From NCBI GenBank assembly GCA_035063765.1, contig JAPSFT010000001.1:195497-259496 (forward strand): a stretch of 64,000 bases of DNA, in the 5' to 3' direction. The translations under genes were made by a program, and so were the position numbers. How positions within the stretch are numbered: the stretch's first letter is position 1; each line of letters starts with the position of its first letter. This DNA comes from Deltaproteobacteria bacterium (lineage in GTDB: Bacteria > Myxococcota_A > UBA9160 > PR03). The notes beneath the pieces were generated by a model. The model was not told where the DNA came from, searched no databases, and worked only from the letters and a program-made list of their open reading frames with translations. Shown piece by piece: positions 1 to 64,000 of the stretch.

Positions 1-1140
1 CTCGGCCTCGACCCGCTGGTGAGCCAGGCGATCGGCGCGGGTGAGCGCCGCCACGCGCTGCACCTGCTCTGGCAGGGCGTCTGGCTCGCGGTGGCTGCCG
101 GGCTGCCGCTCTCGCTCGTCATCCTCGGGCTCGGCGCCGCGCTCGAGCGCATGGGGCTCGCACCCGAGACGGCCTCCGCCGCGCGCGCCTACCTCATCCC
201 GCGACTCCCGAGCCTCCTACCCTATCTCGCCTTCGTCGCGTGCCGCAGCTACCTCCAGGCGGTGAGCGTGACGCGCCCGGTGGTGGTCTCGGTGGTGGTC
301 GCTAACGTGCTGAACGTCCCCTTGAGCTGGGCGCTCGTGTTCGGCTTCGAGAGCCTCGCCATCCCCGCGCTCGGCATCGCCGGCGCCGCCTGGGCGAGCA
401 CGGTATGCACTTTGGCGCAGCTCGCGGTCTTGGTGGTGGCGGTTCGGCGCGAGTCAGCGGGGCTCGAGGGCAGCTCGTGGCGGCCGGAGCGCGACGCGAT
501 GCTGCGCGCGTTCCGCATCGGCTTGCCGGTCGGGCTCACCTTGCTCGCCGAGTTCGGCGTGTTCGGGCTGGTGAACGTGCTCATGGGCAACATCGACGCG
601 CGCACGCTCGCCGGGCACCAGGTCGCCATCACGCTCGCGAGCACGACGTTCATGGTTCCGGTCGGGATCGGCGCAGCCGCCTCCGTGCGAGTCGGCAACG
701 CGATCGGGCGCGGCGACGCCGCGGGCGCGCGCCTCGCCGGGCTCATCGCGCTCGGCGGGGGGCTCGCCTTCATGAGCCTCTCCGCGCTCGCCTTTCTCGT
801 CTTCCCGCGCGAGCTCAGCCGCATCGTGACCGATCAGCCGGACGTCATCGAGGCGGCGGTGCCGCTCATCGGGATCGCGGCCATGTTTCAGCTCTCGGAC
901 GGCGCGCAGGCGGTCGCCGCGGGCGCCCTCCGTGGCGCGGGCGACACTCGCTTCCCGCTCTTCGCGAACCTGGCGGGGCACTACCTGGTGGGGCTGCCCA
1001 TCGGGGCCGTCTTCGGATTCGCGCTCGGGCGCGGCGCGACCGGGCTCTGGTGGGGGCTCAGCGCCGGGCTCACCGGGGTCGCGCTCTCGCTGTCACTCCG
1101 CTTTCTCCGCCTCTCGGCCCGACCGCTCGCCCGGGCGTGA
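1..1140 (+). CDS. MATE-family multidrug/Na+ antiporter, 5' end outside the window
   Basis: Inner-membrane cation-coupled drug/organic-compound exporter. The frame is open from base 1 and reads LGLDPLVSQAIGAG, the segment that follows TM1 in MATE proteins, so the N-terminus lies upstream; the GTG at 19 is internal. About 379 residues remain of the usual ~450. Repeated hydrophobic segments are visible, together with the second-half motif GAAASVRVGNAIGRGDAAGA, which mirrors the first-half VSQAIGAG, as expected for the two pseudo-symmetric six-helix halves. The stop at 1138-1140 lies just before the NUDIX gene, so the two may be co-transcribed. The family is secure; the substrate cannot be read from sequence. 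Confidence 0.93.
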   Translation, partial: LGLDPLVSQAIGAGERRHALHLLWQGVWLAVAAGLPLSLVILGLGAALERMGLAPETASAARAYLIPRLPSLLPYLAFVACRSYLQAVSVTRPVVVSVVVANVLNVPLSWALVFGFESLAIPALGIAGAAWASTVCTLAQLAVLVVAVRRESAGLEGSSWRPERDAMLRAFRIGLPVGLTLLAEFGVFGLVNVLMGNIDARTLAGHQVAITLASTTFMVPVGIGAAASVRVGNAIGRGDAAGARLAGLIALGGGLAFMSLSALAFLVFPRELSRIVTDQPDVIEAAVPLIGIAAMFQLSDGAQAVAAGALRGAGDTRFPLFANLAGHYLVGLPIGAVFGFALGRGATGLWWGLSAGLTGVALSLSLRFLRLSARPLARA

Positions 1141-1162
1141 CCCCGCCCGGGCCGCGCCTTGC

Positions 1163-1168
1163 TAGACT
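1163..1168 (+). promoter_or_regulatory. -10-like hexamer close to the NUDIX start codon
   Basis: TAGACT lies 10 nt before the GTG at 1179, with no Shine-Dalgarno between. If used, transcription would start within a few bases of the codon. No good -35 is visible. Confidence 0.35.
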
Positions 1169-1178
1169 CATTCGCGCC

Positions 1179-1838
1179 GTGGACCCCGCCGAGAGCCCGC
1201 TCACGCCCGAGGTCGTTCGGGCGGCCCTCGCGCTGCCGAGCCCGCTGCCGGCGATACCGCCGCCGGCCAGCGCGCGGCCGGCGGCGGTGGTCGTGCCGGT
1301 GCGACTCGACGAGGCGCCGCGCGCGCTCTGCGTGTTCCGCTCGCGCGCGCTCCGCGAGCACCCCGGCGAGGTCGCATTTCCAGGTGGAAAATGTGATCGC
1401 GATGACGCGAGCCTGGAAGCCACCGCGCTCCGCGAGCTCCGCGAGGAGCTCGCGGTCTCGCCCGGCGAGGTGACCCTGCTCGGCGCGCTCACGCCGATCC
1501 CGGTCATCACCGGGCGCTACCTCATCCATCCCTTCGTGGCCGCGCTCGACCCGCGCGCCCGGCCGCGCGTGGCGAGCGCAGAGACCGAGCGGATCGCCGA
1601 GCTCCCGCTCCTCGCCTGGCTGGAGGGCGGCCGCCGCCACGGCGCGGTCGCCTCGAGCTTCGGCGACGCGCCGATCTTGCTCCCGCATTTCGAGGTCGAG
1701 GACCGCATCCTCTACGGGGCGAGCGCCTTCATCTTCTTCGAGCTCATCTCGCGCCTGGCGAGGTTCCGCGGTCGAGAGCTGGCGCCACCCGTCGTCACGA
1801 ACGAGCTGCCCTGGGCGGGGCGCTACCGCGAGCCGTGA
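1179..1838 (+). CDS. NUDIX hydrolase, CoA-diphosphatase (NudL/CoAse) type
   Basis: Predicted cytoplasmic pyrophosphohydrolase of about 219 residues. Two blocks identify the CoA-pyrophosphatase branch: an upstream block reading FRSRALREHPGEVAFPGG, typical of the NudL signature, and the NUDIX helix that follows, GG-x9-EATALRELREELAV, with the metal-binding REL-x-EE core. Length fits NudL-like enzymes. The chosen start is GTG 1179, where a -10-like TAGACT sits just upstream. An in-frame GTG at 1137 would overlap the preceding stop (GTGA) and couple it to the MATE gene, adding 14 residues. Family activity (CoA to 3',5'-ADP plus 4'-phosphopantetheine) is known; other CoA-like substrates are possible. 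Confidence 0.85.
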   Translation: MDPAESPLTPEVVRAALALPSPLPAIPPPASARPAAVVVPVRLDEAPRALCVFRSRALREHPGEVAFPGGKCDRDDASLEATALRELREELAVSPGEVTLLGALTPIPVITGRYLIHPFVAALDPRARPRVASAETERIAELPLLAWLEGGRRHGAVASSFGDAPILLPHFEVEDRILYGASAFIFFELISRLARFRGRELAPPVVTNELPWAGRYREP

Positions 1839-1860
1839 CGCGCGGCCGCGCCGCCCCGCG

Positions 1861-3945
1861 CTACTCGGGGCAGGGCGTGCCGAGCGGCGCCGGCGCGGGC
1901 AGAGTGGCGCGGCCGGTGTCGAGGTAGCTCCGGAAGAAGCAGCCGTACTGATACTTCACCTGGTCGAGCTGCGCGTAGATGTAGTGCGGGTCGATGATGC
2001 CGTCGCCCGCGTACTGCACGGCAGCGGCGGTCACCCGTGAGCCGTCGGCCGAGAGGAGGTTGTCCTTCACCGGATACGGGAGGAGCCCGTCGCGGCCGTC
2101 GAGGGCGAGCGTGTCCTGCATGCTCTGCCACTCGAGCTCGCCCGCTTGCTGGGTGCCGTTGGCGAGCGCCAGCGCATCGTAGATTTCTACCGGGAAATAT
2201 TCGTCGCCCGGGGCGCTGGTCGCGTAGATGGGCCGCGCGGGCGCGCCCTCGAGCGGCCAGCGCGCGAGCCGCGCGGCGTACACCATCGGATCGGCGGGCT
2301 CCCACGCGGTCTCCAGGGCGTGGAGCGCCGGGTAGGTGAAGTCGATGTCGATGGCCCCGGCGCCGCTCACCATCGCGAACAGCTTGCCGAGGTTTCCGAC
2401 GTAGTGCGTCTTGATGATGAACTGGCTCCAGAAGCCGCCCGCGCCGGTGGGGGCCACCGCGCGCACCTTCGGCTCCACCGCGCCCAGCATGTTGGTGTAC
2501 ATGCCGCCCATCGACTGCCCCTGCAGCATGAGCGGCTCGAGATCGAAGCGGAAGGACGACTGCCCCGCGGGCAGGCTCGGCCCCGTGCAGGCGCCGAGCG
2601 CGGCCGGAGCGATCGTGAGCGACTCGAGCGCCTTCACATAGAGGCGCTGCTCGAACACGCCCTGCCGGAACGTGTAAGGGAAGGCGCCCAGGTTATTGAA
2701 GTTGATATAGGCGAGATCACCGGCGCCCGGCACGCGCTCCGGGTTCACCGGCAAGGCCGAGCTCGCCGCGGCGAATCCGTGCTCGGCGACCACGTAGGCT
2801 GGGCCCTCGAGCGGGGTCGGCTCGCCGTCTGGGGTCGGCGTGCGGCCGCGATCGACCACCTGGATGCTGACGCCGCCCGAGCCGTGCTCGTAGAGCACGA
2901 GCGGGTAACCGCCCGCGGGCATCTCGCGTTTCGGGAGTGTGAGCACCACCGGGATGGTGACCTTGCCCTGCTCGACAGGAACCCCCTCGGCGTCGAGCTC
3001 GAAGTGTCCCTCCGTGTCATAGAGGGGCTCACCCTTTTGAAAGACCGGCAGCTCGAGCGTGCCCTGGAGGGCGCAGAAGCGCGTCGAGGCGGTGGTCGCG
3101 TCGACCAGCGTGAGCCCCTCGATCTGGGGCGAGTACTTCGCGACCAGGGCATCGGACGTGCGCGCGGTGTCTGCGACCACGTCGCCGGTCGTGAACACGG
3201 TGGCCGCGGCGACCTCCGCGGTCGGGATCCCCACGGTCTTCAGGGTCTGCCAGAGCGGCGCGAAGGAGTCGCGAGCGGCTTCGCCGCGCGGACCGGGGAG
3301 CGCACGCCCCGCCTCGAGCGCGCGGAGCCGGGCGGGTACGCCGAGCTTCTTGCCGCTGGCATCCCCGAGTGAGCGCTGGATCACGAACGCGTATTTCCGG
3401 TTCCCTCGCAGTAGGACGCCCGGGTACGCGGCCACCGCCAGGAAATTCTCGGGAACGTACTTGTCGTCCTGGGCGGTCGTCACCGCGACCGTAGGGTAGA
3501 GCTTGCCGCGCTCCGGCGAGCTCTCGTCGACGTCGATGAGCAGCACCGGCGAGGAGGCGTCTGCCGGCAACAGGTCGTCGACCCGGCGCGCTCCGAGCGG
3601 CGCGTCGAAGCGGAACCAGCCGACCGCGACCGTGGGGAAGCCCTTGCGCGCGGAGGCCGCCTCGATGACGCCGGCCACGGTGGCGCTCCCGAGCGGGTTC
3701 GGGAACCCGCCGAAGTCGGGGTGGCCGGCCGCATCGAGGCGCAGATCCGAGGGCCACGGGAAGTCGTAGAAGGCGCGCGCGGCGGCGGCGGGATCGTCGG
3801 GGTGCTCGAGCGGCGCGAAATCGACGTCGAAGGCGACCTGGGCGCCCGCGAGCGCGGCCGGCGGGGAGCCCTCGCTCTCGGCGCCGCAGGCCACCGATCC
3901 GAGCCCGAGCAGCAGCGCCAACCCGGCGGAAACACGGAGCGTCAT
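1861..3945 (-). CDS. Secreted lipoprotein with alpha/beta-hydrolase (lipase-like) domain
   Basis: A 694-residue protein starting at ATG 3945 with a lipoprotein signal (LLLGLGSVAC), so it is probably anchored at the cell surface or outer membrane. The N-terminal half has an FPWPSDLR...FPNPLGS block and appears beta-rich. The C-terminal half is a hydrolase fold: LVLYEHGSGG resembles the oxyanion strand, GQSMGG is a GxSxG nucleophile elbow with Ser about residue 478, and later GDEYFP and GIIDPHYIY could carry the acid and the His. It resembles predicted bacterial extracellular lipases with an extra N-terminal domain. Longer in-frame starts up to 4044 would destroy the signal peptide. Substrate unknown; ester hydrolysis is inference from the motif. 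Confidence 0.7.
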   Translation of the reverse strand: MTLRVSAGLALLLGLGSVACGAESEGSPPAALAGAQVAFDVDFAPLEHPDDPAAAARAFYDFPWPSDLRLDAAGHPDFGGFPNPLGSATVAGVIEAASARKGFPTVAVGWFRFDAPLGARRVDDLLPADASSPVLLIDVDESSPERGKLYPTVAVTTAQDDKYVPENFLAVAAYPGVLLRGNRKYAFVIQRSLGDASGKKLGVPARLRALEAGRALPGPRGEAARDSFAPLWQTLKTVGIPTAEVAAATVFTTGDVVADTARTSDALVAKYSPQIEGLTLVDATTASTRFCALQGTLELPVFQKGEPLYDTEGHFELDAEGVPVEQGKVTIPVVLTLPKREMPAGGYPLVLYEHGSGGVSIQVVDRGRTPTPDGEPTPLEGPAYVVAEHGFAAASSALPVNPERVPGAGDLAYINFNNLGAFPYTFRQGVFEQRLYVKALESLTIAPAALGACTGPSLPAGQSSFRFDLEPLMLQGQSMGGMYTNMLGAVEPKVRAVAPTGAGGFWSQFIIKTHYVGNLGKLFAMVSGAGAIDIDFTYPALHALETAWEPADPMVYAARLARWPLEGAPARPIYATSAPGDEYFPVEIYDALALANGTQQAGELEWQSMQDTLALDGRDGLLPYPVKDNLLSADGSRVTAAAVQYAGDGIIDPHYIYAQLDQVKYQYGCFFRSYLDTGRATLPAPAPLGTPCPE

Positions 3946-4049
3946 GGCTCCCGACCATAGCTGAATCGAGTCGGCCGGCCATGGCCGTAGAGCGCGCCAT
4001 CCGGCGCGGGCCCAGGCCTCGGCAACTCGAGCGAGAGGTTTCAAGGTTG

Positions 4050-4085
4050 GAGCGCGTTCATTTCATTCATGAAATGAACGCGCTC
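4050..4085. promoter_or_regulatory. Perfect 16-bp inverted repeat, possible enhancer (UAS) or hairpin
   Basis: The arms at 4050-4065 and 4070-4085 (GAGCGCGTTCATTTCA and its exact complement) flank a 4-base centre, TTCA. The inner part is unusually AT-rich for this genome. It lies 68 to 103 bp before the predicted start of the small RNA at 4153, a normal place for a sigma-54 enhancer-binding protein. It could instead be a hairpin ending the minus-strand alpha-2-macroglobulin transcript, but no T-run follows on either strand. Confidence 0.5.
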
Positions 4086-4126
4086 GGTCAGGTCGGCTAA
4101 GCCTAGGTTCTATGGGCGGGCGACGC

Positions 4127-4141
4127 TGGCATGGTAGCTGC
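4127..4141 (+). promoter_or_regulatory. Sigma-54 (RpoN) -24/-12 promoter candidate
   Basis: TGGCATG, four bases, CTGC, followed by A. It matches the consensus TGGCACG-N4-TTGCA except at two positions, and keeps the near-invariant GG (4128-4129) and GC (4140-4141) exactly 10 bp apart. The predicted start is near 4151-4153. No annotated gene begins downstream, only the hairpin/terminator RNA. Confidence 0.55.
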
Positions 4142-4152
4142 AACCTATCGAA

Positions 4153-4254
4153 TCAGGCGTCGCCCGAAGGTGACCCCCCCCGCCCGGGTTGACGCCGTTT
4201 CCTCTGTCAGCGGTCCGAGGTTCCCCCCCTCCCCTCGGGCCGCTGATTTTTTTT
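4153..4254 (+). ncRNA. Candidate small regulatory RNA, about 100 nt
   Basis: Not a recognised family. The transcript predicted from the sigma-54 element would begin near 4153. It would fold a first hairpin from GGCGTC (4156-4161) with GACGCC (4191-4196), strengthened by inner CCCG (4163-4166) with CGGG (4185-4188), and end in a strong intrinsic terminator. No plausible ORF is present: the only frames run through the hairpins without a start and ribosome site. A second pairing, 4117-4126 with 4157-4166 (10 bp perfect), would be available only to a longer RNA. Both flanking genes are on the opposite strand, so this terminator serves neither of them. Sigma-54-driven sRNAs have precedents (Qrr, GlmY); relation to any of them is untested. 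Confidence 0.5.
4207..4254 (+). terminator. Strong intrinsic terminator on the plus strand
   Basis: The 14-bp stem pairs 4207-4220 (TCAGCGGTCCGAGG) with 4233-4246 (CCTCGGGCCGCTGA), with one G-U pair and a 12-nt loop, and is followed at once by eight T residues (4247-4254). It is the clearest terminator in the window. No protein gene on this strand lies upstream of it. Confidence 0.9.
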
Positions 4255-4282
4255 GCTGGGTACCGGATGGAGCGGCCGAGGC

Positions 4283-7200
4283 TCAGTCGGCGCTCACTTC
4301 GAGCGTCGCCGCGGGCGCGGAGGCTCGCTGCTCCGGCTGGTAATAGAGATACGCGCTCGCGCCGCCGTCGCTCGCCTTCACCGGCATGGTGGCCCGGAGC
4401 CCATAGCGGTAGCTCTGCGAAGCGCTCGCTCCGAGCGAGCTCAGATAGAGCGTGAGCTGCTTGCCGGTGAGCTCGTAGTTGGAGAGCGCGCCCGCCGCCC
4501 GGTAGGCGTCGAGCGCCTCTGTCTCGACGGCAAACCCGGGAGGGATCCCCACCGTGACGATGAGCATGCCCTGCGCGCTCGCGGTGTGGTTCTTCACGGT
4601 GACGGTCGCCTCGACCCGCTCGTCCACCGCGAGCGAACGCTTGTCGTAGGAGACGCTCACGCCGAGCGGACCGGTCGCGTCCGGCGGCACAGCGGCCCAC
4701 GGGAGGTTGTGACGCGTCACCAGGTTGTAGCTGACCTTGCCGGTGCCCGCGAAGGAGAGCGTGACCTGATGCGACCCGAGCGTGGCGAGCGGCTTCATGT
4801 CGACGGTGGTCATGACCTCCGCCTGGTCGGGGGTGAGCGAGAGCGTCGTGAAGGGCGCGCCATCCACCTCGACGGCGAGGGTCCCCACGGCGCCCTCGGT
4901 GCCCTTCTCGGCGGCGAGGAGCAGCGCGCGGAGCGTCCAGATGGTCGCCTGCGTCGAACCGAAGTTACCCGCCGGATCCTTCGAGGCAACGAGGAAGGCG
5001 AGCGCGCCGTCCACGTCGTCCTTGAAGCCTCCCGAGAGCAGCATCGCGCGCGCGACCAGCGCGGTCGCGCTCACCGCGGCGTCGGCACCACCGCCGTAGA
5101 AGTTGGTCTGTGTCCCGTCGGTGTCCCAGTACGTCCGCTCACCGTCGGTCTGCTTCGCCGCGTGGAGCTTCGCGAGCACGCCCGCGAGGAAGGCGTCGTT
5201 CGGGGCGGCGGTCGCGAACGCATTGGCCACCAAGCCGAGCGTATACGGATCCGTGTCGTCGCCGAGGCTCGCCTTCACATACGCGAGCCCACGCCCGACC
5301 TCCGCGCCCGTGTAGCCGTTGTCCGCGAGCGCCCACAGCACGAACGCGGTATTTCGCACGGCGCTCGTCTGGAACGAGAAGAACTCGGAGACGTCACCCT
5401 CCCACGAGCCGTCCGACTTCTGCTGGGCGAGGAGCCAGGCCTGGGTGCGCGCGATCATCGCCGCGTCGACCAGCTGCACCTTGGCCATGTCCGCGAACTC
5501 CATCAGCCCGAAGGCGGTGACCGAGAGGAACGGCGCGGCGTCTTGGGTGCCGAACCAGGAGAACCCGCCGCCCGGGTGCTCGAAGGTGAGCAGTCGCTGA
5601 TAGCCGGCCGAGATGAGGCTCTCGGCCTTGAGCGCGATGGCCGGCGTGATCTGTCCGGTCTGGTTCATGTAGCGGGTGACGAGCACGTTCGGCCAGGTCG
5701 TGCTGGTGGTCTGCTCGAAGCAGCCGTTCGGCACCGCCAGCATGCTGTCCATCCCGGTCACGGCCTGCGCGAGCAGCGCCGGATAGATCTCGAGGTACAT
5801 CTCGGGTGATCCGGGCACCGCGTTGGCGGGAAAGTCCACCGCGTGCGAGACGCTCCCCGGCGCGAGCGCGCCGCTCACCGCGGCCGACAGCGCCTTGCCG
5901 TCCGGCACCACCAGCACGTTGCGAGCGAGCGCGTCGGAGGCGGAGCTCCCCGTCGCGGTCACCGTGAGCGTCTGTAGCCCGACCGTCTCGACGCGCACCG
6001 GGAAGCGAACTCCGACCACCTCTCCGGGCAAGAGCTCCACCGTCTTCGTGGTGGCGCCGAGCGGCGTGTACCAGGTCCCGCTCGCGAGCTCGAGCTTCAC
6101 GGCCTGCTTGGTGGAGAGGTAGTTATAGACCGCGATCGGAAACTCGAGCTCGTCACCCCGGGTCAAGGTCGCGGGGAAGCTGATGTCGGCGAAGAAGTCC
6201 TGGAAGACCTTGATGCCGGCCTGCCCGCCGCCGAGCTTGCCGCCCGCCGAGTGCGCGAGCGTCGAGACGCGCCAGCTCGTGATGCTGTCGGCGAGCTCGA
6301 CGCTCACGGTCGCCTTCCCGTTCGCGTCGGTGATGAGCTCGGGGTTCACGTACAGCGTCTCGGGGAAGTCCTTGCGGACACGCGGCCCCGAGCTCTGCTC
6401 GACGCCGCTCGCGCCCCCTGCGCCGCCCATACCGCCGCCGGCGTCCGCATTTCCGCCGCCGGGCATCGGGCCATTGCCATCCGCCATGGGCGGGAGGCTG
6501 TCTTCGACGCCGAGCTCCGCCAGGCTGATGGTGAGCGCGTGATCGTCGGCGGTGTTCACTTGCTCGTCCGGACCGGCGCTCCGCACGTGAAGCGCCGCGT
6601 CGAACGGGGAGCCGTCGATCGAGTAGGCGTTGCCCCAGAAATCGTACTGAGCGAGCGCGCCCTTCACGCGCAAGATGAGCGCCTCGCCGAACGAGCGCTG
6701 CTCGGAGTCGCACCAGCGTCCCGTCTCCGTGCAGCCGCGCGCCGCGAGGGCGCGCACCGCCGCGGTCACCGCCGGTTGCGTCGCCCGGACGATCCGCGCC
6801 TTCTCGGCCTCGTAGTAGGGAGCGAGCTGCGTCTTCGCGCCTTGGATGACCTCCGGCCAGCTCGTGAGGTGCAGTCCCGTGAACGAACCCGAGCCGAGCG
6901 CCGCGAGCGCCGCGGCGGTGCGCTCCTGCGCGGCGCTCGCCTCGGCCGCATCCCGCGAGCGTGTCTTGCCGAAGAGGAGGTCGGAGAGCGCCCCCGGCGG
7001 CGCCTGGAGCTCGTAGCGAGGCTCGGCGTAGGCGTCGTCGAGCTCGAACACGGTCGACAGGAGCCCGGGCCGCGAGTCGATGACCGAGAACACCGCCTCG
7101 TCCACCACCTGCACGCCGAGCGCCGCGACCGCTGGCGCGCCCTGCTCGTCGGTCACGGAGAAGGTCAGCTGCGCGGGCTCGCCCGGCCGGTACTCCGGCT

Positions 7201-9193
7201 TGTCGGTCGAGAGGCTCACGCTGAGCGCCGCGTCGGTGCGGAGGAAGATGGTGCGCCCGGCGCGGCCCACGTTGCCGTCGTCGTCGACGACGTAGGCCTC
7301 GATGCGATTCGTGCCGCGCAGCGTCGTGTCGGCCGGCATAGTGAAGCTGGCCCGCCCGCTCGCGTCGAGGTCGAGCGTGCGCATGTCGACCGCCTGACCC
7401 TCGCTCAACCAGTCGAGGTAGGCGTGCGCCTCGCCGGGCGTCGCGAGCACCTCCACCTTCACCGTCTCGCCGATCGCGTAGACGGACTTGTCCGTGCGGA
7501 CGAGCACGTGCTCGCTGCCGGACTGCGCGTCGAAGCTGAAGTCCTGGGTGACGGGCTTCCCGCTCGCGGGCGTCACGGTCACCTCGAGCGTGGCCGCCCC
7601 CGAGCGCGGTACCCAGCGCAGCGCCGCCTGACCAAACTCGTCGGTCTTCGCGGACAGCACCTGGTTTCCCGCGCGCACGCTCGCCACCGCGTTCGCCACC
7701 GGCTGCCCGAGCGGATCGCTCACGAAGAGATCGAGGCGGTTCTCGATGCCGGGCACGAGCGAGGTCGCCTCGGGCACCACCACCACGTGGAGCGGCGCGG
7801 CGGCGACCGCGACCGGCGTCTCCCGTTTCACTTGCTGCCCGGCGCCGTCGGTGACGGTCGCGCGGAGCGTGACGAGCGCGTTGCCTTGCTCGAGCGGGAG
7901 CCCGACCAGGCTCTTCGGCAGCGGCAGCGAGAAGCTCATCTTGCCGTTCGCGTCGGTCTTGCCGACCACGCTGCCGAAGAGCGTCTCGCCGACGTCCACC
8001 GTGACGCCCTCGATGGTCACGCTCGCGCCCGACACCGGCTTACCGAAGAAATAGCCCGCATCGAGGCTCCCGGTCACCGTATCGCCCGGGCCGTACCAGG
8101 GCCGAGCCACGACGACGCCCACGCGGTACTTCGGCAGCGAGTAGCGCGACACCTCGACGGTCTTCTCGGTGGTGGTGCCGTCCACGACGACTCGCACCTT
8201 GAAGGTGCCCATGTTCAAGATCCGGCCGAGCGTGAACTGCGTGGCCGCCACGCCGTAGGCGTCGGTGGCAAGCTCGCGCATCATGAGCTTATTCCCCTTG
8301 CCGTCCTCGAGCTCGAAGCGCGCCGTGGCGTTCGCGAGCGGCCGGTTCTCGGGCGGGGTGAGCGCGAGCGCGCGAAGAAAGAGCGTCTGCCCCGGCTGAT
8401 AGACGGGCTTGTCGGTGGTGAGCAGCACCTTCCGCGCGGGCTCGACGACGCTCACCGGGCTCGTGAGGCTGGCCTCGGTGCCCTGCGCGCGGGCGTGCGC
8501 CCGAACCGTGTACGAGCCGGGCGCGCCGGTCGGTTCCACTTGGAATACCGCATCGCCGGAGGCGTCCGTGACGCGGGTCAGGTTCGAGACGAGCGCGTCG
8601 CCGCGCTTCACGTCGAGCGCGACCTCGAGCCCCCCCTGCGGCCGCTGGGTGAAGGGGTGCGCGGCGTGCACGCGGTACGACACCTTCCTGCCCGCCGAGA
8701 TCTGCGCGGGTCCGTCGAGCGTCAGCGCGTAGGGCGACACCACGCGGAGCAGGCTGGTCGTGAGCCGCAGCGCCTCCTCGGCGCCGTCGGTGATGCGGAG
8801 GTTGTAGAGCGCCCAGTCCGCCTGCTCGAGGACGCCCGCCGGCGCCGTCAGCGTGGCGGTCACGTGCGCGGTGGCGCCGCTTCCGACCTCGTAGCTCACG
8901 CTCGCGGCTCCGAGCCGGGTCTTGCCGTCGACCGTCGCGATCCACACCTCGAGCCGGCCCCGCGCCGCGTCCCCGAGCGACTCGATCGGGATGTCCACGC
9001 TGAGCACGCCGGCCGCGGAGGTCGCCGAGAGCTTCGCCTCGTCGATGCGGATCACGCCGTCGCTCGCCGAGTCGCCCCCGACGCCGGCCTCGCCGCCCAT
9101 ACCAGCCCCCGAGCATCCGCCCGCGAGCGCCACCCCGAGCGCCAACGCGCTCACCAACCCGCGCGCGCTCCTGAGCCACCACTTCTGTGCCAT
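4283..9193 (-). CDS. Alpha-2-macroglobulin family lipoprotein with thioester (stand-alone)
   Basis: A 1636-residue bacterial alpha-2-macroglobulin, a protease-trapping protein of the envelope. Start ATG 9193 has an AGGAG ribosome site (9200-9204) six bases upstream and gives a lipoprotein signal with LAGGC. A chain of MG-type beta domains includes LLTTDKPVYQPGQ and VLVRTDKSVYAIGE. A Gly-rich, Asp-containing stretch near residues 905-925 precedes the A2M domain (FPETLYVNPELITDANG). The thioester motif GCFEQ has Cys about 1158 and Gln about 1161, followed by the helical TED repeats (GGFSWFG, KSDGSW) and a C-terminal beta domain. The third thioester residue is Phe rather than the common Gly, but Cys and Gln are kept. 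No pbpC is adjacent, unlike the copy at the window end. Confidence 0.93.
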   Translation of the reverse strand: MAQKWWLRSARGLVSALALGVALAGGCSGAGMGGEAGVGGDSASDGVIRIDEAKLSATSAAGVLSVDIPIESLGDAARGRLEVWIATVDGKTRLGAASVSYEVGSGATAHVTATLTAPAGVLEQADWALYNLRITDGAEEALRLTTSLLRVVSPYALTLDGPAQISAGRKVSYRVHAAHPFTQRPQGGLEVALDVKRGDALVSNLTRVTDASGDAVFQVEPTGAPGSYTVRAHARAQGTEASLTSPVSVVEPARKVLLTTDKPVYQPGQTLFLRALALTPPENRPLANATARFELEDGKGNKLMMRELATDAYGVAATQFTLGRILNMGTFKVRVVVDGTTTEKTVEVSRYSLPKYRVGVVVARPWYGPGDTVTGSLDAGYFFGKPVSGASVTIEGVTVDVGETLFGSVVGKTDANGKMSFSLPLPKSLVGLPLEQGNALVTLRATVTDGAGQQVKRETPVAVAAAPLHVVVVPEATSLVPGIENRLDLFVSDPLGQPVANAVASVRAGNQVLSAKTDEFGQAALRWVPRSGAATLEVTVTPASGKPVTQDFSFDAQSGSEHVLVRTDKSVYAIGETVKVEVLATPGEAHAYLDWLSEGQAVDMRTLDLDASGRASFTMPADTTLRGTNRIEAYVVDDDGNVGRAGRTIFLRTDAALSVSLSTDKPEYRPGEPAQLTFSVTDEQGAPAVAALGVQVVDEAVFSVIDSRPGLLSTVFELDDAYAEPRYELQAPPGALSDLLFGKTRSRDAAEASAAQERTAAALAALGSGSFTGLHLTSWPEVIQGAKTQLAPYYEAEKARIVRATQPAVTAAVRALAARGCTETGRWCDSEQRSFGEALILRVKGALAQYDFWGNAYSIDGSPFDAALHVRSAGPDEQVNTADDHALTISLAELGVEDSLPPMADGNGPMPGGGNADAGGGMGGAGGASGVEQSSGPRVRKDFPETLYVNPELITDANGKATVSVELADSITSWRVSTLAHSAGGKLGGGQAGIKVFQDFFADISFPATLTRGDELEFPIAVYNYLSTKQAVKLELASGTWYTPLGATTKTVELLPGEVVGVRFPVRVETVGLQTLTVTATGSSASDALARNVLVVPDGKALSAAVSGALAPGSVSHAVDFPANAVPGSPEMYLEIYPALLAQAVTGMDSMLAVPNGCFEQTTSTTWPNVLVTRYMNQTGQITPAIALKAESLISAGYQRLLTFEHPGGGFSWFGTQDAAPFLSVTAFGLMEFADMAKVQLVDAAMIARTQAWLLAQQKSDGSWEGDVSEFFSFQTSAVRNTAFVLWALADNGYTGAEVGRGLAYVKASLGDDTDPYTLGLVANAFATAAPNDAFLAGVLAKLHAAKQTDGERTYWDTDGTQTNFYGGGADAAVSATALVARAMLLSGGFKDDVDGALAFLVASKDPAGNFGSTQATIWTLRALLLAAEKGTEGAVGTLAVEVDGAPFTTLSLTPDQAEVMTTVDMKPLATLGSHQVTLSFAGTGKVSYNLVTRHNLPWAAVPPDATGPLGVSVSYDKRSLAVDERVEATVTVKNHTASAQGMLIVTVGIPPGFAVETEALDAYRAAGALSNYELTGKQLTLYLSSLGASASQSYRYGLRATMPVKASDGGASAYLYYQPEQRASAPAATLEVSAD

Positions 9194-9215
9194 CGAGAAC
9201 TCCTGTCGGGCTCGA

Positions 9216-9231
9216 TCCAAGATTCATTCCA
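9216..9231 (-). promoter_or_regulatory. Weak sigma-54-like element before the alpha-2-macroglobulin gene
   Basis: Read on the minus strand, TGGAATG-AATC-TTGGA resembles -24/-12, but the -12 GC is GG. The predicted start would fall about 12 nt before ATG 9193, just ahead of AGGAG. Confidence 0.25.
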
Positions 9232-9244
9232 TCTGAGTTGACGG

Positions 9245-9329
9245 CAAGGTAGCTCGACTCTCGCGTTACCTTGTCATTTCGGGCCACGCATCTGACACAG
9301 ATTGACACACAAGCCCGCGCGTGACACAC
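9245..9329. promoter_or_regulatory. Operator-like repeats upstream of the alpha-2-macroglobulin gene
   Basis: There are two kinds of repeat. A dyad, CAAGGTA (9245-9251) and TACCTTG (9267-9273), is spaced 22 bp start to start, about two helical turns. Three direct copies of TGACACA begin at 9293, 9303 and 9322, spaced 10 and 19 bp, so they lie on roughly one face of the helix. The latter sit about 90 to 125 bp upstream of the possible start near 9205, suiting an activator. No regulator is identified. Confidence 0.4.
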
Positions 9330-9337
9330 CAGCCTCC

Positions 9338-9371
9338 GCCGAGCGTGGCCGGTCCGGCGCGACCGGCGGCG
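9338..9371. repeat. 34-bp hairpin repeat, copy 1
   Basis: It matches 9410-9443 at 32 of 34 positions. It holds the hairpin GCCGGTC-CGGCGC-GACCGGC and lies downstream of the serine hydrolase gene, where it may help end its transcript. Confidence 0.6.
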
Positions 9372-9409
9372 GAGATTCCACCCCGGTGCGAGTGGTCGAG
9401 GCGTTCGCC

Positions 9410-9443
9410 GCCGAGCGTTGCCGGTCCGGCGCGGCCGGCGGCG
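9410..9443. repeat. 34-bp hairpin repeat, copy 2
   Basis: Second copy of the repeat at 9338. Its core CCGGCGCGGCCGGCG (9426-9440) recurs exactly at 28350-28364 in another intergenic region. It ends 8 bp before the stop of the serine hydrolase gene. Confidence 0.6.
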
Positions 9444-9451
9444 CGGCCGGC

Positions 9452-10807
9452 TCAGCGGAGCAGTCCCTGGACGCGCTCCACGAAGTCGGGGAACGCCGGA
9501 TCGGGAGCGTGCGGGTCGGGGCGGCCCTTCGGAGCGCGGCGCATCCTCACCGCGACCAGGTGGTCGCGCGGCAAGACCACCAGGTACTGCCCGAGCGTAC
9601 CCGCCGAGTAGACGCCGTCGATGGGACCGAAGTCGAAGCGCGCGTCCGGCACGCCGCGCTCGGTCGTCTGCAGCGTCCACTCCTTCAGCGCGGGGTCGCC
9701 GAACAGCGCGCGCAGCTCGGCGGCGAGCGCGCTCGCGGAAGGGAACACCTTGCCGCGCACCGGCGCGACGCGCTCGATGAACGCCGCGTCGACGCCGGCG
9801 TCGCGCCAGCGCGCGACGGTGGCGTCGTCCACTTCGACGCGCGTCCACGCGGGCGCGAGCCACCAGAAGAGGCCGAGCCGCTTGCTATTCGGCTGCACCG
9901 AGGCAAGTTGCGCGGTGGACCGCTCGAGCCAGCCCTCGCTGACGATTTGTCGGCCCTCCCAGCGACCGCGCCGGTCGATGAGCTCGCCGAGCCTCGCGAG
10001 CTCGCGCGGGCGCAGGTGGAGCCCCGCGAGGCCGTGGGCGTTGCCGGCGCGATCGAGGCTCCACCAGAAGTCACCGATCCCGAGCGGCGCGAAGAGCGTG
10101 CGCGCCACGAAGCGATCGGCGCGCTCACCGCTCACTCGGGCGATGACGGCGCTCACCAGGTTGGCGCCCTCGTTCGAGTAGTGAAACTCTGTCCCCGGCT
10201 CGCGCTCGACCGGTCGCGCGAGCGCGTGCGCGACGAAATCGCGGCTCCGGTAGAGCTCGACGGTGCGCTCCGGCTCGCTGAGCCCCGAGGTGTGCGAGAG
10301 CAGATGGCGAACGGTGATCTTCGCGTGAGCGCCGCTCTTCCACTCGGGAAACCAGGTGCTCACCGGTTGATCGAGGTCGAGCTTGCCCGCGTCGACGAGC
10401 ACGCCGACCGCGAGCGAGAGCACGGATTTCGTGATCGACATGGTCTGGATCGGGGCGCGCCCGGCCGTGAAGACCCAGTCGCCGACCAGGACGCCATCCT
10501 TCACGAGCACGAGCTCGTCCGAGCCGTTCGCGCGCGCGTCGCGGACGAGCGCGCGAACGGCCACCGGGTCGAGCGCGCGCGGCGGCGCGGGTGGGGCGGT
10601 GCTCGCGGTGGGCGCCGCCGCGGAGGGGTCGGAAGCGGGCGTGGGCGCCGGCGCGGCGGCGCGCGCCGGAGCCCGTCTCGAGCCCTCGCGCGCCGCGCGA
10701 GGCGCGGCCGCGCTCGACTCGCCGGCACCTCGACCGGACGGCGCGCACCCGGCGAGGGCAAGGACGAGCACCGCAGGAAGCGCCGCGGACGCGCGCGAGC
10801 CGGGCAT
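9452..10807 (-). CDS. Serine hydrolase lipoprotein, class C beta-lactamase/DD-peptidase family
   Basis: A 451-residue secreted lipoprotein: ATG 10807, signal with LALAGC, then a Pro/Ala linker to about residue 75. The beta-lactamase-like fold shows the catalytic SxxK as SITK (in QTMSITKSVLSL), the HTSGL loop, the Tyr motif as YSN (HYSNEGANL) and, near the C-terminus, a GTLGQYL strand in place of KTG/HTG. This family includes esterases and D-aminopeptidases as well as beta-lactamases, so resistance should not be assumed. A longer in-frame ORF reaches 10936 but would lose the signal peptide. A -10-like TATACC lies 8 nt upstream. Divergent from the kinase-like gene at 10917. Confidence 0.88.
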   Translation of the reverse strand: MPGSRASAALPAVLVLALAGCAPSGRGAGESSAAAPRAAREGSRRAPARAAAPAPTPASDPSAAAPTASTAPPAPPRALDPVAVRALVRDARANGSDELVLVKDGVLVGDWVFTAGRAPIQTMSITKSVLSLAVGVLVDAGKLDLDQPVSTWFPEWKSGAHAKITVRHLLSHTSGLSEPERTVELYRSRDFVAHALARPVEREPGTEFHYSNEGANLVSAVIARVSGERADRFVARTLFAPLGIGDFWWSLDRAGNAHGLAGLHLRPRELARLGELIDRRGRWEGRQIVSEGWLERSTAQLASVQPNSKRLGLFWWLAPAWTRVEVDDATVARWRDAGVDAAFIERVAPVRGKVFPSASALAAELRALFGDPALKEWTLQTTERGVPDARFDFGPIDGVYSAGTLGQYLVVLPRDHLVAVRMRRAPKGRPDPHAPDPAFPDFVERVQGLLR

Positions 10808-10815
10808 CGCCAAGC

Positions 10816-10821
10816 GGTATA
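10816..10821 (-). promoter_or_regulatory. -10-like hexamer at the serine hydrolase start
   Basis: TATACC on the minus strand ends 8 nt before ATG 10807, with no ribosome site between, suggesting a leaderless message. Confidence 0.4.
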
Positions 10822-10916
10822 CTCCGCGCTCGCCCGGGCGCCGCGCGGTTTTCCCGCCGAGCGCGGGGCGCTCGGCCCATAGCCGGCGAGCGAAGGCCGT
10901 GGCATCATGCCGCCCG

Positions 10917-12281
10917 GTGACGAACGAACGCCTCACGCGACAGGAGCTCTCCTGGCTGCTGGCTCAAGAAGCGCGCGGCGCGGCTCGAGCGCTCCGCGAG
11001 GGCGTCGCGCAGCGCAAGCAGCCAGCCGGCGGCGTCACCATCACCGACGCGCCCGCGGTCGAGACCACGCTCGACGCCCTCGACGACGCCATCGACAAGC
11101 TGAGCGAGCTGCAGGCAGGCAGCGTGGGCAAGAGTGCGCGCCGCGGCCGCATCGATCTGGCGGCGCTGCTCTACGAGATCGCGCCCGGCGCGCGGATCGC
11201 CATCGAGCCCGGCGCCGGGACGGAGGTGTTCGGCGAAGAGAGCGATCTCCGGCGCATGCTCCACGTGCTGCTCAGTCAGACGCACAGCGATCCAGGGCTC
11301 GGCGGCGCGGCCGCCACGCCGGTCATCTCCGTTCGACGCGACGGGCACTGGGTTCGCATCGGGGTCGAGCTCGGCCCCGACTCATCGGCGAACCTCGAGC
11401 TCGAGCAGCGCTGGCTCAACCGCATGGCCATCCGTCACGGCGGACGGCTCGAGCTCGAGGGCGGCACGCAGTCGATCTTCCTGCCCGCCGACGGCGCGAG
11501 CGATCAGCGCGAGGTGGCGGAGCTCCGGCGGGAGCTCGAGCAGGCCCAGCAGCTCGGCGAGGTCTACGCGCGTGAGCTGGCCGCGGCCTTCGCGGCCGGC
11601 GACGCGCCGGCCGCGCGCAGCGAGCCCCCCGCGGCGGATGTCGCGACCGCGCGCCTCGAGATGCTGGTGTCGGTCGCGAGCTCGATGCAGCGCGACGTGC
11701 GCGCGCTCACCGAGGCGCTGCGCGCCGACGCGAGCGAGGCGGCCGCGAGCCTCGGCGAGCGCATGTCGACCCGCGCGGCGGCGCTCTCGGCGCACGGCGC
11801 CGAGCTCGCGCGCGCCGCGGCCGCCGACCCGCGCGAGGCGGAGCTCACCTTCGATCCCGCCGACGGGATCCGCGCCGCGGTCGCCGATGCGGGCGGTCGC
11901 GCCGCGCGCCACGCCGTCGCCCTCGAGACGGAGCTCGAGGCGCTCGAGCCGCTCCGCGCCGCGCGCGGGCTCTTCGAGCTCGTGGTGCGCTCGCTCATCG
12001 ACCACGCCATCGTGGCGACCCCGCGCGGCGAGCCGGTGCGGGTGCGAGGCCGCCGGCTCCCCCGCGGCCTCGAGCTCGCGGTGGAAGACGGCGCGCCGCT
12101 CGTCCCGGCCTCCGCGTGGCAGGACCTGGTCCGGCATCGCGTGGATCCCGCCGGGCTCGGCCGCCCCCGGGGCCTCGCCTTGCTCGCCGCCGAGGCGGCC
12201 TCGGACGTGCTCGGAGGCAAGCTCGCGATCCGGGAGAGCGCCGCCGGTCGGAGCGAGCTCGTCTTCGTCCTGGAGGGCTGA
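10917..12281 (+). CDS. Degenerate histidine-kinase-like protein with two ATPase-like regions
   Basis: A 454-residue cytoplasmic protein from GTG 10917. Residues about 1-75 are helical and end in LSELQAGSVGKSARRGRIDLAALLYE, like the end of a DHp domain leading into a HATPase domain, but no His phospho-acceptor is seen. A first HATPase-like region follows (about 75-190: DLRRMLHVLLSQTH, then NRMAIRHGGRLELEGG). A helical linker comes next, then a second region (about 300-454: ELVVRSLIDHAIVATP, VEDGAPL, GLALLAAEAASDVLGGKLAI). Both lack a normal N-box Asn and the DxGxG loop, so ATP binding is doubtful. A CheY-like regulator follows at 12382. Probably a signalling scaffold or pseudokinase; this is inference. 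Confidence 0.65.
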   Translation: MTNERLTRQELSWLLAQEARGAARALREGVAQRKQPAGGVTITDAPAVETTLDALDDAIDKLSELQAGSVGKSARRGRIDLAALLYEIAPGARIAIEPGAGTEVFGEESDLRRMLHVLLSQTHSDPGLGGAAATPVISVRRDGHWVRIGVELGPDSSANLELEQRWLNRMAIRHGGRLELEGGTQSIFLPADGASDQREVAELRRELEQAQQLGEVYARELAAAFAAGDAPAARSEPPAADVATARLEMLVSVASSMQRDVRALTEALRADASEAAASLGERMSTRAAALSAHGAELARAAAADPREAELTFDPADGIRAAVADAGGRAARHAVALETELEALEPLRAARGLFELVVRSLIDHAIVATPRGEPVRVRGRRLPRGLELAVEDGAPLVPASAWQDLVRHRVDPAGLGRPRGLALLAAEAASDVLGGKLAIRESAAGRSELVFVLEG

Positions 12282-12366
12282 ACGCGCCGAGCGCTCGTCT
12301 CGCGAGCGGAGCGCGCGCTCGGGAGGAGCGCGCATTTTGGATGGCGTGCCGGGCGGCGGGATGGAC

Positions 12367-12372
12367 TATGCT
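12367..12372 (+). promoter_or_regulatory. -10-like hexamer at the response-regulator start
   Basis: TATGCT ends 9 nt before ATG 12382. This suggests the regulator can be transcribed apart from the kinase-like gene, as a leaderless message. Confidence 0.35.
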
Positions 12373-12381
12373 GGTTAGAGC

Positions 12382-12756
12382 ATGCGCATTCTCGTCGTCG
12401 AGGATCAGGACTCGATCCGACGCATGATCGAGGCACTGGTGCAGGCCCGCGGATACGAGGTCACCGCGGTAGCCTCGGGCACCAAGGCGATCGACGTCGC
12501 GATGACCCGGCCACCGGACATCGTGCTCCTCGATCTGATGCTCCCCGGGCAGTACGACGGGTTCGAGGTCTGCAAGCGCCTGCGCGCCGACCCGACGACC
12601 CGGAAGGTGCCGGTGATCATCATCAGCGCGCTCGACGACGCCCAGTCGCGCCAGCACGCGACCGAGGTGGGGGCCACCGCGTACTACACCAAGCCGTTCA
12701 GCCCGATCGCGCTGCTCAAGGAGATCGACCGCCTGTACGCCCAGTCGCGAACCTGA
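12382..12756 (+). CDS. Single-domain (CheY-like) response regulator
   Basis: A 124-residue receiver domain with no output domain. All key residues are present: acidic pair Glu7/Asp8, phospho-acceptor Asp51 (VLLDLMLPG), Ser82 (VIIISA) and Lys104 (YYTKPF). It acts by protein-protein contact after phosphorylation. It lies 100 bp downstream of the degenerate kinase, so it may receive phosphate from another kinase, with the neighbour as a scaffold. ATG 12382 is the only sensible start. Confidence 0.95.
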   Translation: MRILVVEDQDSIRRMIEALVQARGYEVTAVASGTKAIDVAMTRPPDIVLLDLMLPGQYDGFEVCKRLRADPTTRKVPVIIISALDDAQSRQHATEVGATAYYTKPFSPIALLKEIDRLYAQSRT

Positions 12757-12777
12757 CGAGCGCCCCGCCGAGCGCGA

Positions 12778-13161
12778 TCAGAGCAGGTTCAGGAATTCCT
12801 TCGCGCGCTCCTCGGCGGCGAAGATGATGCCCTTGGCCTCGACCGAAGGGATCCGCAGCCGCTCGCAGAGCCCGTCGATGAGCTGCTGCTCGGCCTCCGC
12901 CTGCTCGCCGTCGATGTGGGTGAGCAGCACCGCGTGCTGGAGCAGCACGCGCCGATCATCGTAGCTCAGATCCGTGACCGGCACGTCATCGAGCGTACGC
13001 TGGGTCTTGGCGTAGCTGCGCACCTCGGCGGCCTCGCTCGGCGTCGCGTTGAACGCCTGCAGGAGCGCCTCGATCACCTCCAGTTCCTCGTCGGCGACGC
13101 GGCCATCGGCCCACGCCACGCTCACGAGCCCTTTCAGGATCGCCATGTTCTGATCGTGCAT
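12778..13161 (-). CDS. TerB-like (tellurite-resistance B fold) helical protein
   Basis: A 127-residue cytoplasmic protein starting MHDQNMAILKG at 13161 (a second possible ATG is at 13146). The all-helical pattern with an acidic loop after helix 1, VSVAWADGRVADEELEVIEALL, and a second, THIDGEQAEAEQQLIDGL, matches the TerB/DjlA-N-like domain, in which DG-x-D/E loops may bind metal. Such proteins occur in many stress and surface contexts; a true tellurite role is not implied. It converges on the response-regulator gene with a 21-bp gap. Confidence 0.7.
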   Translation of the reverse strand: MHDQNMAILKGLVSVAWADGRVADEELEVIEALLQAFNATPSEAAEVRSYAKTQRTLDDVPVTDLSYDDRRVLLQHAVLLTHIDGEQAEAEQQLIDGLCERLRIPSVEAKGIIFAAEERAKEFLNLL

Positions 13162-13237
13162 GGCGCGGAGGATGGCACGACCCACGGGGCGCTTGCAACG
13201 ATGCCTCGACCCGGCGCGCCAGCCGCCTCGAATCATC

Positions 13238-14949
13238 CTAGCGCGGGCGCGAACCGGCCGCGCTCCGGGGCGTCGCGTGGGAGCTCGCTCCTTCAGAGCG
13301 AGGCTCGACCATCGCGGGAGGGGGCGTCGCGCTCAGCCCGGCCAGCGCCTTGAGATCGCGGCGAAGCTCGCGTTCGGTCTCGGGGCTCGCCGGGGCAAAG
13401 GCCCCGATGAGCGCGCTCACGTCACTCCTCCGCGGCGCGAAGCGAGCGGGCGCGGGCACGAAATGGCTGGGTTCCGGCTCGATCGGCGCCTCGTCCACCG
13501 CGGCTTCGGGGCAGGGTGTCGGCTCGGCGCGGGAGCGTGGCGGTTCGTCGAGCGTGGCGGTCGCAGCGACGTCCGACGACGGGGTCGCGCTCGACGCGAA
13601 GCCGCCATCGTCGACCTCGAGCGGCGCGGCCTCCGGCGCGGGGCTCCACGCCTCGTCGAGCGTAGCGTCGGCGGGCTCGCGCGCGGGGCTCCACGCCTCG
13701 TCGAGCGTAGCGTCGGCGGGCTCCGGCGAGGCGAGCGGCCGCCAGCGCTCCGCCGTAGCGAGAGGCTCCGCGAGCAGCGCCGGCTCGGACGACTCCGCGA
13801 GCAGCGCCGGCTCGGACGACTCTTCGAGCAGCGCCAGCTCGGGCGACTCTTCGAGCAGCGCCGGCTCGGGCAGCTGCTCGATCAGCGCCGGCTCGGGCGA
13901 CTCTTCGATCAGCGCCGGCTCGGGCAGCTGCTCGATCAGCGCCGGCTCGGGCAGCTGCTCGATCAGCGCCGGCTCGGGCGACATCGACTCGTCGATGTCG
14001 AAATCGTCATCGAGGATCGGCTCACCGTCGTCCACGCCCCACGCATCGAGCCGAGGGGCGTCGTGGTTCGGCGCTTCCGCCCGCTCGACCACCGGCGCGA
14101 GCGCCGCGAGCGACGGCGGAGAGGGCGACAGCGCGACCTCGGGAGTTGGCTCGGTCGCGTCCGCATCGACCAGAACGAGCGGCGCGACCGCGACCGCCGC
14201 GGCGGCGACGCGGGTGCCGAGCACCGGCGTCCCCTCGCCCGCGCGCTCATCGTCAAGGAGCCGGCGCGCGTTGGCGCGCGCGACGATCGGCTCGGCCGGC
14301 GTGAGATCGAGCGGCGCCTCGACGAGCTCGTCGAACGCTCGCGGCGCGGGCTCGACCGCCTCGAGCCGCTCGGCGGACGCGGGTGGAGGCGGCGCGAGCA
14401 CGACCACCGGCACGTCGAGCGGTGACGGCGCGGGCTCGCTCATGCGGTCATCCGAGACCGGCGGCGCCACCGCGACCTCGACGGCCCGCTCGACCGGCAA
14501 GGGCGGCGTCGCGCGCGCGCTCGGCTCGGCCGGGACCTGCACGCCGAGCGCGAGCGCCCGCTCCGTCTCGCGATGCAGCCGCGCGAGCGCGCGCCGCGCA
14601 GCGGCGCGGTTCACCGGCACGAGCGCGGTCTCGAGCGCCCGAATGAGGCTCGCGCCGCCGCCCGCGGCGTGCGCGGCGCGGCCGAGTCCGGGGGTAGACG
14701 AGCCGGACGCCTCCATGAGCGCCGTGAGCAGCGCGCGCAGCGCGTTCGCTGCCGCCTCGTCGCTCGCGGCGTCGCCGGCGACCGCGCGCAGCGAACCGTC
14801 GGGCATCAGCACCGCGTCGCCCGCGGCGATCCGGCGCGGCGCGCTCACCACCTGGTCGGCGAGGGCCAAGACGAGGTAGCCGGCGGTCTCCGCGACCACC
14901 GACGCCCGCCGGGCCCTCGCGGCCGCCAGCACCTCCAGCAACGTGACGC

Positions 14950-14953
<4 letters not shown>
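13238..14953 (-). CDS. Acidic Pro/Ala-rich protein with tandem 9-residue repeats, coupled to hisF
   Basis: Unrecognised, 571 residues. ATG 14953 overlaps the hisF stop by 4 bp (ATGA), so it is translationally coupled. Residues 1-140 form a compact domain: [34 protein letters not shown], then a helical part with [24 protein letters not shown]. This has a faint likeness to a kinase N-lobe but no kinase motif. The rest is low complexity and strongly acidic, with eight 9-residue units of the type SPEPALIEQ near residues 325-396, a doubled [14 protein letters not shown], and a basic, Ser-rich end. No signal peptide or membrane segment. Its pairing with a histidine-biosynthesis gene may be simply positional. 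Confidence 0.75.
13636..13723. repeat. Two tandem 45-bp coding repeats
   Basis: Near-identical copies begin at 13636 and 13681 and encode the doubled [14 protein letters not shown] block in the 13238-14953 gene. Confidence 0.85.
13766..13981. repeat. Eight tandem 27-bp coding repeats
   Basis: Eight in-frame 27-bp units encode SPEPALIEQ-like 9-mers. Units vary at codon positions 1, 8 and 9 of each repeat (S/L, I/L, E/Q), so there has been both expansion and divergence. Copy number may vary between strains. Confidence 0.9.
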
Positions 14954-15717
<764 letters not shown>

Positions 15718-15810
15718 GTCGGACCGTCCGTTCCCATATCGGAGAGCGACCCGACCGGACAAAGACCTTGCGAGTCACCGGAGCGCCAGAGCCGCCGTTC
15801 GGCCCCGAGG

Positions 15811-15816
15811 TATAGT
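15811..15816 (+). promoter_or_regulatory. -10-like hexamer at the front of the kinase operon
   Basis: TATAGT ends 7 nt before ATG 15824, the distance expected if the first base of the ATG is the transcription start. Confidence 0.45.
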
Positions 15817-15823
15817 CGCCGTG

Positions 15824-17616
15824 ATGACGTCCTGCCCGCGCTGCGGCACGATGAACGCGCCCGCGGAGCCGAACTGCACCCGGTGCGGCGCGGCGCTCGC
15901 CCGAGCGCCAGCGGGTCCGGTGGGGGCGGTGGGCCCGCGCACGATGCTCGGCCTCGGCACGTCGAGCGGTGGCGCCGCGCTGCCTCCCGAGCCGCTCGCG
16001 CCGGGCGCTCTGCACCGGACGCTGCTCGGCATGCCGACGCCCGGCCCACCCGCCGCGCCGCCGACCGGCGCTACCGAACCGCCCGCGCCGAGGCCCGGCC
16101 AGACGCTGCTCGGCATGCCCCTGTTCACACCGGCCGGCTCGCCCGCGCCCGCGCCGCCCGGAGCGCCCGCGAACCCGCCGCCGGCCGCGCCACCCTACCC
16201 CCAGCCCGCCGAGCCTCCGCCGCCGAGCTCGACCGCCATGATCTCCCAGCAGAAGACCATGCTCGGGGTGGCGCTGCCCGGGATCGCGCCGCTGAACCCG
16301 GGGGTCGCGAAGCCACCCGCGCCGGTACCGCCGATGGCAGCGCCGAGCGCGCCCGGGCCCGCGTTCGCGCCGTCGCCCGCGCTCGCGCCGCCTGCCGTCG
16401 CGAGCGCGCCTGCTCGCCCCCGCAGCCGGGTCGGAGTCGTCATGGCGCTCGGCGCGCTCACGCTCGCCACGTTGGCCGCCGCGGTGGTGCTCGCCGTCTG
16501 GGTGTGGCGCAGCGCGCCGCCGCTCCGCGCGACGGTGCGGGCCGACGCGAACGGTCACGAGGCGCTCGCGCTCTCATGCGACTCGTGCAAGGACGGGACG
16601 CTGGCGCGGCTCGACGGCAGCGAGGCCACCTTCGCGAACCGCGCGGCGACGCTCCCGCTCGCGCGACCGCTCGCGATCGGTGACAACCGACTCGAGCTCG
16701 AGCTCATCCCGCCCGGCGCGCGCGACGCGAAGCGCGTCTCGCTCGTGGTGCCCATCGATTTTCGGATCCGCGGAGATCTCGAGCCGCTCTCGCGCGAGCC
16801 GCCCAGCGTCGCGGTGCGCGCCGAGCTCCGGCCCGGCAGCTCCATCACCGTCGACGGCCACCCGCTCGAGGTCGGCGCGGACGGCGCCGCAAGCTACTCG
16901 CTCGACGTCTCGAGCGCGCTCACCGGGACCGCGGCGCCGGTCGAGACGCTCGAGAAGAAACTGCCGTTCACCATCACGGCGCCGGGCGGGAGGCCCGAGT
17001 CCGGGGAGGTCACCCTGCAGATTGGCATCACGCCGCTCGTGGTGGACGCGCCAACCGACGGGATGGTCATCGAAGCGCCGCGCGTGCTCATCGCCGGCGC
17101 CACCCAGGTCGGCGGCTCGGTGCGGATCGGAGCGCGTGCGGCGGCGGTCGATCAAAACGGGCGCTTCGCGCAACTGATGGACGTGCCGAGCTTCGGCGAG
17201 ACGACCGTGACGGTGTACGCGAGCGCGAAGGAGCGCGCCCCACGACGCGCGCCGGTCACGGTCCTGCGCGTCGAGAGCCTGGCGAAGGAGGCAGCCCGTC
17301 GGAAGCAGACCGCCACCCGCGACTATGCCGCGCTCGCGAAGGGTCTCGCCAGCGCGACGGGCCGCGAGGTGGCGCTCGCGGGGAGCGTGGTCGAGGCGCG
17401 GGTGGAGCGCCACACCACCACGCTCCTGCTCGACGTCACGACCGGCTGCGCCCGCCCGCCGTGCCTCGCGCGGGTGGTGTACGGCGGCGAGCGGCCGGCA
17501 GCGCGCGGCGCGAAGGTGACGGCGTTCGGGCGGGTGACGCGTGCGGTGGACGGCCCGCGTACCGGCGCATCGATCCCCGAGATCTCCGCCAGCTTCATCG
17601 TCGACGGGGTCGTCCG

Positions 17617-17620
<4 letters not shown>
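15824..17620 (+). CDS. Zinc-ribbon, single-pass membrane protein with periplasmic beta-rich domain
   Basis: 598 residues, function unassigned. The N-terminal zinc ribbon has Cys4, Cys7, Cys18 and Cys21 (CPRC...CTRC). A Pro/Ala-rich cytoplasmic linker follows, carrying four short motifs: RTMLGLG, RTLLGMP, QTLLGMP and KTMLGVALPG. One membrane helix lies at about 204-226 (VGVVMALGALTLATLAAAV). The remaining ~370 residues are periplasmic, beta-rich, with CDSC and CARPPC pairs that could form disulfides. It heads a three-gene operon whose next gene is a Ser/Thr kinase that also begins with a zinc ribbon, overlapping by GTGA. It may be a kinase substrate or an envelope sensor; the motif repeats suggest docking. 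Confidence 0.75.
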
Positions 17621-19717
<2,097 letters not shown>

Positions 19718-19734
<17 letters not shown>

Positions 19735-20965
19735 GCGCCCGTCGCGCTCGCTCCTCACGTTGCTCGTGGCGGCGAGCTCGCTCGGCCTCGCGCGCGCGGC
19801 GCCGCTCGATCCGGGCGCTCCGCTCCGGCGCGTGGTCGGCCCGCCCCGCGGCGCCGCGCCGATGTCGCGCGTCGACGCGGCGCGGAGCGGCCGCGCCCCG
19901 AGCTCCTTGCCGCGCGCGCCGCGCCTCCTCTGGCGCGCCCGCGTGCAAGGCGGGCTCAGCCACGGCATCGCGGTCGACGAACGAGGTGCGATCGTGGCGG
20001 CGAGCGGCCTCGGGCAGTTGGTCCAGCTCTCACCGGGCGGCGTGCCGGAGTGGTCGGCGCGGCTCGGTCCCGGCGTGCCGCTCTGCGCCCCGGTGCTCAC
20101 CAGCGACGGCACTCGGGTCACCGTCATGAGCGGGCCGGCGCTCATCGGCGTGTGGCCGGACGGCAGACTGCGCTATCGCCGCGCGCTCGAGGTCGAGGAC
20201 GCACGACCGGTCGCGAGCCCGCTCCCGCTCGAGGACGGCAGCCTGAGCGTCGCGCTCGGACGCGTCGTAGTCCGCATCGAGCCCGACGGTTCGCTGGCGG
20301 CGCAAGCGCGCCTGAGCGAGCCTGCAGCGACGCTCCTCGCGCATCGCGGCCGCGTGCTCGTGGTCGGCGAGCGCGGCGGCGTGAGCGAGCTCCGGGCGGA
20401 GTCGACCTCGGTCGGGCTCGGGAGCTTCGGGGGTCCGATCACCGGCGGCGCTGCCCTCGTCGCCCCCGACACGCTGGTCGCGGTCGTCGACCGCCGGCGG
20501 TTGGTCGCGCTCGAGCTCACGAGCTCGCGCGAGCGGATCCTCCTCGACGACGCCGCCGGGCTCCGCGGCCCACCCGCCCTCGGCGCCGACGGAAGGCTCT
20601 GGGTCACGACCGCCGACGGCTTCGTCGTCGCGGTCGACCGCGCGGGCCGCGAGACGCGGCGCGCGCTCGTGGAGCCAGCAGCCCGGCTTCCCGCTCGAGG
20701 GCTCCCGCGCCTCGCGCTCGAGCCGCCGCCGCTCCTGGTCGATGCGGCGGGGTACGCGGCCATCGTCCGCGCGGCCGAGGACGCCGCGCTGCTCGGGCCG
20801 GACGGCAGCCTCCGCGCGGCGCCCGAGGCGAGCTGCCCGGACCCCATCGCGGTCGAGCCGTCCGGCCCGGAGCGGATGCTGGTGGCCTGCCACTCCGGGC
20901 TGCTGATGTTGGTTGGGGGCGGCGCGGTACCGAGCCCGTCGCGCGGCTCCGGCGCCGCTCAGTAG
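19718..20965 (+). CDS. Secreted PQQ-like beta-propeller protein
   Basis: A 415-residue exported protein starting at GTG 19718 inside the end of the kinase gene. A signal peptide (SLLTLLVAASSLGLARA, cleaved after about residue 27) is followed by repeated four-strand blades with W/G-rich turns such as PLCAPVLTSDGTRVTV, ALIGVWPDGRLRY and GPPALGADGRLWVTTADGFVVAVD. These resemble PQQ/WD-type propellers such as BamB, but no BAM-specific contact motif is recognised. A probable periplasmic binding partner for the kinase's outer domains. It overlaps the convergent lipoprotein gene by 7 bp at the 3' end. Confidence 0.75.
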
Positions 20966-21726
20966 CGGCGGTGGCGCCGCGCCCAGTCGAGGACCTCCGC
21001 GATGCGTGCCTCGCGCGCCGGGTCGGGCGCGCGGAGCGCGCGCGGCTTCGCGCCCGAACCCTCGACGGCGACCAGCGAGGCGTCATCGACCAGCGTGCGC
21101 GCGCCCGCGGCGGCGGCGGTCGAGACGAAGAGGCACGGCTGCTCATCCATGGGCGGCAGGACCTCCTCGTAGCGGCACCAGCCGGTCGCGTCCGGGGCCG
21201 CCTCGACCGGCAGCACGCTCGTCGAGCCGCCGAAGGCCTGATTGCACTTGGTGACGCTCACCCAGACGAGCGAGCAGTCCGGCTCGGGCGGCTTGGCCCA
21301 CAAGGTCACCGCGAGGCTCTTGCCCCGCGCCGCGGCGCCATAGCCGAGCAGGCTGGTGCCCGAGGTGAGCACCCCGCAGGTGACGCCGGAGCGACAGAGC
21401 CCGCCCGTCTCGCGCGCGAGGAGCGCCTGGCCACCCGCAGAGTACGCGATGAAGCCGTACTGACCGCTCCCGCTCGACAGCTCGAAATCGCCGTCGACCA
21501 GCAGGTTCTCGACCAGGGTGGTGCGCCCGAAGGGGTTCCGGCTCTCGACGGTGCGGAGCGGTGCGACCGCGTCGGGCGGCCGAGGCGCGTCCTCCCCCGC
21601 GTCGGCGCTCGCGTCGTTCGCTCGAGTGAGCGGCGTGACACGCGTCTCGTCGTGGCCGCAGGCGGCGCCGAGCAGGGTGCCGGCGAGCACGAGCGCGGCG
21701 TGGATGGAGCGCGCGACCCGACGCAT
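20959..21726 (-). CDS. Cys-rich lipoprotein with carbohydrate-binding-like jelly roll (copy B)
   Basis: A 255-residue lipoprotein; ATG 21726 overlaps the upstream S41 stop (ATGA). Lipobox LGAAC, then an acidic linker, then APLRTVESRNPFG and NLLVDGDFELSSG. The latter resembles the first strand of CBM4/9-type jelly rolls (N-L-x-x-G-x-F-E). Six Cys in the folded part (GLC, VTC, PDC, TKC, GWC, QPC) are all matched in the paralogue at 23795-24628, suggesting three disulfides. A basic tail ends the protein. Last gene of a four-gene operon. Ligand unknown; a sugar is inference from fold likeness only. Confidence 0.72.
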   Translation of the reverse strand: MRRVARSIHAALVLAGTLLGAACGHDETRVTPLTRANDASADAGEDAPRPPDAVAPLRTVESRNPFGRTTLVENLLVDGDFELSSGSGQYGFIAYSAGGQALLARETGGLCRSGVTCGVLTSGTSLLGYGAAARGKSLAVTLWAKPPEPDCSLVWVSVTKCNQAFGGSTSVLPVEAAPDATGWCRYEEVLPPMDEQPCLFVSTAAAAGARTLVDDASLVAVEGSGAKPRALRAPDPAREARIAEVLDWARRHRRY

Positions 21727-23798
21727 CACTTGAGCCGACTCCTCACCCATGCGAGCGCGGCCTCATAGGGAAGGTCCCGACCCTGGAGGAGCGAGCTCTG
21801 GGTGTGGACCACGAGCTCGTCCGGCTCGATCCCGTGCCCGATGAGCGGCGTGCCGTCCGAGGTGAGCGTGTCGCCGCTGGCGAGCTGCCAGCTCATGCGC
21901 GACCAATAGCCGAACTGGTAGAAGGACGAGAAGGCTCCCGCCGTCTGGTGCGGCCCGAACACGCGCACGTTCGGGGCGCCCTTCATTCCGTGCGGGAGCC
22001 AGTCGCTCGCCGAGCCGTCGCGGTGGATGATGAGCGCGACCGGCAGCTCGAGGTCCGGATCGGCGCTGCCCACCGCGTAGGTCATCGAGAGCGCGCCCTT
22101 GAAGCGCTCGAAGAGCGCGAGCCCCTCGGCGGCGTCCTCCGGCCCGTCGTAGCCAGCGACCGCCATGAACCCCGACACGCTCAGGATCTCCGACCGGCGC
22201 ACGAGCTCGGTGAGCGCCTGGGGAGCGTCCATCGTCCCGCCGTTTCCGGCACGATGATCGAGGATGACGCCGCGGGCCTGCCGGCGAAAAAACGCGGTCG
22301 ACTCGACGAGCCACGGGGTCATCATCGGGCCATAGAGCGAGTCGAAGGTCATCCCGTAGATGTGCTCGCCAGGCCCGGAGTCGACGACCAGGTCACGCCA
22401 CCTCGCGCCGCCCATGCGGTGGTTGGCGGCGCCGGGCGGCGGGTTGGCGAGGTGGTACGCCGGGCGGTTGTCGCACGACGGGATGGCGCCGCTCGCGCCG
22501 TCGCTCGCGAGCGGGATGCTCCGCACGTCGATGGTCTCGATGTGATCGAGGCAGCTCCCGGCGTCCTGGTCACAGCGGATCACGCTGAAGTTGCGAGCGA
22601 AGGTCGGGATGAGATCGCGCATCGCTTCGACCACGTCCGCGTCCACCTCCGGGTCGGACGCGACGTGATACCCGTAGTTCTGCGCCGTGAGCGAGCGCGC
22701 CCACGCGATGGGCTCGACCCCGTCGACCGCGACCAGGCGATCCCCGGCCGCGAGCCCGAGCGCGCCGGTGGAGCCCGTATACGCGACCAGCACGTCTAGC
22801 CGATCGGGCGCGCTCGGCCAGGTGCGTTGGGAGAGGTCCGCCCTGCCCTCGATGAAGCAGACCCCGAGCCGGCGCGCGCTCCGCACTGCCGAGAGCGCGA
22901 GCGAGGTCGCCGTGTGCCAGTCCTTGAGCATCCGCACGCCGTGAAAATACGCCTGCCAGTACTGCCAGGGCGTCTCCGCCGCGTGCATCGCGCCCATCCG
23001 GTCGAGCGCCGCCGGCAGGTTGCGGGTCCGCGTGAAGCGCCCCCCGAAGAACAGGCGCGCACGCGCGGCCAGGTAATCGGCGACGCTGTCCCGGTGCTCC
23101 ATGTCGGGGATCGGCGGCACGTAGCGCGCGCCCTCCTGGCAGCGCTCGGCGACGCAGAGAGCCTCCTCGCCGCACACCGGATCGAACGCGCCGAAGCAAC
23201 GCGAGCCTCCCCGGTACTGGCCCTCGCGGACCACCTCGATGGCGTCGAGGTCGACGCCGGTCCCCTCGACGCGCATCACCGCGCGCTCGAGCGCCGTCCC
23301 GGTGACGCTCACCGGGTTCGACACGAGCTCGACCCAACCGTCGCTCGTGACGCGCCCGGTCGGGAACAGATACGCCGCCTCGTCGTCCCGCTCCGCGGAC
23401 GCCGCGTAGGACATCACCGCGCGCGCGACGACGCGCGCGTGACGGACCCAAAGACGAAACCGGTACGAGGCGTTCTCGGCGGGGAGCACGAGCGTCACCT
23501 CGAACGGAGCCTGCTGCACGGACACGCGGGCGAAGCGCTCGCCGTGGAGCGCGAGCTCGTCACCAGCGCCGCCGCCGGCGACTTCGTAGCTGCACGTGCC
23601 GTCGCAGGTGATCGCGCCGGCGCCGCCCTCGGCGAGCTCGGCCTCGTCTTCGAACGACTGCGTCGCGGTCGCCTTCGCATCGAAGACGAGGCGGCCCGCG
23701 GCGTCGAAGGTGGCCGCGCGCGCCGGGGCCGCGAGCGCGAGCGCCGCGAGCCCCAGCCCGAGCGTAGCGAGCCTGGCTCGCACCGCTCCGCCGCTCAT
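21726..23798 (-). CDS. Secreted S41-type (tail-specific protease-like) protein, copy B
   Basis: 690 residues, signal peptide ending APARA. ATG 23798 overlaps the preceding stop. The N-terminal beta-sandwich part contains FPTGRVTSDGWVEL. A Cys-rich stretch (about 175-200) follows, then a PDZ-like segment, LGLAAGDRLVAVDGV, and the S41 core: GVILDHRAGNGG, PVALIIHRDGSASDWLP with the predicted nucleophile Ser in SASD, then VRVFGPHQTAGAFSS. The C-terminus IEPDELVVHTQ...AALAWVRSRL is S41-like. The Lys that pairs with Ser in Prc/CtpA is not found at its place (GPHQT), so the active site is of another S41 branch or inactive. Paralogue of 24625-26670. Confidence 0.85.
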   Translation of the reverse strand: MSGGAVRARLATLGLGLAALALAAPARAATFDAAGRLVFDAKATATQSFEDEAELAEGGAGAITCDGTCSYEVAGGGAGDELALHGERFARVSVQQAPFEVTLVLPAENASYRFRLWVRHARVVARAVMSYAASAERDDEAAYLFPTGRVTSDGWVELVSNPVSVTGTALERAVMRVEGTGVDLDAIEVVREGQYRGGSRCFGAFDPVCGEEALCVAERCQEGARYVPPIPDMEHRDSVADYLAARARLFFGGRFTRTRNLPAALDRMGAMHAAETPWQYWQAYFHGVRMLKDWHTATSLALSAVRSARRLGVCFIEGRADLSQRTWPSAPDRLDVLVAYTGSTGALGLAAGDRLVAVDGVEPIAWARSLTAQNYGYHVASDPEVDADVVEAMRDLIPTFARNFSVIRCDQDAGSCLDHIETIDVRSIPLASDGASGAIPSCDNRPAYHLANPPPGAANHRMGGARWRDLVVDSGPGEHIYGMTFDSLYGPMMTPWLVESTAFFRRQARGVILDHRAGNGGTMDAPQALTELVRRSEILSVSGFMAVAGYDGPEDAAEGLALFERFKGALSMTYAVGSADPDLELPVALIIHRDGSASDWLPHGMKGAPNVRVFGPHQTAGAFSSFYQFGYWSRMSWQLASGDTLTSDGTPLIGHGIEPDELVVHTQSSLLQGRDLPYEAALAWVRSRLK

Positions 23799-24628
23799 CG
23801 CGGGCGCCTCCGCCACGCCTCGAAGGCGCGCTCGGCGGCGTTCGGTGGCGGCTCGCGCGGCACCATCACGCGCTTCATCACCGCACGCATGGCGTCGGCT
23901 GCCCGGCGGTCTACCGGCTGCGGCGCGAGCGCGCGACGGAAGACGCGCTCCTCGGGGCTCGCCGCGCGCACCACGGCGTCGTCGACGAGCGCCTCGCCGT
24001 CGGCGAAGCGCGCCTCGACCAGCAGGCAGGTCGCGCGGCGCCGCGCACCACCGACGGCGCGGAACGCGCACCAGCCGTCCGCGTCGGGGGCGCCGTCATC
24101 GGTGAGGAGAGTGAGGTCCGGATCCGAGCGATCGCTGCACCCGAAGAGGACGACGCCCACGTCGAAGCAGTTGCCGGTGGGCGGCTTGACCCAGACGCTC
24201 GCGTACACCGGCGCGTCGCCGGGCGGCGCGACGCCGATGGCGCCGACCCGCTGCGACGGAGCGAGGTAGCCGCACTTCATCCCGCTCCGACACGCGGCGC
24301 CGATGCGGAGCTGACTGAACGTGCCGATGGGCACGAAGAGCGGTCCCGCGCCGACCCAACCAGAGGAGTCGGCGAAGGCGGTCTCCCACTCGAAATCGCC
24401 ATCCCAGAGCAGGTTGTCGCGGGCGGCCACGTCACCGAACGGGCTCCGCTCGATGATGGTGCGGAGCGGCGCCTCGGCCTCGGCGTCGCCGGCGTCGGGC
24501 CGCGGCAGGGACGCGTCCGCCCCGGCGTCACGGGAGAGCGGCGAGACCGGCGCGTCGTCGTAGTCACACGCGCCGGCGAGCGCGAGCGCGACGCACGCGG
24601 CGAGCAACCCGAGGTGCGCACGGGTCAC
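23795..24628 (-). CDS. Cys-rich lipoprotein with carbohydrate-binding-like jelly roll (copy A)
   Basis: 277 residues from GTG 24628, overlapping the upstream stop (GTGA). Lipobox ALAGAC, acidic linker, then APLRTIIERSPFG and NLLWDGDFEWE, the same order as in copy B. The six core Cys (GAAC, MKC, GNC, FGC, GWC, ATC) match copy B one for one. A C-terminal helical, basic extension is longer than in copy B. It sits between the two S41 genes, and the operon order S41-lipoprotein-S41-lipoprotein shows that the pair was duplicated as a unit. Function unknown; probably works with the adjacent protease-like protein at the cell surface. Confidence 0.72.
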   Translation of the reverse strand: MTRAHLGLLAACVALALAGACDYDDAPVSPLSRDAGADASLPRPDAGDAEAEAPLRTIIERSPFGDVAARDNLLWDGDFEWETAFADSSGWVGAGPLFVPIGTFSQLRIGAACRSGMKCGYLAPSQRVGAIGVAPPGDAPVYASVWVKPPTGNCFDVGVVLFGCSDRSDPDLTLLTDDGAPDADGWCAFRAVGGARRRATCLLVEARFADGEALVDDAVVRAASPEERVFRRALAPQPVDRRAADAMRAVMKRVMVPREPPPNAAERAFEAWRRRPR

Positions 24629-26670
24629 GGCGCGAGCTCCTGGCGCACCCACGCGAGAGCGGCGTCGTAGACGGTGTCGCGGCCGGCGAGCAGGTCCGAC
24701 TGCAGCGGTAGCACCACCACGTCGGGCGCCACGCCGGTGCCGTTCAGCGTGCGCCCGTCGGCGGCGAGCGTATCGCCGACCGCGATCGAGTAACCGAGCC
24801 CGAGCCAGTACCCGAACTGATACCGGGTGGAGAAGCCTCCCGCCGTCTCGAAGGGCGCGAAGATGCGCGCCTTCGGAGCGCCCTTGAGCCCGAGCGGCAG
24901 CCAGTCGCTCGCCGAGCCATCGAGGTGCGTGAGGAGCGCGACCGGGACGTCCGTGCGCGCGCTCGCGCTGCCGGCCACCTCGACCTCGTCCCCGAGCGCG
25001 TCGAAGAGCGCCTTGCCCTCCGCGAGGCTCGCGGGGCCCTCTTCGTCGGCGCGATCACGGAAGCGGAAGCTGTCGAGCTTCACCGGCTTTCGCACGAAGT
25101 CCCAGATCATGGCCGGCCCGAGCGAGGTACCGCCGAAGCCGGAGCGGTGATCGAGCACGACGCCGCGCGCGCGCGCGCGCCAGGTGGCGACGGCCTCGGC
25201 GAGCTGCGGCCCTACGTCCCCGGGCTCTCCTCGACCCGTCACGTAGAGCGAGCTCCACTCGAGCCCGTAGATCGCCTCGCTCGAGTCGCTCTCGAGGACG
25301 ATGCCCGAGTAGAAGCCGTCGCGCGAGTGCTCGGGCGGCGTGCCGGGCAGGTGCGAGCGCGGGCGGTTGTCACAGCTCACGTCCGCTCGAACCCCCGCAG
25401 GGACGCGCGCAATGTCTGCCACCCGGAGCGTCTCGGGCGCGCCGGCGCAGCCGCCGCTCGCCGCGTCGCAGCGCAGCACCTCGAAGCGCTCGGCGAATCT
25501 CGCGATGAGCCCGGGGAGCCGCGCGACGTCCTCGGCGTGGGTCTCGTGGTTCGACGCGGTCCAGAAACCATCGTCGACACCGATGAGCGAGCGCGCCCAC
25601 TCGACCGGGTGCTTGCCGTCCACGCTCACCAGGCGATCGCCCGCGTGGAGCCCGAGCGCGTTCACGGTGCCGACGTGCGACACGAGCACGTCGAGGCGGC
25701 TCGGGTCGGGAGACGTGACGCCGCTCGAGGCGTCCGCCACGCCCTCGATGAAGCAGACCGAGATCGGCTTCGGCTGCTCGAGCACGAAGCCGGCGATGCC
25801 GGTGCTCTGGGTGTGCCAGTCGTGGAGCCGGTGGACGGCGACCTCGAAATGCCTCCAGAAGCTCCAGGCGTCGGCGGCCGAGCGCATCGCGTCGAGCTCG
25901 GCGAGCGCGCTCGGCAAGTCCAGGCGGCGGTTCCGGAAAGGGCCGAAGAGGAGCCGGAAGCGGCCCTGAAGGTACGCGACGAGATCGTCGCGCTCGGCAT
26001 CCGCCGGTAGCCTCGGGACCCTCGGCGACATCGACCGGCACTCACCCCACTGGCAGGCGCGGCCCGCGCCGCAGGCTCGATCGTCGATCGCGCCGCGGCA
26101 CGCCGCGCTCGGCGCCGCCGCGCCGTCCGGCACGAACTCGACGGCGTCCGCCTCGGCGCCCGTCGGCGAGAAGAGCCCCACCTCTACCAGCTTCGCGCGC
26201 GACGAGTCGAAGGAGAAGCCGCGCGTCTCGAGCTCGTACCAGCCGTCGCTCGTCATGCGCCCGGTGGGGTAGAGCGAGCCGAACTCGTCGACCCGCCCTT
26301 CCCCGTAGCTCGCCTCGACGGTCGCGATGAGCTCCCCGCGCGCCCACACGGTCACTCGATACGAGCTCGGGCTCGCGGGGAGCGCGAGCGGGATACTTAC
26401 CCCGGCGAAGCGCGGCACCGCGAGCACGTGGCTCCCCTCGAGCGCGGCCTGCGATTCAGCGATGTCGAGCGGCGTCGGGCCGCCGGCGTCTCCGGCGTCC
26501 GGCTCGCCCGCGTCGGGGAGCGCGGGCTCGCCCGGCTCGAAGCCGAGCGTCCAGGCCGCCTTCGCGGAGAAGGTCGCCCGACCAGCGGCGTCGAACTCGG
26601 TCGCGCTGGCCTGCGCCGCCGCGAGCGCGAGCGAGAGCGCGAGCGCGGCGGCGAGGAGCGAGCGAGCCAT
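24625..26670 (-). CDS. Secreted S41-type (tail-specific protease-like) protein, copy A
   Basis: 681 residues, ATG 26670, signal peptide ending AQASA. First gene of the four-gene operon. Same layout as copy B: EFDAAGRATFSAKA opening, PTGRMTSDGWYELE, a Cys-rich link, FLLFGPFRNR-like helices, PDZ-like LGLHAGDRLVSVDGK, core GVVLDHRSGFGG, nucleophile block VALLTHLDGSASDWLP, ARIFAPFETAGGFS, and the end GVAPDVVVLP...AALAWVRQEL. The CtpA-type Lys is again missing. Shared motifs run through the whole length, so the two copies diverged from a full-length duplication. Upstream starts would add 43 residues and disrupt the signal. Shares a 143-bp divergent intergenic region with erpA. Confidence 0.85.
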   Translation of the reverse strand: MARSLLAAALALSLALAAAQASATEFDAAGRATFSAKAAWTLGFEPGEPALPDAGEPDAGDAGGPTPLDIAESQAALEGSHVLAVPRFAGVSIPLALPASPSSYRVTVWARGELIATVEASYGEGRVDEFGSLYPTGRMTSDGWYELETRGFSFDSSRAKLVEVGLFSPTGAEADAVEFVPDGAAAPSAACRGAIDDRACGAGRACQWGECRSMSPRVPRLPADAERDDLVAYLQGRFRLLFGPFRNRRLDLPSALAELDAMRSAADAWSFWRHFEVAVHRLHDWHTQSTGIAGFVLEQPKPISVCFIEGVADASSGVTSPDPSRLDVLVSHVGTVNALGLHAGDRLVSVDGKHPVEWARSLIGVDDGFWTASNHETHAEDVARLPGLIARFAERFEVLRCDAASGGCAGAPETLRVADIARVPAGVRADVSCDNRPRSHLPGTPPEHSRDGFYSGIVLESDSSEAIYGLEWSSLYVTGRGEPGDVGPQLAEAVATWRARARGVVLDHRSGFGGTSLGPAMIWDFVRKPVKLDSFRFRDRADEEGPASLAEGKALFDALGDEVEVAGSASARTDVPVALLTHLDGSASDWLPLGLKGAPKARIFAPFETAGGFSTRYQFGYWLGLGYSIAVGDTLAADGRTLNGTGVAPDVVVLPLQSDLLAGRDTVYDAALAWVRQELAP

Positions 26671-26729
26671 CGACCGGGGCGCCCGTCCTATCACGGCCCC
26701 GTGAGCCCATCCAGCCGCCGAGAGGGCAC

Positions 26730-26758
26730 TGGCGACCGGCGCGGGTGGTAGATATAAT
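26730..26758 (+). promoter_or_regulatory. Housekeeping promoter of erpA
   Basis: Perfect -10 TATAAT (26753-26758), with TGGCGA (26730-26735) as a weak -35 at 17-bp spacing. The leader to ATG 26814 would be about 50 nt. Confidence 0.6.
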
Positions 26759-26813
26759 CCGCGAGAGAGCCGCCGGCGAGCCGCCGGCCGCGCCGCCACG
26801 GAGAACCCGCTCG

Positions 26814-27137
26814 ATGATCACGCTCACCACACTCGCCGCCGACAGGGTCAGGGACATCGCGAAGACGGAGGGCCTCGAGGGCCAGGGGCTCCGGCTCCGC
26901 GTGGTAGGCGGCGGGTGCGCGGGGTTCCAGTACGACCTCTTCTTCGAGGAGAGCCCCACGGATCTGGACGAGCGCTTCGAATCGAACGGCGTGCTGCTCT
27001 ATATCGACCCGCTCTCGTTCCAGTACCTCGACGGCACCGAGATCGACTTCGTCGAGGGCGTGCACGGCTCGGGCTTCAAGTTTGGCAACCCGAAGGTCAG
27101 CAGCACCTGCGGCTGCGGCTCCTCGTTCCACGTCTAG
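26814..27137 (+). CDS. erpA: A-type iron-sulfur carrier, ErpA/IscA family
   Basis: 107 residues. Carries and inserts Fe-S clusters into apo-proteins. The three ligand cysteines are present: Cys35 (GGGCAGFQY), Cys99 and Cys101 (TCGCGSSF). The body motifs FEES, IDPLSFQYLDGTEIDFVEG and GSGFKFGNPK are typical. No isc or suf genes lie next to it, which fits ErpA more than IscA, but the two are hard to separate by sequence. Start ATG 26814 follows GGAG at about ten bases. Confidence 0.93.
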   Translation: MITLTTLAADRVRDIAKTEGLEGQGLRLRVVGGGCAGFQYDLFFEESPTDLDERFESNGVLLYIDPLSFQYLDGTEIDFVEGVHGSGFKFGNPKVSSTCGCGSSFHV

Positions 27138-27182
27138 CATCGGCTGGTGGGGCGTGACGCCGTGTCGTGCGCCCGTGGGTTG

Positions 27183-27204
27183 GCCGGCCAGCCGGCTCGT
27201 TTTT
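27183..27204 (+). terminator. Weak intrinsic terminator after erpA
   Basis: A short GCCGG-CCAG-CCGGC hairpin followed by CTCG and five T residues, about 45 bp after the erpA stop. Confidence 0.45.
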
Positions 27205-27451
27205 CCTCAATGGTCGGGGAGAGCCTTCAAGAATTCCCGCGGAAATGACGGTGCCCAAATATCGACGTTACGGGACGAAACCAACTGCGCCGGCGGTTCG
27301 TACCTAAAATTCGAGTCGACCCCAAGGATAGCGGCCGGACGAAGACCGACGGCCAAGCGCACGCGCGCGCGCCTCTTTCGGGGTCCGAGTTGGCGTCTCG
27401 CATGAGCGAGCGCCGCCCCTGAGCCAGCCTGCACAGCAGCCGGAGCCATCG
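27205..27451. other. Non-coding region before the RpoH-like sigma gene
   Basis: No gene is visible. A near-palindrome, ATTCCCGCGGAAAT (27233-27246), and an AT-rich patch with TAAAAT (27305-27310) could be an operator and a -10 box for the sigma gene about 140 bp downstream. No convincing -35 is seen, so both are tentative. Confidence 0.35.
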
Positions 27452-28327
27452 ATGACGAACAGCCCGAACCCGGACGTCTCCCGATACATCAGCACCGTCC
27501 ACGGCTACCCGAAGCTCGAGCGCGAGGAGGAGGCGGACCTCGCGCGCCGCTGGCGGGCCACGCAAGATCGTCGCGCGGCAGACCGCCTGGTCCGCTCCCA
27601 CCTCCGCTACGTGGTGGCCATCGCGCTCAAGTACCGGCGCTACGGGCTCCCGCTCCAAGAGCTCATCGCCGAGGGCAACTTCGGCCTGGTGCACGCGCTC
27701 GCCAAGTTCGAGCCGGAGCGCGGCAACCGGTTCGTCACCTACGCGGCGTACTGGATCCGCGCTTACGTGCTGAACTACATCATCCGCTCCTGGAGCCTGG
27801 TGGGCGTCGGCTCCGGCGCGCTCCGCTCGAAGATGTTCTTCAAGCTCCGCCGCGAGCGGGTGCGGGTCACCAACTTGGTCGGCGAGGGCGAGCTCGCCGA
27901 TCAAATGCTCGCCGAGCGCTTCAAGCTCCCCGCCGAGCAAGTGAGGGGGATGCTGCGGCGGCTCGAGACGCGTGATCTCTCGCTCGACGCTACCGTGTTC
28001 GATGACTCCGCGACGCGCCTGGTCGACACCCTGGCCTCGCCCGAGCTCAGCTCCGAAGAGGCCTCGAGCGCGAGCCAGCTCCGCGATCGGGTGCGCGACA
28101 CGGTGCGGAGCGCGGTCACCGGCCTCGACGAACGCGAGCGCTTCATCGTCGAGCATCGCCTGATGGCGGACCGCGAGGATGAGCTCTCGCTCGCCGAGAT
28201 CGGCCGCCGCCTCGGCGTGTCGCGCGAGCGCGCCCGGCAGCTCGAGGCGCGCGCCAAGCGGAAGCTGAAGACGCGCATCGAGGAGCTCTCCGCGGCCTCC
28301 GGCGACGACTGGCTGCACGCCGCCTGA
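27452..28327 (+). CDS. RpoH-like alternative sigma factor (sigma-70 group 3)
   Basis: 291 residues with a GGAG ribosome site six bases before ATG 27452. Region 1.2/2 reads LVRSHLRYVVAIALKYRRYGLPLQELIAEGNFGL, then FVTYAAYWIRAYVLNYIIRSWSLV (region 2.4). The segment RSKMFFKLRRER corresponds to the RpoH box, which marks the heat-shock branch. Region 4 has a clear helix-turn-helix, LSLAEIGRRLGVSRERARQLEARAKRKL. Myxobacteria carry several RpoH-like sigmas used in stress and development (known for SigB and SigC of Myxococcus), so the regulon here cannot be assumed to be heat shock. Confidence 0.92.
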   Translation: MTNSPNPDVSRYISTVHGYPKLEREEEADLARRWRATQDRRAADRLVRSHLRYVVAIALKYRRYGLPLQELIAEGNFGLVHALAKFEPERGNRFVTYAAYWIRAYVLNYIIRSWSLVGVGSGALRSKMFFKLRRERVRVTNLVGEGELADQMLAERFKLPAEQVRGMLRRLETRDLSLDATVFDDSATRLVDTLASPELSSEEASSASQLRDRVRDTVRSAVTGLDERERFIVEHRLMADREDELSLAEIGRRLGVSRERARQLEARAKRKLKTRIEELSAASGDDWLHAA

Positions 28328-28418
28328 GCGCTCGAGCTCGGGGGGCGGGCCGGCGCGGCCGGCGTCGCGGAGCGCAGCGCTCGCGTCGTCGCCCGCGCCG
28401 CTCGCGTCGCCGGCGCGC
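28328..28418. other. GC-rich repeat region between sigma gene and rnpB
   Basis: Contains CCGGCGCGGCCGGCG (28350-28364), identical to the core of the 9410 repeat, and two direct copies of GCCGGCGCG near 28410-28432. It can form several hairpins, so it may end the sigma-factor transcript. No ORF of merit. Confidence 0.4.
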
Positions 28419-28447
28419 TTGCCGGCGCGGCTCGGACGCCCTAGCCT
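28419..28447 (+). promoter_or_regulatory. Housekeeping promoter of rnpB
   Basis: TTGCCG (28419-28424), a 17-bp spacer, and TAGCCT (28442-28447). The predicted start near 28454 agrees with the 5' strand of helix P1. Confidence 0.6.
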
Positions 28448-28452
28448 GCACG

Positions 28453-28840
28453 GGTCAGAGCAGCCGAGGCGATCGCTCGGCTCCGTGAGGAGCCGGGAGG
28501 AAAGTCCGGGCTCCACAGGGCAGGATGCCGGGTAACGCCCGGTGAGGGTGACCTCGAGGATAGCGCCACAGAAAATGAACCGCCCGACTCGAGCTCCGGC
28601 TCGCGCCGGGTAAGGGTGAAAAGGTGGGGTAAGAGCCCACCGCGTGACCGGTAACGGCCACGGCATGGCAAACCCCATCCGGAGCAAGGCCGCATAGAGG
28701 GGCGTTCGAGGGCTGCCCGCCCAAGCCCCAGGGTTGGCCGCACGAGGCGTTCGGTGACGGGCGCCCCAGATGAATGACCGCCAGCCGCACGGAGGCGACT
28801 CCGCGCGACGACAGAACCCGGCTTACCGACCGCTCCGACC
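28453..28840 (+). ncRNA. rnpB: RNase P RNA (class A)
   Basis: Catalytic RNA that matures tRNA 5' ends. Conserved elements in order: GAGGAAAGTCCGGGCTCC, ACAGGGCAGGATGCCGGGTA, GATAGCGCCACAGAAA, AGGGTGAAAAGGTG, GTAAGAGCCCACCGC, GAGCAAGGCCGCATAGAGG, then AGATGAATGACCGCC and ACAGAACCCGGCTTACC near the 3' end. Ends were set by helix P1: GGTCAGAGC (28453-28461) pairs with GCTCCGACC (28832-28840) with one mismatch. Predicted size is about 388 nt. Protein-coding frames across this stretch are accidental. Confidence 0.96.
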
Positions 28841-28841
28841 A

Positions 28842-28869
28842 CCGCCAGCAGGCCTCGGCCTGCTGGCGG
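28842..28869. terminator. Hairpin after rnpB, shared with the convergent gene
   Basis: A perfect 12-bp stem, CCGCCAGCAGGC with GCCTGCTGGCGG, around CTCG. It directly follows P1 and lies 19 bp from the 3' end of the minus-strand gene at 28889, so it can serve both. No T-run on either side. Confidence 0.6.
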
Positions 28870-28888
28870 CGTCCTATCGCACCCAGGC

Positions 28889-30661
28889 TCACTGCGCGGC
28901 GAACACGAACGGGACGTTCACGGTGGTCGAGCCGCTGGACGGCGGGAACTGCCAGCCGCGAACCTTCGAGCCAATGCAGCCCGCGAGGCCGTGATACCCC
29001 TTCGGATCGCCGCTCGTGCTCACGCTCTGCACCGAGCCGCTCGGCGCCACCTTGATGGTCACCGACACGCGCGCCGAGGTCGGCGCGTCCTTGTCGCGCG
29101 CGTCGAGCGCAGGTTGCCAGCAGCTCCGCCGGACGCTGCTCGTGTAGCGCGACACGGTCGCCTGGACCTTCGCGCCGTCGAGCGGCTCACCGCTGCTGCC
29201 AGCGCCGCTCCCATCGCCGCTCGGGGCCTTCGGCCCGCCTGGGCCTTGCAGCCCCGACAGCCCGTCGAGCCCGGAGAGACCGGTCGGCTTCGACGACGGG
29301 GGCTCGCCGCTCTTGGCCGCCGGCGCGCCCTTCGCCACCAGCTTGCCACCCGCCCCGGCGGCGGGCGCGCCCGCGTCCTTGTCGTCGCCGGTGGCCGCGG
29401 CGGTCGACGCGGCCCCTGGCTCGCCCGGCGTGCCCTTGCTCCCCGACGCCGGCACCTCCACGTACTTGACGATCTGCTCGGCCGGCTTGTCCTTGTTGAA
29501 CACGACAAAACCGATGGTGAGCCCGAACAGCAGCGCGACCGCGACCGCGATCCACGCCGCCGGCGAGGTGCCCCGACGCGGCGGGATGACCGCGTCGAGG
29601 TCGAAATCACCGGCCGCCTGCTCGGAGACGACCGCGGCGCGGCTCGGCTTGAACGGATCGGACAGCGCGCCGACCGCCGCGACCGGAGCGCCGACCGCCG
29701 CGACCGCCGCCGGCGGCGCGGCGCTCGCGAGCGGCTCCGGCGGCAAGCGGGAAGCGCGCGCGCTCGAGAGCCCCTCCTCGACGATGGCGAGGAGCTCCGG
29801 GAAGTTCTTGAGCGGCAGCCACTCCTCGAAGCCGTCCCGCCACACGAGCGACTCCGCCGTCACCGCACCGGAGCCAGCCTTCGAGCGCAGCTCGCTCAGC
29901 CGCATCGGGCCCATCGGCACGCCGTTGATCCCGACGTGCCAGTCCTCGGAGGCCGACGCGAGATCCTCGAGCGCGGTCGACACGGGCGCCGCTCCGACCG
30001 CGGCGGCAAAAGCGCCGGCGAGCGCGCCCGCGCCCGCGATGATGGTCCGCTCGTCGTCCTCGGCGGCGTAAGCGGCGGCCCCAGGGGTCGCGCTGCGAAC
30101 GGCGGCCGCCGGCGCAGGCGACGGCGCGACCGCTCGCGCTCCCGCTGGCGTGCCGGTGCCCGCGGGGGTCGGCGTCGCGCGAGGCGTCGCGCGAGGGACG
30201 GCCGCCGGCGCCGGCGAAGCGCCGGCGTGCGACGGGGCCGGTCGGCGAGGAGGCGGCGCGACCGCGCCCGGGCGCGCGAGCGGCCCCCCGCCGTGCGTAG
30301 TCGCGTGCGATGGCGGCGCGCGGAGCGGCGTGGTCGCCGGACGCGCGCCGGCGAGCCGCGGCGCTGCTGCACCGAGCGGCGACGAGCCGAGCGGCGCCCG
30401 CGCGGGCGGCGGCTTCGCCGCTGACGGCGAGGAGCCCGTCGCAGGTGGCCGGGGCGAAGGCGGGGCGAGCGCTCCGGCCGAATGGGTGTCGTCCGGGGGC
30501 GGCGGCGTCGAGCCGGCCGCGCCGAGCGGAGCCACCTCGCCGAGCTTGCTGATTCGGATTTCATAGCCGCACTTGCGGCACTTCATGCGAACCGGCTTGC
30601 CCGCGATCTTCTCGTCGGCGATCTGGTACTTCGCCTTGCAGCTGGGACAGAGGAACTTCAT
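28889..30661 (-). CDS. AgmX/GltJ-like protein: MJ0042 zinc finger, GYF domain, membrane helix, C-terminal AgmX domain
   Basis: 590 residues. The MJ0042-type zinc finger is MKFLCPSC...MKCRKCG (Cys5, 8, 28, 31). A long Pro/Ala/Thr linker leads to a GYF-2 domain at about 240-295 (DWHVGINGVPMGPMRLSEL...WRDGFEEWLPL). A membrane helix, AAWIAVAVALLFGLTIGFVVF, is at about 365-385. The periplasmic end, VSRYTSSVRRSCWQPALD...VSVTIKVAPSGSV...CIGSKVRGWQFP, is an AgmX/PglI-type domain. This domain order is that of AgmX/GltJ, a component of the Myxococcus gliding machinery. Paralogues with other roles exist and no other agl/glt gene is nearby, so a motility role is inference. Confidence 0.8.
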   Translation of the reverse strand: MKFLCPSCKAKYQIADEKIAGKPVRMKCRKCGYEIRISKLGEVAPLGAAGSTPPPPDDTHSAGALAPPSPRPPATGSSPSAAKPPPARAPLGSSPLGAAAPRLAGARPATTPLRAPPSHATTHGGGPLARPGAVAPPPRRPAPSHAGASPAPAAVPRATPRATPTPAGTGTPAGARAVAPSPAPAAAVRSATPGAAAYAAEDDERTIIAGAGALAGAFAAAVGAAPVSTALEDLASASEDWHVGINGVPMGPMRLSELRSKAGSGAVTAESLVWRDGFEEWLPLKNFPELLAIVEEGLSSARASRLPPEPLASAAPPAAVAAVGAPVAAVGALSDPFKPSRAAVVSEQAAGDFDLDAVIPPRRGTSPAAWIAVAVALLFGLTIGFVVFNKDKPAEQIVKYVEVPASGSKGTPGEPGAASTAAATGDDKDAGAPAAGAGGKLVAKGAPAAKSGEPPSSKPTGLSGLDGLSGLQGPGGPKAPSGDGSGAGSSGEPLDGAKVQATVSRYTSSVRRSCWQPALDARDKDAPTSARVSVTIKVAPSGSVQSVSTSGDPKGYHGLAGCIGSKVRGWQFPPSSGSTTVNVPFVFAAQ

Positions 30662-30855
30662 TCAGCTGTAGCCCAGGTCGCCGAGGCAGCGGTGGGTCCG
30701 GGGAGAATAGCGCGAGCCTCCCTCGGGCGCGAAAGGTCTTTCGCTGACTCGGCCTCCGAAAGCAGCAAAAACGCGCGGCCCGACCGCTCGGCCATCCGCT
30801 CGATTCGGCCCGAGGGCTCGCGCCATCGCGCGATGCGTCCCTCTCACCCGGCGAG
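30662..30855. other. Non-coding gap
   Basis: 194 bp between two minus-strand genes. No convincing promoter, hairpin or small gene was seen. Confidence 0.4.
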
Positions 30856-32361
30856 TCACAGGAGCTTCAAGAGGTGCTGGCGGATGGACGTCTTGGTCGG
30901 CTCGTCCGGGGCGAGCCCGAGCGCGCGCTCCCACATCTCCGCGGCCTTGTTTCTGAAGCCAGCCTTCTGATAGAGGATCGCCAGGTTCTTCACCGCAGGG
31001 AAGTGGCGGGCGTTGATCTCGACCGCCGCCTCGAGCTCGCTGATGGACTCGTACACGAGGCCCTTCTTGCCGTAGAGGAGCCCCAAGTGAAAGTGTAGCC
31101 GGTAAGCCAGCGGATCGATGCCGATCCCCCGGCGGAGGTGTTCGATGGCGTCGTCGATCCGGCCCGCCCGGTAGGCCGCGACGCCCGCTTCGAGCGCCTT
31201 CTCGGCGTCGCCGGAGCTCTCGCGAACTCGCTCGCTGTCGATTTGCTCGCGGTCCTCGGCGAGGCACGCCTCCACCGCCTGCATCACCTCGGCGATTCGG
31301 AAGGGCTTCTCGATGTAGAAGTCGACCCCGCAGCTTTGCTTCAAGTCCTCGGCGTAGCGCCAGCCGCGATAGACGGCGCTCACCATGATGATGGGGATGT
31401 GCCCGTAGCGCGTGCTGTTCTTGATCCGACGCGCGATGTCGAACCCGTGGACCTCGGGGAGCATCGCGTCGAGCACGATGAGGTCGGGCGAGTGCTCCTT
31501 CACCATCCGGAGCGCCATGAGTCCGCGATCGGCCTCGTGGACCCGATAGCCGCGCCCGGTGAGCAGGCGCTTCAACATCTTCCGGATGTCGGCCTCGTCA
31601 TCGACCACCAGGATGGTGCGCGCCCCTTCCTCGGGTGGCGTGCTCTCGAGCGCGTGCTCCGGCAGATCCGTCACCACGCTGAGCTCGCTCGACAGCTCCT
31701 CGAAATCGGCCGCGGAGAGCTCGTCGGCGTGCGCGGCGCCGCCGACCGCGTCGTCGACCACGATGCCCGGCGCCTCCAAGCCCTGGTCTTCGTCCGCGCC
31801 GGCGCCCGGGAGCTCCGACGGCTCACGCCGGGCGTCGAGGGGGGACGCTTCACCATCCGCCAAGAGCCCGACCTTGCGTAACACCTCCGGCGGGCAGCGC
31901 GGCCCGACGTAGTACGCCTCGCCGCGCACCTTGCTCGTATACGCCTCCTCGATCACTCGGCCGAGCACCGTCTCGAGGGCGACGTAGGGGTACACCTTCT
32001 TGCCGGTCACGAACTCGAGCTCGTCGATGACCTTCCGTTCGCGCGGGTTGGCCATGGCGATGAACAGTCGATCATCGCGCGCCAAGACCGGGAGGATGAG
32101 GTGCTTCTCGGCGATCTCGCGAGGCAGGAGCTCGAGATCCTCGAGGCGCAGGCAGATCTGCCCGAGGTCGATGCCGGGGATGCCGTGTTGCTCGCTGAGC
32201 GCCTTCAGCGCGGCCACGTCGCTGATGGTCCCCTGTTCCATCAACCGCGAGGCGAGCCGATGCCCTCCCTTCTCCGCGAGCGCCTTGTCGAGCTCGGCCG
32301 GGGAGAGCGCCCGCTGCTGGAGGAGGATCCTCCCGATCTGCTTCTTCGGCCCCTGGCTCAT
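30856..32361 (-). CDS. MshEN - receiver - TPR fusion protein
   Basis: A cytoplasmic regulator of 501 residues. Residues 1-140 resemble the N-terminal domain of GspE/PilB/MshE ATPases (IGRILLQQRALSPAELDKALAEKGG, RLMEQGTISDVAALKALSEQHG, then HLILPVLARDDRLFIAMANP). In MshE this domain binds cyclic-di-GMP; here the consensus Gly/Leu positions are partly changed. An acidic linker follows, then a receiver (about 250-370: TILVVDDEADIRK, phospho-acceptor in LIVLDAMLPE, Lys in YIEKPF). TPR units fill 390-501 (AEKALEAGVAAYRAGRIDDAIEHL, YRLHFHLGLLYGKKGLVYESI). No ATPase domain. It may link second-messenger and phosphorelay inputs to a TPR partner, possibly a pilus or gliding motor. Confidence 0.85.
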   Translation of the reverse strand: MSQGPKKQIGRILLQQRALSPAELDKALAEKGGHRLASRLMEQGTISDVAALKALSEQHGIPGIDLGQICLRLEDLELLPREIAEKHLILPVLARDDRLFIAMANPRERKVIDELEFVTGKKVYPYVALETVLGRVIEEAYTSKVRGEAYYVGPRCPPEVLRKVGLLADGEASPLDARREPSELPGAGADEDQGLEAPGIVVDDAVGGAAHADELSAADFEELSSELSVVTDLPEHALESTPPEEGARTILVVDDEADIRKMLKRLLTGRGYRVHEADRGLMALRMVKEHSPDLIVLDAMLPEVHGFDIARRIKNSTRYGHIPIIMVSAVYRGWRYAEDLKQSCGVDFYIEKPFRIAEVMQAVEACLAEDREQIDSERVRESSGDAEKALEAGVAAYRAGRIDDAIEHLRRGIGIDPLAYRLHFHLGLLYGKKGLVYESISELEAAVEINARHFPAVKNLAILYQKAGFRNKAAEMWERALGLAPDEPTKTSIRQHLLKLL

Positions 32362-32372
32362 GAGCTTCCCAG

Positions 32373-32378
32373 ATTATC
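32373..32378 (-). promoter_or_regulatory. -10-like hexamer before the MshEN-receiver-TPR gene
   Basis: GATAAT on the minus strand ends 11 nt before ATG 32361, implying a leader of only a few bases. Confidence 0.35.
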
Positions 32379-32456
32379 CCACGGCCCGCCGCCGGGCGGC
32401 CCGGGATTTCGCCGATCGTGGAAATCGGCCCGGCGCGGGCGCCGTCCCCGGCGCGC

Positions 32457-33551
32457 TCAGGCGGAGCCGCATGCCTCTTTGGCCCAGCTCGCGTAGCGCC
32501 CTTCCCTGATGGCCTCGCGCGCCTCGGCGACGAGCCGCTCGTAAAACCAGAGGTTATGCTCCGAGAGGAGCCGATGCGCGAGGATCTCCCCGGCCATGAA
32601 GAGGTGGCGGAGGTAGGCCCGGCTGACGCCGCCGCGGCACGCCGGGCATGGGCAGTTCGGATCGAGCGGGCGGAGATCCTCCCGATAGCGGGCGTTCTTG
32701 ATGACCAGCTTCCCACCCGGCACGAACGCCTGTCCGTTGCGAGCGTTTCGGGTCGGCATCACGCAGTCGAAGACGTCGACGCCGCAGCCGATCGCGAAGA
32801 CGAGATCGGCCGGGGTCCCGACCCCCATCAGATACCGCGGCCGGAGCGGGTCGACGCGAGGGGCGACCACCTCCAGCGCCGCGCGCATCTCGGCGATCGG
32901 CTCGCCGACGCTGAAGCCTCCGAGCGCGAGCCCATCGAGCGGCAGCCGCGCGAGCGCCTCGGCGTGAGCGGTGCGGAGCTCCGGATCGGTCCCGCCTTGA
33001 ATGATACCGAACACGGCCTGCCCGGGCGCACGCGCCGCGAGGCACCGCTCCGCCCAGCGGGTCGTGCGCTCTACCGCCTGCACGAGCGCCGAGCGCGGAG
33101 CGCCGCCGGGCGGGCAGACGTCGAGCTGCATCGCGATGTCGGAGCCGAGGAGGCCTTGCACCCGCATGCTCTCCTCGGGGGACAAGAGCCGCCGCGCGCC
33201 GTCGAGGTGCGAGGAGAACTCGAAGCCGTCTTCGCCGAGCCGCGCGCGCGCCGAGAGCGAGAACGCCTGAAAACCGCCGGAGTCGGTGGCGATCGCGTGC
33301 GGCCACCCGGAGAACGCGTGGAGCCCGCCGTGGGCGCTCACCACCTCGGGCCCGGGCCGGAGCCAGAGGTGGTACGTGTTCATGATCACCATCCGGGCGC
33401 CGGTGGCGCTGACCTCGGCTGGCGTCAGGGCCTTCACCGCTGCCTGCGTGCCGACCGGCATGAACGCTGGCGTCGGGACCTCGCCGTGCGCGGTGCGGAG
33501 CGCGCCGGCCCGCGCCTCGCCCGAGCGCGCCTCGACCGAAAACGCGATCAT
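32457..33551 (-). CDS. tgt: tRNA-guanine transglycosylase (bacterial Tgt)
   Basis: 364 residues. Exchanges G34 for preQ1 in tRNAs with GUN anticodons, the entry step of queuosine. Visible: nucleophile/recognition motif DSGGFQAFSL, GIIQGG, ALGGFSVGE, second catalytic Asp in VFDCVMPTRNARNG, and the structural zinc site NCPCPAC...HNL with Cys-x-Cys-x2-Cys plus His. ATG 33551 overlaps the queA stop (ATGA), so translation is coupled. The longer frame start at 33572 would lie inside queA and is not needed. Confidence 0.97.
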   Translation of the reverse strand: MIAFSVEARSGEARAGALRTAHGEVPTPAFMPVGTQAAVKALTPAEVSATGARMVIMNTYHLWLRPGPEVVSAHGGLHAFSGWPHAIATDSGGFQAFSLSARARLGEDGFEFSSHLDGARRLLSPEESMRVQGLLGSDIAMQLDVCPPGGAPRSALVQAVERTTRWAERCLAARAPGQAVFGIIQGGTDPELRTAHAEALARLPLDGLALGGFSVGEPIAEMRAALEVVAPRVDPLRPRYLMGVGTPADLVFAIGCGVDVFDCVMPTRNARNGQAFVPGGKLVIKNARYREDLRPLDPNCPCPACRGGVSRAYLRHLFMAGEILAHRLLSEHNLWFYERLVAEAREAIREGRYASWAKEACGSA

Positions 33552-34597
33552 CGCGTACGCTCCGGGATCCACATGGCGTCACCATACGACAGGAAGCGGT
33601 AGCGCTCGCTGACCGCGACGCGATAGGCGTCGAGGGTACGCTCGAGGCCGGCGAACGCGGCCACCAGCGCGAGCAAGGTGCTGCGGGGCATGTGGAAGTT
33701 GGTGAGGAGCCCGTCGACCACGCCGAACGAGTATCCGGGCTGGATGAGCAGGCTCGTCTCTCCGCGGGTCGCTCGAAGATACCCGTGCCGCGCGGGATCG
33801 CGGGAGCTCTCGAGCGCGCGGACCACGGTCGTGCCGACCGCGATGACCGGTGCGCCGCGGCCGCGAGCGCGCGCCACGGCGTCCACGACCGCTTCGCCGA
33901 CCTCCAGCTCTTCGGAGTGCATCGGGTGCGCGTCGAGGTCCTCTGCGGTCACCGGGCGAAAGGTGCCGAGGCCCACGTGGAGGAGGAGCCTCGCGACCTC
34001 GACGCCGCGGGCGCGGAGCACGTCGAGCGCGGCCTGGGTGAGGTGCAGCCCGGCGGTGGGCGCGGCCACCGAGCCGAGCTCGCGAGCGAAGACGGTCTGG
34101 TATCGTTCCCGGTCGAGCGCGTCGTCGTCGCGGCGAAGATACGGGGGGATGGGCACGTGTCCGTGCTCTTCGAGCGCGGCGTCGACGCTCCCGCCGGCAG
34201 ACACCTCCACTTCGAGGGCGCCGTCCGCGTCGTCTCGCCCGCGCACCTCGATGCTGAGCGCCCCCGCGTCGATCACGCTCCCCGGGCGGAGCGGCTTGCT
34301 CGCGCGCCCGAGCGCGAGCCACCGCTCCTTGTGCCCCGGCTCGGAGAGCCGGCGGAGCAGCAAGAGCTCGGCTCGCCCGCCGGTGCCTCGACGGGTCCCG
34401 AAGAGCCGCGCCTTCCGCACCCGCGTCTCGTTCAGCACGACCAGCGCGCCCTCGGGGACCAGCGCCGCCCACTCGTCCACGCGGCGGTGCGCGAGCGTCG
34501 CTCCCACCACCATGAGGCGGGCGCCGTCGCGGCGCTCGAGCGGCCGCGACGCGATGAGCGTCTCGGGGAGCGCGTAGTCGAGCAGCGACGTCCTCAC
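33548..34597 (-). CDS. queA: S-adenosylmethionine:tRNA ribosyltransferase-isomerase QueA
   Basis: 349 residues. Transfers the ribosyl part of SAM to preQ1-tRNA to give epoxyqueuosine. Motifs: LLDYALPETLIASRPLERRDGARLMV near the start, VLNETRVRKARLFGTRRGTGG, GHVPIPPYLRR, ERYQTVFA, GSVAAPTAGLHLT, HVGLGTFRPV and TNFHMPRSTLL. GTG 34597 gives the N-terminus expected from family length; the open frame upstream to 34750 overlaps the NtrC-type gene and is unconserved. queA and tgt form a tight operon. Confidence 0.96.
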   Translation of the reverse strand: MRTSLLDYALPETLIASRPLERRDGARLMVVGATLAHRRVDEWAALVPEGALVVLNETRVRKARLFGTRRGTGGRAELLLLRRLSEPGHKERWLALGRASKPLRPGSVIDAGALSIEVRGRDDADGALEVEVSAGGSVDAALEEHGHVPIPPYLRRDDDALDRERYQTVFARELGSVAAPTAGLHLTQAALDVLRARGVEVARLLLHVGLGTFRPVTAEDLDAHPMHSEELEVGEAVVDAVARARGRGAPVIAVGTTVVRALESSRDPARHGYLRATRGETSLLIQPGYSFGVVDGLLTNFHMPRSTLLALVAAFAGLERTLDAYRVAVSERYRFLSYGDAMWIPERTR

Positions 34598-34704
34598 CGC
34601 GCGCGCCGCTCCGTTCGGCGAGCGCGCGCGGACCACCCGGCCGCACCAGCGCGCGGGCGTCGCTTCGGTAAGATTCCGCGCCGTCTCGACAAGAAGGACC
34701 CGGC

Positions 34705-36054
34705 TCAGCGGTTGTCGAAGGAGATCCCGAGGCGGGTCATCTTGCGCCACAGCGTCGTGGGGCTGATGTCGAGCGCCTCGGCGGCGCGCTCCCGGCTCCC
34801 GTCGCTCGCGCGGAGCGCCGACTCGACCGCCTCGCGCTCGGCGTCGTCGACGATGTCGGCGAGGGTCCGCCCGCTCGCGGGAGAGGGGCCGCGCGGCGCC
34901 TGCGGCAAGATGTCGTCGACCGTGATGAGCCCGCCGGTCGACAGCGCAGTCGCCTGCTCCATCATGTTCTCGAGCTCGCGGACGTTGCCCGGGAACTCGT
35001 AGCTGGTGAGCCGGTCCATCACGCCGTCGGCGACCCGCACGCGAACCCCCATCTTGCGGCCATACTTCTCCAAGAAGAACCCCGCGAGGAGCGGGATGTC
35101 CTCCGGGCGCTCGCGGAGCGGCGGCAAGTGAAAGCGCGCCACGTTCAGGCGGTAGTAGAGGTCCTGACGGAAGCGGCGCTCCTCGACCGCGCGCGCCAGA
35201 TCCACGTTGGTGGCGGTGATCACGCGGATGTCGACGTGGCTCGGCTTGTTCTCACCGACCCGGCGCACCTCGCCATCTTGTATGGCGCGGAGGAGCTTCG
35301 CCTGGAAGGGCGGCGTAGTCTCCGCGATCTCGTCGAAGAAGAACGTCCCGCCGTCCGCCTCCTCGAACATGCCACGCCGAGCCGTGGCGGCCCCGGTGAA
35401 GGCGCCGCGCGCGTGACCGAAGAGCTCGCTCTCGAGCAACGTCTCGGTGATGGCCGCGCAGTTCACCGTCACGAAGGGGCGATCGGCGCGCTTGCTGTTG
35501 GCGTGCACCGCGCGCGCGATGAGCTCCTTGCCCGTCCCGCTCTCGCCCGTGATGAGCACGTTGGCGTCGGTGGGCGCGATCTTCACCACCCGGGTCAGGA
35601 TGTTGCTCATCGCTTGCGAGCGCCCGATGATGTTGTCGAAGTGGTAGCGCTCCTTGAACTCGCGGGCGAACGCCTGCACTTGGCCGTGCAGCTTGCGGCT
35701 CTCGAGCGCCTTCGACACCTTGACGATGAGCTCCTGCTCGGTGAACGGCTTCTGGATGTAGTCGAAGGCGCCGAGCCGCATCGCCTCGACCGCGCTCTCG
35801 ATGGTGCCGTAGGCGGTCATCACGATGACCTCGGTCATCGGCTGTGCCTCCTTGATGGCGCGGAGCACCTCGATGCCGTCGTCGGCACCCATCCGCAGAT
35901 CGGTGATGACGACGTCATAGGCGCCGGTGGCGCCGAGATCCTTGCCTTGAGAACCCTCGGCGGCCTCGTCGACCTCGAACCCGCTGCCGCGAAGCATCAT
36001 CGCGAGCGTGGTGCGCATGTTGCGCTGGTCATCGACGACGAGGATCTTGCCCAT
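34705..36054 (-). CDS. NtrC-family sigma-54-dependent response regulator
   Basis: 449 residues from ATG 36054. The receiver (1-120) has Asp8/9 and phospho-acceptor Asp52 (VITDLRMG). The AAA+ domain (about 140-380) has Walker A GESGTGKE, the sigma-54-contact loop GAFTGA, Walker B GGTFFFDEI and the arginine-rich RQDLYYRLNVARFHLPPLRERPEDIP. A Fis-type helix-turn-helix ends it (ALRASDGSRERAAEALDISPTTLWRKM). It activates RpoN promoters after phosphorylation. No histidine kinase is next to it. The sigma-54-type site at 4127 shows that such promoters may exist locally, but no link can be drawn. Confidence 0.95.
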   Translation of the reverse strand: MGKILVVDDQRNMRTTLAMMLRGSGFEVDEAAEGSQGKDLGATGAYDVVITDLRMGADDGIEVLRAIKEAQPMTEVIVMTAYGTIESAVEAMRLGAFDYIQKPFTEQELIVKVSKALESRKLHGQVQAFAREFKERYHFDNIIGRSQAMSNILTRVVKIAPTDANVLITGESGTGKELIARAVHANSKRADRPFVTVNCAAITETLLESELFGHARGAFTGAATARRGMFEEADGGTFFFDEIAETTPPFQAKLLRAIQDGEVRRVGENKPSHVDIRVITATNVDLARAVEERRFRQDLYYRLNVARFHLPPLRERPEDIPLLAGFFLEKYGRKMGVRVRVADGVMDRLTSYEFPGNVRELENMMEQATALSTGGLITVDDILPQAPRGPSPASGRTLADIVDDAEREAVESALRASDGSRERAAEALDISPTTLWRKMTRLGISFDNR

Positions 36055-36214
36055 GCTGTCTTCCCATACCCCGGTCTGCGAGCGCGCTTCACCCGAGCGC
36101 ACGACGATGGCTTCTTGCCCGTGACCTCTCTCCTCTTGCGCGTCTGCGCCAGCCCGACCCGCCGGCTCTAGACCTTACCCTAGGTCCATCGCCGGCGGAC
36201 TTCCACCCCTGCTC

Positions 36215-37189
36215 TCAGAAGGCGCCGCGGGTGACCAGCGCGCCGCCGCCCCGAAGCGGCGCGACGTCCACCGTCACGAACCCGCGCGCGGCCGGCCGCG
36301 CCGCCTCGCGCGCCGGCTGCGCGGGGCTCTTCTTCAGATCCCCGACGAGCAGCGCGGTCCCCACCCCCACGCCGACCAGCCCGACTCCGAGGCACACGTT
36401 CGTGAGGAGCTTGCTCGTGTTGAAGGCGTCGTAGTCGTCGCGGTTCGGGCGCTCGTCGAAGGAGCTTGCGGCGCTGTTTGCCTGTATCCCGAACACCAGC
36501 GCGCCGACCAGCCCTGCGCCGCCCACGCCGTAGGCGACCCAGGTCATCGGCCCGACGCGAGCTCGGCCGGGCGCGGCGCCGGCATCTCCGTCCGGCCCGG
36601 TCGCGTCGCTCGGCCGGGCGCGCGGCTTCGGAGCCGGCATGAGCGACGCGAGGTCTACGCTGCGGACCGTGCCGGCGGCCACGTTCAGCGCGCGGACCCG
36701 CGCTCCGTCGACGTCGACGAGCGAGACGCGGTGCGCTCCCGGATAGACGAACACGCTGTCGCCGCCCTGAAATTCCTCGTCGTCGAGCCGCACGCGCTGC
36801 TCGGGTCTCCCGAGCAGCTCGATGGTGCCGAGCTGCGGCTTCAGGCGCGCGAGGCGGTCGATGGCGTCCACGCGATCCTGCTCGGTCGACTGCGCGAGCT
36901 TCAGCACCTTCTGGTAGTCGCGGGCGGCGTTCGCGTACTCGCCGGCCTTCTCCCAGGCGTCCCCGGCGTTCAGGAGCGGCGCGGGGTTCGGCTTGATGCG
37001 GAACGCCTCCTCGAAGGCGCGCGCCGCGTCGACGTAGCGCCCCTCGTCGAAGGCCTTGGTCGCTGCGTCGAAGAAGTGCTTGGCGTCGGCGGCCTCACCG
37101 CCCAGCGCTCGGGCGGGGCCCGCGGCGAGACCGGCGGCGAGGGTGACCGCGGCGATGGAAAGCAGCCTGCGCGTTGCGACGAGCGTCAT
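36215..37189 (-). CDS. Exported TPR protein with PEGA-like segment and membrane helices
   Basis: 324 residues with a signal peptide (LSIAAVTLAAGLAAGPARA). Two or three TPR-like units (HFFDAATKAFDEGRYVDAARAFEEAFRIKPNPAPLLNAG, YANAARDYQKVLKLAQ) lead to a beta segment (GTIELLGRPEQRVRLDDEEFQGG...VYPGAHRVSLVD), which looks like a PEGA-type repeat. Two hydrophobic helices follow (VAYGVGGAGLVGALVFGI and LGVGLVGVGVGTALLVG). This layout is frequent among uncharacterised myxobacterial envelope proteins. Divergent from the lipoprotein at 37225 with only 35 bp between. Confidence 0.75.
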   Translation of the reverse strand: MTLVATRRLLSIAAVTLAAGLAAGPARALGGEAADAKHFFDAATKAFDEGRYVDAARAFEEAFRIKPNPAPLLNAGDAWEKAGEYANAARDYQKVLKLAQSTEQDRVDAIDRLARLKPQLGTIELLGRPEQRVRLDDEEFQGGDSVFVYPGAHRVSLVDVDGARVRALNVAAGTVRSVDLASLMPAPKPRARPSDATGPDGDAGAAPGRARVGPMTWVAYGVGGAGLVGALVFGIQANSAASSFDERPNRDDYDAFNTSKLLTNVCLGVGLVGVGVGTALLVGDLKKSPAQPAREAARPAARGFVTVDVAPLRGGGALVTRGAF

Positions 37190-37208
37190 CGACGGTGTCC
37201 GGCGATGC

Positions 37209-37214
37209 TATCAT
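37209..37214 (+). promoter_or_regulatory. -10-like hexamer within a 35-bp divergent promoter region
   Basis: TATCAT ends 10 nt before ATG 37225. The opposite strand carries an overlapping TAGCAT (37205-37210) that could serve the minus-strand TPR gene. Confidence 0.35.
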
Positions 37215-37224
37215 GCTCTCCGTG

Positions 37225-38505
37225 ATGATGCGCCCCCGCTCGAGCTTCGCCCGCCGGAGGGTCTGGCTCGGTCTCTCGCTCACGTTCACCCTCGCCCTCG
37301 CCGGCTGCCTGCGGACGCTCGACGAGTCACGGATCGACGCGAACGCCGGGGCGGGCACCGGCGGCGCAGCGGGCACCGGCGGCGCAGCGGGCACCGGCGG
37401 CGCAGCGGGCACCGGCGGCGAGCCCGGCGACGGCTCGGCAGGCGGGGCGGGCACCGGAGGCGCGGGCGGGAGTGCTGGTCAGGGCGGCGCGGCCGGCGGC
37501 GCGGGCGGGGGCCCCGGCGGAGCGATCGTCCCGTACGACGCCCAGCTACACCCCGTGCGAGACTTGTTCCGCGCTTACGACCTGCCCATCGCGATCGCCG
37601 CCGACAACGTCACGGTCTTCCACGCCAAGCGAGGGGGCGCCGCGGGCGTCATCAGCGCCACCCCGCTCGATGGCTCCGCGACCATGCCCATCACCGGGAC
37701 GGACGTGAACCGACCCATGGCGCTCGCCGCTCCCGCCGTCTCGCTGAACGTCTTCTATGTCGGTGGCAGCTCGGGCATCGGTGAGCTCGGTCGATATTTG
37801 AAGGCTCCGGGGGGCGATCCCAATCCGAGAGTGCCGATCGACGCGGGCTCGGGCGCGAGCGCCATCGAGCAGGCCGTGGCCATCGCCATCGGCACCGACG
37901 GCTACGCGTACGTCTCGGCGCGAGCGATCGCGCCGAACCACCCGACGGTGCTTCGCTTCCAGCTCCAGGCGAGCGGCGACACCGCCGACACCCTCTACAC
38001 CACGCAGACCGGCAACGACAGCGGCGGCCCCATCACGGCCAGCAAGGGCTGCGTCTACTTCATCAGCAACGGGGACATCTTCGTAATCCCCTCGGAGGGC
38101 GCGCTGTTTCGCAAGCCGGCGCTCGCGACTCCGATCACCGACGCGATCGGGCTCGCCTCGGACCAGGCGAACCTCTACTTTACGCGCGCGCGCGGCGAGG
38201 TGTGGCAGCGCAAGCTCTCACCGAGCCCGGCCTGCGACAACAGCGGCCCCGCCGAGAAGCTCCTCGCCACCGGGTTCACCGGGATCGGCGCGGTCATCGC
38301 CTACGAGCCGAGCACGGTGGCGTGGTCCGCCAAGGGCGATCCCAGCAAGAGCTTCGCGGGCGGCGGCGTCTTCACGACGCCCGCGGACGGCTACACGGTC
38401 ACGCAGCTCGCGCCCGAGACGGACGGCGTGGAGCAGCTCGCCGACGCCGGCAGCTACGTCGCTTACGCGACCGCGAACGGATACCTCCGGCGCGTCACGA
38501 AGTGA
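37225..38505 (+). CDS. Gly-rich-linker lipoprotein, beta-propeller-like
   Basis: 426 residues. Lipobox LALAGC, then a linker of four GTGGAA repeats and further Gly/Ala, then a globular part. Repeats of the type LPIAIAADNVTVFHAK, ITASKGCVYFISNGDIFVI, AIGLASDQANLYFTRA and VIAYEPSTVAWSAKGD look like propeller blades of the kind found in many myxobacterial surface lipoproteins. No catalytic motif. ATG 37225 or 37228 are equivalent starts. Ends 7 bp from the convergent kinase gene. Function unknown. Confidence 0.75.
   Translation: MMRPRSSFARRRVWLGLSLTFTLALAGCLRTLDESRIDANAGAGTGGAAGTGGAAGTGGAAGTGGEPGDGSAGGAGTGGAGGSAGQGGAAGGAGGGPGGAIVPYDAQLHPVRDLFRAYDLPIAIAADNVTVFHAKRGGAAGVISATPLDGSATMPITGTDVNRPMALAAPAVSLNVFYVGGSSGIGELGRYLKAPGGDPNPRVPIDAGSGASAIEQAVAIAIGTDGYAYVSARAIAPNHPTVLRFQLQASGDTADTLYTTQTGNDSGGPITASKGCVYFISNGDIFVIPSEGALFRKPALATPITDAIGLASDQANLYFTRARGEVWQRKLSPSPACDNSGPAEKLLATGFTGIGAVIAYEPSTVAWSAKGDPSKSFAGGGVFTTPADGYTVTQLAPETDGVEQLADAGSYVAYATANGYLRRVTK
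37354..37425. repeat. Four tandem 18-bp coding repeats
   Basis: GGCACCGGCGGCGCAGCG and close copies encode the GTGGAA linker of the 37225 lipoprotein. Likely to vary in copy number. Confidence 0.85.
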
Positions 38506-38512
38506 GGCGGGC

Positions 38513-40096
38513 TCAGTTCGCGTAGGGGTTCTTGCGCGGCAAGCTGCCCGGCGCGGCGGGCGCGGCGGGCGCAGGCGACGGCTTGACGGGGCCGGGCGCG
38601 ACCGGCGAGTGTGGGCGCGGCGCCGGCGCGACGCCCGCCCCGGTCGGCACCGGCTTCGATGCGCCCGCGTCGAGCGCGTCGAGCGCGTCGAGGCTCACCG
38701 CCGGCGCGTCGTCTCGCGGCTTCACGGGCGCGGGGTTCGCGCGCGGCTCGGCCGACGTCGGGACGGCCTCGCTCCCCGGGCTCGAGACGTTGACGATCTG
38801 CGTGGTCGTCCGGCGCGTGCCCATGATCACGAGGAGCACGACCAACAGCGCCACCACCAGTCCGCCGATGCCTACCGCGTAGCCGAGCATTCCGCCGCGC
38901 CGCGGCGCCACCGGAGCCACGTGCGGCCCGGTCGAGCCGTCCGCGAGCTGCGGCGCGGACGGCTGGCTCAGGCCGCTCTCGGAGGGCCAACTCCCGGCGC
39001 CGCTCACCCCGCTCACCCCGCTCAGCCCGGTCACGCTGGCGTGCTCGTGACCCGGTGGCCCGAGGAGCGACTCGGCCGACCGGGCTCCAGCGGTCGACTC
39101 CCCCTCTCCAGCGATCGCCTTCATCGCGACCCGAATCGCCTTACGCCGCTGCTCGATGCGGGTCCCGAGCACGCGCTTCAAGAGTCCCGCGATACCAGCG
39201 CGCGCGACGAAGATGCGCTCCTCCTTGAGGTACGCCTCGAGGTCCGCCTCGAGCTCGGCCGCCGTCTGGTAGCGGAGCGCGGGATCGCGCTCGAGCGCCT
39301 TCAGGACGATCTTCTCGAGCTTGACCGGGTACTCGGGGTCGAGCCGCGTCGGGTGCGGGATCTCGCCGGACACCACCAGGTGCAAGGTCTCGGCGTCATG
39401 CTCACCGCGAAACAACCGGCGCCCAGTGGTGAGTTCGAAGAGGACGATGCCGAGCGCGAAGACGTCCGCCCGCCGATCGACGGGTCTTGCCATCGCCTGC
39501 TCGGGCGACATGTACCCGAACTTCCCCTTGAGCTGCCCGGCGCTGGTCGCCTCGGTGAGCCGCCCCATGGCCTTGGCGACGCCGAAGTCGACGAGCTTGA
39601 TGGCGCCGTCGGTGCCGATGAGGATGTTGTGCGGCGAGACGTCGCGATGCACGACACCCAGGATCTTGCCGTCCGGCCCCTTGAGCTCGTGCGCGGCGTG
39701 GAGCCCGGCCGCGGCGTCGGCGATGATTCTCACCGCCATCTCGGGCGGGATCGGGCGGCGCTTGCCCGCCTCGGCGATGACCGCGTGCAGCGAGTCGCCC
39801 TCGACCCACTCCATCGCCATGTACATGACGCCGTTCGCCTCCGCGACGTCGTAGACGTCGACGACGTTCGGGTGTCCGATGCTGCGCACCAGCCGCCCCT
39901 CGTCGAGGAACATCGTCGTGAATTCCGGATCGCCCGCGAGATCCGCCAGGATGACCTTGAGCGCGACGAGTCGGTCGTCCTCCCGGCGCTCCGCGTGCTC
40001 GCGCGCGACCCAGACGGTCGCCATCCCGCCGCGACCGATACGCAGCAGCAGCTCGTATTTCCCTAGCCGATCACCCCGTCGCAAGTCCTCGGTCAT
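38513..40096 (-). CDS. Membrane-anchored Ser/Thr protein kinase
   Basis: 527 residues. The Hanks-type kinase domain (about 14-285) has GRGGMATVW, Lys47 (VALKVIL), HRDVSPHNIL with Asp152, DFG Asp170 and FGYMSPEQ. The form HRDVSPHN, with Ser two residues after Asp instead of Lys, is common in myxobacterial kinases; how it affects activity is uncertain. A linker with GLSGVSGVSG repeats leads to a membrane helix (about 404-428, GGLVVALLVVLLVIM), then a Pro-rich outer tail of about 100 residues ending LPRKNPYAN. No sensory fold outside. Convergent with the 37225 lipoprotein. Confidence 0.93.
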   Translation of the reverse strand: MTEDLRRGDRLGKYELLLRIGRGGMATVWVAREHAERREDDRLVALKVILADLAGDPEFTTMFLDEGRLVRSIGHPNVVDVYDVAEANGVMYMAMEWVEGDSLHAVIAEAGKRRPIPPEMAVRIIADAAAGLHAAHELKGPDGKILGVVHRDVSPHNILIGTDGAIKLVDFGVAKAMGRLTEATSAGQLKGKFGYMSPEQAMARPVDRRADVFALGIVLFELTTGRRLFRGEHDAETLHLVVSGEIPHPTRLDPEYPVKLEKIVLKALERDPALRYQTAAELEADLEAYLKEERIFVARAGIAGLLKRVLGTRIEQRRKAIRVAMKAIAGEGESTAGARSAESLLGPPGHEHASVTGLSGVSGVSGAGSWPSESGLSQPSAPQLADGSTGPHVAPVAPRRGGMLGYAVGIGGLVVALLVVLLVIMGTRRTTTQIVNVSSPGSEAVPTSAEPRANPAPVKPRDDAPAVSLDALDALDAGASKPVPTGAGVAPAPRPHSPVAPGPVKPSPAPAAPAAPGSLPRKNPYAN

Positions 40097-40364
40097 TGCC
40101 TGATGGACCTCTGAAGTCGCTCCCGAGACCGCCTCGGAGCGTCATTCCGCGTCAGGAGAATCGGACGCCTCTTCGCATTACGCCTCGCGCCGGTCAGCGC
40201 GTCAAGCGACCGGCTCATCGGCCAGCCCGAAAGGGGCGGGATTTTCCCACATCAACCGACATGAAGGCGTCCTTGCTTCGACGTGCAACACGACGCGTCA
40301 TGGCGCGCTTCAGTTCGGCCTCGAGCGATGGTACGGAACCCTTCGCGGAAGGAGCTAGCCGAGC
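40097..40364. other. Divergent intergenic region
   Basis: 268 bp between the kinase (minus) and the DUF6918-like gene (plus). A short GCCC-GAAAG-GGGC hairpin lies near 40225-40240. No clear promoter can be defended. Confidence 0.3.
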
Positions 40365-40814
40365 ATGCCGAGTCTGAAGTCGATCATCGAGGAGCCCAGC
40401 CAGCGCGAGGAGGTGGTCGCCGACGCCTGCCGCGTGCTCGACGCCGAGGTGAGCGACAAGTCGGGCCTCTCGGGGCTCGCGGTGAAGGGAGCGTACAAGA
40501 TCGTCCAGGGCGTGCGCCCCGGCTTCATACGGGAGGTGGTCGACCACCTCCTCGAGGATTTCCTCGACGCCCTCGACCCGCTCTACCAAGAGGCGCTCGA
40601 GCGGGGCGTCGCGCCGAGCGCGCACCTTCGCGCCAACGAGTCGCGCGTCGCGGAGGCCTTGCTCGGCATCACGGACGCTCGGGCGCGGGGCGCGGCCCGG
40701 CCGCTCATCAGGAAGACGTACGACAAGCTCCGCCCGAGCGCCGTGACCCACGTGGAGGCCGCGGTCCCGCGGCTCGGCGAGCTCCTCGAGCGGCACGCGC
40801 CCAAGGCGGGCTGA
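40365..40814 (+). CDS. Small helical protein, DUF6918-like
   Basis: 149 residues starting MPSLKSIIEEPSQREEVVADACRVLDAEVSDKSGLSGLAVKGAYKIV. The opening, with DAEV-x-DKSGLSG and AVKGAYK, matches a conserved family best known from Actinobacteria (DUF6918, from memory). All-helical, no membrane segment. GGAAGGAG lies ten bases before the ATG. No assigned role. Stands alone between the kinase and korAB. Confidence 0.7.
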   Translation: MPSLKSIIEEPSQREEVVADACRVLDAEVSDKSGLSGLAVKGAYKIVQGVRPGFIREVVDHLLEDFLDALDPLYQEALERGVAPSAHLRANESRVAEALLGITDARARGAARPLIRKTYDKLRPSAVTHVEAAVPRLGELLERHAPKAG

Positions 40815-41165
40815 GCGCACCCGAGAGTAAGCGGTGACGCTCATCGCGGCCGGCCGAGCGCGAGCGGCGAGACGGACCGGCCGGTCGTCGGCCCTGGCCG
40901 GCGCGCGCCAGCCGGCATCCGTCATGTGCGAGCCTGGCGGGGATCATCTCGGGGTTGGCATGGAGCGGACTTCTCGATCCATTATAGCGGCGCTCTGAGT
41001 CCCAGGGCTGTGCTGTCAGGAGCGAAGAGAGCCCCCGCCCTCCCCACCAGCGAGTGGCGCCGCGCGTGCGCGCGGAGGCCGTGAGAGCGACGAGCGCCCG
41101 GCCCGGCGGAGGACGTCCGCGAGCCCCACGCTCGCTCAGTCGGAGAGAAAGGTAGAACGACAAGG
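40815..41165. other. Upstream region of korAB
   Basis: 351 bp with no gene. GC-rich inverted repeats at about 40850-40910 (GGCCGG-rich) may end the preceding transcript. An AT-rich spot gives a possible promoter, TGGAGC (40961-40966), 16 bp, TATAGC (40983-40988), leaving a GC-rich leader of about 175 nt with several hairpins. No known riboswitch pattern was recognised. Confidence 0.35.
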
Positions 41166-43049
41166 ATGACTACCCAATCGGAAACCGTGCAGTATAGGCC
41201 GGGCGCGCCAGCGAGCGGCGAGCCCCGAAAGCAGCTGAAGGGCGCCGTGGTGCGCTTCGTCGGCGACTCGGGGGACGGCATGCAGGTCACCGGAGCGCAG
41301 TTCACCTCGGCGGCGGCGCTCGCTGGCAACGATCTGGCGACCTTCCCGGATTTCCCCGCGGAGATCCGCGCGCCCGCCGGCACGACCTACGGGGTCTCGG
41401 GCTTCCAGATCAACTTCGCCTCGCAGGACGTCTTCACGCCCGGTGACGCGCCGGACGTCCTCGTGGCGATGAACCCGGCCGCGCTCAAGACCAACCTCTC
41501 GCGGCTGGTGCGCGGTGGGCTGCTCATCGTCAACAGCGGGGCCTTCTCCTCCGCGAACTTGAAGAAGGCCGGCTACGACACGAATCCGCTCGAGGACGGC
41601 TCGCTCGACGGCATCGAGACGCTCGCCATCGACATCACCAAGAACACGGTCGCGGCGGTCAAGGAGGCTGGGATCAGCACCAAGGAGGCCAACCGCTGCA
41701 AGAACTTCTGGACCTTGGGGCTGATGTTCTGGATCTACGCGCGCCCGCTCGAGCCGACCATCAAGTGGCTCGAGGGCAAGTACCAGAAGAGCCCCGAGAT
41801 CGCCCTGGCGAACGTGCTCGCGCTGAAGGCGGGGCACGCCTACGGAGAGACGGCGGAGGTCTCGCACTACCGCTACGAGGTGCCGCCGGCCACGGTGCCG
41901 AAGGGTACCTACCGCAACATCGGCGGTAACCAGGCGACGGCGTGGGGTCTCATCGCCGCGACGCAGCTCTCGGGCCTCGAGATGGTGCTCGGGACCTATC
42001 CCATCACCCCCGCGAGCGACATCCTCCACGAGCTCAGCCGCCACAAGCATTTCGGCGTGACGACCATCCAGGCCGAGGATGAAATCGCGGCGGTCTGCGC
42101 GGCGATCGGCGCCTCGTACGCCGGCAAGCTCGCGGTCACCACCACCAGCGGGCCGGGCCTCGCGCTGAAGACCGAGGCCATCGGGCTCGCGATCGCCACC
42201 GAGCTCCCGCTGGTCATCATCAACGTGCAGCGCGGCGGCCCGAGCACGGGCCTGCCGACCAAGACCGAGCAGGCGGACCTCCTGCAGGCCGTCTACGGGA
42301 GGAACAGCGAGGCGCCCCTCTGCGTGCTCGCCGCTTCGTCGCCGGGCAACTGCTTCGACATGGCCATCGAGGCCGCGCGGCTCGCGCTCAAGTACATGAC
42401 GCCCGTGATCCTGCTCACCGATGGCTACGTCGCCAACGGCGCCGAGCCCTGGCGTATCCCCGACGTCACCACGCTCCCCAAGATCGACGTGAAATTCCGC
42501 ACCGATCCGGAGGGCTTCCAGCCCTTCGCGCGCGACCCGGTGACGCTCGCGCGAAACTGGGCGATCCCGGGCACCCCGGGGCTCACCCATCGAATCGGCG
42601 GTCTCGAGCGCGACTACCACACGGGCCACGTCTCCTATGACCCGGCCAACCACGATCTCATGTGCCGCACGCGCGCCAAGAAGATCGCGGGCATCGCCCA
42701 TGACATCCCCGAGCTCGCGATCGAGACCGGCGACGAGCGAGGTAAGCTCCTGGTGCTCGGCTGGGGCTCGACCTATGGCGCGATCCGAACCGCCGTGACT
42801 CGCTGCCGCGAGCAGGGGCTCCCGGTGTCACACGCCCAACTCAACTACCTGAACCCGTTCCCGAAGAACCTGGGCGAGGTGCTCGGCCGCTTCGAGCGCG
42901 TGCTCATCCCCGAGCTGAACCTGGGTCAGCTCTCGAAGCTCGTGCGGAGCGAGTACCTGCGCGAGGTCGATAGCTTCACCAAGTGCGAGGGGCAGCCCTT
43001 CCGCACCGACGAGCTCGAAGACCGCATCCGTCAGACCTTGGAGAGCTGA
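41166..43049 (+). CDS. korA: 2-oxoglutarate (2-oxoacid):ferredoxin oxidoreductase, fused gamma-alpha subunit
   Basis: 627 residues. With KorB it decarboxylates 2-oxoglutarate to succinyl-CoA and reduces ferredoxin. The N-terminal gamma part (about 25-210) has GAVVRFVGDSGDGMQVTGAQFTSAAALAGNDL. The alpha part begins about 240 with GNQATAWGLIAATQLSGLEMVLGTYPITPASDILHELS, then QAEDEIAAVCAAIGASYAGKLAVTTTSGPG and INVQRGGPSTGLPTKTEQADLLQAVYGRN. The fusion and TKTEQ-x-DL match the two-subunit KorAB type of aerobes such as Mycobacterium. Ends 5 bp before korB. Confidence 0.95.
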   Translation: MTTQSETVQYRPGAPASGEPRKQLKGAVVRFVGDSGDGMQVTGAQFTSAAALAGNDLATFPDFPAEIRAPAGTTYGVSGFQINFASQDVFTPGDAPDVLVAMNPAALKTNLSRLVRGGLLIVNSGAFSSANLKKAGYDTNPLEDGSLDGIETLAIDITKNTVAAVKEAGISTKEANRCKNFWTLGLMFWIYARPLEPTIKWLEGKYQKSPEIALANVLALKAGHAYGETAEVSHYRYEVPPATVPKGTYRNIGGNQATAWGLIAATQLSGLEMVLGTYPITPASDILHELSRHKHFGVTTIQAEDEIAAVCAAIGASYAGKLAVTTTSGPGLALKTEAIGLAIATELPLVIINVQRGGPSTGLPTKTEQADLLQAVYGRNSEAPLCVLAASSPGNCFDMAIEAARLALKYMTPVILLTDGYVANGAEPWRIPDVTTLPKIDVKFRTDPEGFQPFARDPVTLARNWAIPGTPGLTHRIGGLERDYHTGHVSYDPANHDLMCRTRAKKIAGIAHDIPELAIETGDERGKLLVLGWGSTYGAIRTAVTRCREQGLPVSHAQLNYLNPFPKNLGEVLGRFERVLIPELNLGQLSKLVRSEYLREVDSFTKCEGQPFRTDELEDRIRQTLES

Positions 43050-43054
43050 AAATC

Positions 43055-44077
<1,023 letters not shown>

Positions 44078-44093
44078 CTCGACGCGCGTGAGC

Positions 44094-44132
44094 CGCGAGC
44101 CCGCCACGCCCGAGGGCGCGCGCGGGCTCGCG
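44094..44132. terminator. GC-rich hairpin between convergent korB and the TPR gene
   Basis: Perfect 11-bp arms, CGCGAGCCCGC (44094-44104) and GCGGGCTCGCG (44122-44132). A second inverted pair, GCGCGGTTCC near 44143 and GGCGCGGAACC near 44215, flanks the rest of the gap. No T-run; likely a shared end for both transcripts. Confidence 0.5.
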
Positions 44133-44251
44133 CCGTTCTCGACGCGCGGTTCCGCGCCGCCCCGACAAAATCCCCCCGGGGGCCCCGCGCTCGGAGCTCC
44201 GAGGGGTCGGTCCGGCGCGGAACCACGCGCGGCGCCGGACGCGCGCGGCGG

Positions 44252-47200
44252 TCAGTTCTCGGTCCAGGGGCGACCGAGCTTGACGAGCGCGGCCTTCGCC
44301 TCGGCGCGGTACGGCGAGTCCCGCGGGCCATCTCGCAGGAAGGCCTCCCAGTGCCGGATGGCTTCCTTCTTCGCGCCCATCACGCGAGCGAGCTGCAGGT
44401 GCGCCTCGGGCAGCCAGTCCGGCTTTACCTCTTGCGCGTCGCCGAGCTCGACCGCCTTGGTGAGCTGCTCCTCGGCCTCGGCCGCGCGACGGTTGACCGC
44501 GAGGAGCTTGCCGTAGCGAAAGCGCCAGGTGGCGTTGTCGCCCTGGGCCGCGATGGCCTGCTGCCACTCGTCCATCGCCTTGCCCTCCTGGCCCATGTCG
44601 TAATACGCGTCGGCCAGGGTGGCGTGCGCCTCGTAGCGGCTCGGCCGGAGCTCGAGCGCCTTCAGCAGGTCGGCGATCGCCTCCTTGGTCGAGCCCTGGC
44701 GGAACCGGAGGACGCCGCGCTGCCAGTAGGCGTCGGCGAGCCCCTGATCGAGCTCGAGCGCCTTCTTCAGCGCGGTCTCGGCGCGCTGCACACGACCCGC
44801 GTCGTTCGCGGCCCACCCGACGTAGAGCCAGTACTCGGCGCGGTTCGGATCGAGGTCGGTGGCGCGCTCGAGCGAGCGGAGCGCCTCGGCGAGGTTGGTG
44901 CCCTCGACGAGCAGCGCGCGTCCGAGGCAGTGGTTGGTCTCCGCGGAATTCGGGCGTTGCTGGAGCACCTTGCGCAAGAGCTCCTCGGCCTCCTTCGCGC
45001 GACCGGCGGCGACCTTGCCGCAACCGACGCGGAGCATCAGGTCGGGATCGCTCGGCGCCTTGGCGAGCGCGGCCTCGTAGGATTTTAGCGCCTCGTCGCT
45101 GCGTCCCGAGGCCTCGAACAAGAGCCCGCGCTCGAGCGCGAGCCCCGGGTAGTCTCGATCGACCCCGGCGACCTCGTCGAAGACCTTGGTGGCCGCGTCG
45201 AACTGACGATCGCGACGCAGCGCGACGCCGAGACGGAACTTGGCGCCGACGTCGGTGGGATCGAGCGCGAGCGCGGCACGGTATTGGGCGAGGGCCTCGT
45301 CGTAGCGCCCCTGCGAGAGCGCGAGCTCGCCGACCGCCTTGTGGATCTGCGGAAGATCCGGGAGCTTCTTGCGCGCCTCGTCGAGCACCGCCTTCGCCTC
45401 GTCGCTACGGCCTTGCTGCCCGAGCAGGAGCGCGAGCGCGACGTAGGGCTCGACGACCGAGACGTTCGTGCCCCCCATTTCGATGGCGGCCCGGTAGGCG
45501 TCCTCCGCCTCCTTGCGCTGACCGAGCGCCTCGAGCGCTTCGCCGTACCAGTAGGAGACGCCGGTCGACTTCGGGTAGTCCTCGCGGAGCTTCTTCAGTA
45601 GCTCCTTGGCGTCGTCGAGGCGCTCGAGCGCGATCTTGGCCTTGGCGACCCCGAGCTTGGCCTCGATCGCCTCGGGATCGGCCTGCACCGCGGCCTCGTA
45701 GCGGGCGAGCGCCTCGGAGAAGCGACCCGAGCGATAGAGCGACTCGCCGAGCCCGGCGAGCGCGCCGGCCGCCTTGGGATCGATCTTCAGCGCGTCGGTG
45801 AACGCGGCCTCGGCCTGGGTGAAGCGCGAGCGCGCCAGGTTGATGGTGCCGAGCAGGGTCTTCGCCGCCACCTGCTCGTCGGCGCTCGCCTCCGAGCCGG
45901 GCGCGGTCGCCTCGGAGAGGAGCTTGGTAGCGCCGGCTTCGTCGCCGCGCGCGAGCCACGCGGCACGCGCCAGCAGGATGCGCGCACCGATGTGCTTCGG
46001 GCTCTTCGCGAGAGCCGCCTCGGCGTCCTTGGCGGCGGAGGTCGCGTCACCGAGGGCGAGCTCGGCGCGCGCGAGCCCGAACCGAGTGCGCGCGTCGTCC
46101 ACGAGGCTCTGGGCGGCCTGCCAGGCCGAGAGCGCCGCCTTCGGCTCCTGCGCGCGCAAACCGACCTCGCCGTCGAGCACGCGAACGTCGACGTCACGCG
46201 GGTCGCTCGCGGCGAGCGCCTCGAGCTCCTGCCGCGCGCGCGCGAGCTGGCCTGCGTACGCCGACTGCGCGGCGCGCGCGAGCGCGAGGTAGCGGACCTC
46301 GCTCGGCTTCTGCTGCGCGAGCTCATCGAGCAGCACCTTGGCGCGACCCGCCACCGCGGGCTGTCCCCCGAAGCGGATCTCACGCTCGTAGCCGAGGAAG
46401 GCCGCGTAGGCGGCCAGCGCCTTGACGCGCTTCGCCTCACCCCGCTGACGTTCGACGAGCGCGAGCGCCTCGTCCGCGGACGCGCTCGTATCGAGCCCTC
46501 GCAGCGTCCGCACCTTGGCGACCGTGTCCGAGACCATCTGCGCGTTGCGACCGGCGTTGAGACGGTCGGCGATGAAGTAAGCGCCGTACGGGCCGGCGGA
46601 CGGAACCATCGACAGCGCGCCGCCCCCGACCGCGACGAGCACCAGCAGGCCGAGCCCGATCCGCAAGCCACGGCCGCTCTGCTTCCGCTGAGCAACGCGC
46701 GCGACGGGAACGGTGGCGAACGGCGCCGCTGCGGGTAAGCCCGTCGCCGCCGCGGACGCGGCGCCGGGCGGCGCGCCCTCGCTCTCCTGCGGGATGGCCC
46801 CGAACTCCATGTCGTCGTCCGCGACGCCGACCGCGGAGTCCGCCCCGCCGCCATCCAAGTTCACCTCACCGTAGCTCGTGCCGCCCCCGGCCTGACGCAC
46901 CAGCTCCTCCGGCATCGCGGCGGGTGGGGGCGGCGGGGCGCTCGGGCCTGAATCGGGCGGCGGGATCGGCGACCGCCGGGGAGGCGGGAGCGAGGACGCG
47001 AAGGGATCGATCTCGGCGCCAGCCTGGACCTCCGCGGAATCGCCGAACCCCCCCGGGATCTCCAGCTCACCGAAGGACGGGGCGCGCATCCGCGGGAGCT
47101 CACCAATCAGATCCGCCGCGGCGATCGGCAGGCCGCCGCCGAGCGCGGGCAGACCGGCCGCCGGAACCGGCAGGCCACCGCCGAGCGCGGGCAGACCGGC

Positions 47201-48223
47201 CGCCGGAACCGGCAGGCCGCCGCCGAGCGCGGGCAGACCGGCCGCCGGAACCGGGAGGTCGCCGCCGAGCGCAGGAAGGTCAGCGGCTGGTGAGGGGAGG
47301 TCGATGGCTCTAGCAGGAAGCTCAGCGGATGGTGAGGGGAGGTCGATGGCTGGTGAGGGGAGGTCGATGGCGGAGCCAAGCACCGGCGACGGAAGGTCGT
47401 TCCCGAGCGCAGGCGATAGGCGCTCCCTCGCGCCGCCCACGGTCGGAAGCTCCGACAAGTCGAGCTCGGCGGTGCCGCCCGCGCGACGCCCTTGGGCCGG
47501 TGAAGGGAGGTCGAGCGCGCCCGACCGGGCCCGGGGCTCCGCGATCACCGACGGGAGCTCGATTTCTCCGTAGCCGCTGCTTGCGTCCGGCGAGCGGCCG
47601 CGGGCGGGCGTCGAGACCGAGGGAAGCTCGATCTCACCGGCGCCCCACGAGGCCTGCGCGGTCGTGGCGCCGGGCGCGACGGGGGAAGGGAGGTCCACCT
47701 CGGCCGGCGTCCATCGCGCGGTAGCAGCGAACGCGCTCGCCGGCCCCCCCGTCGGCGGCTCGACGGCCGCCGGGCCCGGGCGCGGCGGCGCCCCCCCGCG
47801 CTCCTCGCCGCGCGCTTGGCCGACGGTCGGAAGATCGAGCTCGCCGTACGGATCGGACGGCAACTCGGCCGAGGGAGCCGCGGGCGACTGCGCCGACGCT
47901 GGAGGACGCGGCGGCGCGGGGCGCGGCGGCACGGGCGGGCCCGGGCGAGGCGGCGCCGCCGGCCGAGGAGCGGCACCCGGAGCGGCCACCCCGAGCATGG
48001 TCGCCTTGTGCGCGCGCGGCGCTGGCTTGCCCGCGGCAGGCGCAGCCGGAGCGGACCCCACGCCGAGCACCGGGCTCGGCCCGGTGCGGCGCGGGTCGTC
48101 GGGCGGCTCGACCATGAACGAGAAGCCGCACTTCGGGCACCGCATCTTGAGCCCCGTCGAGGGGACGCGGCGCTCATCGACCTGATACGGGGCCTTGCAA
48201 CCCGGACACTCGACCTTGAACAT
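44252..48223 (-). CDS. MJ0042 zinc-ribbon membrane protein with long periplasmic TPR array
   Basis: 1323 residues. Zinc ribbon FKVECPGCK...MRCPKCGF (Cys6, 9, 29, 32). A low-complexity cytoplasmic part to about 515 carries KATMLGVAAPG (about 72-82), many copies of DLPSP, ELDLPTV or EIELPSV-type motifs, and four 14-residue LPALGGGLPVPAAG units. A membrane helix is at about 521-541 (GLRIGLGLLVLVAVGGGALS). About 750 residues of TPR repeats follow (for example AAGALAGLGESLYRSGRFSEALARYEAAVQADPEA). The MJ0042-linker-helix plan is shared with the AgmX/GltJ-like protein at 28889. Probably an envelope-spanning scaffold, with motility or protein transport as possible roles. SD-like AGAGGAGAGAG precedes the ATG. 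Confidence 0.82.
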   Translation of the reverse strand: MFKVECPGCKAPYQVDERRVPSTGLKMRCPKCGFSFMVEPPDDPRRTGPSPVLGVGSAPAAPAAGKPAPRAHKATMLGVAAPGAAPRPAAPPRPGPPVPPRPAPPRPPASAQSPAAPSAELPSDPYGELDLPTVGQARGEERGGAPPRPGPAAVEPPTGGPASAFAATARWTPAEVDLPSPVAPGATTAQASWGAGEIELPSVSTPARGRSPDASSGYGEIELPSVIAEPRARSGALDLPSPAQGRRAGGTAELDLSELPTVGGARERLSPALGNDLPSPVLGSAIDLPSPAIDLPSPSAELPARAIDLPSPAADLPALGGDLPVPAAGLPALGGGLPVPAAGLPALGGGLPVPAAGLPALGGGLPIAAADLIGELPRMRAPSFGELEIPGGFGDSAEVQAGAEIDPFASSLPPPRRSPIPPPDSGPSAPPPPPAAMPEELVRQAGGGTSYGEVNLDGGGADSAVGVADDDMEFGAIPQESEGAPPGAASAAATGLPAAAPFATVPVARVAQRKQSGRGLRIGLGLLVLVAVGGGALSMVPSAGPYGAYFIADRLNAGRNAQMVSDTVAKVRTLRGLDTSASADEALALVERQRGEAKRVKALAAYAAFLGYEREIRFGGQPAVAGRAKVLLDELAQQKPSEVRYLALARAAQSAYAGQLARARQELEALAASDPRDVDVRVLDGEVGLRAQEPKAALSAWQAAQSLVDDARTRFGLARAELALGDATSAAKDAEAALAKSPKHIGARILLARAAWLARGDEAGATKLLSEATAPGSEASADEQVAAKTLLGTINLARSRFTQAEAAFTDALKIDPKAAGALAGLGESLYRSGRFSEALARYEAAVQADPEAIEAKLGVAKAKIALERLDDAKELLKKLREDYPKSTGVSYWYGEALEALGQRKEAEDAYRAAIEMGGTNVSVVEPYVALALLLGQQGRSDEAKAVLDEARKKLPDLPQIHKAVGELALSQGRYDEALAQYRAALALDPTDVGAKFRLGVALRRDRQFDAATKVFDEVAGVDRDYPGLALERGLLFEASGRSDEALKSYEAALAKAPSDPDLMLRVGCGKVAAGRAKEAEELLRKVLQQRPNSAETNHCLGRALLVEGTNLAEALRSLERATDLDPNRAEYWLYVGWAANDAGRVQRAETALKKALELDQGLADAYWQRGVLRFRQGSTKEAIADLLKALELRPSRYEAHATLADAYYDMGQEGKAMDEWQQAIAAQGDNATWRFRYGKLLAVNRRAAEAEEQLTKAVELGDAQEVKPDWLPEAHLQLARVMGAKKEAIRHWEAFLRDGPRDSPYRAEAKAALVKLGRPWTEN
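47130..47290. repeat. Four tandem 42-bp coding repeats
   Basis: Copies with GAGCGCGGG or GAGCGCAGG at 47141, 47183, 47225 and 47267 encode LPALGGGLPVPAAG units in the zinc-ribbon TPR gene. Confidence 0.88.
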
Positions 48224-48342
48224 CGCGCTACTCTCTCTCTCCTCTTAGCAGGTGATCCGAGCGGTTGTCGCGGTTTAGCCGCACCCGAACCCGCTGAATC
48301 CGCTCCTCCGACTCGGCCATTCGTGCTAGTCGCATCGCAGCC

Positions 48343-48927
48343 ATGCAGCGCTGGACGTCCGTCGCGATTGGCACGCTCCTCGTCGGAGCCGTCGCGGTGG
48401 TCGTCGTTCAGGCGCGGAGATCCACCGGCCGAGCCGCGGGCTCCGCGGGCTCCGCGTCGGCGGCGGCCAGCGCCGCGCCGGCACCGGGCGCGAGCTCGAC
48501 CGAAGCCTCCGCCGAGGGCGCTCGTGAAGCAGGCGAGGGCGCGAGCGACGCCGGCGCCGACGGCGCGGCCTTCGTTTTCCTTCCGGACGGCAAGCGCGCC
48601 CCAGCGCTCCCGCCCACCGCGCCGAAAACGGTCAGCTTCGGCGTGATCCTCTTCAGCTATCAGGGAAGCGAGCTCGCGCCGAAGGGCGCGCCGTCACGCG
48701 CCGAAGCGCTCGAGCGCGCCCGGGCCGTCGTCGAAGCGGCGCAGAAGGACTTCGCTGATGCCGCTAAGAAGGGGGACCGAGGCTCCACCGCCGACGCCGG
48801 CCGGATCCCGCGAGGCATCCTCGAGCCCGCGGCCGAGTACGTGCTCTTCACGCTGCCGCCCGGTCAGGTGTACCAAGATCCCGTCGATACGCCCCGGGGG
48901 TGGTGGATCGTGCGGCGAAACGACTGA
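48343..48927 (+). CDS. Membrane-anchored parvulin-like peptidyl-prolyl isomerase
   Basis: 194 residues. An N-terminal anchor (SVAIGTLLVGAVAVVVV, residues 5-22) and a Ser/Ala/Gly linker lead to a parvulin-type domain at about 97-192: SFGVILFSYQGSEL..., a helix of RAEALERARAVVEAAQKDFADAAKKG, GRIPRGILEPAAEYVLFTLPPGQVYQDPVDTPRGWWIVRR. The order and the Leu-x-x-Gly-x-Val end match PPIC rotamases. The usual first His of parvulins (SHIL) is VIL here, so activity is unsure. Faces the periplasm. Divergent from the zinc-ribbon TPR gene and 65 bp before the giant TPR pair. Confidence 0.8.
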   Translation: MQRWTSVAIGTLLVGAVAVVVVQARRSTGRAAGSAGSASAAASAAPAPGASSTEASAEGAREAGEGASDAGADGAAFVFLPDGKRAPALPPTAPKTVSFGVILFSYQGSELAPKGAPSRAEALERARAVVEAAQKDFADAAKKGDRGSTADAGRIPRGILEPAAEYVLFTLPPGQVYQDPVDTPRGWWIVRRND

Positions 48928-48992
48928 CTCGCTGGCTAGGCACGAGCAGGTTCGTCGCCTAGAGTGGAGAAGGTTCGCACTTCCACATTCGC

Positions 48993-51900
48993 ATGCCCCA
49001 TCCGGTCCGCCCCTCTGACTCCCCCGCCCGAGCGCCCGACCAGTCACTGGTCGCCTCTACCATCGCGCGGCTTCGCGCCGAGCACGACGTCGCCGATCCC
49101 GGCACGCCCCGGGCGCTGCTCCTGCACGAGCTCGGCGTCCTGGAGGAGCTCCTGGGGGATGAGGCCGCCGCGGCGCGGGACCAGCTCGGGGCGGTCAACG
49201 CGGAGCCCGAGTTCAGGGAGCCACTCGAACGCCTCATCGCGATCATCGAGCGGCGGCAGTCCTACAAGAACCTCGGCAAGCTGCTCGATCGCCTGGTTCA
49301 AGTCGCCGACACACCCGACGAGCGGGTGCGCGCGCTCATCGAGAGCGCGGCGCACCTGGCCGACCACGAAGGGGACCTGGCCGGTGCCCGCCAAGCGCTC
49401 GAGGAGGCCACCCAGACCCGTCCGGAGGACAGCGCCGCCTGGCTGATGCTCGAGATCGTCGCGGGCAAGCTCGACGACGGCGCCACACGACTGCGCTGCC
49501 TCAACGAGCGGGCCAGGCGCACCCAGCACCCGAGCTGGCGCGCGCTCTTGCTCATCGACGCAGCGTCGCTGGAGCTCGCCGCCGGCGACGTCGAGGCCGC
49601 GCTCGGCGCGCTCGACGGGGCCCTCGAGCAGAAGAGCGACGCGACCTTCTTCGCGCTCATGGCGCTCGAGGAGCTGGGGCGGCGCGAGGAGCGCCACGAG
49701 GTGCTCGCGCGGTCGCTCGAGGCGCAGGCCACGCTGGTGCTGCGCGCGGCCGACGACGCCGCGACCGGCGACGCGCTCGGCGTCCCGCACCACCGCCGCA
49801 ACGCCGGCTACGCCGCCGACGCGTGGCTGCGCGCCGCCGACGCGCACCGCGCGATGGGCGACGTGGAGCGGGCCGTGTCGCTCCTCGATCAAGCGCTCGA
49901 GCGCTTACCCGGCGAGCCCGCGCTGCTGCACGCGCGGCTCGGCGTCGCCGACGCGGCCGGCGACATCACGACCGCCGCGCGGGTCGCGCGGATCGGGCTC
50001 GACCAGGGCGTCACGGGTTCGGCCGCAGCGGCGCTCTGGCTCAGGATCGCCGAGGCCGCCGCGGCGGAAGGCCAAGGCCCGGTGGCGCTGGAGGCCGTCG
50101 GCAAGGCGCTCGTCGAAGACCACGGCTCCATCCAGGCGAGCGCCCTCCAGCTCGACTGGCTCGCCGGCGGACAAGACCCTCAAGCGCTCGCCTCCGCGCT
50201 CGAGACGGCCGCGGCCGAATTCCCTTCGGACGAAGCGAAGGCGAGATACTTCTTGCTGGCCGCCGACGCCTGGGCTCGCCTCGCCGGCGATGTCCAGGGC
50301 GCCAAGGCGGCGCTGTCGCAAGCCGGCATGACCGGCGCCGGCCCCGGCGTCCTCGCGCGACTCGGCCGCCTCCTCGCGTCACTGGTCGGCGACGAGGGCT
50401 GGTACGAGGAGTCGACGCGACGCTTGCTCACGGCGGGCGCCAGCGAAGGCGAGCACGCGGGCCTCGCCTTCGAATTTGCGCGAGGGCGCCTGCTCCGCGG
50501 GCAGCGCGCGGCGGGCGAGCGCGCGCTCACCGCCCTCGCACAGGCCGCAGGAGGAGCGTGGCTCGGCAACGCGCTCCGCGCCTTCGCCCTCGACTTCGTG
50601 GTGGAGCGCAGCGACGGCGCGGGGCAGAGCCTCCCGCCGCCCGCGAGCGAGCCGACCTCACCGCTCCTCGAGCTCGCGGCGGCCGAGACGGACCCGCGAG
50701 TGGCGCGTGGGCTCAAGCTGCTCGTCGCCGAGCGCGCGATTCGACGCCATGAGCTCGACACGGCGGTCGGCTTGCTCGAGGAGCTCCACGAGTCAGACGT
50801 CTCCGACGTGACCGTCGCGGCGACGCTCGCCACGCTCTGCCGAGCGCGCGAGAACCCACGACGTGCGGCCGAGGTCCTCTCGGCGAGCGCGCTGGCGACC
50901 GAAGACGCCGAGCTCGGCGGCGCGCTTCGACTCGAGGCCGGGATGCTCTTCTGGCTCTCTGGAGCGCGCGGGGAGGCCGTCGAGAGCTTTTCGGCGGCCG
51001 CGGCGCTCACCCCGGCCTCCGGCTCGACGATTCGGGCGTGGGCGCTGCGCGCGGCGGAGCCCGATGATCTCGACGCGCGGCGAAGTGCGCTCGAGGCCGC
51101 GAGCGCCGAGGCCGAGCCGAGCCTCCAGCATCTCGAGAGGTTCGGGCTCGAGGTCGGAGCCGGCGGCGACGCGAACGACGCTGCGCTCGCTCTCGCCGCG
51201 ATCGGGGACCAGGCGCCCGCAGACCTCGGTCGGGCCGCGCTGCTCGCGCAGAGCCTGTGGGTCGGGCCGCACGAGGGGCCCGGCGCGCGCGACGAGGCCC
51301 TCGCCACGCTCGCGGATCTCTCCGCCGAGTGCGAGGCGCTGGCGCGCGGCGCCGCGTATCAACTGGAGCTCGAGGCGCAGCGCGAGCTCAGCGACCCGAG
51401 CGTGCGCGAGGCGAGCGCAGCGCGCTGGGCGGCGAGTGATCATTCGGCGGCGGCGGGTCTCGAGTGGCTCGCCGCCACCCTCGCGACCAAGGACGTGAGC
51501 GCCGAGGCGCTCGCGCGGCACCGGCTCGCGAGCACCTTCGAGGGTGAGCTTCGCACGGCCGTCCTCGCGAGCGCGAGGCTGGTCGAGAGCCTGGGCGGCG
51601 CCGACGCGGTTCCGCTCATCGCCTCCACCGAGCCGTCGGCTCAGCTCATGAACCTCGAGCTCGCCCTACCGGGGAGCGATCCTCGACGACGAGCGGCGGC
51701 CCTCGAGGGGCTCGACGCCAGCCTCGGACCGGACGCGGCCCCGCTGGCGCGCGCGATGGCGGGCTGGAACCGGCTCGCCGCGGGCGACGTCGCCGGCGCG
51801 ACCGACTCGTTCCGCGCCGTAGCGGAGGCCTGCCCCGGGGAGGTGACGGGTTGGCAGGGGCTCGAGGCCGCGGGCGAGGCCTCGGGCGACCGCCGGAGCG

Positions 51901-53765
51901 TCGCCGAGGCGTGCGCCGCGCTCGGTGATCTCGTCGAGGACGACTCGGCCGGCGCCGAGTGTTGGGAGCGCGCAGCCCTCATCCTGCTCGACGAGCTCGG
52001 CGAGGAGGCGGCGGGCGAGTTTGCCCTGGGTCGCGCGGTCGAGCGCGACATCGGCCGCTTCGTGGCCTTCGATCGACTCTTTCGCCTGGTGCGCGCGAAG
52101 AAGAACGGCCCGAGGCTGCTCGAGCTCGTGAACGCACGGCTCGCGGTCGCCGACGATCCCGAGGAGATCGCCAAGCTGTTCTGGGAGCGTGCGCGCGTGC
52201 TGCGCGGCGCTGGAGACCGTGAGGGAGCCCTCGCCGCGCTCGAGAACGTCACGATGCTGGAGCCGGACCACGTCGGGGCGCTCGCCCTGGCCGGCGAGAT
52301 CTACATCACGACCGGCAAGTTCGCGGAGGCGGCGGCGAGCCTCGCGCGCCTCTCCACGCTCGACGAAGCGCCGGCCAAGCAACGCTTGATGAGCGGCGTC
52401 GCAGCGGTCGATCTCTACGAGAACAAGCTCGGTGAGCTCGACCAGGCGCTCGAGGTGCTGGCGTCACTCTACCGCGGCGGACTGAGCACGGAGCCGGTGC
52501 GTGAGCGGCTCGCCCGGGCGGCGGCCAAGGCCGAGGCATGGGAGCTCGCAACCGACGTGCTCGAGCAGCTCATGACCGAGCGTGAGTCGCCGGCGGGCCG
52601 CGTCGAAGCGGCGCGGCTGGCCATGGCGATCCGGCGGGACCGGTTCGAGAGGCCGGAGAGCGCGGCGAGCGCCGTCGAGCAGCTCTTGAGGGACGAGCCG
52701 GGCGACGGTGAAGCGCTCGATCTGGTGCTGACCGGGGTGTTTCCGGACGCGCTGACGCTCGCGCTGCTCGGCGCCGGTCGGAGCGCGCTGGTCGCCGAGG
52801 CGATGGCGAGCCCGCTCGACCCCGAGCGGGTCGACCGGCTCTCGAGGATCGCCCTGCGGCTCGGCGACGCGCCGCTCCGCCAAGCCACCCTCGGCGCACT
52901 GACCGCGCTCGGCCATGGGAGCAGCGAAATCGATCGGGAGCTCCGCGTCCTCGACGAGCGCGTGGCGCGCCTCCCGCAAATGGCCATCGACGAGCGCGCC
53001 CTGCCCGACCTCTGTGATCCGTCGGATGCGGGGCCGGTGCCGGCGCTCATGCTCGCGCTCGCGGAGACCTTCGCCGAAGCGCTCGGCCCGGGTCTCGTCG
53101 CGCTCGGGGTCGGTAAGCGCGAGCGCGTCGACCCGAAGGCTGGCCTCCCGGTCCGAAACGAGATCGCCGCCTGGGCCGGCGCGCTCGGCCTCGGCGACTT
53201 CGAGCTATACGTGGGCGGGCCGGACCCGAACGCCGTGCACGGTGTGCCGGGCGAGGTGCCCGCGATCGTAGTGGGCGCAGCGGTCTCGGCGCCACTCACG
53301 CCGACCCATCGCCAGGCGCTCGCGCGAGCGCTGTTCGCGCTGAAGCGCGGCGTCACCATCCTCCAGCACCGCGATCCCACCGATATCGCCGCGCTCGTCG
53401 TGGCGGCTTGTCACGTCGGAGGGCACGCGGTCCCCTCCCCTCAGTACTCGATGCTCGCCGAGTTCACGCGAGTGCTGGGCAAGGAGATGAACCGCAAGGT
53501 GCGCCGCACGCTGCCGGAGCTCGCCGCGGCGGTCGCGCGCTCCGGCCAGGACGTCGTCGCCTGGGTCGCCGCGGCGACCTCCAGCCTGGATCGCATGGCG
53601 GCGATCGCCGCCGGCGACGTCTCGTGCGTCCTCGGCGACGCCGGGGGCCGCGGGAAGCCGGCGCTCTCGCACCACGGAGAGGAGCGCGCCGCGCGCCTCC
53701 TCGCGTTCGTGCTCTCCCCGACCTACCTCCGACTCCGCGAAGCCCTCGGCATGGGTGTAAGATGA
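48993..53765 (+). CDS. Giant TPR protein A with conserved C-terminal domain
   Basis: 1590 residues with no signal peptide or membrane helix, so probably cytoplasmic. Nearly the whole length is helical with TPR-like 34-mers (for example DPGTPRALLLHELGVLEELLGDEAAAARDQL, AADAWLRAADAHRAMGDVERAVSLLDQALERLPG). The last ~220 residues form a different domain: ALGLGDFELYVGGPDPNAVHG, VPAIVVGAAVSAPLTPTHRQALARALFAL, then KEMNRKVRRTLPEL and HHGEERAARLLAFVLSPTYLRLREALG. The same domain ends protein B, whose ATG overlaps this stop. Unrecognised family. The pair is probably one complex. ATG 48993 has no close ribosome site; a -10-like TAGAGT lies at 48959. Confidence 0.85.
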   Translation: MPHPVRPSDSPARAPDQSLVASTIARLRAEHDVADPGTPRALLLHELGVLEELLGDEAAAARDQLGAVNAEPEFREPLERLIAIIERRQSYKNLGKLLDRLVQVADTPDERVRALIESAAHLADHEGDLAGARQALEEATQTRPEDSAAWLMLEIVAGKLDDGATRLRCLNERARRTQHPSWRALLLIDAASLELAAGDVEAALGALDGALEQKSDATFFALMALEELGRREERHEVLARSLEAQATLVLRAADDAATGDALGVPHHRRNAGYAADAWLRAADAHRAMGDVERAVSLLDQALERLPGEPALLHARLGVADAAGDITTAARVARIGLDQGVTGSAAAALWLRIAEAAAAEGQGPVALEAVGKALVEDHGSIQASALQLDWLAGGQDPQALASALETAAAEFPSDEAKARYFLLAADAWARLAGDVQGAKAALSQAGMTGAGPGVLARLGRLLASLVGDEGWYEESTRRLLTAGASEGEHAGLAFEFARGRLLRGQRAAGERALTALAQAAGGAWLGNALRAFALDFVVERSDGAGQSLPPPASEPTSPLLELAAAETDPRVARGLKLLVAERAIRRHELDTAVGLLEELHESDVSDVTVAATLATLCRARENPRRAAEVLSASALATEDAELGGALRLEAGMLFWLSGARGEAVESFSAAAALTPASGSTIRAWALRAAEPDDLDARRSALEAASAEAEPSLQHLERFGLEVGAGGDANDAALALAAIGDQAPADLGRAALLAQSLWVGPHEGPGARDEALATLADLSAECEALARGAAYQLELEAQRELSDPSVREASAARWAASDHSAAAGLEWLAATLATKDVSAEALARHRLASTFEGELRTAVLASARLVESLGGADAVPLIASTEPSAQLMNLELALPGSDPRRRAAALEGLDASLGPDAAPLARAMAGWNRLAAGDVAGATDSFRAVAEACPGEVTGWQGLEAAGEASGDRRSVAEACAALGDLVEDDSAGAECWERAALILLDELGEEAAGEFALGRAVERDIGRFVAFDRLFRLVRAKKNGPRLLELVNARLAVADDPEEIAKLFWERARVLRGAGDREGALAALENVTMLEPDHVGALALAGEIYITTGKFAEAAASLARLSTLDEAPAKQRLMSGVAAVDLYENKLGELDQALEVLASLYRGGLSTEPVRERLARAAAKAEAWELATDVLEQLMTERESPAGRVEAARLAMAIRRDRFERPESAASAVEQLLRDEPGDGEALDLVLTGVFPDALTLALLGAGRSALVAEAMASPLDPERVDRLSRIALRLGDAPLRQATLGALTALGHGSSEIDRELRVLDERVARLPQMAIDERALPDLCDPSDAGPVPALMLALAETFAEALGPGLVALGVGKRERVDPKAGLPVRNEIAAWAGALGLGDFELYVGGPDPNAVHGVPGEVPAIVVGAAVSAPLTPTHRQALARALFALKRGVTILQHRDPTDIAALVVAACHVGGHAVPSPQYSMLAEFTRVLGKEMNRKVRRTLPELAAAVARSGQDVVAWVAAATSSLDRMAAIAAGDVSCVLGDAGGRGKPALSHHGEERAARLLAFVLSPTYLRLREALGMGVR

Positions 53766-56700
53766 GCGACCCGAAGCACCCCGAAGACGAGACCCAAGAT
53801 CCCGAGCCTCGGCAGCCTCGACCGGCTCCCGCTGGGGCCGGCCGCAGCGGCACGGCGGGGAGCATCGGCGCCGAGCTCGGCGACCTCGATTTCGAACCGG
53901 ACGCGCTCCTCGACTCACTGCTCACCGAAGACGAAGCGGTGCCCGGGCGACCGCAGCCGTCACCGCTCTCCGCGCCCGTGACCAGCGGCGCCGAGAGCCG
54001 TCCGGGGCAAAAGCTGCACGAGCCGGACCACCGGGAGTTCGGGTTCGACGACGTGACGATGACCGGCTCCCGCGAATCGCTGGTCGGTCTGGAAGCTCGG
54101 GAGCCGACGCCCGAGCCCGAGCCGGCGCGTGTCGCCGCGCCTCCGCGACCCGCCGCGCCGCGCCCCGACACGACCGCGAAGCCTCCCGCGGTGAACCCGC
54201 CCGGTCCGCCGCCCCGTCAGCCCTTCCCGCTCGCGGCGAGCCCCGCGGTGCCGGAGGTCGACGCGAGCGGCATGCCCTCCCTCTCCGGTGAGCCCACGCA
54301 CCCATTCATCGACGCCAGCGTGGTCTCGGAGGCGGCCGAGGCGGCGTTCGAGGTGGTGCACGCCGGCACCTTCTCCGCAGCCGCTCGCGCGGAAGGGCTG
54401 AGCTCGGACCCCATCGAGGTGGGCGGCTTCGACGAGCTCGAGGCGGCGGACTTCGACGAGCTCGACGGGCCCGACGCGCCCGATGCGGCCGGGGCAGCCG
54501 CTCCGCCGGCGGCGCGGCTCGAGCCGCGCCCCCTCCGGGCCGAAGCTCGAGCGCAAGACGTCCTGTGGCAGGACGAGCGTCCCGCCGCGGCTCATCTGGC
54601 CGAGCAGCAGACGGCTGACGAGTGGTTGAAGCGCGCCGAGCAGGCGGAGGTGCTGGCCCGCGGCCGCACCGAGCCCCAGGAGCGCGCGCGCGCGCTGGTG
54701 GTGGCGAGCGAGCTGTGGGCCATGACGGGCGACTCGGCGCGAGCGCAGAGCGTCGCGAACGAGGCCTCCGCCGCGGCTGCGTCGCTCCCCCTCGTGCATC
54801 GCCAAGTCCGCTGGCTCGCAGCGGCGGACGGCGATTTCACCGCCGTAGCGAGCAGCCTCGAGCTCGAGTCGCGCGCCTCACCGACCGGCGAGGCGCGCGT
54901 CCACGGCGCGCTGCTCGCGTCGGAGGTCCAGCGCCTCGTGCTAAGCGACGCGGCCGCCGCCGCGAGGAAGCTCGACCAAGCGGCGCACGCGCTGCCGACC
55001 GACGCACGCGCGCACGTAGCCCGCATCGCGGCGGCGCTCGCGGCCCCGGAGGCCGAGCCGAGCAAGCTGCGTGTCCCCGAGAGTCCGGTGCTCGCGCCGC
55101 TGGGCGAGGCGCTCGGCGAAATCGCGGCGCTGCGCAGCGGCTCACCGAGCGGAGTCTCGACCCCTCGCGTGCTCTTCGATCAGAGCCGGCGAGCGCTCGC
55201 GCGGAGCGACGCTCCGCGCGCGGGCGCGCTCGTGGCGGAGCTCGCGCGGGTCGACGGGCTCGCCGATGCAGCCAGCTGGCTCGCGGCAGCGCTGCTCGCG
55301 CCGGGAGCCGCGACCCGGCCGCGAGCGCTCGAGCTGTTGCGGGGCCTCACCGAGCACCAACGCTCGCCGCACCTGCGCCGCGCGATCGCACAGCGCGCGC
55401 TCGAGCTCGGTGACGCGAGCGCCATCGAAGATGCGCTCGCGAGCGGGGACGACGACGCGCTCGGCGCCTTCACCGCCGCCGATCGCGTCGCGCTCGCCAC
55501 GCTGTCGGGCGGTGGAGCGGCGACGCTCCGCCCGCTCATCACGGAGCTCGCGCTCGACGACGCCGAGCTCCCTCTCGCCGCCGCCGCCGAGGCCTGCACC
55601 TCCCCGACGGGGGCGCCGCTCGCGCTCATGAGCGGCGGCGAGAGCTCACGCACGGCCGTCGCGCTGGGCCGCGCGCTCGGCTCCCCAGCGACCGAACCCG
55701 CCGCCCTCGACGCGGCGCTCGAGGGCTACGCGGCCGCTCACGCGGGCGACGCATTCGAGCGACTGCTGAAGCTCGAGCGGGCGCTGGCTCGCCGCGACGC
55801 CGACGCGGTCGCGCTCGGCCTGGCGAGCTGGCCCGGCGACGAGCGCGTCGAAGACGAGCGTGACCGCCGGCTCGCGGCGGCCCTGCTCCGCGAACTTGCC
55901 GGCGACGCCGAGGGCACGCGCCACGAGTACTCGGCGGCGCTGCGCGCCGACCCGGGCGCCGAAGCGGCGGTTCGCGCGCTCCTCGACGGGATGCCGGGCG
56001 CGGGCGCCGCGAACCTGGTCGCCGGGCTCGCGCAGTCGGCTGCCGACGATGCACAGCGCTCACTGCTCTTCACGGAGGCTGCTCTGCGAAGGGGTTTCGA
56101 GGACGTCGAGCACTTCGAGGCGCTGCTCGACCGAGCCGCGGAGGCTGCCCCGACGCTGCCGTTCGCCTACCGCTTCGGCGAGCTGCTCGCTCGCCAGCAA
56201 GGCGACGTCGCGCTGCTGCTCAGGTGGCTACATCGCCGCCGTGACTCGATCACCGATCCCATCGAGCGAGCCGCCGATCAGGTCCGCGAGGCGCTGCTGG
56301 TAGCCGACACGGATCTTTCGCTCGCGGCGTCGCTGATCGAGGAGGCGAGCGCCGCGCGTCCGTCGGACGTCGCGCTCCACACGCTCCACGACCGGCTGTC
56401 GCCGGGACCGCACGCCGACAAGGGCGCCTGGCGCGAGCAGGTCGCCGAGTCGCTCGACGAGCCGCTTCGCGCGCGCCTGTTCATCGAAGCCGCGCTCGAG
56501 TTCGAGCGCGCCGGAGACGGTGCCTCCGCGGCCCGCGCCGCGCTCGCCGCAGAGGCGCATGACGCCGGGCCGTACGCCCGCATCGCCGCCGAGCGGCTGG
56601 GCGCCCAGGCGTCCGGGTCCGCCACGCTCGCCGGCTCGCTGATGGACCAGGCGCGCGCAGGGCACGATCCGCTCTTGCAGCGCGAGATCTACCAGCGCCT

Positions 56701-59128
56701 CGCCCGTCTCGACGAGGCTCGCGGCGAGCACTCGAGCGCGCTGCTCTGGCAGAGCGCGATCCTCGAACATTCGCCAGACTACCTTCCGGCGCTCCGGCGG
56801 GTCGAGCATGCCTACATCACCGCTGGTCGCGAGGATGAGCTCGAGACGATCGCCGCGACCATCGCGCGCTTGGTCGGCTCGGGCGAGTCGGGCGCCCACG
56901 CGATGCTGGCTGCCCGGCTGCGTTCGAAGAGCGGGAACTGGGGGGCGACGCGCGAGCTGGTGGACCTCGCCCTGCAAGAGGACCCCCCGTCGCTCTGGGC
57001 GCTGCGTCAGCTCGAAGCCCACGGTCGCGTGAGCGGGGACGATCAGGCCGTCTACCGCGCGAGCCGCGCCCTCGGCGAGCAGGCGACGCGCGCCATCGAC
57101 GCCGCAACGCTCGCGCTTCGCGCCGCCGAGGCCGCCACGCGGCTCGAGAAGCTCGACGAGGCGCGCGCGCTGCTCGAGCGAGCCGTGGAGCTCGTCCCGG
57201 CGCACCTGGTGGCGCTGACCACTCGCGCAGAGGTGCTCGAGGCCACCGGCGACTACGCCGGCGCGGCCGAATCGCTCGAGGCGCTGGCAGCTTCGAGCAA
57301 CCTCCCGGCACATCAGCTCGCCGCGCGCGGGCACGCGGCGCTCCTCTGGCTCGACAAGGTCGGCGACCCGGAGCGCGGGCAGGCCGCGCTCGAGCTCGCC
57401 GCAGAGCTCGAGGGCGCCGGCGACGAGATCTTCACGCGGTTGCAGGCGCTGCTGGTGGCGAGCGGGGATCGAGCCAAGCTCGCCGCGCTCCTCGAGCGGC
57501 GCATCGCCGCGACCGTCGATCCGGCCGAGCGGGTCGCGCTGGAGGTCACCCGCGGCCGCGCGCTCGCCGAGGTCGGCGATCGGACCGCGGCGAAAGAGGC
57601 GCTCGCCGCGGCGCTCGACGCGAACCCAGATCACGCCGACGCGCTCGACGTGTTCGCCGAGCTCTCCGCAGCCGACGGTGACTGGCAGAGCGCGGAGCAA
57701 GCATGGATACGCCTGGCGCGGCACCTCTCCGAGCCGGAACGTCAAGCCGAGGTCTACCGCAAGCTCGGCGACCTCTATGACGACGAGCTCGGCAACCCTG
57801 CCCGCGCCGAGCTGTCCTATCGGGAGGTGCTCAAGCGCCAGCCGAACGACGTCGGCGCGCTCGAGCGCCTGGTCGGCGTCTACTCCAAGCTCGGTCAGGG
57901 CGAACAGGCCGCTCAGACAGCGGAGGAGCTCGTCTCGCGCGCCCAGAGCCCGGAGGAGACGCGCGATCGGACCATCGCCCTCGCGGGCGTCTATGAGCGC
58001 GCGCAGGGCGACCGCCGGAAGGCCGAGGCGACGCTCGACAAGGCTCGCAAGGCCGCCCCCCAAGACGGCGTGCTCTTGCGGGCCGCTGCCGAGTTCTACC
58101 ATCGCGGCGGCGAGGAGCGCGCGCTGGCGGTGCTGCTCGATCGCTCCGCGGCCGACGCGCGGCGAGCGCTCGCCACGGGCCGCTTCGATGCCTCGTTCTT
58201 CGAGGTCCTCGGGACGGTCGCCGAGCTCCGCGGGGGAGCCGACGCAGCCACCGTCGCCGCAGCGACCATCGCCGCGCTCGAGGGTCGTGAGGAGGCCGCC
58301 GTGCGCGGCGCCGGCCCCGCCGCCGGCGACGCGCGGCTCGACGAGCTGCTCGCTCCGGAGCTTCTCACGTTGCCGCTCCGCGCCCTCCTCCGGAAAGCCG
58401 GCGACGCGCTGGACGCCGCCTACCCGCTCGATCTGCGCGCGCTTCGCGCGGCGCCGTTGCCGGCGCAGGCGCACGAGTTCCTGGGCCACGTGCGGCAGGT
58501 CGCCTCGGCGTTCGGGATCAACGCGCTCGAGGTGTTCGTCTCGCCGATGGTGGGGCCGAGCTGCCTGCCCGTGAGCTCGAACCCCCCTCAGATCGTGTTC
58601 GGCACCGAGCTCCTCGAGAGCCCGGACGACGCTGCCCGATACGTGGTCCTCATTCGGACCCTGAAGATCCTGCAAGCGCACGCATCCACCATCGCGCGCA
58701 CCGCGCCCATCGATCTGTGGCCGCTCACCGCAGCCTTCCTCGGAGTCTTCGCCACCAACTGGCAGCCCCAAGGCGTAGACGCGAAGCGCTTCGCAGAGGC
58801 GCGCCAGCGCATCCAGCCAGCCATCCCGCGCAACCTCGACGACGACGTCCCCATCCTCGCGCTCGAGGTGATTGGCTCCATCGGCAACCGCGCGAGTCAG
58901 CTCGCCACCACGGTGAATCAGTGGGGTAACCGCGCCGCGCTGCTCGCCATCGGCAGCCCCTCGGCGGCCCTGCGGGGCGTCGCGACCACGTTGAATCAGG
59001 AGCTCCCCGCGAGCGGCGCCGAGCGCGCCAAGTGGGTGGTGCGTCACCCGGAGGCGCGCGATCTCGCGGTGTGGAGCGTGAGCGAGCCGTACGCCGAGGC
59101 GAGGCGCCGCCTCGGTCTCGGCGGCTGA
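53762..59128 (+). CDS. Giant TPR protein B with conserved C-terminal domain
   Basis: 1788 residues; ATG 53762 overlaps the gene A stop (ATGA). The first ~280 residues are acidic and Pro-rich (DLDFEPDALLDSLLTEDEAVPG, FDELEAADFDELDG) and likely disordered. TPR-like repeats fill about 280-1520, clearest near the end (ERQAEVYRKLGDLYDDELGNPARAELSYREVLKRQPNDVGALERL). The final ~230 residues match protein A: AFGINALEVFVSPMVGP, PPQIVFGTELLESPDDAARYVVLIRTLKIL, LDDDVPILALEVIGSIGNRASQLATTVNQWGNRAALLAIG, EPYAEARRRLGLG. No membrane segment. Function unknown; a very large scaffold is the best reading. Confidence 0.85.
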   Translation: MSDPKHPEDETQDPEPRQPRPAPAGAGRSGTAGSIGAELGDLDFEPDALLDSLLTEDEAVPGRPQPSPLSAPVTSGAESRPGQKLHEPDHREFGFDDVTMTGSRESLVGLEAREPTPEPEPARVAAPPRPAAPRPDTTAKPPAVNPPGPPPRQPFPLAASPAVPEVDASGMPSLSGEPTHPFIDASVVSEAAEAAFEVVHAGTFSAAARAEGLSSDPIEVGGFDELEAADFDELDGPDAPDAAGAAAPPAARLEPRPLRAEARAQDVLWQDERPAAAHLAEQQTADEWLKRAEQAEVLARGRTEPQERARALVVASELWAMTGDSARAQSVANEASAAAASLPLVHRQVRWLAAADGDFTAVASSLELESRASPTGEARVHGALLASEVQRLVLSDAAAAARKLDQAAHALPTDARAHVARIAAALAAPEAEPSKLRVPESPVLAPLGEALGEIAALRSGSPSGVSTPRVLFDQSRRALARSDAPRAGALVAELARVDGLADAASWLAAALLAPGAATRPRALELLRGLTEHQRSPHLRRAIAQRALELGDASAIEDALASGDDDALGAFTAADRVALATLSGGGAATLRPLITELALDDAELPLAAAAEACTSPTGAPLALMSGGESSRTAVALGRALGSPATEPAALDAALEGYAAAHAGDAFERLLKLERALARRDADAVALGLASWPGDERVEDERDRRLAAALLRELAGDAEGTRHEYSAALRADPGAEAAVRALLDGMPGAGAANLVAGLAQSAADDAQRSLLFTEAALRRGFEDVEHFEALLDRAAEAAPTLPFAYRFGELLARQQGDVALLLRWLHRRRDSITDPIERAADQVREALLVADTDLSLAASLIEEASAARPSDVALHTLHDRLSPGPHADKGAWREQVAESLDEPLRARLFIEAALEFERAGDGASAARAALAAEAHDAGPYARIAAERLGAQASGSATLAGSLMDQARAGHDPLLQREIYQRLARLDEARGEHSSALLWQSAILEHSPDYLPALRRVEHAYITAGREDELETIAATIARLVGSGESGAHAMLAARLRSKSGNWGATRELVDLALQEDPPSLWALRQLEAHGRVSGDDQAVYRASRALGEQATRAIDAATLALRAAEAATRLEKLDEARALLERAVELVPAHLVALTTRAEVLEATGDYAGAAESLEALAASSNLPAHQLAARGHAALLWLDKVGDPERGQAALELAAELEGAGDEIFTRLQALLVASGDRAKLAALLERRIAATVDPAERVALEVTRGRALAEVGDRTAAKEALAAALDANPDHADALDVFAELSAADGDWQSAEQAWIRLARHLSEPERQAEVYRKLGDLYDDELGNPARAELSYREVLKRQPNDVGALERLVGVYSKLGQGEQAAQTAEELVSRAQSPEETRDRTIALAGVYERAQGDRRKAEATLDKARKAAPQDGVLLRAAAEFYHRGGEERALAVLLDRSAADARRALATGRFDASFFEVLGTVAELRGGADAATVAAATIAALEGREEAAVRGAGPAAGDARLDELLAPELLTLPLRALLRKAGDALDAAYPLDLRALRAAPLPAQAHEFLGHVRQVASAFGINALEVFVSPMVGPSCLPVSSNPPQIVFGTELLESPDDAARYVVLIRTLKILQAHASTIARTAPIDLWPLTAAFLGVFATNWQPQGVDAKRFAEARQRIQPAIPRNLDDDVPILALEVIGSIGNRASQLATTVNQWGNRAALLAIGSPSAALRGVATTLNQELPASGAERAKWVVRHPEARDLAVWSVSEPYAEARRRLGLGG

Positions 59129-59133
59129 GGTCC

Positions 59134-59171
59134 GTTCACCCGGCGCGGCCCGGTGAGCGCTCCCGGGAGCG
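59134..59171. terminator. Hairpins between convergent TPR gene B and pbpC
   Basis: TCACC-x-GG pairs with CC-x-GGTGA at about 59136-59156, followed by the palindrome CGCTCCCGGGAGCG (59158-59171), which ends exactly at the pbpC stop. Terminator-like without a T-run. Confidence 0.4.
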
Positions 59172-61628
59172 TCAGCGCACCGAGAACGACACGAGCTCGC
59201 TCCGCTCCCCGCGCGAGTCTTCCACGTGGAGCCGGTGGGTTCCGGGCGTGAGCGCCCACGACAGCCGGTAGGGCAGCTCGGCGCGCCCCACCGAGCGCCC
59301 GTCGACGACGAACGTGACGCCGCGGGCTCCGCCCGGCGCCTGCGCCCGGAGGACGATGGTCTGCGCGGAGCGTTCGACGCCGGGGTCGAGGACGAAGCGC
59401 GCGCCGTCGACGGGGTAGGTCACCGCGAGCGCCCCCGACGCGCGCACCGGGCCGCCGGGACACCGCGCCGCGAACGCCTCGGGCGCCACCGGTCTCCGCG
59501 CGGTGGCCGCCCACGCGGCGAAGCGCGCGGGATAGCGCTCGAAGACCCGCTCGCTCGCACCGGCGCAGGCCGGGCCGGCGCGAAGCCCGCTCTCGGGCTC
59601 GATGAGCACGCGCTCGTGCATCGCGCAGACGCCGGTCGGCGCTCGCCCCGCGCGAAACCAGTCCGCTGCGTGGTGCGGGCAGTCCGGCCCGGCGAGCTCA
59701 CCGCTCAGGGTACACACCTCCCGGCGAACGAGCCCGTCGCGCAGGACCAGCGGCGCGGGCTCCTTCCCGCTCATGGCGGCGAGCAGGACGGCGTGAAGCA
59801 GCGGCCCCGCGCCCGTCACGCCGCTCGAGCCGTGCATCGGGCTGCCGTCGAAATTGCCGACCCACACGGCGACCGTACGCTCGCGCGTGAACCCGACCGC
59901 CCAATTGTCGCGATAGCCCTTCGAGGTCCCGGTCTTCACCGCCGCCGGAAACGGCAGCTCGAGCACGCTGCCGACTCCGAACCCGCCGATCCGCGCGGCG
60001 GCGTCGCTCAGCACGTCGGTGAGGATGGCCGCGAGGTCGGCGTCGATGACCCGCGCGGGCGCTGCGCGCGTGGGCTCCACCAGCCGCCCCGAGGCGAGCT
60101 CCGCGGAGCGCGCGAAGCGAAGCGGCAGGTACATCCCACCGCGCGCGAGGGTCGCGTAAGCGCCCGCGAGCTCGGTGAGCCGCACCTCGCCGTCGCCGAG
60201 CGCGAGCGCCACCCCGTAGTGCGCGGCGTCGCGGTCGAGCGACGCGAACCCGAGCGCGCGCAAGAGCGCGAGCACGTGCTCGGGGCCCACCCGGCTCGCG
60301 GTGAAGGCGGCTGGCACGTTCAGCGAGCTCGCGAGCGCCTCGCGAAGCCGGACCGGTCCGTGAAAGATCCCGTCGTAGTTCCGCGGCGCGAAAGTCCCCG
60401 TCCCGGTGGGGAGCTCGAGCGGAATGTCGGGCAGGAGCGTGGCCGCGTCGTAGCCGAGCTCCTTCATGGCGACCGCGTACACGAAAGGCTTGAGCGTGGA
60501 CCCGGGCTGCCGCAGCGCGGTCACCCCGTCGTTTTGACCGAGGCGCCCCGCGTCGAAAAAGTCCGGCGAGCCGACGTACGCGAGCACCTCGCCGCTCGCG
60601 TTGTCGACGACCAGCGCCGCCGCCGCGGTCGCGTGCTCGGCCTCGAGCCGCGCCGCGGTGCGACGAACCAGCTCCTCCACGCGCGCTTGGAGGTCCAGAT
60701 CGATGGTGCTCCGGATGAGCACGGGCGCCTCGCCTCGAACCAGCTCGGGTTCGAGCTTCCCCTCGGCGAGCTCGCGGACGAACTGCCATGCGCCTCCCTC
60801 GACGAGACCTCGATGGAGCGTGAGCGGCTCGGCGAGCGCGTGGTCGATGGCCGCCTCGCTGGCGAGCCCGCGCTCACGCATGCGCTCGAGGATGCGATCG
60901 CGTCGTCGCCGCACTCGCTCGAGCCCGCGCGCCGGATCGTAGAGCGTGGGGCCCCGCGGGATGGCGGCGAGCGTGGCAGACTCGGCGAGATCGAGCTCGG
61001 AGGGCGGCTTGTCGAAGTAGTGCCGGCTGGCCGCGGCGATCCCGCGGAGGTTGGGCCCGAACTCGACGCGCTCGAGGTACGCCTCGAGGATCTCCGCCTT
61101 CGAGAGCGAGGCCTCGATGCGGAGCGCGAGCGCCATCTCACGGAGCTTGCCCCCGAGCGTGCGTGGTCTGACAAATAACGTCCGCGCTAGCTGCTGCGTG
61201 ATGGTGCTCGCGCCGCTCACCACCCGCCCATGCCAGGCGCTCGACGCCGCCGCGCGAACGATCGCCACCGGGTCGAGCCCCGGGTGATACCGAAATCGCG
61301 CGTCCTCCGCGGCGATGAGCGCCGCCGGGACGGTGGGGGCCACCTCGTCGAGCGCGACGTGCTCCGAGAGCTGCCCTCGCGCGTCTCTCAGCACCCGGAT
61401 GGTCCGCGCGTGGCGATCGACGACGCGGAGCCCGGCCCCTTCCGCGGCGGGTCGCCGGAGCGGCGCGGGAAAGGGGGTGGCCGCAGCGAGCCCGATGAGG
61501 AGGAGCCATGGCAGCGCCGCGAGGAGCGCGAGCACGGCGAGCGCGCGGCGCGCGCGGCGCGAGCGCGCGAGCCTCACGCCGGCCGCGCCGAACCGGCGAG
61601 CCCTCGAGGCGAGCTCGCGCATCGTCAT
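59172..61628 (-). CDS. pbpC: Penicillin-binding protein 1C (bifunctional peptidoglycan synthase)
   Basis: 818 residues anchored by one N-terminal helix (ALAVLALLAALPWLLLIGLAAA). GT51 glycosyltransferase: IAAEDARFRYHPGLDP with catalytic Glu, and SGASTITQQLARTLF. Transpeptidase: SxxK as STLK (GSTLKPFVYA), SxN as SLN (ASSLNVPAAFT), KTG in KTGTSKGYRDNWAVGF. The C-terminal BiPBP-C beta domain (last ~90 residues, VTFVVDGRSVGRAELPYRLSW) separates PBP1C from PBP1A. The ATG overlaps the stop of the alpha-2-macroglobulin gene, the well-known yfhM-pbpC pairing, in which the macroglobulin is thought to protect cells when the wall is breached. Confidence 0.96.
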   Translation of the reverse strand: MTMRELASRARRFGAAGVRLARSRRARRALAVLALLAALPWLLLIGLAAATPFPAPLRRPAAEGAGLRVVDRHARTIRVLRDARGQLSEHVALDEVAPTVPAALIAAEDARFRYHPGLDPVAIVRAAASSAWHGRVVSGASTITQQLARTLFVRPRTLGGKLREMALALRIEASLSKAEILEAYLERVEFGPNLRGIAAASRHYFDKPPSELDLAESATLAAIPRGPTLYDPARGLERVRRRRDRILERMRERGLASEAAIDHALAEPLTLHRGLVEGGAWQFVRELAEGKLEPELVRGEAPVLIRSTIDLDLQARVEELVRRTAARLEAEHATAAAALVVDNASGEVLAYVGSPDFFDAGRLGQNDGVTALRQPGSTLKPFVYAVAMKELGYDAATLLPDIPLELPTGTGTFAPRNYDGIFHGPVRLREALASSLNVPAAFTASRVGPEHVLALLRALGFASLDRDAAHYGVALALGDGEVRLTELAGAYATLARGGMYLPLRFARSAELASGRLVEPTRAAPARVIDADLAAILTDVLSDAAARIGGFGVGSVLELPFPAAVKTGTSKGYRDNWAVGFTRERTVAVWVGNFDGSPMHGSSGVTGAGPLLHAVLLAAMSGKEPAPLVLRDGLVRREVCTLSGELAGPDCPHHAADWFRAGRAPTGVCAMHERVLIEPESGLRAGPACAGASERVFERYPARFAAWAATARRPVAPEAFAARCPGGPVRASGALAVTYPVDGARFVLDPGVERSAQTIVLRAQAPGGARGVTFVVDGRSVGRAELPYRLSWALTPGTHRLHVEDSRGERSELVSFSVR

Positions 61629-64000
61629 CGGATCTCCACGGTGGTCGCCGCGGTCCTTCCGAAGACCTCCGGCGAGTACATCTCCTCGGCCCGAGTGGGC
61701 GGGACCACGAACTTTCCGAGCGAGGTCGCCCGCGCGAGGTAGCGGTAGTGATACATGCCGGCCGCCATGTGATCGACGAAGTGGAGCACGCGGTCATCGC
61801 GGAGCTCGCGGTGGAACGAGCTCGAGAGGAACGCGCGGGAGCCGGCGATGACGTCGTCCTGGTCGTCGTCGCAGCCCGCGCAGTCGACCGCGGTGTCCTC
61901 GCCGCCGGAGCCGGGGATGGCGAGCCACGCAGCGGTGGTGCCGAGGCTCGCGTCGACCGCCTCGAAGCCGGCCGGGAGCGGATCTTCGAGCACTACGTAG
62001 TCACGCGGGCTCGCCGTCACCACCACCAGATCCGCCAGCACCAGAGCGCCGCCCGAGAACGCCAGGCTACCGCCCGCCGGCACCGTCCCGAGCAGCATCG
62101 GGAGCTGCTCGGGCGTGACCGCCCGCAGCGTCTTTTGCACGTAAAATCCGCGGTCGAGCGCCGCGGTGGGGAGGCTCTGCCGCGCGTACTTGAGCCGCGC
62201 CTCGTAGAAGAGCGTTCCGGAGCCCCGCTTGTCGAACACGAGGAGCCCCCCGGTGGGTGCGAGCTTCCCGGTGGCGATGGTGGTCCCTCGCGCCAGCGTG
62301 CCCCTCCCCTTCATGGTGGCGCTGAAGAGCTCCGCGCCGGAAAACCACACCTTGGCGACGTAGTCCGGGGCGTCCTTCTCCTGGGCCTTGCGGTAGTCCT
62401 CGAGCGCAAGGAGCGCGTACGCGGTCTCCTGCGTCGAGCGCCAGCTCCCGCCGCGCCGCGCCGCGAGTAGCCCGCGCGCGAGCTTGGCCGCGAGCGGATG
62501 CGCGGGGTTCACCGCCAAGAGCGCGCGGAGCAGCAGGGCGGTGGTGCGCGCGGGCGAGTCCATCAAGACCGCGTAGTCGTCGCCCAGGTTCTCGGTCGCG
62601 GTGGCGGTGTTGGCGTCGAGCCGAAGGGACCGCTCGAGCTCCTCGGCGAGCGCTCGCACGCTCTCGGCGCCCTGCTTGGAGACGGCCATCGCGTGCAGCA
62701 GGAGCGCGCGCGCGAACACTGGCTTGCCGTCGCGGCTCTCGTAGAGCCGGGTCATGTAACCGGGATCCGGTGCGCCCATGCTCGAGAGCACGTCGACCAT
62801 GAACGCCGCGCTCGACCAGTAGAGCGGGTCGTCCACGAGACCGGCGAGATAGCGCCGGAGGTAGGCCGAGCCTCGCGCGAGCGGGTCGCCCGGCACGGTC
62901 GCGCCGTGTCTCCGCGCGGTGTCGAGCGAGAAGAGCGCGTAGGCGGTCACCCAGGGGCTGCTCTGCGGCGAGTCCGACCACATCCCGAAGCCACCGTCGC
63001 CGCGCTGGTTCTTCAGGATGTCCGCGACCGTCTTGTCCACCACCGCGGTGAGGTCCTTCGGCAGCGGGATGTCGAAGTCTCGGGCGAGCGCGCGGAGCGG
63101 GAGGAGCGGCACCAGGCGGCTCGAGAGCTGCTCGGTGCACCCGTAGGGGTAGTCGAGGAGCTGCTCGACGCCGCCGCCGAGCCCGACCAGCGCGGTCGAG
63201 GACACGGTGACGTCGAGCTTGCCGACGTCGCGGCGAATCTTCGACAGATCGCCTATTTGCTCGCCGGCCGAGCCGGTGGTCTGGCCGTAGAGCGCCACCG
63301 ACTCGAACGAGGCCGGCGCGTCCACCCGGCGCGTCACCTCGACCGCATCACGCGCGCCGCCACCGGTCGCGACGAAGCCGAGCTTCGCGGTGCCGGCGGT
63401 CTTCGCCAGCATCGGGAACCTCACCTCGACCGAGGCGTTGCGGCCGAGCTCGACGGTGCGGACCGGTGCTCCCTCGAGCTCGAGCCCCTCGACCCGCGCG
63501 CGCACCTCGACGCGCGCCGGGCCAAAGTCCTTCGCGCTCAGCACGACGCCGGCCTCGACTCGATCGCCGGCGCGCAGGAAGCGCGGCAGCGCCGGTCGCG
63601 CCATCAGCCGCTGGCTCGTGGTGACGCGCTCCTCACCAAAGCCGTAGGCGTCGTCGGCGGTGACCGCGACCGCCATCAGCCGGAAGGTCGTGAGGCTCTC
63701 CGGCAGCTTGAACCGGACGCGTGCCTTGCCGCTCGGATCGGTGACGAGGGAGGGGTTGAAGTACGCGCTCTGCCGAAAATCTCGGCGCGCGCTCCCCCCG
63801 CCGCCGTCGCCGCCTTCCCTGCCTTTCATGACCCCGATCGCGCTCGCCAGATCCTCGAGCGACACCCGCCCGAGCGCCTCGCGCGACTCGACGGTCGCGA
63901 CCTCGAGCGGTCGCGATGCGGCGAAGACCTGCACCGGGTCGGGGGTTTGATAATTTATGAGCGAAAGCGCTCCTTCATCGACAGCGTACAAGGTGACCTC
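61625..64000 (-). CDS. Alpha-2-macroglobulin, pbpC-linked (YfhM-like), N-terminus outside the window
   Basis: The C-terminal 791 residues; the frame is open to base 64000 and the TTG at 63991 is internal (EVTLYAVDEGALSL). Visible parts: the end of the MG domains, with the family's VDEGALSL; the A2M domain (FNPSLVTDPSGKARVRFKLPESLTTFRLMAV); thioester GCTEQ (63128-63142) in DYPYGCTEQLSSRL; TED helices (GDGGFGMWSDS); and a C-terminal beta domain with FVDHMAAGMYHYRYLARATSLGKFVVPP. Intact thioester Cys and Gln. Shows little close likeness to the lone macroglobulin at 4283 beyond family motifs. Coupled to pbpC by ATGA. Confidence 0.95.
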   Translation of the reverse strand, partial: EVTLYAVDEGALSLINYQTPDPVQVFAASRPLEVATVESREALGRVSLEDLASAIGVMKGREGGDGGGGSARRDFRQSAYFNPSLVTDPSGKARVRFKLPESLTTFRLMAVAVTADDAYGFGEERVTTSQRLMARPALPRFLRAGDRVEAGVVLSAKDFGPARVEVRARVEGLELEGAPVRTVELGRNASVEVRFPMLAKTAGTAKLGFVATGGGARDAVEVTRRVDAPASFESVALYGQTTGSAGEQIGDLSKIRRDVGKLDVTVSSTALVGLGGGVEQLLDYPYGCTEQLSSRLVPLLPLRALARDFDIPLPKDLTAVVDKTVADILKNQRGDGGFGMWSDSPQSSPWVTAYALFSLDTARRHGATVPGDPLARGSAYLRRYLAGLVDDPLYWSSAAFMVDVLSSMGAPDPGYMTRLYESRDGKPVFARALLLHAMAVSKQGAESVRALAEELERSLRLDANTATATENLGDDYAVLMDSPARTTALLLRALLAVNPAHPLAAKLARGLLAARRGGSWRSTQETAYALLALEDYRKAQEKDAPDYVAKVWFSGAELFSATMKGRGTLARGTTIATGKLAPTGGLLVFDKRGSGTLFYEARLKYARQSLPTAALDRGFYVQKTLRAVTPEQLPMLLGTVPAGGSLAFSGGALVLADLVVVTASPRDYVVLEDPLPAGFEAVDASLGTTAAWLAIPGSGGEDTAVDCAGCDDDQDDVIAGSRAFLSSSFHRELRDDRVLHFVDHMAAGMYHYRYLARATSLGKFVVPPTRAEEMYSPEVFGRTAATTVEIR

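Follow-up and report, generated by a model that had tools for sequence, protein, structure and literature searches.

The question raised by this locus is whether a 337-bp gap between two genes of the minus strand holds a small-RNA gene controlled by sigma-54, and what such an RNA might do. The window, which is the whole 64-kb stretch of DNA that was analysed (positions 195497-259496 of contig C1), has a G+C content of 72.7%. Its palindrome, its sigma-54 promoter match and its T-run are all located inside this one gap, between a lipoprotein-like gene, which starts at 3945 and has no Pfam match, and an alpha-2-macroglobulin gene, which ends at 4283. A preliminary description had read the stretch 4050-4254 as a complete sigma-54-controlled small-RNA (sRNA) unit lying between opposite-strand genes. 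Both flanking genes are indeed on the minus strand, and the palindrome, the -24/-12 element, the 5' hairpin and the U-tailed terminator follow one another in that order, each where it had been placed (Table 1). The inverted repeat described there as 16-bp arms around 4 nt is the same object as the 17-bp perfect arms around 2 nt. Comparison with relatives shows 4050-4254 to be, as far as can be judged from DNA sequence, a complete sRNA gene and a member of a multi-copy RNA family. We regard the gene, its promoter and its enhancer, taken by themselves, as very probably correctly assigned.

Table 1. Elements of the sRNA locus, with positions counted from the first nucleotide of the window
Feature	Position	Strand	Remarks
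Possible degenerate distal activator site GTTTCAAGGTTGGAGC	4038..4053	+	Putative; 22 bp above the main site
Main enhancer palindrome	4050..4085	.	Perfect, 36 bp; 17-bp arms around 2 nt
Conserved enhancer core ATTTCATTCATGAAAT	4060..4075	.	T of TGGC lies 67 bp downstream
Sigma-54 -24/-12 promoter TGGCATGGTAGCTGCA	4127..4142	+	Sole strong match in the window
Predicted transcription start	4152..4153	+	Putative; 12 nt past the -12 GC
5' hairpin, C8 loop at 4174-4181	4156..4196	+	Folding; covariation in homologues
Terminator hairpin TCAGCGGTCCGAGG/CCTCGGGCCGCTGA, loop TTCCCCCCCTCC (C7TC4 run at 4223-4234), T8	4207..4254	+	Folding; covariation

Within the window these elements stand out. The palindrome is the longest perfect inverted repeat and is unique there, and a search of the assembly allowing as many as 3 mismatches found no second copy. 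The promoter match TGGCATGGTAGCTGCA, for which correct GG/GC spacing had been claimed and was found, is the single site scoring 7 or more; no site scores 6, and shuffled sequences give 0.5 sites at score 7 and 4.7 at score 6. The eight T that had been noted in the terminator (4247-4254) form the sole T or A run of 7 or more, and the loops of both hairpins are C-runs. The RNA 4153-4254 has a folding energy of -53.5 kcal/mol, compared with -31.8 +/- 3.2 kcal/mol for shuffled sequences (z = -6.8). An automated terminator scan missed the hairpin at 4207-4254 because its loop is 12 nt long.

A perfect 10-bp inverted repeat, CGGGCGACGC/GCGTCGCCCG (4117-4126/4157-4166), brackets the -24/-12 element, and through it a read-through RNA from upstream would fold unlike the sigma-54 transcript. 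This repeat was treated as incidental, since the alternative fold arises only in RNAs begun further upstream and the repeat was not seen in the homologues.

The choice of relatives for comparison depends on the origin of the window. Two different RNase P RNAs occur in the assembly; over the stretch where they match they are 69% alike, and one of the two lies inside the window. By tetranucleotide signatures the right end of the contig groups with the window, and the left 195 kb with the remaining assembly; the composition break is found about 1.7 kb ahead of the window, near 193.8 kb of contig C1. For the lipoprotein, no homologue at E <= 1e-25 is found in the order of the assembly itself, against many with 45-57% identity in other families of the phylum. 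Homologues of the alpha-2-macroglobulin with 59-64% identity occur in the order of the genomes bearing the lipoprotein homologues. Judging from composition and homology, the contig carrying the window is chimeric; most simply, the window is a stretch of myxobacterial DNA that was joined to sequence of another organism and placed in the same bin.

Relatives picked by the taxonomy of the assembly are therefore the wrong ones for the window. Early searches in the genus, family and order of the assembly recovered, at a useful level of identity, no copy of the unit and no homologue of the flanking proteins. DNA similarity searches with 4040-4262 in the genomes of 60 nominal relatives gave no match, and in 79 other genomes of the wrong order a covariance model gave none at E <= 0.01. 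Because the window is foreign to that order, these early nulls are uninformative on conservation and now serve as a negative control; the apparent non-conservation of the sRNA unit was dropped once the chimera was recognised. The other sigma-54 sites of the assembly (at glnB, pilin and flagellar genes) were not used as internal controls because they are on contigs of the other organism. The RpoN gene found in the assembly is also on that organism's part. The window itself encodes a response-regulator-type sigma-54 enhancer-binding protein at 34705-36102 (minus strand), not linked to the sRNA, so that the organism has at least one such activator.

With respect to the main organism of the assembly, its glnB gene (contig C11, locus L091) has a sigma-54 site with an upstream perfect palindrome, GGGGCGCAGCACC-N4-GGTGCTGCGCCCC, which resembles an NtrC site.

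A covariance model (R1) built from the window sequence alone was searched against 184 genomes of the correct order and gave matches down to E 5.8e-13. Following removal of six weak matches, family members were found in 22 genomes belonging to 15 genera and three families of one Myxococcota order; given the strict filters and the one-sequence model, this distribution is a lower bound (at least 15 genera). The family of very large genomes that holds most of the members is probably the Polyangiaceae. The rebuilt model recovered 36 copies besides the window, with E values from 2.8e-5 to 2.5e-15, and in 595 kb of comparison loci it found only the window, the best other match having E 0.51. Loci L208-L213, weakly matched by the first model, were lost with the rebuilt one. 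A genome may carry up to three copies, some of them in tandem: units with their own promoters adjoin each other in L197 and L214, and L217 also contains a tandem duplication. A single transcript with four to six hairpins is predicted in L187, L191, L201, L202 and L205.

The family is built from a repeating hairpin module, whose stem (about 9-16 bp) often reads CAGCGG...CCGCTG and whose loop is C-rich. Modules, usually two and up to six per member, are joined by short pyrimidine-rich linkers, and the last hairpin ends in a U-run. The loops are typically C6-C9, often followed by UC, and the full range of the C-runs is C5 to C13. In the model alignment two-sided compensatory changes are seen in 30/30 pairs, i.e. 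in all 15 pairs of the two helices of the 5' hairpin and in 15/15 pairs of the terminator stem, so that both hairpins of the preliminary description are borne out. The covariation score is 0.651, against 0.174 +/- 0.012 for shuffled alignments and at most 0.10 for slid structures. As the model alignment leans towards the structure, the terminators were re-aligned with MAFFT alone, without the model; in this alignment of 20 terminator hairpins, 10 of the 13 predicted pairs show two-sided changes. Across the family the sequence of the stems varies and the C-loops are kept, and this comparison of predicted structures proves the C-run loops to be the family signature.

Most members have a TGGCAC/T-N6-TGCA/T promoter at the same place as in the window. 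The first hairpin begins 2-9 nt past the predicted start in most homologues, and some copies have 50-130 nt between promoter and first hairpin. As regards the palindrome, the conserved part is the inner 16 bp only. In homologues from 12 genera the core of the palindrome, ATTTCA-N4-TGAAA(T/G), precedes the T of TGGC by 65-68 bp. The best dyad falls at -69..-65 in 18 of the 26 sigma-54-bearing units (window excluded, and counting some orthologues within one genus), where about one would be expected, and 15 of these 18 reach p <= 0.004 for this position. The -69..-65 range was picked after the first results, and a test of all positions from -125 to 0 favours the same sites in most units. The enhancer is missing from its standard place in L199, L200, L203, L204 and L207. 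In several homologues a second, weaker dyad resembling TTKC...RAA lies some 22 bp upstream of the proximal one, and its counterpart in the window is weak or degenerate. Enhancer-promoter composites were sought in a strand-summed total of 1.55 Mb, to which 60 loci without the RNA contributed. All of those found (18/18) precede a C-loop RNA, so that within the sequence examined the enhancer is dedicated to the family. Apart from one Walker-A match in L218, no enhancer-binding-protein gene linked to the RNA was found in the 26 homologue loci.

The preliminary description had staked its reading on conservation in relatives. Once the correct order was searched, the structure of the RNA, its promoter and the core of the palindrome proved to be kept there at near-fixed spacing, which supports the reading of the locus as an enhancer-controlled, sigma-54-dependent sRNA. 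The C-run loops, the multi-copy and tandem family, the restriction of conservation to the inner 16 bp and the chimeric contig were not part of that description.

Several known RNAs resemble the family in part. The CrcZ/CrcY RNAs of Pseudomonas have a sigma-54/CbrB-dependent promoter and, like the window family, repeated short motifs; however, these motifs are CA-rich, single-stranded and bound by Hfq/Crc, and C-loop hairpins are lacking. The Qrr genes of Vibrio have LuxO dyads upstream, and the pairing of their RNAs is Hfq-dependent; Qrr is gammaproteobacterial and differs from the window family in both RNA and dyad. Qrr genes depend on sigma-54, occur in several copies per genome and are activated by an enhancer-binding protein (PMC10162802). 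Among myxobacterial sigma-54 sRNAs, the closest precedent is Pxr of Myxococcus xanthus, a 108-nt multi-hairpin sRNA with a predicted sigma-54 promoter, which has paralogues in some genera and lies beside nla19 in all genomes examined (PMC5568312, PMC5684412). Whereas Pxr is fixed beside nla19, the window unit adjoins the lipoprotein-like and alpha-2-macroglobulin genes, and in stem-loops SL2 and SL3 of Pxr, the part covered by our comparison (sequence from published primers), no C-run of 5 or more occurs.

In form, the closest likeness is to sX13 of Xanthomonas, a strongly structured RNA of about 115 nt with three stems with C-rich loops, which acts independently of Hfq through these loops on G-rich motifs near translation starts (PMC3771888). 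Like it, the window RNA folds stably at a length of about 100 nt and has several apical loops rich in C; the likeness is limited to form. sX13 has three defined stems, whereas the family has arrays of two to six modules with no sequence relationship shown, and in the cited study sX13 is not tied to a sigma-54 promoter or an enhancer dyad, unlike the window family. Similarly, the terminator loop of mycobacterial B11 is C-rich, and through it this sRNA targets G tracks close to ribosome-binding sites (PMC12395582). 6C RNA/B11 shares with the window family the C-run hairpins, terminator loop included, but is actinobacterial. The Rfam 6C model gave no match up to E 10 in the window region and 14 family loci. 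In agreement with the statement of the preliminary description that the unit matched no recognised family, no Rfam family reaches its threshold. The best sub-threshold match of several members is ar7 (RF02342), an alphaproteobacterial sRNA, with 17-36 bits (maximum 35.6) against a gathering score of 60, and probably reflects the C-rich hairpins; Scr3202 also matches below threshold.

We favour, with moderate confidence, the reading of the family as activator-switched sRNAs whose C-loops pair with G-runs near ribosome-binding sites. Judging from the anatomy of the locus, an enhancer-binding protein would bind the ATTTCA-N4-TGAAA(T/G) dyad centred about 85 bp ahead of the start and, on its signal, would open sigma-54 polymerase at the -24/-12 element, giving a terminated RNA of about 100 nt. 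By analogy with sX13 and B11, the C-runs held in stable hairpin loops may pair with G-runs (GGGG, GAGGGG) located at ribosome-binding sites or close to them and thereby block the translation of many mRNAs; copies with more hairpins would offer more binding sites per transcript. Among 158 genes of the loci studied, called by a crude procedure, the frequency of GGGGG at -16..-4, the Shine-Dalgarno position, is about double that further upstream (small counts), and CCCCC is absent at -16..-4 in the same set.

The strongest alternative, which we consider possible though clearly weaker, leaves the promoter logic unchanged and exchanges the partner: the repeated C-loops would act as a multivalent sponge that titrates a C-run-binding RNA-binding protein. 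CsrB titrates CsrA, and CrcZ, a precedent for a sponge RNA, reportedly titrates Hfq/Crc. The loose length of the C-runs and the expansion to six modules speak against simple pairing, as a single seed does not need them, and would suit a protein sponge too; the same can be said of the number of modules, which ranges from two to six with a constant loop motif and drifting stems, and of the tandem duplication of units (L197, L214, L217). On the other hand, most members have two hairpins only, no candidate partner protein is known, and sX13 and B11, the proven C-loop sRNAs, work by pairing. On balance, we estimate pairing to be about twice as probable as titration. A more specific version, in which the RNA family is the main regulon, or the sole one, of a dedicated enhancer-binding protein and the reiterated C-loops titrate a C-run-binding protein that acts globally in large myxobacterial genomes, appears rather unlikely; such an arrangement would be a switch of the CsrA/CsrB or CrcZ type, with a new partner.

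The genomic setting bears on the remaining alternatives. The RNA lies on the opposite strand between the two genes, in a gap where no minus-strand intrinsic terminator is apparent by inspection, and it could thus be complementary to the intergenic region of a common alpha-2-macroglobulin/lipoprotein mRNA and act on it in cis. This is improbable, because the order of the two genes is not kept among orthologues (lipoprotein orthologues occur without an adjoining alpha-2-macroglobulin gene and vice versa, with the RNA absent at either) and the RNA homologues adjoin other genes than those in the window. Still less probable is that the palindrome, 105 bp upstream of the lipoprotein start codon and with perfect outer arms not common to the homologues, is an operator of that gene unrelated to the RNA, since its core recurs at a near-fixed distance from the promoters of homologous RNAs that have no such neighbour. 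A chance assembly of promoter-like and hairpin sequences, conceivable as every element is short on its own, is refuted by the retention of all the elements, in order, in 22 genomes.

Myxobacteria have some of the largest bacterial genomes, and these encode enhancer-binding proteins in abundance. The only myxobacterial sRNA with a worked-out role in the literature searched, a limited library, is Pxr; no description of a C-loop sRNA family was found there, and the family is apparently undescribed. A multi-copy sRNA family with its own enhancer code would give myxobacteria a directly testable Qrr-like circuit, and its C-loop design is likely to control many genes post-transcriptionally. Another lineage would thereby join the xanthomonads and mycobacteria in using C-loop hairpins, and the arrays of one to six modules provide a natural dose series by which pairing may be told from sponging.

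Some minor observations concern the enhancer dyad. The outer arms of the palindrome in the window, GAGCGCGTTC/GAACGCGCTC (4050-4059, 4076-4085), are perfect and are not common to the homologues. Exact palindrome matches in GTDB genomes, mainly of Pseudoalteromonas, were taken as unrelated, no matching sigma-54 geometry being present there; TTCATTTCATNNATGAAATGAA recurs in several Pseudoalteromonas genomes (L038-L048, with others), sometimes twice within a few kb and in a different setting, and is probably an unrelated repeat or operator. Finally, a stretch of 0.8 kb in locus L197 (1201-2018) holds a tandem array of three complete C-loop sRNA units, each with a TGGCACG...TGCA promoter of its own, and two of the three carry the dyad TTGCACGTGCAA in place of the standard enhancer core.

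Follow-up and report, generated by a model that had tools for sequence, protein, structure and literature searches.

The question raised by this locus is why a gene for an S41 protease-like protein and a gene for a lipoprotein should lie side by side twice in succession, and whether their products work together. In the window, i.e., the whole stretch of 64,000 nucleotides that was analyzed, four minus-strand genes are found at 20959-26670 in the order S41-lipoprotein-S41-lipoprotein, exactly as an earlier note on this DNA had described them (Table 1). Overlaps of 3-4 bp had also been reported between successive genes; those found are of 4 bp, the last one shrinking to 1 bp if Lip-B starts at ATG.

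Table 1. Positions, in the window, of the two protease-lipoprotein gene pairs and of their main features.
Feature	Position	Strand	Basis or remark
S41-A, predicted secreted S41-type protease, 681 aa	24625..26670	(-)	sequence comparison, Pfam, alignment
S41-A His286, equivalent of S41-B His295	25813..25815	(-)	
S41-A Ser586, equivalent of S41-B Ser596	24913..24915	(-)	
S41-A/Lip-A stop/start overlap, 4 bp	24625..24628	(-)	GTGA
Lip-A, putative lipoprotein partner, 277 aa	23795..24628	(-)	lipobox LAGAC; A-side of lipoprotein tree
Lip-A lipobox Cys21	24566-24568	(-)	LAGAC
Lip-A/S41-B overlap, 4 bp	23795..23798	(-)	ATGA; joins both pairs
S41-B, second predicted protease, 690 aa	21726..23798	(-)	model mean pLDDT 92.7
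S41-B residues 39-193, N-terminal CBM-like beta-sandwich	23220..23684	(-)	VIA-align
S41-B His295, D-x-H-T motif, candidate catalytic base	22914..22916	(-)	kept in 68/68
S41-B Ser596, D-G-S-A-S-D motif, candidate nucleophile	22011..22013	(-)	kept in 68/68
S41-B/Lip-B overlap, 4 bp (1 bp with ATG start)	21726..21729	(-)	GTGA
Lip-B, second lipoprotein, 255-256 aa	20959..21729	(-)	start GTG 21729 or ATG 21726; model mean pLDDT 86.3
Lip-B lipobox Cys	21658-21660	(-)	

The two copies of each gene are related over their full length, S41-A and S41-B sharing 276 of 675 residues (41%, E 2e-140) and Lip-A and Lip-B 86 of 241 (36%, E 1e-29). S41-A comprises a signal peptide, a CBM-like N-domain, a four-Cys linker, a PDZ-like segment, and the S41 core. 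The two proteases pass the Pfam cut-off of 24 bits for PF03572 narrowly (26.6 and 25.0 bits, respectively); their match to PDZ_6 falls below the cut-off (E 0.018-0.071), and a profile match to the RseP PDZ was also retrieved (E about 0.002). For the two lipoproteins, no family in Pfam or in NCBIfam reached its cut-off. In both of them the NLL-x-DGDFE strand is present along with the APLRT...PFG linker, as had been pointed out; in 52 core lipoproteins, this linker (RT..R.PFG) retains Arg58 in 52/52 and Gly67 in 50/52. The six Cys residues ascribed to the lipoproteins are present in Lip-A and Lip-B, in addition to the lipobox Cys, but they are not a general character: four of the six are invariant among the 52 core lipoproteins, a fifth (Cys161) occurs in 23 of them, and in 20 distant lipoproteins the total is no more than one or two Cys per protein. 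Lip-A has a further Cys at residue 12, within the signal peptide.

The association of the two genes was checked in public genomes. Probing with a single protein did not retrieve any match, and an alignment used as query retrieved 56 loci harboring 75 S41 ORFs, 72 of which have room downstream and are testable. In all 72 the S41 gene is followed by a lipoprotein gene, with a 4-bp overlap in 60 pairs. Moreover, when each gene was searched separately in 108 Polyangiaceae genomes, an S41 gene was found in 44 and the module was not found in the other 64, so the family can do without it. The S41 rows scoring at least 170 bits in these genomes (n = 77) included no intact orphan: 57 are followed by a core-type lipoprotein, 15 (14 genes) by a divergent one, and five are cut by a contig end. 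Similarly, 56 of the 58 lipoprotein rows of at least 100 bits come after an S41 gene, and none lies away from one except for two at contig ends. This test took in 60 of the 75 lipoprotein-search rows, i.e., all but 15 that scored lowest, at 24.2 bits or below; it did not extend to the S41 row G411:C395 (50 bits) or to G410:C17, which lies at a contig end. Ordinary S41 genes, at 50-63 bits, had no lipoprotein in two testable cases out of two. The complete genome of Minicystis rosea DSM 24000 harbors both the A and the B pair. Since no intact orphan of either gene was found in the 56 public loci or in the 108 Polyangiaceae genomes, the two genes do not regularly occur apart, which was the observation proposed as evidence against a functional link.

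The phylogenetic trees support a duplication of the unit as a pair, as had been suggested: upstream and downstream S41 proteins fall in separate clades, with 16 out of 16 downstream ones in a single clade, and the lipoproteins split likewise (17 A vs. 15 B, split 24|24, support 97/96). On this basis, the paralogy between the A and the B pair is ancient. Losses involve whole pairs and not single genes. Strict pairing and pair duplication thus support the idea that the two proteins work together; direct contact between them is an inference. A mirror-tree comparison on 15 tandem loci was discarded as a test for cognate partners; correlations of 0.86 and 0.74 for cognate pairs and of 0.75 and 0.81 for swapped ones did not separate the two, so shared descent could account for the congruence. 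As to the origin of the locus, the window from 10.4 to 44.1 kb (about 34 kb) has its relatives on one contig of the Polyangiaceae genome G105, in a largely conserved order with one local inversion, and none of the five other genomes in the family to which the window is assigned has the module. An oxidoreductase of the window is 75-76% identical to its G105 counterpart vs. 56-57% to that of the same-genus genome G001, and a second copy in the same assembly (contig C15) is 84% identical to the G001 protein. In view of this synteny and these identities, we rejected the idea that the genome of the window acquired the module recently by horizontal transfer; the contig was probably assigned to the wrong bin.

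The label of "S41 protease-like" protein can be made more precise: the whole S41 fold is present, together with an invariant Ser and an invariant His. Among known structures, 4ghn matches the catalytic part of the S41-B model best (VIA-align, Z 24.8 over 361 residues, rmsd 3.9); the first Foldseek match is the chlamydial secreted S41-type protease CPAF (E 8.6e-15; VIA Z 19.4 over 385 residues). Ser596 is profile-aligned to the Ser of the D-F-S motif of CPAF, and His295 was matched to the CPAF His by the rough register of the aligned ranges. Asp599 is likewise invariant in the 68 S41 sequences. In CPAF, the reported active site comprises His105, Ser499, and Glu558 (PMC8787135); candidates for the third residue, from sequence conservation, are Asp660 (66/68) and Asp643 (64/68). 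Position 622, after T619-x-G621, is occupied by A, G, S, or L in 68/68 sequences. The Lys that follows the T-x-G motif, which we take to be the dyad position of S41A, is therefore absent. These data suggest that the S41 protein is probably a serine protease with a Ser-His arrangement as in CPAF, and not with the Ser-Lys one of CtpA/Prc.

The Lip-B model is a beta-sandwich with two helices, of which one belongs to the signal peptide and the other is C-terminal. This domain resembles CBM4/16 modules (Z about 12) and CBM-type modules overall (CBM4, CBM16, CBM22, and CBM61; Z about 10-12), and it is the sole folded domain, joined to the lipid anchor by a long acidic linker. The resemblance is structural: when the 52 lipoproteins were scanned against Pfam at E up to 1, none of the 12 families listed was a CBM family, and the four core Cys are a further difference from these modules. 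The N-domain of S41-B matches CBM22, CBM16, and related chains as well (VIA-align, Z about 10.4-10.7 over 126-140 residues, rmsd 2.9-3.7). The comparison of the lipoprotein profile with this N-domain gave a weak match (hhalign probability 51%, E 1.5e-4; controls 0.1%). Matches of the lipoprotein profile within S41 ORFs were rejected as a proof of homology, the iterated profile being partly circular; without iteration, the best E was 0.035. The two domains may therefore be homologous, but it is their fold that supports the likeness.

The earlier note knew of no named system with this pairing, and we found none in the open-licence literature, though there are known cases of an S41 protease whose lipoprotein partner is unrelated to this one. 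In NlpI-Prc of E. coli and LbcA-CtpA of P. aeruginosa, the lipoprotein is described as binding and activating the protease or bringing substrates to it (PMC11021448; PMC8764530), and Prc and CtpA are Ser-Lys proteases (PMC11021448). The likeness lies in an extracytoplasmic S41 protease combined with a lipoprotein; the gene linkage found here (72/72) would fit a lipoprotein dedicated to its protease. However, NlpI and LbcA are TPR proteins, whereas the lipoprotein of this module is a predicted CBM-like beta-sandwich; the Ser-Lys dyad is replaced by T-x-G-x without Lys and an invariant His; its two genes are neighbors that overlap in most cases, and the protease has an extra CBM-like domain. CPAF is among the closest folds, but its identity is about 12% and the match covers residues 229-690 of the model, without the CBM-like N-domain; we know of no lipoprotein partner of CPAF. 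The Bacteroides/Parabacteroides S41 structures (4ghn, 4l8k, and 8vcb) share the catalytic fold, and 4l8k also the D-x-H-T and end motifs, but their solved chains (307-388 residues) lack the CBM-like and four-Cys parts.

An overlapping pair occurring in many myxobacteria, together with a retained duplicate, points to an undescribed two-part system for cutting proteins. We tentatively favor, at somewhat less than even confidence, an obligate module of a secreted S41 protease and a lipid-anchored partner that would tether it, activate it, or feed it substrate. The lipoprotein would keep its own protease at the envelope and might help to activate it or deliver its substrate, a role like the one that NlpI has toward Prc and LbcA toward CtpA, but played by unrelated parts; tandem A and B pairs might then form two parallel complexes of diverged specificity. 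A point against this reading is that the lipoprotein looks like a CBM and unlike a TPR adaptor. Strict linkage would suit a substrate or an inhibitor equally well. The lipoprotein could be a dedicated substrate, clipped in the RT..R.PFG linker or in its basic, Pro-rich C-terminal tail so that a CBM-like surface protein is released or matured. S41 proteases often act on tails; the linker motif is conserved; the tails have a mean net charge of +4.2 over the last 30 residues, with 53 of 72 at +3 or more (vs. a mean of +0.4 and 24% at +3 or more in 615 called genes); and one substrate per protease would explain the pairing. Nonetheless, the tails vary widely in sequence and length, and LbcA-CtpA is described as having at least five substrates (PMC8764530), so that we regard this reading as unlikely.

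It is less likely still that the lipoprotein is an inhibitor guarding the producer against its own protease. The enzyme-then-partner order, the overlap, the loss of whole pairs, and the patchy presence (44/108) do recall effector-immunity pairs, but the constant order, the old A and B copies throughout many Polyangiaceae, and the shared synteny look vertical, the protease signal peptide is ordinary-looking, and no secretion or toxin gene was recognized among the families recurring near the module; we consider it very unlikely. Quite unlikely, too, is a co-expressed kit against glycoproteins or prey envelopes, in which the proteins share a glycan target, at the surface or outside the cell, and do not touch each other. 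Both domains resemble CBM4/16/22 and the hhalign match, although weak, links them; this fold, however, is widespread and in many cases does not bind sugar, strict linkage seldom results from co-expression alone, and the conserved NLLxDGDFE and D214 are at positions that we take to be the usual structural calcium sites of CBM-type domains and not a known sugar site. Finally, the S41 protein might be a non-catalytic binder and the pair a device for binding or transport, given that the S41A Lys is absent and that IRBP modules, which are non-catalytic binders with an S41 fold, are among the fold matches of S41-B (Z about 14); yet the invariance of Ser596, His295, and Asp599 over deep divergence makes this role highly improbable.

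A bolder form of the favored tethered-protease module, which we consider doubtful, is a new class of envelope proteolysis in Myxococcota, where a CPAF-like protease and its partner would meet through related CBM-fold domains or a common glycan, confining proteolysis to a sugar-marked surface, with A and B as two machines of different specificity. To our knowledge, few protease-lipoprotein partnerships have been described; NlpI-Prc and LbcA-CtpA control cell-wall enzymes. This module appears to be a second way of building such a partnership, unrelated in structure and almost perfectly linked at the gene level, and it occurs in bacteria noted for predation and for their complex surface; the natural A and B duplicates offer built-in material for swapping specificity.

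No general third gene was found among the 56 loci. The gene just upstream codes for a probable lipoyl-transferase, presumably LipB, in 9 of the 56, all from one subgroup, and in eight loci of the same subgroup a small Cys-rich lipoprotein-like gene lies just downstream.

The coordinates and pairwise identities confirmed the four minus-strand genes described in the earlier note, in the order S41-type protease, lipoprotein, S41-type protease, lipoprotein and with short overlaps. Each start codon after the first overlaps the stop codon before it. The overlap is 4 bp long (GTGA or ATGA, as is usual), or 1 bp at the S41-B/Lip-B junction if ATG serves as the start. S41-A and S41-B share 41% identity (675 aligned columns), Lip-A and Lip-B 36% (241 aligned columns). 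Both S41 proteins narrowly exceed the PF03572 cut-off, the two lipoproteins matched no protein family at any family's cut-off, and no further copy of either gene was found in the same assembly. Lip-B converges with a plus-strand gene (19718-20965), the two overlapping by 7 bp at 20959-20965.

Genes of the two S41-lipoprotein pairs (A and B) in the window
Gene	Coordinates	Strand	Product
S41-A	26670-24625	minus	S41-type protease
Lip-A	24628-23795	minus	lipoprotein
S41-B	23798-21726	minus	S41-type protease
Lip-B	21729 or 21726-20959	minus	lipoprotein

The S41 gene is present in 44 of 108 Polyangiaceae genomes. Among 81 S41 matches, 77 scored at least 170 bits: a core-type lipoprotein lies directly downstream of 57, a divergent lipoprotein, recognised by reading the DNA, follows 15 (14 genes), and a contig end cuts five. 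The remaining four (50-63 bits) are ordinary S41 genes, without the lipoprotein in both testable cases, one of the others lying at a contig end and one having been left unread. As for the lipoprotein, 56 of 58 matches of at least 100 bits follow an S41 and two lie at contig ends; a weak match (41 bits) adjoins an S41, and another (27 bits) has no S41 beside it and, on reading, resembles a different lipoprotein. Fifteen matches below 27 bits, spanning signal peptide and linker only, were left out of this search. Since the S41 matches of at least 170 bits are paired or cut, and the lipoprotein matches of at least 100 bits follow an S41 or lie at a contig end, neither gene was found alone; the regular occurrence of one without the other, which the earlier note had named as evidence against a joint role, was not seen in these 108 genomes.

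The same co-occurrence was observed in wider scans. In a sample of 377 Myxococcota genomes, S41 is present in 16 and the lipoprotein in 12; all 18 lipoprotein matches adjoin S41 matches by coordinates, and a lipoprotein-like ORF follows each of the five distant S41 genes of this sample (two in genome G242, one each in G235, G253 and G052). A public scan (alignment query against one genome per species, GTDB 220) retrieved 56 loci, one of them from Minicystis rosea DSM 24000 (L071). The record titles of these loci point to Myxococcota or to bins named "Deltaproteobacteria" in the old style, apart from a few that say only "bacterium" or "proteobacterium". A contig end truncates three of their 75 S41 ORFs (the second of L072, the second of L092 and that of L098); a lipoprotein ORF follows all the other 72, two of these lipoproteins being themselves cut (L085, L088). 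The overlap is 4 bp in 60 of the 72 pairs, and 68 of the 72 lipoproteins satisfy a simple lipobox pattern.

Two S41 ORFs occur in 19 of the 56 public loci, and the idea that the unit duplicated as a pair was supported, upstream and downstream copies separating alike in both trees. In the S41 tree (68 rows), all 16 downstream copies of the core group, the window's included, fall in a single 26-row clade, and 14 of 17 upstream copies in another of 16 rows, three (L062, L067, L089) lying outside both. A 24|24 split (support 97/96) divides the 48 core rows of the lipoprotein tree, with upstream copies (17/17) on one side and downstream copies (15/15) on the opposite one. Within 15 tandem loci, the S41 copies are 36-45% identical and the lipoprotein copies 27-33%; the A-B distance is about equal in every locus for both proteins, and the duplication is therefore old and not homogenised. 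Single-pair loci carry a complete A pair (e.g., L090) or B pair (e.g., L061), which implies that loss takes whole pairs; the window's S41 genes group with these two loci, respectively, in the S41 tree. Loci of the distant group (L100, L108, L109) also harbor two pairs each, which probably arose by a separate duplication; for L100 and L108, this reading follows the midpoint-rooted S41 tree.

The protease model (AlphaFold2, 68-sequence alignment; S41-B numbering) has a mean pLDDT of 92.7 and a pTM of 0.91. Its residues 229-690 resemble S41 structures (Z 24.8 for 4ghn, 20.4 for 4l8k, 19.4 for CPAF, about 15-17 for CtpA/CtpB), and CPAF ranked first in Foldseek (E 8.6e-15). Residues 39-193 resemble CBM22 and CBM16 modules (Z about 10.6). 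Ser596, Asp599 and His295 are kept in 68/68 proteases and Asp293 in 62/68; no Lys follows T619-x-G621 in any of the 68, which have A, G, S or L instead. The profile alignment places Ser596 on the D-F-S Ser of CPAF, whose active site is reportedly His105, Ser499 and Glu558 (PMC8787135); by conservation, the candidate catalytic acids are Asp660 (66/68) and Asp643 (64/68). Cys 201, 209, 215 and 220, between the CBM-like and S41 parts, are each present in 68/68 sequences, and Cys 314, 409 and 442 are likewise invariant, which fits an oxidising compartment.

In the lipoprotein model (AlphaFold2, 52-sequence alignment; mean pLDDT 86.3; Lip-B numbering), a lipobox-bearing signal peptide is followed by a linker of low order, then by a beta-sandwich spanning residues 68-226 or so, and the chain closes with a helix. 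The sandwich resembles CBM4, CBM16, CBM61 and CBM22 modules (Z 10-12). All 52 core lipoproteins share the lipobox Cys23, Arg58, Asp78, Cys111, Gly114, Cys117, Cys151, Cys184 and Asp214; Cys161 is present in 23, so that the six Cys noted earlier hold for the window pair and only for a subset of the core lipoproteins. Most of the 20 distant lipoproteins retain the R-T...NL..D..F motif; each contains one or two Cys altogether, and by profile they are homologous to the core ones (hhalign probability 98.3%; 95.6% on the domain alone). The N-domain of the protease shares the lipoprotein's fold and weakly resembles it by profile (probability 51%, E 1.5e-4; 0.1% in the controls, reversed or with the catalytic part). 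In the family, the first 35 residues past the lipid Cys are acidic (mean -2.9) and the last 30 basic (mean +4.2, versus +0.4 over 615 called genes, the module's own included). Most family members carry such a basic C-terminal tail, which is often Pro-rich; that of the window's Lip-B is short.

The strict pairing of the genes, their overlap and their joint loss imply that neither protein serves much purpose without its partner, and the lipid anchor on the lipoprotein, together with the plain signal peptide on the protease, would place their meeting in the envelope. No description of this S41-lipoprotein pairing was found in open-licence papers, in agreement with the earlier note, which knew of no named system. 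The nearest known arrangements are NlpI-Prc and LbcA-CtpA, in which a lipoprotein binds and activates an S41 protease (PMC11021448; PMC8764530). By analogy, the most likely working, advanced tentatively and at slightly less than an even chance, is that the lipoprotein binds its own S41 protease in the envelope and activates it; the A and B pairs would then be two protease-lipoprotein complexes.

The same close pairing might instead join a protease to its inhibitor or to its substrate, the lipoprotein playing either part. A further alternative is that the pair is a glycan kit, in which the CBM-like domains of the two proteins would bind a common glycan. Activation by the lipoprotein is preferred to these three readings.

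In gene order and identity, the window's contig is closer to a Polyangiaceae genome (G105) than to its assigned family, and a second copy of the gene at 41166-43049, similar to that of a same-genus genome (G001), sits on another contig (C15) of the same assembly. Judging from these sequences, the contig is probably misbinned, and the best assignment for the module is to a Polyangiaceae member or a close relative of that family. Immediately upstream of the module, nine public loci (L068, L070, L072, L073, L076, L077, L091, L092, L095) harbor a gene that we take to be a lipoyl(octanoyl) transferase LipB, and a small Cys-rich lipoprotein-like gene lies just downstream in eight (L066, L068, L070, L073, L076, L077, L091, L095).
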